In this document: positions 1 to 40,521 of the stretch, one piece after another
How positions within the stretch are numbered: position 1 is the stretch's first letter
Layout of the letters: every line of letters begins with the position of its first letter
Source of the DNA: a virus
Reading direction: 5' to 3' (one strand)
DNA: 40,521 nucleotides
Virus record (IMG/VR): IMGVR_UViG_3300027852_000085
Location: 1-40,521 of that record
The notes under the pieces: generated by a model
Databases searched by the model: none
What the model was told of the DNA's origin: nothing
What the model saw: the letters and a program-made list of their open reading frames with translations, nothing else
Program-made: the position numbers and the translations under genes

Positions 1-132
1 AAAAACCCTGCCGCTAATGCATTTGCAGTTGCGTCTTGAAATAACGCAACTGATGGAATACACGTCCCTCCTCCCTCTACAGAAGCCGTGATACAGTTAA
101 AAGTTAGAAATAATCTATTTGTTGCTTTAGTT
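1..132. repeat. Left copy of terminal redundancy
   Basis: Positions 7-132 are identical to 40396-40521. Positions 1-5 also match 40390-40394, and the only difference is C at 6 versus A at 40395, which is synonymous (Gly) in the gene that crosses the junction. A 126-bp exact end overlap is what a circular or circularly permuted molecule gives when assembled as a linear contig. It could instead be a true short terminal repeat. The overlap lies inside a coding sequence, which makes a physical genome end here less likely. Confidence 0.9.
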
Positions 133-305
133 GGGGTTATAGTCAGAGTAAGCAACTCTGTTCCATCTGTCTGCTGAGGAATCGCGTCTCCTGTAGGATT
201 TATAACAGTAGTTATAGTAGCAAAAGCACCAGTTGACGTTTGAAGCCATTGTGCTGTGTTTCCAGGACTAATTCCACCAGCCGATAAAGAACCTTGTTGT
301 GACAT
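1..305 (-). CDS. Fibre-tip-like small tail protein, N-terminal part (continues from the right end)
   Basis: The ATG is at 305-303 and overlaps the stop of the upstream gene (TAATG). The 101 codons present encode a start MSQQGSLSAGG followed by beta-rich sequence. When the window ends are joined, the frame continues at 40391 to a stop at 40182, giving about 170 residues. Motifs such as LTLTITPTKATNRLFLTF and ALFQDATANALAAGF are typical of a small beta-sandwich domain found at the tips of many phage tail fibres, where it probably binds receptor or caps the fibre. It sits among fibre genes and directly upstream of the tail-assembly chaperone. Receptor binding is inferred from family and context. 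Confidence 0.65.
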   Translation of the reverse strand, partial: MSQQGSLSAGGISPGNTAQWLQTSTGAFATITTVINPTGDAIPQQTDGTELLTLTITPTKATNRLFLTFNCITASVEGGGTCIPSVALFQDATANALAAGF

Positions 306-646
306 TATACACCTCCTTCAGCGAACATTACCTCAATCCATAATGAACCAGTAGTCGGCGCTCCAGAAACTCTTCTTGCGTAAAAGATTGTGCCTTTTTT
401 TAACAACAATCCTTTGCTAATTTCATTTGTCGTTAAATCAAGTAATTTAAAACTAGTTGCAGCTACTCTTAGGTGATCAGTTAATCCATCAAATGAAATA
501 TATACCTCATCATCTGTATTATTTGTTATTCCTATAAGTCGTGCCATATCAGAAGTTGCAGTACCAACTGCTGCATAAGCAGCTCCAATGTCGCCAAAGT
601 CAGCTTCCCTTATTTCCTCAAAGGCTACTCTTTTGCCATAAGCCAT
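305..646 (-). CDS. Small virion-type protein, paralogue of the upstream gene
   Basis: 113 residues. It shares a clear pattern with the neighbour at 659-1003: FG..AA.Y..VGTA.S..AR near the N-terminus, N.TD....S.DG..DH, then LLD.T.N, G..L..GT..Y and G.P..GS. The pair therefore arose by tandem duplication and then diverged (roughly one third identical by eye). The sequence is beta-rich without signal peptide or membrane segment. It lies between fibre genes, and its stop overlaps the start of the fibre-tip gene. A tail or head decoration role is inferred from position only. Confidence 0.7.
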   Translation of the reverse strand: MAYGKRVAFEEIREADFGDIGAAYAAVGTATSDMARLIGITNNTDDEVYISFDGLTDHLRVAATSFKLLDLTTNEISKGLLLKKGTIFYARRVSGAPTTGSLWIEVMFAEGGV

Positions 647-658
647 ATCATATTCCTT

Positions 659-1003
659 TTATTCAGTTGCCCCGTAATATACAGTTACGTAAACAGAACC
701 ACTTGCAGGAATACCATCCTGTTTTACGTATATTCTAGTTCCTTCTGCAAGGTAAAAACCCTGATCCCTAGATTTATTAGCCGTAATATCCAATAAAAGA
801 TATGCATTTGAGGCTAGTGGAAAGTGATCATCGACTCCGTCGTATGAAAACATCAAAACTACATCTGTTAAATTTTGTATGTGAAGAATTCTAGCTGGAT
901 TACTTATAGCTGTACCCACCCCTGTATATCCAGCTGCGACAGATCCAAAAGCTAGCGATCGAGCTGCTTCAGGAACCAATCTTATCGCTTGAGATATTGC
1001 CAT
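659..1003 (-). CDS. Small virion-type protein, first member of a tandem pair
   Basis: 114 residues (MAISQAIRLVPEAARSLAFG...). Two ATGs stand in a row (1006 and 1003). The GGAGG is one base from the first and four from the second, so 1003 is the better start. It is homologous to the next gene (305-646), with the same DG..DH and GT..Y.K..G.P..GS landmarks. It is the first gene after a 13-bp hairpin (1022-1065). No enzyme motif is visible. Probably structural, from its location in the fibre operon. Confidence 0.7.
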   Translation of the reverse strand: MAISQAIRLVPEAARSLAFGSVAAGYTGVGTAISNPARILHIQNLTDVVLMFSYDGVDDHFPLASNAYLLLDITANKSRDQGFYLAEGTRIYVKQDGIPASGSVYVTVYYGATE

Positions 1004-1021
1004 CATCCCTCCTTATTTTTT

Positions 1022-1065
1022 ACTCATTGCGCAGCGTGCATGGAGAACAACACTGCGCAATGAGT
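1022..1065 (-). promoter_or_regulatory. Perfect 13-bp inverted repeat upstream of an RBS
   Basis: The arm ACTCATTGCGCAG (1022-1034) is exactly complementary to 1053-1065, with an 18-nt loop. In the minus-strand transcript the hairpin lies just before AAAAAATAAGGAGGG, the RBS of the 659-1003 gene. It has no U-tract on either strand, so it is not a standard terminator. It may stabilise or process the mRNA or modulate translation of the downstream pair. Its arm resembles that of the hairpin at 2025-2076 (both contain ACTCAT and then GCG). Confidence 0.55.
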
Positions 1066-1074
1066 CCAAAGTGA

Positions 1075-1356
1075 TTATTTAGCTTCTTTACTATCGGCTT
1101 CTTTTTCAGCTTTCTTTAGCGCTTCTTCTTTTTGCTTTTCAACTGCCTCTGAAAAAAGACGTGCTATTTCATTGGCTGCATTAACAGCTGCATCATAACA
1201 CTCCTTAAGAGGGGTATTAAAAGGCATTGAAAATGTAAATTTTCTACCTTCTGTTCCATCAACGGTTATTACCATATTATTTGAAACAACAGTCTTCATT
1301 TCTGGAAATTTCTCTTTCTGATTTGCTTCTTCTTGCTTCTTCGTATCTTCGCTCAT
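1075..1356 (-). CDS. Small charged protein, unknown
   Basis: 93 residues. Lys/Glu-rich ends flank a short ordered core (VVSNNMVITVDGTEGRKFTFSM), and the last 40 residues look like one long charged helix rich in Ala, Glu and Lys. There is no signal peptide or membrane segment. It sits between the HNH endonuclease and the tandem virion-type pair, with a good RBS (AAGGAG). Not recognised. Residence in the fibre operon suggests an accessory tail or assembly role, but nothing in the sequence proves it. Confidence 0.6.
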   Translation of the reverse strand: MSEDTKKQEEANQKEKFPEMKTVVSNNMVITVDGTEGRKFTFSMPFNTPLKECYDAAVNAANEIARLFSEAVEKQKEEALKKAEKEADSKEAK

Positions 1357-1403
1357 CGTTCTCCTTAAAGGTTAAGAAATACTATCTTTTTTATTGTAGC
1401 ACT

Positions 1404-2033
1404 TTACTTGTCATCGATGCCAGGGCTTGCAACATGCTTCCATGTTCTCTCCTTCTTAATATCATCAATAGTTACCCAGTGAACGTTAAAATCCCTAGAC
1501 AATCGCGCGCAAGTGACACCATCATTTAGCTTTTCCTTAATTATTCTAACTTGAGCAACAGTTAGCTTTATACCTGGATGTCTTTTTTTAAGAACCATAT
1601 CTATCATATTGTCGCTATAGGTACCAAGGAACAGGTGTTTCGGATTTACGCAGTGCCTGACGTCGCAGGAATGCAATACATTAAGCTTTGGAACTTCTAC
1701 CTGCTTATTGTGTATCATCCACGAAGCCACATGCCCTCCTATACTTTTACCACGAGCGCCATATGTAATCCTTGTATATCCATCTGGACGTATAAAGCCG
1801 TTCCAACCCCAACATCCTTCTGTTTTTTCTACTTTTGACATAAGCCTTCGCTTTAAGTTTTCCAAAACATCTTCTTTAGATGATGACTCATGAAAATGTA
1901 CTCTATTTCCATAATTACACTCATGACAAACCCGGCGTCTTTTTTGTCTTTTTGAACTACTGCAAAAAGGAAAGCTCTCTATCGACCTAACCTTTTTGCA
2001 CACTTTACATACTCGCTCTGTTTCTAGACTCAT
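1404..2033 (-). CDS. HNH homing-type endonuclease with zinc finger and HTH
   Basis: 209 residues. The N-terminus carries two CxxC pairs (Cys9/12 and Cys36/39) around a basic stretch, a likely zinc finger. The middle holds the HNH signature: W.GWNGF, a GGHVASW segment, then LHSCDVRHCVNPKHL and GTYSDNM. The C-terminus (LTVAQVRIIKEKLNDG...LSRDFNV) looks like a helix-turn-helix. Such free-standing phage HNH proteins nick or cut DNA and spread by homing. It is inserted between the first fibre gene and the rest of the fibre operon. The start ATG lies in the 3' arm of a 15-bp hairpin (2025-2076), so translation from long transcripts is probably repressed. Confidence 0.85.
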   Translation of the reverse strand: MSLETERVCKVCKKVRSIESFPFCSSSKRQKRRRVCHECNYGNRVHFHESSSKEDVLENLKRRLMSKVEKTEGCWGWNGFIRPDGYTRITYGARGKSIGGHVASWMIHNKQVEVPKLNVLHSCDVRHCVNPKHLFLGTYSDNMIDMVLKKRHPGIKLTVAQVRIIKEKLNDGVTCARLSRDFNVHWVTIDDIKKERTWKHVASPGIDDK

Positions 2034-2076
2034 GCGTAACTCCTAATAAATAAACTTGAACTTACGCATGAGTCTA
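2025..2076 (-). promoter_or_regulatory. 15-bp hairpin sequestering the HNH start codon
   Basis: TAGACTCATGCGTAA (2025-2039) pairs perfectly with 2062-2076. In the minus-strand RNA the 3' arm contains the AUG of the HNH gene, and the 22-nt loop carries its Shine-Dalgarno (UAGGAG). Known precedent: phage T4 homing endonucleases such as I-TevI are silenced on long transcripts by hairpins that hide the ribosome site. The same control is inferred here. Confidence 0.65.
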
Positions 2077-2105
2077 TCACCTTTTAAAAATTAAGGGTAG
2101 TTTAC

Positions 2106-4157
2106 TCAGGCTGCTAGGATCCAGAAGGTAATCAAAACATCCCCGTTTAGCGCTGCAGCGCCATTATTGGTTAATGTGACTGTAAACGATCCGGCGCCAG
2201 GAGTTACTCTTGTGACGGACATCTGAGCATCGTTAGCACCGAGGTTACTTGCACTAACTAATATCCCACTACCGACTGTGCATACTGAGTTGGTAATTGT
2301 GAACACCTGTGTTGCTGCAGAGGCAGTTGTTAAACCAGTGAAAGTACTTACGCCGACGTTAGCGTTTACAGTTGAAGTAGCTGCAGCTTGAGAGTCAGTA
2401 GCAGGAACAACATCAACGATGCCTGCAGCTTCTAGAGAGATACCGCCTGTACCAGACTGAACTATTGTTGCAGATGTTGTGTTTGTTGAGCCAACGGTTA
2501 CTGGACGAGCTGCCGCACCGGTACCAATGTTAACAGCTTGAGCATCTGCATCAGTACCTATGTTGATTGCGCCACCATCAGAGTTAATACCTATGGCACC
2601 AGCTGCATCTATATCAATAACACCAAGACCATCAATTGTGACGGCGCCTGTTCCGGCCTGTAAAGTTGTAGCTGATGCACCTGTAAGAGAACCAACCGTT
2701 GTAGCATGAGCTATAGCGTTTGACCCAATCTCTACAGCACCAGTACCAGCGTCAAGTACCACAGAGGTTGCACCTGTTGCATTACCCATTGTAATCGTAC
2801 GAGCTGCAGCACCTGTACCAATATTGATGTTTTGAGCTACAGCATCAACACCAATACCTATTGTTCCAGCTGAAGATTCTATAGTTACAGCATCAGTTGC
2901 ATCCATTGCATATGTGCCACCACTGGTAACCTGTATTCCACCAGTTCCTGATTGAACTATTACATTTGAAGTTGTGTTTGTTGAACCTACGGTAACTGTG
3001 TGTGCAGTTGCGTTAGTACCTACGGTGACATCACCAGTACCACAGTTAATGTCAACTGCAGTAGCGGCTGTTCCATTACCAATTGTTATTGTTCTAGCTG
3101 CAGCGCCTGTACCAATGTTGATATTTTGAGCATCTGCATCGCTACCAATTCCTATAACTCCAGCTGAAGAGTTAAGCTCTAGCACTCCAGTTGCATCAAC
3201 TAGTACAGCATCAGATGACGTTACAGTTACATCTCCTGTACCTGACTGTACAACTGTAGCTGCACCTCCTGTTGTAGAACCAATTGTTACAGTATGAGCA
3301 GCAGCGTCTGCACCAACACTAATAGCAGCGGTTCCAGATTCGACGCTTATTGCTCCATTTGCAGTTACAACGCTTATACCACCAGTTCCTGCATCAATAT
3401 CAATACCTCCGGCAGCATCTGATGCATCAATTATAACTGCATTGGCTGCTGCAAGACCACCATCAATGGTTATACCGCCATCATCTGATTCAAGATGAAC
3501 AGAGTCTGTACCTGTTCCTTGGTCAGCATAAAGGTGAATTGTTTCAGAAGTACCACCATTTGCATGAAGATAGATATCATCGGCCGCATCGTTTGTAGAG
3601 GTAATTGTGCATATTCCAGCCGTCATGGTGAAATCAATTGCAGCAGTTAGAGAACCAGCAACAGACGGGCTGTTATCAAGGTTAACTGTCATATTGCCAC
3701 CGGCACCAACCGTATTCATATTTACTCCACCAACTACAGTAATAACGCCAGCAATAGGAGTAGCCGTTCCAGCATCACCATCAAGGGATGTAAGAGCTGC
3801 GACACCGGCTGCTTCAAGGTTGATTGTGCTTGCACCGTTTGTAATTGTTACTGAGCCGCCAGTAGACGTTAAATTGGCCCAAGCTGGATCAGCTCCTGTT
3901 GAACCTATCCATAGCTGACCGTTTGTTCCAGCTGTTGGAATATCAGAAAGAACCTGCCATGTAGCGACATTAGCTGTGATATTTACCAATATATATGCCT
4001 GGTTGGCGCTAGTATCTATCCAAATTGCACCCATATCGGACGTATCCGCAGTTGTAGGACCCCTTGTATCTGAAATAATAGGCGATTGATAGATGCCTTC
4101 GAGTTGATCAGGATTGAAGACATTGTATCTAAGATTCCTTTTCTTATTAACTGCCAT
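2106..4157 (-). CDS. Large repeat-rich tail fibre / fibre shaft protein
   Basis: 683 residues. The first 90 residues include VFNPDQLEGIYQSP and a shared fibre cassette (NGQLWIGSTGADPAWANL then SVTITNGASTINLEA). From about residue 130 to 600 short repeats recur: variants of AQNINIGTGAAARTITIGN, AHTVTVGS and VIVQSGTG, low in aromatic residues. These are typical of triple beta-helical or beta-solenoid shafts. The C-terminus ends in FTVTLTNNGAAALNGDVLITFWILAA, like fibre tips. The ATG at 4157 is preferred over the GTG at 4160 because GGAGG sits five bases before it. First gene of the fibre operon. Adsorption function is inferred. Confidence 0.75.
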   Translation of the reverse strand: MAVNKKRNLRYNVFNPDQLEGIYQSPIISDTRGPTTADTSDMGAIWIDTSANQAYILVNITANVATWQVLSDIPTAGTNGQLWIGSTGADPAWANLTSTGGSVTITNGASTINLEAAGVAALTSLDGDAGTATPIAGVITVVGGVNMNTVGAGGNMTVNLDNSPSVAGSLTAAIDFTMTAGICTITSTNDAADDIYLHANGGTSETIHLYADQGTGTDSVHLESDDGGITIDGGLAAANAVIIDASDAAGGIDIDAGTGGISVVTANGAISVESGTAAISVGADAAAHTVTIGSTTGGAATVVQSGTGDVTVTSSDAVLVDATGVLELNSSAGVIGIGSDADAQNINIGTGAAARTITIGNGTAATAVDINCGTGDVTVGTNATAHTVTVGSTNTTSNVIVQSGTGGIQVTSGGTYAMDATDAVTIESSAGTIGIGVDAVAQNINIGTGAAARTITMGNATGATSVVLDAGTGAVEIGSNAIAHATTVGSLTGASATTLQAGTGAVTIDGLGVIDIDAAGAIGINSDGGAINIGTDADAQAVNIGTGAAARPVTVGSTNTTSATIVQSGTGGISLEAAGIVDVVPATDSQAAATSTVNANVGVSTFTGLTTASAATQVFTITNSVCTVGSGILVSASNLGANDAQMSVTRVTPGAGSFTVTLTNNGAAALNGDVLITFWILAA

Positions 4158-4223
4158 CACTTCCTCCTTGTTATTAGTAAAAATTTTATTATCTATTTCA
4201 CACTAACAGACGATCTAGAGCTT

Positions 4224-4253
4224 ATACTAAAGCTTTAAATCTTTAGTTGACAA
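4224..4253 (-). promoter_or_regulatory. Candidate promoter for the fibre operon
   Basis: On the minus strand TTGTCA (4253-4248) and TAGTAT (4229-4224) are 18 bp apart and face the fibre gene. The -35 overlaps the -35 of the divergent plus-strand promoter by five bases, so the two promoters probably compete. The -10 match is only moderate. Confidence 0.35.
4226..4247. promoter_or_regulatory. Dyad between divergent promoters (operator candidate)
   Basis: ACTAAAG (4226-4232) and CTTTAGT (4241-4247) form a 7-bp inverted repeat with an AT-rich 8-bp centre containing AAAGCTTT. It abuts the plus-strand -35 and lies inside the candidate minus-strand promoter. That is a natural place for a repressor such as one of the phage RHH proteins. 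Confidence 0.4.
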
Positions 4254-4275
4254 GAGCAATATACAATGGTATGAT
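4247..4275 (+). promoter_or_regulatory. Strong sigma70-type promoter for the export cassette
   Basis: TTGACA (4247-4252), a 17-bp spacer and TATGAT (4270-4275): a full consensus -35 and 5/6 -10. Transcription would start near 4282. A dyad (ATATCAATA at 4277-4285 with TATTGATAT at 4309-4317, plus inner TAACG/CGTTA at 4293-4307) covers the start site and could be an operator or a leader hairpin. Confidence 0.75.
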
Positions 4276-4362
4276 TATATCAATAGAAATGGTAACGATA
4301 GGCGTTATTATTGATATGTTTTTTAAGTTATTATTGGGAAATAGGGGTAAGAGAAGGGAAAA

Positions 4363-4740
4363 ATGATGAATAAACTAATGAAAATGATTGCTTTTTGTTG
4401 CTGCATGGGGGTTGTAACAGGTAATTTGGTAGCTCGAAGAGGTACTTCTGTACCTACTGTTTGTGCTAATGATAGTGGTCAAACCAGACCAATTACGCGA
4501 AGAGAAGCTGAAAGAGAACGTAGACGAATAGAGAACTATAGAAAATTCTCTAGTCATACACCGCCGGTAAGGCATCATCCTTTGCTCAAAAGGGCTTCTT
4601 GGACGCTTTTCAAGCTACTTATAGGTGCTGGGCTAGGAATAGGTGCACTCGTTGTATTGCAAAATCCTATAGCGGCCAAAGCTGTCTTAGTAGGCGGATA
4701 TGCCAGTGCAGGGCTTTTCCTTAAACAGCTATTTGGATAA
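4363..4740 (+). CDS. Exported helical-hairpin protein (family member 1)
   Basis: 125 residues. The N-terminus MNKLMKMIAFCCCMGVVTG followed by NLVA is a Sec signal peptide with cleavage probably after Ala near residue 25. A polar, Arg-rich middle (TRREAERERRRIENYRK) follows. The C-terminus (about 80-125) holds two hydrophobic, Gly-rich helices joined by NP and ends in LFG. The same layout recurs in the gene at 6106 and more distantly at 5450. It could insert in a membrane from the periplasmic side. ATGs at 4363 and 4366 are both usable; the second has better RBS spacing. First gene after a near-consensus promoter. Function unknown. Confidence 0.75.
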   Translation: MMNKLMKMIAFCCCMGVVTGNLVARRGTSVPTVCANDSGQTRPITRREAERERRRIENYRKFSSHTPPVRHHPLLKRASWTLFKLLIGAGLGIGALVVLQNPIAAKAVLVGGYASAGLFLKQLFG

Positions 4741-4749
4741 GGATTAATA

Positions 4750-5232
4750 GTGAATATTACAAAGGAGCGTAGAGACAAAATACTCGCAAAACTCAATAAT
4801 TTTAGGATTATCTCAACTGATAACCCAGTTGCGGACTGTTACGGGTGGAGTGGCTCTGTGAAGAATAAGACTACTTCACCTCGTATTCTAATTGAAGGTA
4901 TAGTCGTTGGCGCTCATCGCGCTGCATGGATGGCTGAATATGGCAAAATACCCACAAATCAGTACATACATAAAAGCTGCGAAAACAAACTATGTACTAA
5001 TCCGAAACACTTGTTTATATCGCCCAGTAGAATAAATGAGCATAAAACAGGCAAAAAGCCATATGTAAGGCCCGGTAGAGAACGATTATCCGTAGACCTA
5101 CCAGCATCTCTAGTGCAAGAAATTCGTAGAATAGCGTCAAGATACCATCAAACTATCACGAAATACCTACTTAAACGCCTTTCTGAGGTCATGGAATATG
5201 AAAAAAGACTAGATAACAGAAATAAAAGCTAA
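4750..5232 (+). CDS. HNH endonuclease fused to a ribbon-helix-helix domain
   Basis: 160 residues from a GTG preceded by AAGGA. Residues about 30-95 form the HNH core: CYGWSG, then GAHRAAWMAEYGKIP, then HKSCENKLCTNPKHLF. Residues about 115-150 (RLSVDLPASLVQEIRRIASR and the helix after it) match an Arc/MetJ-type ribbon-helix-helix DNA-binding unit. The HNH part should cut DNA and the RHH part should choose the site or repress transcription. It interrupts the row of exported-protein genes, suggesting arrival by homing. It shares the HNH fold with the 1404-2033 protein but has a different accessory domain. Confidence 0.75.
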   Translation: MNITKERRDKILAKLNNFRIISTDNPVADCYGWSGSVKNKTTSPRILIEGIVVGAHRAAWMAEYGKIPTNQYIHKSCENKLCTNPKHLFISPSRINEHKTGKKPYVRPGRERLSVDLPASLVQEIRRIASRYHQTITKYLLKRLSEVMEYEKRLDNRNKS

Positions 5233-5243
5233 AAACAACCCTT

Positions 5244-5317
5244 TTATGGTGCTTTTTGAAAATGAGACGTATTAATTAACTGTGCAAATCAAAAACACCA
5301 CTCAAAAAGCACCATAA
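5244..5317. repeat. Inverted repeat with three related half-sites
   Basis: TTATGGTGCTTTTTGA (5244-5259) is exactly inverted at 5302-5317 with a 42-bp spacer. A third half-site, TCAAAAACACCA (5289-5300), stands in tandem with the right arm. The element fills the gap between the HNH-RHH gene and the promoter at 5359. It lacks a U-tract. It could be an operator array, an iteron-like site or a long RNA hairpin. Confidence 0.55.
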
Positions 5318-5358
5318 ATAGGGCAAAAACGACACCTTGATAATATTTTAAATAAATG

Positions 5359-5387
5359 TTGACAAGAATCATAGGCAATGCTATACT
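5359..5387 (+). promoter_or_regulatory. Strong sigma70-type promoter
   Basis: TTGACA (5359-5364), exactly 17 bp, then TATACT (5382-5387). The start site would be near 5394, about 56 bp before the exported protein gene. It lies about 40 bp downstream of the inverted repeat at 5244-5317, which could regulate it. Confidence 0.8.
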
Positions 5388-5449
5388 ATATATAGTAAGA
5401 GGTTATATTTTAATCGCGCCCTTGGGGGGTGCCAATGGAAAGGGTCATC

Positions 5450-6073
5450 ATGGAAAACTTAAAGAAAACATTATTATTCGTAGCGTTGTTGACAGTTATA
5501 TTCGGACAAGCAAAGTCTGCTCCTTGCGAGAAGGGTTCAGGCGGTTCATGGGCATCAAACATTGTTAATGCCATTGGATTTGGAGCAAAGGTCGTTGAAG
5601 CAAAAGAACCTGAATCATGGTATTCAAGTATTGCTTCAACAGGAGCAAGCATGCTTCCTTCACTTGCAGGTGTTGGAGCAATAGCCGCATCATCTTTACT
5701 TCCTTTTGGAGTAGGACCTGTTGCTGCCGTAGTTGCACCACATTTGATTGCTGCCGGAACAAGGTATGTAACAAAAAAGATCTCAGGTGTTGATCTAGCT
5801 AAAGTTCAATACGAAAATGAGCTTAAAGATGAAGTAGATGCATTAACCAAAAAAATGAAACGACGAGAAAAAAAGCATAAAAAGCTCATGAAGAGAATGG
5901 AACGTCAACGTCAACGTAGAAGAAAAAAGAGAAATCGACGCAGCTATGACGATGACTATGAGTACGACGATGATTATGAACAAACTAATGACTATATAAC
6001 AGAAGCATATGCTGATGATCGTGAACAAACTAACGACAACACAACAGAAGCATATACTAAGGAAAATAAGTAA
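5450..6073 (+). CDS. Exported helical-hairpin protein with charged tail (family member 2)
   Basis: 207 residues. Signal peptide MENLKKTLLFVALLTVIFG then QAKSA; cleavage likely after Ala24. Residues about 60-105 are a hydrophobic Gly/Ala-rich double segment (LAGVGAIAASSLLPFGVGPV then AAVVAPHLIAAGTRYV). A Lys/Arg-rich coiled-coil-like helix follows (about 125-165), then an acidic Tyr/Asp tail with two copies of EQTND..TEAY. The N-terminus parallels the next gene (METLKKTIL). Start 5450 is chosen for that match and AGGG spacing; ATG 5435, behind a GGGGGG run, is an alternative. Looks membrane-inserting and exported; function unknown. Confidence 0.7.
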   Translation: MENLKKTLLFVALLTVIFGQAKSAPCEKGSGGSWASNIVNAIGFGAKVVEAKEPESWYSSIASTGASMLPSLAGVGAIAASSLLPFGVGPVAAVVAPHLIAAGTRYVTKKISGVDLAKVQYENELKDEVDALTKKMKRREKKHKKLMKRMERQRQRRRKKRNRRSYDDDYEYDDDYEQTNDYITEAYADDREQTNDNTTEAYTKENK

Positions 6074-6105
6074 CTTTAATAACTAATTAATTCGGGGGGA
6101 TTAAA

Positions 6106-6624
6106 ATGGAAACACTTAAAAAAACTATATTGTTGACTTTGATGCTTGGAATAAGTACAGCAGGATTCGCTCAAAAATACAGTGCAACGTCAGACTATGA
6201 AAATGGAGAGTTCAAAACAAGGATTGCAGTAACATCCGATAGTTACATTAAAACTGGCTTAACGGTCGCAGCAAACAGAGCCTTGAATACAATTCTTTCA
6301 AGTAAGTTATTTACACTTGGAGCTACAACTATAGGCGCACTTGGACTATATAGCGCTTATACATTTGCTCTTGCTAATCCAGGAATTGCTATTCCAGCCG
6401 GAATATGCCTTTCAGGGGTAGCTGCTGTAAAAACATTCAGATGGTTATTTGGTAAGAAAACAACTCCTAGACCAGCTACAAGGCGTATGGAAATGCGCAG
6501 AGTGGACGACGACGATGCAGGAGAACCACCGCTAGAAATAGAAGTCCAAAATACTCAAGTAGCACCAGACGGTGGCATTCGCGGTAGACATAGGGTTAGA
6601 GCTGATAGACGCATACAACTTTAA
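6106..6624 (+). CDS. Exported helical-hairpin protein (family member 3)
   Basis: 172 residues. Signal peptide METLKKTILLTLMLGISTAG then FAQ, cleavage after Ala22. Residues about 60-120 contain two hydrophobic helices (LFTLGATTIGALGLYSAYTF, then NPGIAIPAGICLSGVAAVK) ending in LFGKK. The IGAL, NP and LFG landmarks match the C-terminus of the 4363-4740 product, so the genes are paralogues. The tail is charged and contains RGRHRVRADRR. The RBS is an unusual GGGGGG six bases before ATG. The gene ends just before a strong terminator. Role unknown. Confidence 0.7.
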   Translation: METLKKTILLTLMLGISTAGFAQKYSATSDYENGEFKTRIAVTSDSYIKTGLTVAANRALNTILSSKLFTLGATTIGALGLYSAYTFALANPGIAIPAGICLSGVAAVKTFRWLFGKKTTPRPATRRMEMRRVDDDDAGEPPLEIEVQNTQVAPDGGIRGRHRVRADRRIQL

Positions 6625-6656
6625 TTTAAATTAAATACCTAACCTAATCGGACCCG

Positions 6657-6698
6657 ATAATGGCTGTGTAGATACTTGCACAGCCATTATTTTTTTTA
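6657..6698 (+). terminator. Rho-independent terminator
   Basis: A 12-bp perfect stem (ATAATGGCTGTG, 6657-6668, paired with 6679-6690), a 10-nt loop and a run of T immediately after. It ends the transcript of the exported-protein genes on the plus strand. Confidence 0.9.
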
Positions 6699-6774
6699 AT
6701 ACCTAGACCCGAATTCGTAAGATTTAATAGATTAGATTTGATTATATCTTTTGTTCTAAAGGGAAAGGGCAACT

Positions 6775-7032
6775 ATGAAATACATATTTTTGCTGGTTTT
6801 AACGCTATATTCTGGTAATATTCTGGCTAGAGATAGAAAAGAACCAAGAACTTACGTCTCTATTATTGAAATAAACAAGATGAGAAAGAAATTCCCCACA
6901 CTGAGTATCTATGAAGTTTACGATAAAATCGTACAGAGAAAAGTTCGCTCATTTTTCAAAGATGTAAAAAAACGAATAAAAGCTGTTCAGAAAATGCTTA
7001 AAATAACCAACAAGAAAGACAGGAAAAAATGA
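6775..7032 (+). CDS. Small exported basic protein
   Basis: 85 residues. Signal peptide MKYIFLLVLTLYSGNILA with cleavage after Ala18. The mature part is strongly basic and helical (RKVRSFFKDVKKRIKAVQKM, ending NKKDRKK), without cysteines. It follows the terminator at 6657-6698, so it needs its own promoter or read-through; only weak AT-rich -10-like sequences are visible upstream. Its stop overlaps the next start (ATGA at 7029), so the two are coupled. A cationic exported peptide could bind nucleic acid or membranes. Not recognised. Confidence 0.65.
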   Translation: MKYIFLLVLTLYSGNILARDRKEPRTYVSIIEINKMRKKFPTLSIYEVYDKIVQRKVRSFFKDVKKRIKAVQKMLKITNKKDRKK

Positions 7033-15364: not shown

Positions 15365-16318
15365 TTACGTTGATATTGTTGTGCGTAAGTTGACGATCCA
15401 CTCATCATTCAAGATGCGAGGAACTTCAGCAAACTTATATCCAACAGAAGCATTAAGTGCGAGCGGTCCACCTGCAATGTGAGGAGGAATGTAGATAAAT
15501 TGAGCAGAATACTGATCCTGTTCAATACAAGCGTATGCTTCCATACCAACACAGAAGATGTTATAGACATCCTCGCCAAGATTAGAGGAGTTCTCAGTAA
15601 CAGATCCAATGGAAGAAACCAAGAACCTAAGATTACCAATAGCACCCCACTCAGATCTTGTAGCATTCATAGGCGATGGATACTGATTCTTATTAATGAA
15701 ACCAGCTACAGCGTCTAATTCACCAGTAAGATCTGTGTTACATAATGCAAAATATGCATCACGAACAGGAGCTGTACCGAACTTATCCGTTCCTTCAATG
15801 TTGTCCATAATTGTGTAAGCATCAGCACTCAGGAGAGTTCTAACTATTACATCAACATCTGGTCGTGTAATTTCGGTAGGGTTATCTCCATTTACACCGC
15901 CTGTGCAGTTAACAAATGAAGCTGTTGCTGCCAACATATCCCTTGTCAATTGATCTTCAGTTTGTCTCAACGAAACACCAAGTCTTTTTGCAGCTTCATT
16001 CAAGACGGGGTCTTGTGACTGTAATGTTACTTGTTCGTTAAGCTGGATGTATGTTCCATAAAAAGAGATTTCAGCATCAATATTAACAGCCGTAAGCTGT
16101 TGTGCTGGAGGTGTTACACCTGTGTTACCAAGTGGAACCATCGCTGTATCTAACGGATTGTATCTGCGCATCCTAAGTGTTGTTCCACCTTTAGCCGGCA
16201 TAGTTTTCATAACTGCAGGAGTTTTGTGGATCATATTAGGAACTGGTACAGAAAGAAGTTTCATGGAGAAACTCTGTTGTACCGGGGCGGGCAGAACACT
16301 CGTTGTTGTTATAGCCAT
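15365..16318 (-). CDS. Major capsid protein, N4-gp56 type
   Basis: 317 residues. Strong family pattern: MAITTTSVLPAPVQQSF, SMKLLSVPVPNMIHKTPAVM, GGTTLRMRRYNPLD, VPLGNTGVTPPAQQL, then FYGTYIQLNEQV, LQSQDPVLNEAAKRLG and TEDQLTRDMLAATASF. HK97-fold subunits of this type form the shell in N4-like and related podophages. The length fits the family, and a scaffold-like gene precedes it as expected. The leader (16319-16459) has its own candidate promoter and four hairpins, suggesting high, separately controlled expression. Confidence 0.92.
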   Translation of the reverse strand: MAITTTSVLPAPVQQSFSMKLLSVPVPNMIHKTPAVMKTMPAKGGTTLRMRRYNPLDTAMVPLGNTGVTPPAQQLTAVNIDAEISFYGTYIQLNEQVTLQSQDPVLNEAAKRLGVSLRQTEDQLTRDMLAATASFVNCTGGVNGDNPTEITRPDVDVIVRTLLSADAYTIMDNIEGTDKFGTAPVRDAYFALCNTDLTGELDAVAGFINKNQYPSPMNATRSEWGAIGNLRFLVSSIGSVTENSSNLGEDVYNIFCVGMEAYACIEQDQYSAQFIYIPPHIAGGPLALNASVGYKFAEVPRILNDEWIVNLRTTIST

Positions 16319-16350
16319 AGGTCATCCTATTTTTAATAACTAACATATGA

Positions 16351-16459
16351 TTGCACCATAGATAGTGCAAAACAACTACAAGTGAGTTGACGAGTCTCTT
16401 ACGTCAATGAGCTGACGAGGCCCTTACGTCGAGATTTGAGAGCGCGACTTCCCTTACGC
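16351..16459 (-). promoter_or_regulatory. Structured leader of the capsid gene: tandem hairpins with SD-like loops
   Basis: Three hairpins in a row (16387-16407, 16414-16430, 16444-16459) have stems of 6, 4 and 3 bp, and each carries UAAGAG or UAAGGG in its loop in the capsid mRNA sense. Their centres are 25-29 nt apart. A fourth, unrelated hairpin (TTGCAC/GTGCAA, 16351-16370) lies nearer the start codon. The loops resemble Shine-Dalgarno sequence, so they may act as ribosome standby sites, protein-binding sites or mRNA protectors. Confidence 0.5.
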
Positions 16460-16465
16460 ATATTT

Positions 16466-16495
16466 AGTATAACTATCCATCCAAACTAAGTGCAA
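16466..16495 (-). promoter_or_regulatory. Candidate capsid promoter
   Basis: On the minus strand TTGCAC (16495-16490) and TATACT (16471-16466) are 18 bp apart. The -10 is good and the -35 weak. Transcription would start near 16459, right after the GC-rich terminator-like stem of the scaffold gene, giving a leader of about 140 nt. Confidence 0.45.
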
Positions 16496-16514
16496 TTATT
16501 TAGAAAATGAAATG

Positions 16515-16548
16515 CGCGGCCGGAGGAGATAGATCAAGCGGCCGCGCG
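16515..16548 (-). terminator. GC-rich terminator-like stem after the scaffold gene
   Basis: On the minus strand GCGCGGCCG pairs with CGGCCGCGC (9 bp) across a 16-nt loop and is followed by ATTTCATTTTC, a weak U-rich tail. It separates scaffold and capsid genes and probably terminates part of the upstream transcript. Confidence 0.6.
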
Positions 16549-16583
16549 CACTTCCCGTTAAAGAAGTGTAGGTAGTCTAAATA

Positions 16584-17264
16584 TTAATGTTTCTTAGAAG
16601 CGTCCTGCATTTCTTTCCAAAGCTGTTGCTTTAACTCAGGGGTCAGACCATTGGAAAATGCATTAGCCATAGATAACGGACTATCGCCCTGCTGAGGAGA
16701 AACGCTATTCATCGGTCTAGGCTTAGCAACGTTAGTTTGCGCTGCTGCCCTATCTTTCTCATGATTATCTTCAACAAAGATACCAAGCTCTTTAATGCGC
16801 TTGTAAGCTGCTACTGAGCGCTGGTAATACGACGCAGTAGAATTAGCTATTGTCATAAAGGTCTCAGGATCTAACTCTTGAAGCTTGTCAGCATTAGCGC
16901 TAGTCATAACCTTAGTAAAGTCGGTGTATTTTCTTCTGAGCTCTGCTGCTTCTGCAGTTTCTCTTTGAGTTGCCTCAAATTGTTGCTGCTGAGCCTTAAT
17001 AGCTTCAAGTTCTTTTCTTAAATGCTTACCCTCAACAAAGTCTTCATCGCCATATTCAGGCGCAGGTTTTTCAACTGGCTCAGCTTGCTGCTTTTTAAGC
17101 TCTTCTACTTGTGCTGCTAATACGGCACGTTCTTGTTCAGCTTTTTCTTTTGCCGCTCTTAAATTAGCCATATTAACACTTTGTGCATTATCTGCGTGCG
17201 GTTGCTGAGCAACTTCCTCTACTGGAGCAGTATTTTCTACAACATCCTGAGTATTTTCTTCCAC
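16584..17264 (-). CDS. Probable capsid scaffolding protein
   Basis: 226 residues from a GTG start behind AAAGGTGAG. Acidic Gln/Glu-rich N-terminus, coiled coil (about 35-60 and 80-110), helical middle, and a helical C-terminus rich in Lys (LKQQLWKEMQDASKKH) that could bind the coat protein. Composition and position immediately upstream of the major capsid gene fit a scaffold. There is no protease motif. The sequence of scaffolds is poorly conserved, so this is a context call. Confidence 0.7.
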   Translation of the reverse strand: MEENTQDVVENTAPVEEVAQQPHADNAQSVNMANLRAAKEKAEQERAVLAAQVEELKKQQAEPVEKPAPEYGDEDFVEGKHLRKELEAIKAQQQQFEATQRETAEAAELRRKYTDFTKVMTSANADKLQELDPETFMTIANSTASYYQRSVAAYKRIKELGIFVEDNHEKDRAAAQTNVAKPRPMNSVSPQQGDSPLSMANAFSNGLTPELKQQLWKEMQDASKKH

Positions 17265-17281
17265 TTCTCACCTTTCAAACT

Positions 17282-17770
17282 TCAATTTTCTATTATGTTA
17301 GAATCTGCTTTCTCACCGTTAAGCTTCTTGGATAACCTAAAAAGAGATCCGTCAACAAACTGCAACACAAATCCAAGAAGCCCATACTTATCTGTATCAA
17401 CTGAGTTCGGGTTGTTCTTCATAAAGTTAACGACATCAGCGTTTGGTATAACCCATAGAAAGTCTAACCTATCATCTTCTCGAACGTATCTATATACAGA
17501 CTGATCGTAATCAGGAGTAGGACAAGATTGCCTGGCAAAAAAATAGCCCCTCAATACATTTTGCATGAGACGCTCTTTTTTAGTTAGGCATACTATGTAG
17601 AAATCTCCATCATAAGATCCTAAATTGCTCTTGACGCACTCGTGAACATTGCTCTCGTAATCCTTGAGCTGCTCCTTCATCTGATCTATTGCACTGTGTG
17701 TGCCAGGATCTTTATCGGAAAGCTCCAGAGAATGCGCACCAATAGACTTTTTCTTTACTTCCTCTCCCAT
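17282..17770 (-). CDS. Conserved phage protein of unknown function
   Basis: 162 residues. A compact mid-region contains DFYIVCLTKKERLMQNVLRG, CPTPDYDQSVYRY and DRLDFLWVIPNADVV, then LLGFVLQFVDGSLFRLSKKL. I recognise the pattern from the portal-scaffold interval of related phages but not its function. No membrane segment or signal peptide. Good RBS (GGAG before ATG). A head-assembly or packaging accessory role is guessed from its place. Confidence 0.65.
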   Translation of the reverse strand: MGEEVKKKSIGAHSLELSDKDPGTHSAIDQMKEQLKDYESNVHECVKSNLGSYDGDFYIVCLTKKERLMQNVLRGYFFARQSCPTPDYDQSVYRYVREDDRLDFLWVIPNADVVNFMKNNPNSVDTDKYGLLGFVLQFVDGSLFRLSKKLNGEKADSNIIEN

Positions 17771-17783
17771 CTATCTCCTTCAA

Positions 17784-17999
17784 CTATCTTTTGTTATCCA
17801 TCCTTTTAGCTAATCGTCTATGCCTACAACTTACAACTCTTCTCTCAAAAAATCTAAGAAGTGCTCTGAAAACTCTAACAAACATAACAAGAATCCTTTC
17901 TTTCTTCCCCGGAATATCCAGTTCTACTCGTCTAGGAATCTCCTTTTTTTGATCTGCTTTATTTAAGTTATTTGTAGGATCGATATTATTTTCTTCCAT
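17784..17999 (-). CDS. Small very basic protein
   Basis: 71 residues. The C-terminal half is Arg-rich with an amphipathic helix (VMFVRVFRALLRFFERRVVS, then RHRRLAKRMDNKR) that could bind nucleic acid or lie on a membrane. The ATG follows the upstream stop by one base with no clear RBS, so it is probably translated by coupling. Not recognised. Confidence 0.5.
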   Translation of the reverse strand: MEENNIDPTNNLNKADQKKEIPRRVELDIPGKKERILVMFVRVFRALLRFFERRVVSCRHRRLAKRMDNKR

Positions 18000-18000
18000 A

Positions 18001-18207
18001 TTACCAACGATAGCCTACTTCTTGGAAATTGTTGATTTTTTCACCCTCTAGTCTTTCCTGATAGAGCGTTTCGGCGTCCTTAGCATCCCGTTTCTGAACA
18101 AATCTTTTCTTGTTGCCCCAAGAATCTGTCAAACCACCTCGAGGTGGTCCCAAAATGTTGGTCGCTAACCTCTTAGCCATCCCGTCTTTTCTTATATTTA
18201 TAGGCAT
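18001..18207 (-). CDS. Small conserved-context protein next to the portal
   Basis: 68 residues from ATG 18207 (MPINIRKDGMAKRLATNILG), where GGAG is five bases upstream. A longer reading to 18255 would skip this RBS and is unlikely. Basic N-terminus, PPRGGLTDSWGNKKRF in the middle, and a charged helix at the end. Function unknown. Transcribed between the portal and scaffold genes. Confidence 0.6.
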   Translation of the reverse strand: MPINIRKDGMAKRLATNILGPPRGGLTDSWGNKKRFVQKRDAKDAETLYQERLEGEKINNFQEVGYRW

Positions 18208-18278
18208 AGTATCTCCTTTTCGGGTTGAGGGAGCACCGTTATCGCGCCCCCACAACTGAGAATAGTAATGAAGTCGAA

Positions 18279-18506
18279 TTAATACTTTTCTGGTGCTAAG
18301 TCTTTTTTGGTGTCACTAACATCTGCAGACACCTGCCTGTCTATCCCGGTCAAGCCATCGTTAATGTTTTCAGGAAGATAACTTCCACCCTTAGGATAGT
18401 TTTTCATGATTACATTTTGAGGAAGCATAGCTGTTCCTACTGGTCCAGCTATCATTCCACCTTCTTGTGCTGACTTCATCTTGTCGTAGTATCGTTTCTT
18501 TGGCAT
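18279..18506 (-). CDS. Small protein downstream of the portal
   Basis: 75 residues beginning MPKKRYYDKMKSAQEGG, then a Gly/Pro-rich segment (IAGPVGTAMLPQNVIMKNYP) and an acidic tail. No motif known to me. It follows the portal gene by about 90 bp and shares the RBS style (AGGG...ATG) of the operon. Probably a minor head protein, from position only. Confidence 0.55.
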   Translation of the reverse strand: MPKKRYYDKMKSAQEGGMIAGPVGTAMLPQNVIMKNYPKGGSYLPENINDGLTGIDRQVSADVSDTKKDLAPEKY

Positions 18507-18597
18507 AGTATGCCCTTTCTTGGAAACTGACGCTCACTTACCTTGATTAAAGGTCGGAACTAACGAAAATTAACCCCGATAAATGAACGCCAAGGTT

Positions 18598-20670
18598 TTA
18601 TACCTCTAACCTTGTCTTAGTTGACTGACCTGTTGAAACTTGTGCTCGTTGCATTGCATTAGCAACGGACCCTAACGGGGTACCGCTAGCTTTCTGCTCG
18701 TCCTGAGCTGCAAGTAGCCTCGATAACGAAACTAACTTCTCTAGCTGCTCAATGTCAATGCTCTCGATTTCCTTCATGGCCTTAACAATATTAAGAACAC
18801 CAGTGGCACGGTCTTTTTGAGCTTCAGCCCTGCGCTCTACGGCAAGAGCCTCATTCTCCTCGACCCTGCTAAACCGCTCAACACCAAGACCTTGATCAGC
18901 AACTGTACGTGCCTTAGCAAGCTCGATGTTAGCCCTTGTTTCCTCAAGCTGTACTTGCATCTGCATCTGTTGCATCTCTTGCTCTTGCTTGTTCTGTTGC
19001 TCAATTGTCTCTACCAACTCTTTCTTGTTCTGAACTGTCGTTGCTTCAAGCAATGTGCTATCAGGAATGTTTATACCAGCCTCTTTAAGATGCATAAGCT
19101 GAGCAAATTGCATCTGTCTTTGAGTAGTTGTATTGATTCCTTCTTCCACCGCTGCGTCATACTTGCCAAACGCTTTGTTATAGAACTGTGCCGTAGGCTC
19201 ATCTTCTATAATCTTTGCAACCTTGCCTGGAGTAAAATTAGATTGAATGACATCCAACATGAGACCGCCAAGTAACTTCTGCGATCTATCTAATTGATCA
19301 AACAGTATCTGCAAGGTGGTTAAGCCAGCACCTTGACGCAGCATTGAAAGTATGCCTGCTTTATCATCAGTTGCCGAACCAAGCAGCTCTTCATTAACAC
19401 CAGAAATCTCTTGTATTTCCTTGCCTAATATCTCAGACAGTTGGATCATTGAAGGTGGTATTTGTGGCGGCATAATTTGTTCTACATCAGTCATTTGCGC
19501 ATCTTGCTTTAACGCAAGGCCTCGTCCCTGACCTGAAAGGAATACATCTTTAGGGTTAACAAGCGAATCTATCTTGTACTTGAACCCTGAGTTGATCTGA
19601 CTCTCAAGAATATCCAACTCGATAACTTTTCTTCTATTGTAAAGATACTGGGAGTCTCTTAGGCCACGTACCACTCCCTGTATCCTCCATGAGTAATCTG
19701 ACATTTGGGGATTGTAATACCCAAAAACAGGTACAAATGGATACTTGTCCGTTCCCATAGGGTTAGGTCCGTCATACATTACCTTACCCTGAACAACTAC
19801 CGCAACCCTTACAGTAGGTATCTCACACTCAGTAACAGTTACCTGCGGATAAAACCTTAGATATTCCTTTAACTTTTCTTTATCCGGGCTAGTCCACTCC
19901 ATCGTTTCACCAGTAACAGTGTCGATGAGCATCTTCTGCTTGCGATAATCTCTATAATAATACTCGTCGTACATTAAGAGGTTCTTAGTACCAGCATTGA
20001 AGCTTTCAGGCATGTAGTTGAACTTGCCGTCACGATCGTCCTTAGACGGAAGGGCCATGATTTCATCATGATGATCAGGAAGAAGTGACATAACCTCTCT
20101 ACGCGTCAAATATGAACGCTTCCAGATAGCATTACAATCAGATAGATCTTTCTTCCTGAAAAATGGGTCTATAAGAAATGTGTTATGTGCGCAGTTGTCT
20201 ACTCTTATTGAACCCGATACAGGATCTGAGCGGTAGTCCACCCAGACCTGCAAGAGGTTCATTCCTGTGACCAGAGAACCATGATAAGCTTCAGATATTG
20301 TATCCAGAACACCTTCTTTCTGGTTAATCCACATGAGTATCTTTGAGAACTGATCGGAGGTCTGCGAGTCACCATTTTCTACCGGTGTAACTACCGTTGA
20401 TTTTCTATTCTGACGCTGCCAACCTGAAATCATGTTGATTACGCGCCTTATTCTATTGAAGTTAAATTGTTTTCTTCTGTTTTGAGGAACTAGACCGTAC
20501 ATATCTGTCCACAAAGTCTGATCGCCCGCTTCAAACCTTGTGTCGATATCAGCCTCTTCCCAAAAAGATTGATTGATCGTTATGCTGTCTTTGTAGAAGG
20601 TAGACATTCGAGCCAGAAGAGAATTGTCATTTTCCTCATAGAACTGAGGACCTAATTCGGGAAAAAGCAT
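18598..20670 (-). CDS. Portal protein, P22-like
   Basis: 690 residues, close to the size of P22 gp1 (about 725). The N-terminal part has FNRIRRVINMISGWQRQNRK and LITGM-like AYHGSLVTGMNLLQVWVDYR, then FLIDPFFRKKDLSDCNAIWK. The middle has VPVFGYYNPQMSDYSWRIQG and VVRGLRDSQYLYNRRKV. The C-terminus is a long Gln/Glu/Ala-rich helix (about 560-640), matching the barrel or crown helices of this type. It forms the 12-fold ring through which DNA is packed and exits. Neighbours TerL and adaptor agree. Confidence 0.85.
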   Translation of the reverse strand: MLFPELGPQFYEENDNSLLARMSTFYKDSITINQSFWEEADIDTRFEAGDQTLWTDMYGLVPQNRRKQFNFNRIRRVINMISGWQRQNRKSTVVTPVENGDSQTSDQFSKILMWINQKEGVLDTISEAYHGSLVTGMNLLQVWVDYRSDPVSGSIRVDNCAHNTFLIDPFFRKKDLSDCNAIWKRSYLTRREVMSLLPDHHDEIMALPSKDDRDGKFNYMPESFNAGTKNLLMYDEYYYRDYRKQKMLIDTVTGETMEWTSPDKEKLKEYLRFYPQVTVTECEIPTVRVAVVVQGKVMYDGPNPMGTDKYPFVPVFGYYNPQMSDYSWRIQGVVRGLRDSQYLYNRRKVIELDILESQINSGFKYKIDSLVNPKDVFLSGQGRGLALKQDAQMTDVEQIMPPQIPPSMIQLSEILGKEIQEISGVNEELLGSATDDKAGILSMLRQGAGLTTLQILFDQLDRSQKLLGGLMLDVIQSNFTPGKVAKIIEDEPTAQFYNKAFGKYDAAVEEGINTTTQRQMQFAQLMHLKEAGINIPDSTLLEATTVQNKKELVETIEQQNKQEQEMQQMQMQVQLEETRANIELAKARTVADQGLGVERFSRVEENEALAVERRAEAQKDRATGVLNIVKAMKEIESIDIEQLEKLVSLSRLLAAQDEQKASGTPLGSVANAMQRAQVSTGQSTKTRLEV

Positions 20671-20761
20671 CTTTCTACCCTCGTAATTAAAATGTTTCAG
20701 TTACCATCACGCTTTTAGCGCTAACACCTTTACTTAATAATACACGAGACAGCAATCCTTA

Positions 20762-21067
20762 CTATTTACCGTCATCCCACTTAGTTTTCACATTCAATGT
20801 CTTACCAGGCTCAAAAAGGCCGCTCTTGCCGATTGCAGCATTAACGGGGGCTTTACCATCGTCAAACGCATCATCGTCTTCCTGGGCAAGCTCATAAGGC
20901 GCTACGCCATTAAACTTGTCCCATAAAATACTAATGTTTGATTTAACTATTGATACTACTTGAGTAGTTGCCTTGTGTAGAATCGAACGCTCAGTTGGTG
21001 TACTTACCGCAAATACAAGTCCTAAAACAAAAAGACCAAGTATAAACATAATAGAGCTTGCATTCAC
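20762..21067 (-). CDS. Small membrane-anchored protein, possible lysis or envelope factor
   Basis: 101 residues. N-terminal hydrophobic segment (IMFILGLFVLGLVFAV, about 6-21), then a helical and acidic soluble part. GTG start directly after the upstream lipoprotein's TAA, so the two are coupled. A lipoprotein followed by a single-TM protein is reminiscent of a two-component spanin, although the usual inner-membrane-first order is reversed and no long coiled coil is seen. A 10-bp palindrome (TTAGCGCTAA, 20715-20724) lies between it and the portal gene. Confidence 0.5.
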   Translation of the reverse strand: MNASSIMFILGLFVLGLVFAVSTPTERSILHKATTQVVSIVKSNISILWDKFNGVAPYELAQEDDDAFDDGKAPVNAAIGKSGLFEPGKTLNVKTKWDDGK

Positions 21068-21319
21068 TTATTTGCTTTCTGGAGCATCGCCATCCGGGAC
21101 AACTCCGCTGGACTTACTAACGTGAGCATGAGGAATATGGTGGATGCCTGCGTGGCCCGGTTTTAAATATTTAAACATACTGGCAGCGCAGTGACCTACA
21201 AATTTAGCGGCAGCTACTACAGGTGCATTCGCAGTTTCTAGAGTTTTTTTTACACATGAACTCATAACAACTGAGCTAACGACGCAGAATAAAACGATCG
21301 CTATCTTTCGCTTTTGCAT
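21068..21319 (-). CDS. Small lipoprotein
   Basis: 83 residues. Basic N-terminus (MQKRK), hydrophobic core and a lipobox-like VMSSC at about residues 18-22, so the mature N-terminus is probably a lipidated cysteine. The remainder has a His-rich stretch (GHAGIHHIPHAH) that could bind metal. Encoded between the large terminase and the portal, with the 20762 gene immediately after. An outer-membrane spanin-like or superinfection-blocking role is possible; neither is shown. Confidence 0.6.
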   Translation of the reverse strand: MQKRKIAIVLFCVVSSVVMSSCVKKTLETANAPVVAAAKFVGHCAASMFKYLKPGHAGIHHIPHAHVSKSSGVVPDGDAPESK

Positions 21320-21327
21320 AATTCATC

Positions 21328-22683
21328 CTATCTTCTACGGGTTCTAAAAATAGCCGGAATGGATGACTCTTCTCCGTAAATTGCTTCATGCCTCATCCGT
21401 TCTAACTCTTCTGACGACAAACCATCTCGCGTCTTGGGCAAAGATATACATAAATATCTCATGCAATCAGCAGCGTGACTATGTTTGTCATGCAAGGGAA
21501 TATCTTTGTACACCTGCCTCTTAGAGTCATATTCTTGCCGATAGTTTTCAAGTGATCTTATAAGTTTGGCACACCGCTCTTCATCAATCCATATTTTACT
21601 CAAAGCCGAACGTACTGACTCGATCCCATCCATGATCGAAATGTTAGAGGCTACAGTAAAATTAACACCAAGATGCTTGGCTTTTTCTATCCGAGTCATG
21701 CCAGAACCAAACTCTTTAACCTTGATATCATGAGGAGCTATATGCATTCCATAAACGTAATCCTTGGATAACACATAGTTAACGTAATGTTCAAGACCTT
21801 CTTTATTCTTCTCATAATAATCTATGATTCGCACGATTTGGCCGATGACCTGAAAAAAGATAATAGCCGTAGAGTCCCTAACTCCTATGTCCCAAGCAGT
21901 ATGAACTTTGAATCCTGATTCCCATGGAACAACGCCAATTTGATTGTTCAATCGCATGCGATCCACGTACTTACAGTAATAAGATCCTTCAACACCCGCA
22001 TTAAACGAAACATAATATTCCTGCTGTACCAAGTCAGGACTCATTAAACCCTCGGCTATCTCCCTGTCTATCTCCTTTGGATCAATATGACGTGTTTCAT
22101 TGAGACCCAATTTACACGTCCACCACTCAGGCGAATTAAGTGCAAGATTATAAATATCCCAAAAATGGTTACGACCACGGGGAGTAGATTGAAAGATAGC
22201 CCAGCCTTTATTCGCTGCCAATATGGGCGACATGAGCGCATATATGCGAGGGTTTTGTAACGCATATTCAGAAAATACCACCCCTTGAGGGTTGGTACCA
22301 ACTATGCGATCTGGATTATCAGAGCCAATGATCTGGATGATCGATCCATTAGTTAACGTTATCTTCATCTCCTGAGAGTTCATACCGTCAACCAATTGCT
22401 TAGGCACGTAATCCAAAAAGCGCATACCTTGTATCGTGACAGACGACCAGAGGATCTTCTTACCTTGCGCGTAGGTAGGATACACGACGTAATAGACCCC
22501 TGGCCGAGCGATTGCCTCTCTAATAACTATGTTCCACGTACAGAGATCCTTCCCCGCACGACGACACATCACTATCACCATGCGACGAAACCTATCATCA
22601 AAGAAAGCTTTAAAGATAGGGCGCTGATAATCACGAGGCCTAAACTTACTTAGATGTATCTTTACTTCAATCGGTTGGTTCAT
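21328..22683 (-). CDS. terL: Large terminase subunit (TerL)
   Basis: 451 residues. ATPase part: Walker A CRRAGKD at 40-46, Walker B GVVFSEY at 134-140, coupling motif STPRG at 166-170. Nuclease part (RNase H-like): AWDIGVRD with Asp265 and Asp270, HDIKVKEFGSG, and HSHAADCMRY near residue 420. It cuts concatemers and pumps DNA into the procapsid through the portal. It lies upstream of the portal gene, while the small-subunit candidate is about 2.5 kb away, an unusual gap. Confidence 0.93.
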   Translation of the reverse strand: MNQPIEVKIHLSKFRPRDYQRPIFKAFFDDRFRRMVIVMCRRAGKDLCTWNIVIREAIARPGVYYVVYPTYAQGKKILWSSVTIQGMRFLDYVPKQLVDGMNSQEMKITLTNGSIIQIIGSDNPDRIVGTNPQGVVFSEYALQNPRIYALMSPILAANKGWAIFQSTPRGRNHFWDIYNLALNSPEWWTCKLGLNETRHIDPKEIDREIAEGLMSPDLVQQEYYVSFNAGVEGSYYCKYVDRMRLNNQIGVVPWESGFKVHTAWDIGVRDSTAIIFFQVIGQIVRIIDYYEKNKEGLEHYVNYVLSKDYVYGMHIAPHDIKVKEFGSGMTRIEKAKHLGVNFTVASNISIMDGIESVRSALSKIWIDEERCAKLIRSLENYRQEYDSKRQVYKDIPLHDKHSHAADCMRYLCISLPKTRDGLSSEELERMRHEAIYGEESSIPAIFRTRRR

Positions 22684-22700
22684 GTCTTATAAGGTGTCTT

Positions 22701-22943
22701 TTACTTAGAATCAATTTTAATCCGCAGAACCAAGAGTTCTTTCTCTATACGTAAGATCCCTTCGAGAAACATATCTACTAACGCATCAAGCTCACCTACT
22801 TTTTTGGTTGTCTTCTTGCAAAAAGACTTGAACTCATCCTGGGAGTCCTGGACGGCATGCTTTAGCTTTGACGACACACTCTCACAAGCCCTTAATCCCT
22901 TCAACAACTCCTTATTTGTAAATTCTTTCTTCTCTTCAGCCAT
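22701..22943 (-). CDS. Small coiled-coil protein
   Basis: 80 residues, nearly all helical, with heptad-like spacing in GELDALVDMFLEGILRIEKE. No membrane segment or signal peptide. The last of a run of small membrane and coiled-coil genes between TerS and TerL. Not recognised. Confidence 0.55.
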   Translation of the reverse strand: MAEEKKEFTNKELLKGLRACESVSSKLKHAVQDSQDEFKSFCKKTTKKVGELDALVDMFLEGILRIEKELLVLRIKIDSK

Positions 22944-22955
22944 TTGTCATTCCTT

Positions 22956-23441
22956 TCATTTCCTTGGTGCCTTTCTCATATCTCGCTTACGCGGCCTGCC
23001 AACTTTTCTCTTAGGCCCTGTTGCTACCTTCTTTACCGATATCTTACTTAACTTATCCATCACAGTGGAGGTACAGTCCCTTAATTCATTAAGAGATGTA
23101 TTCATTGCATCAACCCTATATAACTTATTGTCCATAAGGTCGATGCGGTCTTGGATGTTAGACATTGCATTGCGCATTTTCTGCTGCTTCATCTCTGAGA
23201 CCTGTATCAGTTCGTCTCTCTCTTCTATCTGAGCCTTAAGCTCCCTATGTAAACGTTCTTGCCTGCGATTAAAGCTAAGCTTTCCAAAAAGACGTGATAA
23301 CATCCAAATAAAAAGAGACATCATCGATATAACCGCGAATGCAGCTATTGCGTAGAAACCTATCCACTGTAACTTAACGTATGAATCAAATGCGTCTGCT
23401 CCTCTGTGACCTGCCGCTAAAAGAACATTTAAACGGTCCAC
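22956..23441 (-). CDS. Membrane protein with coiled coil and AT-hook-like tail
   Basis: 161 residues from a GTG preceded by GGAG. Hydrophobic helix at about 26-50 (WIGFYAIAAFAVISMMSLFI), a long coiled coil (about 60-125), then a very basic tail with KRKVGRPRKRD, which resembles an AT-hook that grips the minor groove of AT-rich DNA. This arrangement could tether phage DNA to the inner membrane. The gene shares the RBS stretch GGAGATAGAAG with its upstream neighbour. Confidence 0.6.
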   Translation of the reverse strand: MDRLNVLLAAGHRGADAFDSYVKLQWIGFYAIAAFAVISMMSLFIWMLSRLFGKLSFNRRQERLHRELKAQIEERDELIQVSEMKQQKMRNAMSNIQDRIDLMDNKLYRVDAMNTSLNELRDCTSTVMDKLSKISVKKVATGPKRKVGRPRKRDMRKAPRK

Positions 23442-23462
23442 CTTCTATCTCCTACTTGTAGT

Positions 23463-23678
23463 TTAGTTGTCCGAATTGTAATGGTGCCTAACTACATACG
23501 TCAAGGAAAAATATATAAAAACAAAAAACACACCGAACTTAATTGCGTTATTTGCACACTCAAAATACATTTCCATCTTTTTAAACGCTATATACTTTTC
23601 TGCAACCTCAGCACTCATATTTCCTATGTCAAAAACCTTTGCCGCACCCACTGCCAGTTCTTTTCCCAGTTCTTCCAT
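23463..23678 (-). CDS. Small C-terminally anchored membrane protein
   Basis: 71 residues. A soluble helical N-terminal part is followed by one hydrophobic segment near the C-terminus (IKFGVFFVFIYFSLTYVV, about 47-64) and a short basic/His tail. It could be a small holin-like or membrane adaptor protein. It sits with other membrane and coiled-coil genes and has no known family by eye. Confidence 0.55.
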   Translation of the reverse strand: MEELGKELAVGAAKVFDIGNMSAEVAEKYIAFKKMEMYFECANNAIKFGVFFVFIYFSLTYVVRHHYNSDN

Positions 23679-23692
23679 CTTCTATCTCCTAT

Positions 23693-24082
23693 CTATTGAA
23701 TCTCCTGCTGATCAAACTCATCCTGAGTACCCTTAAACGCTTCCTTAAATGACCATACTAGATCTCTTGTTACCTGCCAGACCCTTAAGTTCTCTTTAGT
23801 AATAAAGTCGTCATACGAGATGATCTCGTCTGCCAGCGCCAAGAACTTGTCTACATCCTTGTCAGTTGGCTCACCTTTCCAGATCTTGTTGTATAGTCTC
23901 CATGCTCTATCTAGCTTCTTCTTGAGTAGCTTTTCAACTTCTTCTCTTGCGATATGGACCCCTATGTCCTCAGCCATATCTGCAAGCTTTTCTTCTGGTT
24001 CCCTTAAAAGTTCACGCCTTCTGTTTAGATAATCTGACTGTTTAGACTTAAATTCTTTGTATTTGTCCTGTAGTTTACTCAC
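23693..24082 (-). CDS. Helical soluble protein, unknown
   Basis: 129 residues, charged and helical with a basic N-terminal coiled coil (SKLQDKYKEFKSKQ), and a Trp-rich C-terminal half (VWQVTRDLVWSFKEAF). GTG start overlapping the upstream stop (GTGA), so coupled. Not recognised. Confidence 0.55.
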   Translation of the reverse strand: MSKLQDKYKEFKSKQSDYLNRRRELLREPEEKLADMAEDIGVHIAREEVEKLLKKKLDRAWRLYNKIWKGEPTDKDVDKFLALADEIISYDDFITKENLRVWQVTRDLVWSFKEAFKGTQDEFDQQEIQ

Positions 24083-24285
24083 CGATGCTCCTCTAGATCT
24101 TTTATTCTTTCCTCAAAGATATCAGCGACTGTGTCTGCTACATCCTGAGGCACTTCTTCATACAGCTTTACTTTATGCAACTTGAGCACGTCATTGGTGT
24201 ACGCTTTCTGGCCCATCTTCATTAGCTTGATTGTCAGGTAGTCTAGACGCGTCATAGTATGCCTAAAGCTTTTCTTATCATTCAT
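24079..24285 (-). CDS. Small helical protein, unknown
   Basis: 68 residues, basic N-terminus then an acidic helix (VADTVADIFEERIKDLEEHR). Its ATG overlaps the upstream stop (TGATG) and its stop overlaps the downstream start. It is clearly part of one tightly packed transcript. No motif. Confidence 0.5.
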   Translation of the reverse strand: MNDKKSFRHTMTRLDYLTIKLMKMGQKAYTNDVLKLHKVKLYEEVPQDVADTVADIFEERIKDLEEHR

Positions 24286-24572
24286 CAGCCTTCTCCTTTA
24301 AACCAAATCTCTGTTTCTAGTCTTCTTGCCTCCTCATCGATGATCTCCATACCTAGGGACTTACGCTCTGTCTCTACCATGCTGATGTTTATACGGTGCA
24401 GCGAGTCTCGTAATTCTTCAAACTCTTGTTTATGTAGGCCGATAATGGCCTTTTTAATTGAGTTATTCTTACGCTCTATCTTGTCTAGTCTTTTACTTAG
24501 TTTCCAGAATGCGTATATGCCTATTTTGAACTGAACTACCAGAAAAAGAAGTAATATTGAGTCTACGTCCAC
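24285..24572 (-). CDS. Small membrane-anchored coiled-coil protein
   Basis: 95 residues from a GTG overlapping the upstream stop (TAGTG). One N-terminal hydrophobic helix (SILLLFLVVQFKIGIYAF) is followed by a coiled coil with an acidic end. The topology matches an inner-membrane spanin or a membrane tether; evidence for either is only topological. Confidence 0.5.
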   Translation of the reverse strand: MDVDSILLLFLVVQFKIGIYAFWKLSKRLDKIERKNNSIKKAIIGLHKQEFEELRDSLHRINISMVETERKSLGMEIIDEEARRLETEIWFKGEG

Positions 24573-24763
24573 TATCTCCCTTCATGGTCGAATGGCGGCT
24601 CGTTCGCCAGTATCTCCTTTTGTCGCCCTTCTTCTCTCTTTTCCTTCATAAGCTCCAGGTAGAAGTTGTCCAAAACTCCAGAGATACTGGCTAGGCTACA
24701 TGCTATACGATCTAACGATTCTTCTACGCTCTCAAGTTTATTTTCTGTCTTCTTCTTGCTCAT
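24572..24763 (-). CDS. Small coiled-coil protein
   Basis: 63 residues. The ATG at 24763 is used because the ATG at 24766 touches the GGGAG. Heptad-like helix (LESVEESLDRIACSLASISG) then a charged tail. Overlaps both neighbours. Not recognised. Confidence 0.45.
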   Translation of the reverse strand: MSKKKTENKLESVEESLDRIACSLASISGVLDNFYLELMKEKREEGRQKEILANEPPFDHEGR

Positions 24764-25163
24764 CATCTCCCTTAAAGTCTAGGGCCGTCTCTATATACTC
24801 AAGTAAATAAGAAAACTTATTCATCTGGAAGTCTTTTTCGTAGTTCAAACCATGAAGACATTCAACATCCGTCCTTCTTCCGAAGACTACCCTTAAGCAA
24901 AGGCCTGAGTCGCACACATTCTTCAAGTATCTAGCTATCCCATCCCTACCAAAAGTCTCTAACAATATCTTAAAGGCTAAGGTTGCTGTCAGTTCGTCTT
25001 CTTCAAAGGTTGTTATTCTGCATTCTATGGCAGATCCTTGTGTTGCAAGACGTAATGTATTCGTTATAGGTTTTCTTTTACCTTGCGCCATAATTGCCTC
25101 TATCCTGGCAATCTTCTTCATCTCTTTAGCTTCTTCTCCGAATCCTTCAGTCATATCTGTCAT
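24738..25163 (-). CDS. Unknown soluble protein
   Basis: 141 residues. After a charged N-terminus, a mixed alpha/beta core contains LRLATQGSAIECRITTFEED and ATLAFKILLETFGRDG, then GLCLRVVFGRRTDVECLHGL. The C-terminus is acidic. Good RBS (GGAG five bases upstream). Located right after the small terminase candidate. No family recognised. Confidence 0.55.
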   Translation of the reverse strand: MTDMTEGFGEEAKEMKKIARIEAIMAQGKRKPITNTLRLATQGSAIECRITTFEEDELTATLAFKILLETFGRDGIARYLKNVCDSGLCLRVVFGRRTDVECLHGLNYEKDFQMNKFSYLLEYIETALDFKGDDEQEEDRK

Positions 25164-25165
25164 CT

Positions 25166-25666
25166 CTACTCCGGAAGGTTATTAGTTGGCTTATCGTCCT
25201 TGCTAAAGTCTTCTACTACGATTGCGTACTTTACATCAGGATCATGTTTGGCTTGTGTTTTAGCTCGTAGTTCGGCACGCCATATTTCTAGCTTCTTCCA
25301 TGAGTCGTCGTACTTAGGCATTTGGGACATAATGGGTGCAGCATTGTATTTGTTAAGTATGGCCCCAATTTCTCGTCGATTACCTATTAGCTCTTTAGCG
25401 CATTGCACAGCGGTCTTAAGTACGGGATGCTTATTAATCAAAAAATAGAATGTTGAGCTTGCAATACCTCTAGAAAGGTAGAACTGAGACAATTTGAGGC
25501 TTTTTTCGTTTTCGCTGGCCCATTTGACTAATTCTTTAGCAAGTTCTTCGGCTATACGTGGGGACATAATCTCTTTACGTAAAGTATAGAAATTGATGTA
25601 AAATTTTTCCTTCCAATTTCCTTCGGCGGCCAAATATGGCGTGTTATTGTTAAAAGATTGACTCAT
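25166..25666 (-). CDS. Probable small terminase subunit (DNA-recognition)
   Basis: 166 residues. Helical; contains an HTH-like stretch (LSQFYLSRGIASSTFYFLIN, about 58-77), then HPVLKTAVQCAKELIGNRRE and the MPKYDDSWKKLEIWRAELRA pattern often seen in phage small terminases. These bind the viral DNA and load TerL. The call is by pattern memory and by its place upstream of TerL in the packaging operon. A transcription regulator with HTH is the main alternative. Confidence 0.5.
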   Translation of the reverse strand: MSQSFNNNTPYLAAEGNWKEKFYINFYTLRKEIMSPRIAEELAKELVKWASENEKSLKLSQFYLSRGIASSTFYFLINKHPVLKTAVQCAKELIGNRREIGAILNKYNAAPIMSQMPKYDDSWKKLEIWRAELRAKTQAKHDPDVKYAIVVEDFSKDDKPTNNLPE

Positions 25667-25679
25667 TGTATCTCCTTTG

Positions 25680-26960
25680 TTATTGGGAGCACTGCATAGC
25701 TTTAGTTATAACGTTATGTTTGCATCGCTTGAAGAGTTTTCTTGTAACTTCTTCTCCGAAGAGCTTACACATATCCTTAAAATGGTTGGATTGTTGGGTG
25801 GTTTCGTAACCAGACAATTCTTTTTCTAGGTTATAATTATCTGCTTTTTTGTTCCAAATTGTTGGGATACGCGGATTACATTTTGTGGAGCCTGACATGT
25901 TGTCCTTTGGTATTGATATTTTTCGTGAGTTTAGAGGTTCTTCGTTGTCTGTGAACTGGTAATGTCCATCGCATTTGTTAAAGAGATAATAGTTTACAGA
26001 AAGACCTCGGTCATTGGTTTCTTTGTGTGCAAGTTTGCATAGGTAGTTGAAAGGCTCCCTGATTCTATTTCCCCTTTTAAGGGTTTTAATTAGATTATCG
26101 TGAGCTCTGCGCAGAGCAGAGTCTGGATAGATGGAAAGAGATGCTTTACCAAACTTTGTCAGGTCTAGGGTATTAGAAACTTCTTCTACGGCTTTCACTA
26201 TGCTACTTATTTCTTCTTTCGTCATCACGGTCCCTCCGTACTTACGGAATTCTGGTGGGACGTAACGTGAAGATTTGGCCCACTTTGTTAAAATTCCGTC
26301 TTTTTCTTGTGAGGCGTTCTTACGATTGTATGTCAATTGCGTTTTGTTACTTGATATGATCTTATTATTTAACTTACTACTAAAAACTTTACAAGTTTGT
26401 GTGACCATAAGCATAACACTCACCAGAAGGGCCGGTAGGAGTTTTCCGAGCTTTCGCTTCATTCTCTTCATTTTGAAAAGAGAGGCTAATCTATAAATAC
26501 TAGTTTTTTTATGCCTGTAATTATTGAATACGAGTCCATCTTCCTCCAGACACTTCAATTGTCTGTTAGCCACTTCTCTAGAGCAGCCAGCCATTTTGCC
26601 AAGAGCCGTCTGGCCTATATAGACAAATTTGTGTTTACTAGAAAGCAAAATCAGGGAGTTTAAGATTTTACGACGAGATGGTGGCCACGACTTGACTTCA
26701 TTAAGCAAATTATGCCTGCACTTAAATACAGGTCTAGGCCTATGCCACCAAAATTTCTTATATTTTCTTTCCCTTGAGTACAGATCACCTACCCCAAACC
26801 TCCCAGTTTCAGTTTTCCAATCGCAAATTGTATTTCTTGCTGATTCACAGGGACTTTTGGTGGTTTCTTCTTGACTTTGTCGGGAGATGAGGTTAGATTG
26901 AGTTCGTTGCTTTTTCATGGTACAGAAAGCACAACAAATTTCCCGGAGAGTGTCAACCAT
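25680..26960 (-). CDS. Winged-HTH DNA-binding protein, possible replication initiator
   Basis: 426 residues. Around residues 95-160 a winged-HTH is visible: SRRKILNSLILLSSKHKFVY, IGQTALGKMAGCSREVANRQ, LKCLEEDGLVFNNYRHKKTS. A basic, partly hydrophobic linker follows, then a C-terminal domain with RIREPFNYLCKLAHKE. This is the first gene of the long minus-strand operon and faces the control region 26961-27123. The phage has no polymerase gene, so an origin-binding initiator is plausible; a transcription regulator is equally possible. ATG 26918 (MKKQRTQ) is an alternative start; neither start has a strong RBS. Confidence 0.55.
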   Translation of the reverse strand: MVDTLREICCAFCTMKKQRTQSNLISRQSQEETTKSPCESARNTICDWKTETGRFGVGDLYSRERKYKKFWWHRPRPVFKCRHNLLNEVKSWPPSRRKILNSLILLSSKHKFVYIGQTALGKMAGCSREVANRQLKCLEEDGLVFNNYRHKKTSIYRLASLFKMKRMKRKLGKLLPALLVSVMLMVTQTCKVFSSKLNNKIISSNKTQLTYNRKNASQEKDGILTKWAKSSRYVPPEFRKYGGTVMTKEEISSIVKAVEEVSNTLDLTKFGKASLSIYPDSALRRAHDNLIKTLKRGNRIREPFNYLCKLAHKETNDRGLSVNYYLFNKCDGHYQFTDNEEPLNSRKISIPKDNMSGSTKCNPRIPTIWNKKADNYNLEKELSGYETTQQSNHFKDMCKLFGEEVTRKLFKRCKHNVITKAMQCSQ

Positions 26961-27017
26961 TCTTCGGGATTTCTGTTTGGGGGCGTCAGTTTTTTAAACC
27001 GATTGTGTTAATTTATT

Positions 27018-27046
27018 TATATAATTCATTGCACTAGGCGATTAAA
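27018..27046 (-). promoter_or_regulatory. Candidate promoter of the structural operon
   Basis: On the minus strand TTTAAT (27046-27041), 17 bp, TATATA (27023-27018). It is weaker than the plus-strand promoters. The motif GGCGTC followed within three bases by a T-run occurs twice in this control region (26982 and 27059) and could be a protein site. Nothing else is seen in the 163-bp gap except the divergent promoter. Confidence 0.3.
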
Positions 27047-27070
27047 AAAACACCTGCTGGCGTCCCTTTT

Positions 27071-27099
27071 TTTACACACTCGCACCACTATGCTACAAT
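27071..27099 (+). promoter_or_regulatory. Early-operon promoter
   Basis: TTTACA (27071-27076), a 17-bp spacer, TACAAT (27094-27099): 5/6 matches at both hexamers. Transcription would start near 27106, 18 nt before the first gene of the early operon. Confidence 0.7.
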
Positions 27100-27123
27100 T
27101 CTACTTAGGCTAGAAAGGCATAA

Positions 27124-27333
27124 ATGAATAATAAATCTGTGTCGGTTAGGATATCTTCTGATACGTATGAAGAACTTAAGATACTATGCATGTTAAACGA
27201 TAAGAACATTAAAGAAATGCTTACTGAATGCGTAAAGCAGTACCAAGAATGTTGTGAAAACTCCATGGAAATGAAAAATCTAAAGCACCAAATCTACAGA
27301 CTAAAGTATGATTCGCACGAGAAGGACAAATAA
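27124..27333 (+). CDS. Ribbon-helix-helix regulator
   Basis: 69 residues. The N-terminal strand SVSVRISSDTYEELKILCML and the helix after it fit an Arc/CopG-type RHH DNA-binding domain; the rest is a helical, Cys-containing tail. First gene after the early promoter, so it probably autoregulates this operon or other early promoters. Its stop overlaps the next start (TAATG). Confidence 0.65.
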   Translation: MNNKSVSVRISSDTYEELKILCMLNDKNIKEMLTECVKQYQECCENSMEMKNLKHQIYRLKYDSHEKDK

Positions 27334-27881
27334 TGGAAGAAGAAAAGACACCTTGTTTCACTGAAGAACGTCTAAAGGAAATAACGATCCTCCAAAAATA
27401 CGCTAGAGTGATCGCTAAAAAAGAGTTCTTCTACAACTTAATGTCTCCTCAAGTCAATGATCTTGCTAAATCTATGACCGAATTCAAGAAAACCTTTAAA
27501 GATATGAAAACAGATAAGGCCGCTGGTGGCCGGTACAAATACCAAAGCTTGCCGGCCCTTCTTAATGCTATATCGCCAGCGTTGGCTAAGCAGAGCCTGT
27601 CGTGTATGCAGCCTGTACACACCATAGCCGACAAAACTTATGTAATAACACTGATACTGCATTCCAGCGGCCAGTATGTTCGATCAGTTACAGCCATCCC
27701 AGAAAAATACACCATGGCCGGTAAAGTAGTGAACACTAACGAGAACCTACAAGCCATGGGAGGCGCTCTAACTTACACCAAGAGACACGCTCTTAAGTCA
27801 ATGCTAGGAATAGACGCAGATGAAGATACCGATGGTAACAGCCCTTATACAGCAAGGAACAATGGATATGGACAACACTAA
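27333..27881 (+). CDS. ERF-family single-strand annealing protein (first)
   Basis: 182 residues. ERF signature: GRYKYQSLPALLNAISPALA, KQSLSCMQPVH, LHSSGQYVRSVTAIPE, then LQAMGGALTYTKRHALKSML followed by GIDADEDTDGN. ERF proteins anneal single strands and drive phage recombination, often circularising or repairing genomes. The 3' end of this gene (from about 27791) recurs at 28772 and 29252. A second ERF lies at 30615. Confidence 0.85.
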   Translation: MEEEKTPCFTEERLKEITILQKYARVIAKKEFFYNLMSPQVNDLAKSMTEFKKTFKDMKTDKAAGGRYKYQSLPALLNAISPALAKQSLSCMQPVHTIADKTYVITLILHSSGQYVRSVTAIPEKYTMAGKVVNTNENLQAMGGALTYTKRHALKSMLGIDADEDTDGNSPYTARNNGYGQH

Positions 27882-27885
27882 AAAC
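27791..27885 (+). repeat. ERF 3'-end repeat, copy 1
   Basis: Functional 3' end of the first ERF gene plus the start region of the next gene. Contains AAGTCAATGCTAGGAATAGA and later AAGGAACAATGGATATGGAC, where AAGGA is an RBS and ATG 27862 starts the downstream gene. Partial copies are at 28772-28852 and 29252-29320. Confidence 0.85.
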
Positions 27886-28803
27886 AAGTCAATAATGGAA
27901 GTTCTGTTAGTAGAGAAAGTGTTTAGTGAAATAAACAAAGAATATGCAAGCTGGAAAAAAAACAAGAAAAACACTGAGAAGCCAAAAATTGTAACTGCTT
28001 ACGTTAAAACAATGGGTGACACGATAAGTAAAACAATAAGTGAAATAAACGAACTCACGTCAAAGAAAGCATCCGAAGAATTAGCAAAAGAAGTGCGTGA
28101 CAAGATGATATTATGTAAATTTTCTTGCGAACAAGTTCTTAAATTCAGCTATATAGCAGAAACATGCGACGGCATAATGGGACTCGACGAAATAAGGACC
28201 ACAAGAGATCAGCTGGACGAAGTACTTAAAGATGAAGATACCGAATTCTACACAGACCCTGCAAAATTCATGAGTAATAACCAAGAAACAATCTTAAAGT
28301 TGCAACTTGAAAAGGACTTCAAGGAAAGGATGTCTGAATATGATTCAAAAGAAGAATTTTATGAGGACAACCTTGAAGAAATGAGAGGCTTTTTAAATAG
28401 CATCCTAAAAGTAAGAAATGACCATGACCAGTGGGTGAAGGTTGGGAAAAAAGGAAAGCTACCGGCAAATGTATCAAGGTTTCTACTTGAAGGAATAAAA
28501 CAGATAAGAAAAATCTTTAGCGACGGGGACCACTTTATAAATCTTCTAGAAATGAAAGATGCAGCCATGCGCTTAGATGAAATGTTTAGATTCAAAGAAG
28601 GACTGACGTATATGATGACATCAAAGGAAGCTCAACACAGTCTATCAATGATGGAACAGGCTTTGTCTGAGTGGAAAAAAATAATAAAAAAAGAAACTGG
28701 AGAAGAAGTTACAAATATAGTTGATAATGCAAAAAGAAGAATTGAAAAACTAGAAAAAAATAAGAAGAAACCTCAAGTCAATGCTAGGAATAGATGCCGA
28801 TGA
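27862..28803 (+). CDS. Unknown helical protein inserted behind ERF
   Basis: 313 residues from ATG 27862 (MDMDNTKNKSIMEVLL), with AAGGA just upstream; a start at 27820 would lie deep inside ERF. Lys/Glu-rich, largely alpha-helical, no signal peptide, membrane segment or known motif. The last nine residues (QVNARNRCR) are an out-of-frame reading of ERF repeat copy 2, so the gene appears to have been joined onto an old ERF 3' end. An early-expressed protein of unknown role, possibly a DNA-metabolism or anti-host factor. Confidence 0.6.
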   Translation: MDMDNTKNKSIMEVLLVEKVFSEINKEYASWKKNKKNTEKPKIVTAYVKTMGDTISKTISEINELTSKKASEELAKEVRDKMILCKFSCEQVLKFSYIAETCDGIMGLDEIRTTRDQLDEVLKDEDTEFYTDPAKFMSNNQETILKLQLEKDFKERMSEYDSKEEFYEDNLEEMRGFLNSILKVRNDHDQWVKVGKKGKLPANVSRFLLEGIKQIRKIFSDGDHFINLLEMKDAAMRLDEMFRFKEGLTYMMTSKEAQHSLSMMEQALSEWKKIIKKETGEEVTNIVDNAKRRIEKLEKNKKKPQVNARNRCR

Positions 28804-28852
28804 AGACACCGATGCCCTTATACAACAAGGAACAATGGTTATGGAAACTAAA
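28772..28852 (+). repeat. ERF 3'-end repeat, copy 2 (remnant)
   Basis: In its own frame this still reads SMLGIDADEDTDALIQQG and then a short tail to TGA. Up to the gap all differences from copy 1 are at third codon positions, so it once belonged to a working, diverged ERF gene. A 7-bp gap relative to copy 1 changes the frame. The upstream gene now ends inside it. Confidence 0.8.
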
Positions 28853-29313
28853 TGATGGAAATTAACATAATTTTAACAACAGTTTTGTCTGTTGTTAACT
28901 TACTCATCTTTAAGATGGCAATAAAAACACTTAGCATAGCAGGCGAAAATGATCAAAGAATTTGGCGTAAAAGCATACTAGACAACATGAGAGAACTTAA
29001 GGAGATAAAGGAACTTCTGTTTGTGATAGCAGGCGATAAAATAGAAAGTTCTCAGTGGGGCGCCTGGAACTATAAAGAAATTCCCAAAGGAGATTGGGGT
29101 TCAATTTCTCCTGGAGACCCATACTGGAGATATCAGGATTGCCACTCTGATACTAAGTCAAAATCATACTATCAGATTAATATTGACATGCTTAAAGAAG
29201 AAATTAAAAGGGAAAAGGATGAAGAAGAGTATGTAAAGTCACTACGAAAGAAGATAGATACCAATGGTAACAGCTCTTATGCGGCAAGGAACAATGGATA
29301 TGGACAACACTGA
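28852..29313 (+). CDS. Unknown membrane-anchored protein with an ERF-derived tail
   Basis: 153 residues. N-terminal hydrophobic segment (INIILTTVLSVVNLLIF) then a helical charged region, a Trp/Gly/Pro-rich middle (SSQWGAWNYKEIPKGDWGSI), and a Lys/Glu helix. The last 17 or so residues (TNGNSSYAARNNGYGQH) are homologous and in frame with the ERF C-terminus. The gene therefore looks like an insertion fused to an ERF 3' end. Function unknown. Confidence 0.6.
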   Translation: MMEINIILTTVLSVVNLLIFKMAIKTLSIAGENDQRIWRKSILDNMRELKEIKELLFVIAGDKIESSQWGAWNYKEIPKGDWGSISPGDPYWRYQDCHSDTKSKSYYQINIDMLKEEIKREKDEEEYVKSLRKKIDTNGNSSYAARNNGYGQH

Positions 29314-29320
29314 AAACAAT
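29252..29320 (+). repeat. ERF 3'-end repeat, copy 3
   Basis: About 58 of 63 bases match copy 1 (by eye) from GATACC to AAAACAA. It supplies the last codons of the 28852 gene and the RBS and ATG (29294) of the zinc-finger gene, just as copy 1 does for its downstream gene. Confidence 0.85.
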
Positions 29321-29905
29321 GATCTATATGGTTTGCCTATAGAGCTTCTTATAAAGAATAAGATCGTTTCTTTGTCTAAAGAAGCAAGCGAGAAACATGG
29401 AAACGATCAGTATAGAGGTAAGTGCCCTTGGTGCGCTAAAATGGAACTTATCCCGTGCAATCACAGACAGATATCCTGCGAGAACAATAATTGTGGGTTT
29501 TTTGCTCGTAACATTGAAGAATTTGAAAAGCAACGAAATAAAAAGAGAGAAAATATATACCAGTGGGCCAAAGAAAATGGAATAGAAACCTGTCCATCTT
29601 GTGGAAACGGCCGCGTAGGCTTTACGATTAAGAGCGAATACTACTCTTGCTCCAACTACAAGTCCGATGAATATGATGCCCAGAGCTATTGCGATGTTAA
29701 AGGCAAAACGCTAGATGAGTTTAAGAGAGACGTAGCGCGAGGATTCATATTGGAAGAAATAACTGAGTCAGAAATGGAAGACATTATTGACTTATTCGAG
29801 CGTCAGTTAAAGGGAGAGGACAAAAAGAACGTCCTAAGTAGCCTTAATGCTGCTATGAAAATACTAAAGAAATATAGAAGGGCTAAATGCCACCAAAAAG
29901 ATTAG
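29294..29905 (+). CDS. Zinc-finger protein
   Basis: 203 residues from ATG 29294 (MDMDNTENNDLYGLPIELL), 20 nt inside the preceding gene. First finger: CPWC, then a Cys and His pair and CENNNCGF. Second: CPSCGNGRVGFTIKSEYYSC, then further cysteines ending SYC. These zinc ribbons resemble those on topoisomerases, primases and recombination proteins and suggest nucleic-acid binding. A helical C-terminus follows. Located among ERF and RHH genes, so a DNA replication or recombination accessory is likely. Confidence 0.65.
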   Translation: MDMDNTENNDLYGLPIELLIKNKIVSLSKEASEKHGNDQYRGKCPWCAKMELIPCNHRQISCENNNCGFFARNIEEFEKQRNKKRENIYQWAKENGIETCPSCGNGRVGFTIKSEYYSCSNYKSDEYDAQSYCDVKGKTLDEFKRDVARGFILEEITESEMEDIIDLFERQLKGEDKKNVLSSLNAAMKILKKYRRAKCHQKD

Positions 29906-30078
29906 TCCTTAAAGTCTCAGACGAGGCCGTCAAGACCATCAATTTCATGAAAGTAATCACCAAGAAGACAACATCAGAAATAATCGAAATGGCGCTAGAA
30001 TCTCTTTCTAAAAAAAAACTCACAAGAGAAGAATGGACAAATCTGAGAGAATGGTTCGATAAAAAGTACAAGGTATAA
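29887..30078 (+). CDS. Ribbon-helix-helix protein
   Basis: 63 residues. RLVLKVSDEAVKTINFMKVI then TSEIIEMALESLSKK has the strand-helix-helix layout of small Arc/CopG-like repressors. RBS GAAGGG upstream. Overlaps the previous gene by 19 nt. A second RHH regulator in this operon; it could bind the dyads near 4226 or 4277, or the half-sites near 5289. Confidence 0.6.
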   Translation: MPPKRLVLKVSDEAVKTINFMKVITKKTTSEIIEMALESLSKKKLTREEWTNLREWFDKKYKV

Positions 30079-30080
30079 AC

Positions 30081-30377
30081 ATGGACTCAGAAAACGACAT
30101 AGTCGCAAGGATTGCGAACAGAATTAGACAGAAACACCTCGACAACGCAGATGAAACATACAACATGAAAACTAATGCAATCATCAGAAGACTCATAGAT
30201 ATATTCGAAGAAGACAGCAAGGAATGGACAGATCTTATGGATGAATTTGGGCTCATCTCAAGCACACACCTTGCATCTACAATAAGATTAACGAGAGAGC
30301 TAGATATCAACCTGTTCGAACAGGCACTCGAAGTCGGTGACGAAGAGGCCGTAGCCTATGAAAATAGCTTAGAATAA
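30081..30377 (+). CDS. Small helical acidic protein, unknown
   Basis: 98 residues, all helical by composition, acidic, with NAIIRRLIDIFEEDSKEW in the middle. No cysteines or membrane segments. It follows the RHH gene by 3 bp, which might make it a partner of that regulator, in the manner of an antitoxin-like pair, but no toxin fold is visible. Not recognised. Confidence 0.55.
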   Translation: MDSENDIVARIANRIRQKHLDNADETYNMKTNAIIRRLIDIFEEDSKEWTDLMDEFGLISSTHLASTIRLTRELDINLFEQALEVGDEEAVAYENSLE

Positions 30378-30387
30378 AGGAATAAAT

Positions 30388-30615
30388 ATGATCTTTTACG
30401 TACTTTTCTTACTACTAACAATCACTCCAGTTAACGCCATGGAAAATAGAAAGCAATCAGTAGCAGACAAGGTACCACATCCAATAGACGATCTTCGATA
30501 TGATCCAACAAAGGTATTAGACGACATCTTCGCTGACCTAGACAAAGGATTTGATGAAGTACGCAGCATTATTTACCAACCAAATAAAGGCTATACAGAC
30601 GAGGATGACGAATAA
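30388..30615 (+). CDS. Small exported acidic protein
   Basis: 75 residues. Signal peptide MIFYVLFLLLTITPVNA with cleavage after Ala17; this is strikingly like the end of the HIT protein's signal (LTVVPVNA). The mature part is acidic with a short helix (DDIFADLDKGFDEVRSIIYQ). It sits between two DNA-metabolism genes, so an exported product here is odd. Its stop overlaps the ERF start (TAATG). Function unknown. Confidence 0.65.
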   Translation: MIFYVLFLLLTITPVNAMENRKQSVADKVPHPIDDLRYDPTKVLDDIFADLDKGFDEVRSIIYQPNKGYTDEDDE

Positions 30616-31382
30616 TGGAAGTACAAAAAGAAGAGAGCTTCAGCGACCAATTAGTACATTTTGAGGAGCTTGAAAAGTATCTAGAGAAAAGAATTACCAA
30701 TAGGTTAAAACAATGTCGTCCTGAGCTTTACGAGTCAGAAAAGACCGACCAGATATGCACCGCACTTTCTAAGGCTCAGGGCGAATTCCCTGAAATAAAT
30801 ACCAATAGGGCTAATAACTTCTTATTCAACCAATACTCAGACCTTGATATAATAATGCGCTCCATCAGGCCAGCACTGTCCCTTAATGGCCTATCAATAA
30901 CTCAACAAACTAAACTCGATAGTGAAAAGACAGTGCTGGTCACTAGATTAAGACACAAATCTTCTCAGTTCATCGAAACAAGATCCAGAATCATCCCCTC
31001 AAGAAACGATATTCAAACATATTCCTCTGCTGTCAAAGCCATGAAACGTCACGATATCATGGGCCTGCTTAATATAACCATAGTAGACGACATGGACGAC
31101 GACGATGGCGAGAGAGACATGGAGCATGTCAGGAAAGAAACTAACGAGGGAACTGGACTTAACGTTCGATACAGGGCAAAACAGGAGTCATTCGAGACGA
31201 TCTCGCAGGACCAAGAGAACGAACTTAGATATGTCATAGGTGATAACGCTGATATCGCTGAAAAGATACTCGAAACTCTCAAAATACAGACGTTTGCAGA
31301 CATGCCTAGATCAAAATATGAAGGCGTTAGACGACAAGCTCAAAATGTAGTAAACAGTAGAGACGGTAAAAAGAAACTTTAA
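30615..31382 (+). CDS. ERF-family single-strand annealing protein (second)
   Basis: 255 residues. Core homologous to ERF: LSKAQGEFPEINTNRANNFL, then NQYSDLDIIMRSIRPALSLN, GLSITQQTKLDSEKTVLVTR, LRHKSSQFIETRS and SSAVKAMKRHDIMGLLNITI with an acidic DDMDDDDGERD after it. The C-terminal 80 residues are helical and could hold a helix-hairpin-type DNA contact (SQDQENELRYVIGDNADIAE). A paralogue of the 27333 protein but longer and strongly diverged. Why one phage carries two is unclear. Confidence 0.75.
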   Translation: MEVQKEESFSDQLVHFEELEKYLEKRITNRLKQCRPELYESEKTDQICTALSKAQGEFPEINTNRANNFLFNQYSDLDIIMRSIRPALSLNGLSITQQTKLDSEKTVLVTRLRHKSSQFIETRSRIIPSRNDIQTYSSAVKAMKRHDIMGLLNITIVDDMDDDDGERDMEHVRKETNEGTGLNVRYRAKQESFETISQDQENELRYVIGDNADIAEKILETLKIQTFADMPRSKYEGVRRQAQNVVNSRDGKKKL

Positions 31383-31402
31383 ACAATAGTTAGGGACAAA
31401 CT

Positions 31403-32314
31403 ATGAACAAAGTACTGAGAAACTTTCTATTTGTACTATTCTTGACAGTTGTACCAGTTAATGCAAAAAAATGCTTGCTGTGTGACAATGGAAATGGATT
31501 AACAGAGAAGCATTTCGAACTGTATTCAGGTATAACAAATGAAACAAATAAAATACTTGAAACACCACACTTTTATGTTTCAATAGATAACTACCTGATA
31601 GGCGCATCACATCTGCTTATTGTGCCAAAAAAACACGCACTATCATTCTCATCACTCAACATATCAGTTGAACACGAACTAGATGCCATAATTAAAACAT
31701 TATGCACCTACTCTAATACAAACAAATACACTCTCTGGGAGCATGGAAGTAATGGATTAGATGCTCAGCGCAATGCAGCTTCAATAACTCACGCACACCT
31801 ACATTTCGTCCCAAATCTAGCAATAACACACGACGAAATCTTAAAGTTATATACTGATCAAGACGTTTCAGAAGAATTCTGTACCAAAAGAAATGACGAA
31901 AGCTTCTTAAGACATCTCAAATCACTTAAAACGAATAAGCCATATAGAGTATATTACTCCAGCAGCAGCAACTCATCATTGTGCATACCAGATGATACTG
32001 ACTTCATACAAAGTGGGACACAAAAATACACGAATGTCTCATGTATAATACGAAAAGTATTTGGAAAAATACTCCAACAAACAAATAAACCATTTTGGAA
32101 CAGAAAAGATCCTGACGCGATAATCAAAGGCACAAAACAAAGAAATAAAATGACTCTGGAAACACTTGAGATATTCAAATACAGAGCTGATATCGATAAA
32201 ACATTTAAACTTTATAATAACATTCTCCTTTTAAAACGAGTCGCCCCGAGAAGCGCAAGACCCAGGGCGACACCTCAAAAGGAGAGGAGAAGAAGATTTA
32301 TTATCTACTTATAA
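31403..32314 (+). CDS. Secreted HIT-family protein
   Basis: 303 residues. Signal peptide (residues 1-21, ending VVPVNA), then a Zn-type CLLC at 24-27. HIT core: IDNYLIGASHLLIVPKKH (about 61-78), WEHGS at 112-116, and the catalytic HIT triad His130-His132-His134 in THAHLHFVP. HIT proteins hydrolyse or transfer nucleoside phosphates. The C-terminal half (about 140-303) is unknown and ends in an Arg-rich tail. Export of a nucleotide-acting enzyme is unusual for a phage. The last codons overlap the convergent fibre gene and contain a long hairpin. Confidence 0.75.
   Translation: MNKVLRNFLFVLFLTVVPVNAKKCLLCDNGNGLTEKHFELYSGITNETNKILETPHFYVSIDNYLIGASHLLIVPKKHALSFSSLNISVEHELDAIIKTLCTYSNTNKYTLWEHGSNGLDAQRNAASITHAHLHFVPNLAITHDEILKLYTDQDVSEEFCTKRNDESFLRHLKSLKTNKPYRVYYSSSSNSSLCIPDDTDFIQSGTQKYTNVSCIIRKVFGKILQQTNKPFWNRKDPDAIIKGTKQRNKMTLETLEIFKYRADIDKTFKLYNNILLLKRVAPRSARPRATPQKERRRRFIIYL
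32224..32285. terminator. Bidirectional hairpin at convergent gene ends
   Basis: Outer arms TCTCCTTTT (32224-32232) and AAAAGGAGA (32277-32285), inner arms GTCGCCC (32240-32246) and GGGCGAC (32265-32271), with an 18-nt loop. On the minus strand the GC stem is followed by TCGTTTT. It lies inside the 3' end of the HIT gene and just past the end of the fibre operon and probably stops both transcripts. Confidence 0.5.
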
Positions 32315-34082
32315 CATTGGGTCCATATAAAAAATTAGTACCTGTAATAGACGTACTCTTTTTAAACAAATTTCCATTTTCTAAAGCTGGAAGCGAATCC
32401 CATAAAATTCCATTATAAGAAAAAAGCGTTTCAGTTGAGCCACCACCAACTATAAATATAGATTCTTCGGCATCCCAGGAACAGGAAGTAAATCCAGCTA
32501 CTACCAATGTAATATCCTGTATTCGCTGAGTCCATGTTATACCGTCTGGAGATGTCGCTATTCTACCTTCTGTACCAACAGCACAAAACAATCCCAACGT
32601 AGGAGAATAAGCCACACCACCAATATCTATTGGTGTTCCCGATATTAAAGTATCAAATCCACTAGACGATGGCGCAACAGCAGTCCATGCTCCTGTAGGA
32701 TCTGTCGCCTGATATCCTATATACCCACTATCACCAACAACAACCCATGTTGAATTACCATACGCACTATCATTTAAAGGCTGCGTAATACCTGTATTGT
32801 TAAATGTCCATGCAGTACTGGTTGGGTCGGTATCGTAATAAATACCATTATTCGCACCATCATAAGCAGTAATTACCCAATAAGTATTTCCAAAATTCAC
32901 GGAGCTATAAGTAATTCCTGCGCCACCTGCGATTTTGTATGTTGTATATGCTCCAGTTGGAGTTGCTGAATGCATCATCGCATAGTTGAGAGGACCACCA
33001 CCTATGACACCAGATATTGCAACTGTAGGACCTCCACTAGCACAATGTATATCTACTAAATCAGGAGTGCCTCCAAGCGCTGTTCCTCGTAATGTCCAAC
33101 TAGAGGCTAATCCAGTAGTCGATGACCAGACAGTCTTTGTTGCACCGCCGGTGCAAACAACAAAGGTGCTAGATGTCGAAGATATATTTGATACTGTTCC
33201 GGTAGTACCGGTAAAAACCGTCCTATTATATAAATATGGACTCGCTAGTCCAGCAAGAGACTCAATATTTAAAGTATTAGCGCCTTCGGTTACCTGTATA
33301 GTACCGCTGGTAGATGTCAAATTAGCCCATACAGCAGGCGCTCCAGTTGCTGCTATAGGAACCTGACCATCTGTACCCTCAGAATTAGATATATTTCCAG
33401 CTCCGTCTGATTCCAAAAACCCAGCCGTAATATTAGTAACCTGCAAATCAGCCGACGTCATCTGACCAGTTATAGTAACTGCATTATCTAAGTTAACCGT
33501 TACTGTCATACCAGCACCGGCTGTATTTATATTAGAACCACCAAGTATGTTGATCTGACTGCCAACGGAATTAGCCGTACCTGCGTCTGTTATGAAGTCT
33601 GTAGTACCACCACCACCAGTTCTTGTTATGTCTAGAGTATTAGGGCCGCCAGTTATAGTAATGGTTCCATCAGAAGATGTTACTGTTCCCCACGCTGGAT
33701 CTATGCCAGTACCAGCTATAATTAACTGACCGTCTATAGCCGCCGTCATGCCAATAGTAAGAACATCGGCAGCTCCAGAAGTAGCCAGAACGCCGCTACC
33801 TATAATGTCTATCTCGCCATCAGCTTCTACTGCAGTACCCGTATCAGCGTTTATAGTTAGTGCATCGTTGCTAAGCTTAGTCCAAGTAGCAGACCCTCCA
33901 CTAAGATCTGTAAGCATCCATACTTCATCAGTTTCCGTTTTCAACCAAAGAGTACCGATAACGTCAGTCTGCTCACTAGTTGGTTCTAAAGTTCTACTCT
34001 CTATTAACTGAGGAGGCGTAGTAGCCTCAACACCCATGTACGACAACGGATGTATCCCTGTAACTCTTCTAGATCTTGCCAT
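32301..34082 (-). CDS. Tail fibre with C-terminal beta-propeller
   Basis: 593 residues from ATG 34082 (GTG 34085 is less likely). The first half carries two copies of the shared fibre cassette (DGQLIIAGTGIDPAWGTVTS and DGQVPIAATGAPAVWANLTS, each followed by an I.I..G..TL.I strand) and the INTAGAGMTVTVNLDN motif. From about residue 285, six to seven blades of about 40-45 residues follow, with WVITAYDG, WVVVGDSG, FCAVGTEGRI and FIVGGGS turns. Such blades suggest a sugar- or protein-binding head. Last gene of the fibre operon. Confidence 0.7.
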   Translation of the reverse strand: MARSRRVTGIHPLSYMGVEATTPPQLIESRTLEPTSEQTDVIGTLWLKTETDEVWMLTDLSGGSATWTKLSNDALTINADTGTAVEADGEIDIIGSGVLATSGAADVLTIGMTAAIDGQLIIAGTGIDPAWGTVTSSDGTITITGGPNTLDITRTGGGGTTDFITDAGTANSVGSQINILGGSNINTAGAGMTVTVNLDNAVTITGQMTSADLQVTNITAGFLESDGAGNISNSEGTDGQVPIAATGAPAVWANLTSTSGTIQVTEGANTLNIESLAGLASPYLYNRTVFTGTTGTVSNISSTSSTFVVCTGGATKTVWSSTTGLASSWTLRGTALGGTPDLVDIHCASGGPTVAISGVIGGGPLNYAMMHSATPTGAYTTYKIAGGAGITYSSVNFGNTYWVITAYDGANNGIYYDTDPTSTAWTFNNTGITQPLNDSAYGNSTWVVVGDSGYIGYQATDPTGAWTAVAPSSSGFDTLISGTPIDIGGVAYSPTLGLFCAVGTEGRIATSPDGITWTQRIQDITLVVAGFTSCSWDAEESIFIVGGGSTETLFSYNGILWDSLPALENGNLFKKSTSITGTNFLYGPNVISR

Positions 34083-34102
34083 CACATCTCCTTTTAAGTT
34101 TG

Positions 34103-35947
34103 TTAGCTAAAGCTGGTCTTGCCCGTGCTACTGCTTCCTACAACAACTAAAAATCCATCACCATATTTTAGATCCCACATATCGGTGAAACCACCATCGT
34201 CAGAAATCCAATTAATTCCATCTTCTGAACTAATTATTTCTGATGCATTAGTAACCGCCACAAACACACCCTTTGTTGCATCCCACTGAACAGTAGTAAT
34301 AATACTACCCGCAGCAACACGACTAGTTCTTTGTGTCCATGTTCCGGTAGGATCAGAAGCTGTAGCTATTTTCCCAGAACTTCCAACTGCACACCAAAGC
34401 GATAATGATGAAGAATATGTTACATATCTAATAAATGTTGTTCCAAAAGAAGATGTCCTAGCCGTCCACGTAGATGTTGGATCTGTAGCAGTTGCAAGAA
34501 TTCCATTGTCACCAACAGCAACATAAAGAGATGAACCATCATAACAAGCCGAACGAATCTGATAAGAACTAAACACTGTCCCTGCACTGCTATTAACGGT
34601 CCACGTACCAGTTGGATCTGTAGTTGTTGTCATAACGCCACTGAATCCCATAGCTATCCACGTAGTACCATCACTATAAATGCCAGCTATGTTCGTTGAA
34701 CCAAAACCAGATGTCCTAGATGTCCATGTTCCTGTTGGGTCCGTTGCGCTAAGCATGTATGCAGAGTCTCCAACTGCAACCCAGTATGAACCATCCCCAT
34801 CAACGTCACGCATAACGTTCTTTCCACTCTCCTGGTTAGTCCATGTTTGAGCATCTGTAGATGTTGATATGTCTGAAGAACCAGCTCCGTCAGCACTAAC
34901 TGCTACCCACGTTGTACCGTCATATCCAACTCCCCTCAGTGTAGTTCCACAGTTCATAGTTCTAGAGGTCCAATCATAGTGAAACTGTTTACTGTCTGGT
35001 TCAGGAGCACTTGCTAACTTTGCAGATGCTGCCGAACACATCCAATAGCCATCAGCACCATACGAAATACCAAGTGCATTCGTACTAGAAAAAGGATCTG
35101 TATTTTGTGTCCACGCTGTATCTGCAGCCAAAGATGTAGCTATTATTCCAGTGAGCCCAGTTGTCCCAACTCTTCCCATGCCATTCTGATTTACTCTTCT
35201 AAAGTCATCACTAGCACCGAATCCAGTCCCTGTAGTTAATGCCCACCCAGTGGTAGCATCGGCAGTCGTTGCTATTTCACCGTCATATGCAGTGGCAACC
35301 CACAAATCTGAGTCAGAATCATAAGTTACGTCTCTAACGTTAATACTAGAAAATGGAGATGTTCTCTGTGTCCATGTACTTGTAGGATCTGAAGCAGTGG
35401 CTATCTTTCCAGAATCACCTACCGCACACCATATACTGTCTCCGTAATAAACACCATAGATATTGTCTGCAGTAAAGGATGATGTCCTAGATGTCCATGT
35501 TCCTGTAGGATCAGTTGCTGTCGCCATCTCGGCTCCAGAACCAACTGCAGTCCAAGTTGTGCCATCATGATATACAGAGGCTATAAAGTCTCCCCCTCCT
35601 GAAGAGAAAGGGGTGGTCTCTTGGGTCCATGTACCAGTAGGATCAGTAGCCGTTCCTATCTTTCCAGAAAAACCTACAGCTACCCATAAGCCATCTGATC
35701 CATAGTGAACGTCAAGTATAAGAGTAGTGCCAAAGCCAGGAGTAGAAGCTGCAGTCCATGTTCCAGTTGGATTAATAGCCCAGTAGATCTTTCCATTACC
35801 ACCAACTGTCACCCAGTATTTAGAACCATCGTACGCTACATTACTTATTTCATCAGCCGTAAACCCAGACGTACGTGACGTCCATGTTAATCCAACGACC
35901 AACGACCTTCTTCTTGAAGAAAGAATTCCTGGCTGAGATACTATCAT
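34103..35947 (-). CDS. Tail protein made of 14 beta-propeller repeats
   Basis: 614 residues from ATG 35947 (MIVSQPGILSS), which overlaps the upstream stop (ATGA) and has GGAGGGG seven bases ahead; starts further upstream are artefacts. Nearly the whole chain is 14 repeats of about 40-45 residues with the pattern TW..RTS.F....I..V.Y....WVAVG.SGKIATA.DPTG. Fourteen repeats fit two seven-bladed propellers. The blades resemble BNR/Ycf48-like propellers and are homologous to the blades of the 32301 gene. Probable receptor-binding module worn by the large fibre. Confidence 0.7.
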   Translation of the reverse strand: MIVSQPGILSSRRRSLVVGLTWTSRTSGFTADEISNVAYDGSKYWVTVGGNGKIYWAINPTGTWTAASTPGFGTTLILDVHYGSDGLWVAVGFSGKIGTATDPTGTWTQETTPFSSGGGDFIASVYHDGTTWTAVGSGAEMATATDPTGTWTSRTSSFTADNIYGVYYGDSIWCAVGDSGKIATASDPTSTWTQRTSPFSSINVRDVTYDSDSDLWVATAYDGEIATTADATTGWALTTGTGFGASDDFRRVNQNGMGRVGTTGLTGIIATSLAADTAWTQNTDPFSSTNALGISYGADGYWMCSAASAKLASAPEPDSKQFHYDWTSRTMNCGTTLRGVGYDGTTWVAVSADGAGSSDISTSTDAQTWTNQESGKNVMRDVDGDGSYWVAVGDSAYMLSATDPTGTWTSRTSGFGSTNIAGIYSDGTTWIAMGFSGVMTTTTDPTGTWTVNSSAGTVFSSYQIRSACYDGSSLYVAVGDNGILATATDPTSTWTARTSSFGTTFIRYVTYSSSLSLWCAVGSSGKIATASDPTGTWTQRTSRVAAGSIITTVQWDATKGVFVAVTNASEIISSEDGINWISDDGGFTDMWDLKYGDGFLVVVGSSSTGKTSFS

Positions 35948-38900
35948 GCCAAATCCCCTCCGACCAACCAAACATTTGTATCGATTTTTGTACACGAGAC
36001 AATTGCATACTGCCCAGCCGTATCTAACAACGCTCCACGAGAACTCAAAGTCACTCCGCCCTCTGGGGCCAAAGTTACCGTACCAGCTCCATTTTGCGAT
36101 ATTAGAACATTTGTTCCTATATCCAATGTAACATCAGCATTAACTGGAATTGTAACTGTAATAGCTGCAGCATTTGTACACGTTACTATGCTTCCAGCGT
36201 CCCCGGGAACTAGTTCGTAAGTGGTCCCGGTCTGATTATTTACAGGGATCGTTCCTACTGCTGAAATATCTATTGCTCCAGCACCAACAGTAAACTCTAT
36301 TGAATTGTCAGCAGAAGCCATAGTAGCAAACACAGGATCGGCACCAGTACTTCCAACAAGAAGCTGGCCATTAGTTCCAACGGCCAGTGGTGTCACTGCT
36401 GCGGTACCTGATCCAACTAAAACTCCATGATCTGTCAGAGTTGAAGCACCAGTTCCCCCATCTGTTACAGCAACATCTGTGCCAGTTGCATAATAAATAA
36501 TGTTGCTGTTCATCGTTACAGTATCAATAAGATCACAAGTAGCAGGATCTCCAACTGTAAATCTTATAAAGTCAACATAATCAGCTAGACCAGTATCATA
36601 CGCAGATAAATCGTATGTATCACCAAGATTACTATCAGAGGTTATTTCTCCAGTATCTGACATGACCAGAGCATCGGTTACATTTGCAGTAGTGGTTTGC
36701 ATAGAACTAGTAACTATTCCTCCCGTTCCCTTAGGAGTAATATTAATATCGATGTTCGCATCAGTACCATCGGCTGCAAGAGTATTTCCGGTAAGCGTTA
36801 CGGCTGCTGCAGCTACATTAGTATCAAATGTCGTTGCATTTATTATTGAACTACCCGTAAGAGAACCGTCTGCCTCAGAACTAATACTTGTATATGTTCC
36901 TGTAGCGCTTGCACCATCTGCTGCCGTAATATCATCAAATTTTGATGTTAACGTAGCACCTGCAGCAATAATAAATGAGTATGACGTTCCACCAACATCA
37001 AGTATGTCTATCTTGTTAGAAGTAGAATCTAACGTAGCTGTACCTGTTAACTCTATTGCACAACCAGTATTTGCTGCACCAATTGTAATTTGAAATTCAT
37101 TATTCTTAATCGTACTTAATGTTGCTGCATCATAAAGTATTCCACACGTATCTGTTCCAGTTGTATCTGTTACAAATATAGTAGAATCAAAAATATCAAC
37201 AGTTCCTGTAGAAGCAGACTCAATGAAATTAGATCCTAAAGATGCTGCCGATGATTCAACTATTCCAGTAACCCTATTTAATATAAGAGCACTACCTGTT
37301 CCAATTGTAATAGCAGATTTAAAGATAGGAGCAGCGGCAACGTTATTTGTATATGCAATTGCTGTATCAGTTAAAGTAATAGCACCAGCACCAGTAATTC
37401 TTACAGCAGCAGGAGAAAGAGCTGCTGCAACTGATGCATTTGTCATTTCAATAATACAGTCTTCTACACTAATGCTTCCGGTTGATCCAGAAATCGTGTC
37501 TGATGCACCTGTTGCCCCAGTTACACTTACAGTCATGCGTTCTAAGACACATCCAGTAAGTGTACTAAAGTCTACGTTGTCACCATTAGTAATTGTAACT
37601 ACCTGACTTGACGTATTACCAACCCCTGTAACAGACTGATTATTTGCGGTATATGAAATGGTATCACCGGTATAGGTTCCAGGATAGACAAGAAACAAAG
37701 TGTTAGCAGTTACATTGTCATCTAAAGCAGCCTGAATAGTTGTATAATCTCCACCAGACGGCGAGATAGTATGAGTGTTTTGTGCCCCAGTTCCTCCAAC
37801 AACTTCTAAATTTAACGTTCCAGCTCCCTCAGTAATGGCTATAGAGCCACCTGAAGATGTTATATTTGCAAACACTGGATCAGCACCTGTACTACCAACT
37901 ACAACCTGCCCATTAGTACCAACTGCAAGTGCTGTAATGGCCGCAGTGGTACCAGAACCGACAAGAATGCCATGGTCAGTTTGAGTTCCTAGCTTTGCCT
38001 TCAAAGATGTAGGAACTATTGCTCTTACCGCATCGGTTCCATCTATAGCTTCAGCGTCAGTTGCTAGTTCGACTACGCCATCTTGACCTTCAGTAGCATC
38101 TGTTCCTTCTATCACTAAAGTTCCAGCACCTGGTGTAATTGTAAGCGATCCGTCCGTAGAAGTTATACTTCCTACCGCTGGGTCAGCGCCTGCAGAACCT
38201 ATTATCAATTCTCCGTTACCAGCAACAGCAAGAGAGATGATTGGCGTACCAGTTCCTTGTCCAATCAATACTGCGTGATCCGTTGTCGTCTTACCCCACT
38301 CATCTATAGTTTCTAATGCAACCTGAACAGTTGTATCTGTTGCAGATAAAATCCCGTCAAAATTAGTTACATCGGTAATTATTAGTGCGGCATCATTGGA
38401 GCCAGCTCCAGCAGAAGTACTTTCCCTTACTGTAGATTTCTCAATAATTACATCGACTATAGTACTTATAGATTGCTGATAGATTATAAAGCCAAGTTGG
38501 GCGAACTCTAACTTTGCTAATTCTGCTGTCGCAACTTGAGTTGAATTACCGGCGACCACCAGCTGAGCTGAAGCCAAGTTGTTATACTCTGCATCATCTA
38601 ATACAGCCCAGTACGTTGGAGTAGCAGCATTTAGATTGTCTTTTGAAACATAAAGTGTATAAATAACAAACTTATTTCCAGATGGAGCCGTTGGTGTGCC
38701 TGCGGAGTTCCAAAACCCATTAAATGTATCTGAAGATTGATAAGTAGCCCACTTACCCGCACCATTTGTATACATCTGCTTCCAGGTTTCAGCAACGCCA
38801 CCACTATCAGGAATATCTGTGTACAATCCATGATCAGATAGTTCATCAGCTCCAACAATCTCTATTTTCTGGGTTCCATTAAGAGTTATGTTCGCACCCT

Positions 38901-39804
38901 GATTGTGATTCTCGATAACAGTGCCAATGGTTTCATGTAAATAATAAGAAATAGATGCCTGAAAATCATACGGATGATTCTCTTTAACTGTGTATTGTAT
39001 ATTTGTTCCAGTCGAATCACGAAGACATTCAAAAAGAACAATATAATCTTCAAATGTCGCCTGAGTGAAAGCAGTAGTCTTTCCTATTGTTCCAGTGTCA
39101 TCAATGTATATTACATATGTATTTCCAGCTGTCAGGCCACTTACTGTCTGAGCTCCGGCCCAAGTAACAGGAACACTCTTTATGTAACCAGTACCACCCC
39201 TTAATACTTCAAAGTCACCAAGAACAGTATCATCGAAATAAGCTCCTGCTCCTGTCCATGTTGCAAAACCAGTAGGTGTAAGTAGCGATCCTGATGCATA
39301 TACTTCGCCAGATGCATCACCTACTAACACTCCATCAGTTAATGATTGGAATGTTACTTTATCAACTGCCTCCAGATCATTTCCAGCAAAAACGTTGCCA
39401 ACAGTTGCACTTAAATTTCCGTTTCCAGCTGTAATATCTCCTAGAGTAGATGTGATTCCAGTTCCAGCCGTTATTGTTGTTCCTGCATCAAGAAATCCAG
39501 CAAGAGTTACATCGTCATCAAGTATCACTGTTACTGTGTTTCCAGCACCAGTAGTATTGATATTGGTACCACCTAATATATTAGTATCACCGGCTACAGG
39601 TACCGCAGTTCCAGCATCAGTTGGAAAAGAATCAGAGAATGCGCCTGCATGCGAAACGGTTAGGGTACCTGGGGTGCCTGTTACAGTTATTCCAGCTCCA
39701 CCAAGGATATCAATATTGCCAGCTACGGGCGATATCGCTCCTCCTACATCTCCAGTTAAAGTTGCGATAACTCCAGTTGGATAAAATTGCCCAGCTTGGC
39801 TCAT
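35944..39804 (-). CDS. Giant tail fibre / tailspike-like protein
   Basis: 1286 residues. N-terminal part: fibre repeats (NINTTGAGNTVTVILDDDVT, GTTITAGTGITSTLGDI). Middle: three spaced cassettes with D H.VL.G.GT, NGQ...GSTGADPVFA and SI..T.GAG. Between about 670 and 950 is a pectate-lyase-like beta-helix (ISPSGGDYTTIQAALDD, VYPGTYTGDTIS, then stacked short strands), as in tailspikes. The C-terminus has TVTIPVNADVTLDIGTNVLI and WLVGGDLA, a usual trimerising fibre end. No polysaccharide-cleaving residues can be assigned by eye. Directly follows the chaperone gene. Confidence 0.75.
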   Translation of the reverse strand: MSQAGQFYPTGVIATLTGDVGGAISPVAGNIDILGGAGITVTGTPGTLTVSHAGAFSDSFPTDAGTAVPVAGDTNILGGTNINTTGAGNTVTVILDDDVTLAGFLDAGTTITAGTGITSTLGDITAGNGNLSATVGNVFAGNDLEAVDKVTFQSLTDGVLVGDASGEVYASGSLLTPTGFATWTGAGAYFDDTVLGDFEVLRGGTGYIKSVPVTWAGAQTVSGLTAGNTYVIYIDDTGTIGKTTAFTQATFEDYIVLFECLRDSTGTNIQYTVKENHPYDFQASISYYLHETIGTVIENHNQGANITLNGTQKIEIVGADELSDHGLYTDIPDSGGVAETWKQMYTNGAGKWATYQSSDTFNGFWNSAGTPTAPSGNKFVIYTLYVSKDNLNAATPTYWAVLDDAEYNNLASAQLVVAGNSTQVATAELAKLEFAQLGFIIYQQSISTIVDVIIEKSTVRESTSAGAGSNDAALIITDVTNFDGILSATDTTVQVALETIDEWGKTTTDHAVLIGQGTGTPIISLAVAGNGELIIGSAGADPAVGSITSTDGSLTITPGAGTLVIEGTDATEGQDGVVELATDAEAIDGTDAVRAIVPTSLKAKLGTQTDHGILVGSGTTAAITALAVGTNGQVVVGSTGADPVFANITSSGGSIAITEGAGTLNLEVVGGTGAQNTHTISPSGGDYTTIQAALDDNVTANTLFLVYPGTYTGDTISYTANNQSVTGVGNTSSQVVTITNGDNVDFSTLTGCVLERMTVSVTGATGASDTISGSTGSISVEDCIIEMTNASVAAALSPAAVRITGAGAITLTDTAIAYTNNVAAAPIFKSAITIGTGSALILNRVTGIVESSAASLGSNFIESASTGTVDIFDSTIFVTDTTGTDTCGILYDAATLSTIKNNEFQITIGAANTGCAIELTGTATLDSTSNKIDILDVGGTSYSFIIAAGATLTSKFDDITAADGASATGTYTSISSEADGSLTGSSIINATTFDTNVAAAAVTLTGNTLAADGTDANIDINITPKGTGGIVTSSMQTTTANVTDALVMSDTGEITSDSNLGDTYDLSAYDTGLADYVDFIRFTVGDPATCDLIDTVTMNSNIIYYATGTDVAVTDGGTGASTLTDHGVLVGSGTAAVTPLAVGTNGQLLVGSTGADPVFATMASADNSIEFTVGAGAIDISAVGTIPVNNQTGTTYELVPGDAGSIVTCTNAAAITVTIPVNADVTLDIGTNVLISQNGAGTVTLAPEGGVTLSSRGALLDTAGQYAIVSCTKIDTNVWLVGGDLA

Positions 39805-39816
39805 ATTTATCTCCTT

Positions 39817-40185
39817 TTAAGAACTTAATTCTAAAACTTCAGGGCAAGTCGGCATAACTATTTCTTCCGGAGTTTGCTTGTCTGTAACATCTCTTAATTT
39901 TTGACGATAAATAATAACTTGTTCCTTATCATCCTCACTAATTGGATAATCAGAAATCATATATTTATCTGTTCTGCAAAGTTCTAAATTTCTTATACCG
40001 CGTATGAATTTACTTTTGCTTTGTACTGTTACAATCCATTGTTCAGATAAAGAATCCCACACATATTCTTGAGCAGGTTTTTTTGGGATGAGGGTACATG
40101 TTTTCTCATTATAAATATTGTCTCCCTCATATCCCTCTACATATGTTCCATCATCAAGAAAATAATACAGATTTTTAATACTCAT
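39817..40185 (-). CDS. Tail fibre assembly chaperone-like protein
   Basis: 122 residues. A short N-terminal beta part (YYFLDDGTYVEGYEG) is followed by the helical chaperone pattern: IRGIRNLELCRTDKYMISDY, PISEDDKEQVIIYRQKLRDV, and a TPEEIVMPTCPE end. It matches the R..RN.LL..TD....PL...Q...YR..LRD pattern of phage tail-assembly chaperones. Such proteins fold or attach trimeric fibres. Coupled by ATGA to the fibre-tip gene and placed immediately upstream of the giant fibre, as expected for a dedicated chaperone. Confidence 0.75.
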   Translation of the reverse strand: MSIKNLYYFLDDGTYVEGYEGDNIYNEKTCTLIPKKPAQEYVWDSLSEQWIVTVQSKSKFIRGIRNLELCRTDKYMISDYPISEDDKEQVIIYRQKLRDVTDKQTPEEIVMPTCPEVLELSS

Positions 40186-40521
40186 ACTTCCACCTCTACA
40201 ATCGTAAACGTTGTTGATGAAACTCCACCGTATTGACGCGTAGTAGCTCCATTAATATATAATGTTTCAGTTACTGCTAATACACCGCATCTAATTTTAA
40301 ATGTAGTTGCTTCCGTAGTTCCGGCTATCATTGAATAAGTTAAAGTATTTGTCGATCTGGATGCCGCTGAAATCACAACTGATGCAATCAAAAAACCTGC
40401 CGCTAATGCATTTGCAGTTGCGTCTTGAAATAACGCAACTGATGGAATACACGTCCCTCCTCCCTCTACAGAAGCCGTGATACAGTTAAAAGTTAGAAAT
40501 AATCTATTTGTTGCTTTAGTT
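40182..40521 (-). CDS. Fibre-tip-like small tail protein, C-terminal part (starts at 305 on the other end)
   Basis: This is the C-terminal portion of the gene split by the window edges. It ends in YSMIAGTTEATTFKIRC and YGGVSSTTFTIVEVEV, the usual final strands of the fibre-tip beta-sandwich domain. Its TGA stop overlaps the ATG of the chaperone gene (ATGA, 40182-40185), so the two are probably translationally coupled. An ORF search confined to this edge would start at a false TTG (40391); the true start is at 305. Confidence 0.65.
   Translation of the reverse strand, partial: TKATNRLFLTFNCITASVEGGGTCIPSVALFQDATANALAAGFLIASVVISAASRSTNTLTYSMIAGTTEATTFKIRCGVLAVTETLYINGATTRQYGGVSSTTFTIVEVEV
40390..40521. 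repeat. Right copy of terminal redundancy
   Basis: Second copy of the end overlap, offset 40,389 from the left copy. The minus-strand reading frame of the small tail gene runs through it without interruption into positions 5-305, which supports joining the ends. Confidence 0.9.

Follow-up and report, generated by a model that had tools for sequence, protein, structure and literature searches.

Truncated copies of an ERF gene end lie between cargo genes in a viral early operon and are probably recombination scars

We have studied an early operon of an uncultured virus in which the 3′ end of a gene for an ERF-family single-strand annealing protein is present three times, with unrelated small genes lodged between the copies. 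It is likely that the second and third copies are scars of recombination, and that these cargo genes were stacked behind the ERF gene by recombination between co-infecting relatives. This reading is suggested by the different cargo found behind the same ERF gene in related phages, by more distant relatives that lack cargo at this place, and by similar scars in the contig L006 and, weakly, in L002.

Results

The sequence analyzed, termed the window, makes up the whole of a 40521-bp viral record. Direct repeats of 132 nt that are 99% identical lie at its ends (1–132 and 40390–40521), suggesting that the genome is complete. The nearest terminase in the genome collection is that of contig L071, from a Chlamydiia MAG from a fen (49–50% identical); other genomes of the same phylum gave weaker terminase matches, 16/151 in all.

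The features of this operon described below lie on the + strand. Upstream of the early operon there is one plausible promoter, with the predicted site TTTACA-17-TACAAT at 27071–27099 (10/12 consensus matches and an extended −10). By pattern scan, promoter-like sites are not enriched in the region (11, against 14.7 expected from shuffles), and terminator-like sites, assessed by pattern scan only, are also at chance level. Sites of both kinds bear on whether the cargo genes are morons, each flanked by a promoter and a terminator of its own. A gene for an Arc/ribbon-helix-helix (RHH)-like protein of 69 aa (27124–27333; phrog_3180, E = 0.005) has homologs in related contigs, where its position upstream of the ERF gene is conserved. 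ERF1 (27333–27881) is an intact gene for an ssDNA-annealing protein, matching the ERF domain profile of Pfam (PF04404, E = 1.2e-16, 61.5 bits against a cutoff of 25) and phrog_2324 (E = 8e-30). A second ERF-family paralog, ERF2 (30615–31382), has ingroup relatives at 59–76% identity and forms the conserved right border of a variable interval. Two ERF-family paralogs (~22% identical) are found per early operon in many of these phages (the window and L010–L021), and are adjacent in the more distant members. A gene of 60–66 aa directly 3′ of ERF2 resembles the ERF2 C-terminal domain in L013 (8682–8966) and L021 (8760–8951).

Comparison of the region with itself located three copies of the ERF end with ribosome binding site and ATG, at the places claimed in the initial annotation. 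Copy 1 (27792–27887) is the functional 3′ end of ERF1 together with the start of the next gene, with a Shine-Dalgarno sequence AAGGA at 27854–27858. Copy 2 (28772–28851; nhmmer E = 2.8e-18) is a truncated ERF 3′ end with a 7-nt deletion at 28814, and ends in NNGYGN* (the asterisk denoting the stop). Copy 3 (29256–29319) is in the ERF frame, and carries the stop of the second cargo gene and the Shine-Dalgarno sequence and start of the following gene. An SD-like AAGGA is present in all of the copies, with a gene start inside or just behind each. Copies 1 and 3 are identical at 59/64 positions (27824–27887 and 29256–29319; 92%, E = 2e-21), close to the 58 of 63 estimated earlier. Copies 1 and 2 agree at 39/43 positions before the deletion (27792–27834 and 28772–28814), after which a further near-identical stretch follows with a 32-nt core at 94%; the whole alignment has 81 columns at 84% identity (E = 2e-20). 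Eighty dinucleotide-shuffled early regions gave two self-matches with E < 0.01 and none with E < 1e-3, and the copies are thus more alike than chance. We also considered an assembly chimera, which we judge unlikely since the joins lie in non-homologous sequence, other samples have contigs with such scars, and the window has its 132-nt terminal repeats.

Two unrelated ORFs lie between the copies and each ends inside one, as previously claimed. The first codons of ORF327 (27862–28803) come from the ERF tail, read in a second frame, and the gene ends at 28803 within copy 2, which supplies its last nine residues (QVNARNRCR*) in a third, non-ERF frame. An AlphaFold model, of low confidence (pLDDT 53), suggests that the protein is probably all-helical; its two ERF-derived ends have the lowest values, below 35, as expected for passive appendages. 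Its sole relative among 21 related records is encoded at 6467–7042 of L006 (33%). The ERF-type stop of copy 2 is immediately followed by ORF153 (28852–29313), which has a hydrophobic N-terminal segment. It ends at 29313 within copy 3, which it reads in the ERF frame; its last 18 residues, DTNGNSSYAARNNGYGQH, are therefore those of the ERF C terminus (83%). It has no relative in 21 related records, and the gene following the L006 scar gave no match to it, so that a supposed homology between the two was dropped.

The third cargo gene (29294–29905) starts inside copy 3 and encodes Cys-rich, zinc-ribbon-like motifs; there was no clear family in Pfam or PHROGs, and one marginal match among the 21 related records. 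Its product shares the N terminus MDMDNT(K/E)N with ORF327 (53% over 36 aa, E = 2e-6), because both starts are read from the ERF tail. Three more small cargo genes (63, 98 and 75 aa; 29887–30615) extend up to ERF2, and the 63-aa product is weakly similar to the RHH-like gene upstream of ERF1. Protein scans of the viral contig collection gave no relatives of ORF327, ORF153 or the zinc-ribbon gene. The first three cargo products (P0002, P0003 and P0004) had no match to an integrase or transposase beyond chance in Pfam or PHROGs. We therefore rejected integrase-driven capture, in which an element restores the 3′ end of its target gene, as these three genes are without such a recombinase. The suggestion that the host ERF gene is restored by each incoming cargo is not supported either: ERF owes its completeness to copy 1, and the downstream copies 2 and 3 are truncated remnants.

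ERF1 has relatives in eight viral contigs (60–84% identical), whose terminases are 77–88% identical to that of the window. The gene following ERF1 is a different one in 8/8 of these, the contigs L004 and L007 showing only its start; the expectation that different genes would stand behind the same ERF tail in related phages was thus borne out. The relatives carry a single full ERF tail and lack the cargo genes of the window, and none is close enough to provide a clean empty site. In L015, L018 and L021, ERF2 directly follows ERF1 with no cargo, and from this adjacency the cargo-free order is most likely to be the ancestral one. In ingroup members with a complete interval, two to six turnover genes form an island between ERF1 and ERF2. 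No match to ERF1 was found in the genome contig collection, and a DNA search of cultured phages gave no match.

Several cargo proteins of the ERF1–ERF2 interval in L002, L003 and L006 have signal-peptide-like starts, e.g., MKKLFTFLVLLSSSAYTME and MKKILIACTAMFLACNAYCMED, and possibly are phage-encoded exported proteins. We take them to be reminiscent of Dependentiae proteins.

Scars similar to those in the window are found in two of the relatives. In L006 the scar DGNSPYTARN* (7050–7085; nhmmer E = 1.1e-5) lies between two cargo genes. The ERF tail of L006 itself, DGNSQCIQNGNQYGK*, ranks 8th of 10 as a match to this scar, indicating that the scar came from another ERF allele, or that the ERF gene was later replaced. 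The L002 scar RNNGYGT* (6983–7011), also between cargo genes, is weak (nhmmer E = 0.33; self-match of 25 nt, E = 0.006). The right edge of every scar is the natural junction of the ERF stop and the start of the next gene, and the left edges are ragged, with about 80, 64, 36 and 29 nt of ERF left.

Sister phages commonly have short direct repeats where genes meet in their early region. In L011 the start of ERF1 is repeated in front of cargo (4842/5421). Three MEEE gene starts are present in L010 and three leaders in L015; L016 has two duplicated junctions, the start of ERF2 among them, and L004 has one. Both copies lie at gene boundaries in 10/19 repeat pairs, compared with 1.1 expected by random placement, though sets of three copies contribute pairs that are not independent, and genes were called mechanically. 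In a small sample of unrelated ERF phages, 0/6 had a repeat touching ERF. The cultured Geobacillus phage NIIg9.7, an ERF phage, has a duplicated gene start standing before two different genes (L080 4950–4988/5460–5498; 39 nt, 90%). A 162-nt intergenic block, promoter- and terminator-like by eye, is tandemly doubled in the phage of L003 (L012 5271–5432/5426–5587).

Discussion

Phage mosaicism is usually visible only as finished joins, without trace of their formation. Here the joins have kept truncated gene ends, serially and in several sister phages, from which one can read in which direction, and perhaps in what order, genes were gained.

We suggest that an ancestor had ERF1 followed directly by ERF2, and that small genes were later stacked between the two. 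Each join would have placed a truncated ERF 3′ end, together with the gene following it in the donor, behind a gene that was already present, and the ragged left edge of the scar would mark the point of joining. The joining presumably took place between co-infecting relatives, either over short homology or illegitimately, without any, and recombinants would have been retained when all the genes needed had stayed whole. The retained piece of ERF closes the incoming reading frames and would supply a Shine-Dalgarno sequence and start codon, so that the cargo might be expressed immediately as part of the early operon. It is plausible, by analogy, that the ERF protein of the phage helped in the joining (see also PMC2327257): the Erf protein of phage D3 is as efficient as Red beta on DNA with 22% divergence, and the minimum for Red beta has been put near 30 bp (PMC3945230). 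The scars need not each stand for an independent event: the window and L006 both have ORF327 and an ERF scar in succession, and a single shared event with later erosion may account for both. Any one of the tails may be the original. A donor phage in which ERF precedes ORF153 or the zinc-ribbon gene was not found.

The extra tails might alternatively have arisen within one lineage, unequal exchange or template switching in a single phage doubling the ERF tail around incoming genes, with later drift, rather like a long target-site duplication. Among known tails, the one nearest to copies 2 and 3 is indeed that of the window itself, and the cargo at the ERF1 start of L011 is likewise flanked by ERF1-start copies. 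Against this stands the nature of copy 2. Its differences before the gap are all at third positions and synonymous in the ERF frame (4/4), although that frame is not read there now; the probability of this under unconstrained change is 0.002–0.005 in a codon-substitution test. Compared with nine relatives, copy 2 is alone in having GCC and shares its GAT and GAC with only a minority, which places most of the changes on the branch of copy 2 itself. The stop context of copy 2 (YGN*, with the next ATG after the stop) differs from that of copies 1 and 3 and is of the L002 type. Four sites are few, but with the different stop context they favor descent from a separate, working ERF allele over a fresh duplication, in agreement with the initial annotation. 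The L006 scar is also unlike the ERF tail of its own phage. We therefore regard duplication within the lineage as rather unlikely.

It was also proposed that the ERF 3′ end is a hot spot, a preferred site of exchange since the annealing protein acts on its own gene. There are several scars at the one gene (two in the window and those of L006 and L002), and Erf-type proteins act on diverged homologies (PMC3945230). Yet other junctions are doubled in the same way in L010, L015, L016 and L004, affecting the starts and ends of various genes, and none of the six unrelated ERF phages had a repeat touching ERF; the proposal is thus unsupported, and we think it very improbable. Nor are the copies likely to have been kept as elements controlling translation or RNA, like the Start Associated Sequences (SAS) of Cluster K mycobacteriophages. 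The AAGGA and gene start with each copy, the gene-start repeats of L010 and L015, and the SAS precedent (PMC3203893) would fit, but the identity spans 30–80 nt of ERF coding sequence, well beyond the start region, and the differences in copy 2 follow the ERF codons. Predicted RNA folding of the copies was no better than that of shuffles (z = 1.9, 1.2 and 0.0), and an RNA element was rejected on this ground; the regulatory reading has, in our estimate, very little chance of being correct. A bolder form of the recombination model is improbable, taken as a whole: the ERF1 3′ end would be an attachment site needing no recombinase, and the operon an array of cassettes of ERF tail plus gene that enter and leave by ERF-catalyzed annealing of the repeated tails. 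If true, it would provide this phage family with a renewable island of early genes without a site-specific recombinase.

The scars of stacked recombination that we propose have a close parallel in mycobacteriophage Island3, whose gp68 is an orphan with 18 C-terminal residues that repeat those of gp67; gp68 is absent from its sister Brujita, where the sequence occurs once (Pope et al., 2011, PMC3029335). In both cases an unknown gene stands behind a conserved one and closes with a repeat of that gene's 3′ end, as found here for ORF153. Even the lengths are similar, with 18 residues and 58 nt at 91% in Island3 by the same self-comparison, and 18 residues and 64 nt at 92% in the window. The cases differ in that the conserved gene of the window is ERF, that there are three copies and two cargo genes, and that scars recur in sister phages; and Island3 has a near-identical one-copy sister, where none was found for the window. 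Judged by sequence, the window contains the same kind of mosaic scar as Island3, here stacked and recurrent across a phage family. The single closely similar described case that we found is thereby extended to a family of uncultured phages, and it may be possible to find captured phage genes by searching for junction repeats.

Other junction elements are more distant. The conserved boundary sequences of lambdoid phages, as cited in PMC3029335 and PMC2327257, are short junctions common to different phages and thought to allow the exchange of modules by homologous recombination; the window differs in keeping old boundaries as extra truncated copies in one genome. The PeSLs of T4-type phages are mobile regulatory cassettes comprising a promoter and stem-loop (Arbiol 2010, as cited in PMC4503421). 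On that secondary account they too are repeated junction elements between variable genes, thought to mediate shuffling, whereas the copies in the window are ERF coding sequence with no excess of promoters (11 sites against 14.7) and no stable fold. The SAS of Cluster K is a 13-bp RBS-type motif in many copies by start codons (PMC3203893). It resembles the gene-start repeats of L010 and L015 in kind, being a start-codon repeat in the non-structural half of the genome, whereas the ERF-tail copies are 29–81 nt of gene-end coding sequence and not a short motif confined to gene starts. PeSLs and SAS are thus related in effect but fail on their defining features.

Some further observations were made outside the early operon. 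In the records G009, G010 and G011, corresponding to L018, L019 and L020, the terminase large subunit is one open frame of 1026–1472 aa in which the terminase match is split by in-frame insertions, three of them of about 1 kb in G009; from their sequence these are possibly inteins. In the window there is a 45-nt tandem duplication (5969–6058, 84%) close to the end of the ORF at 5429–6073.
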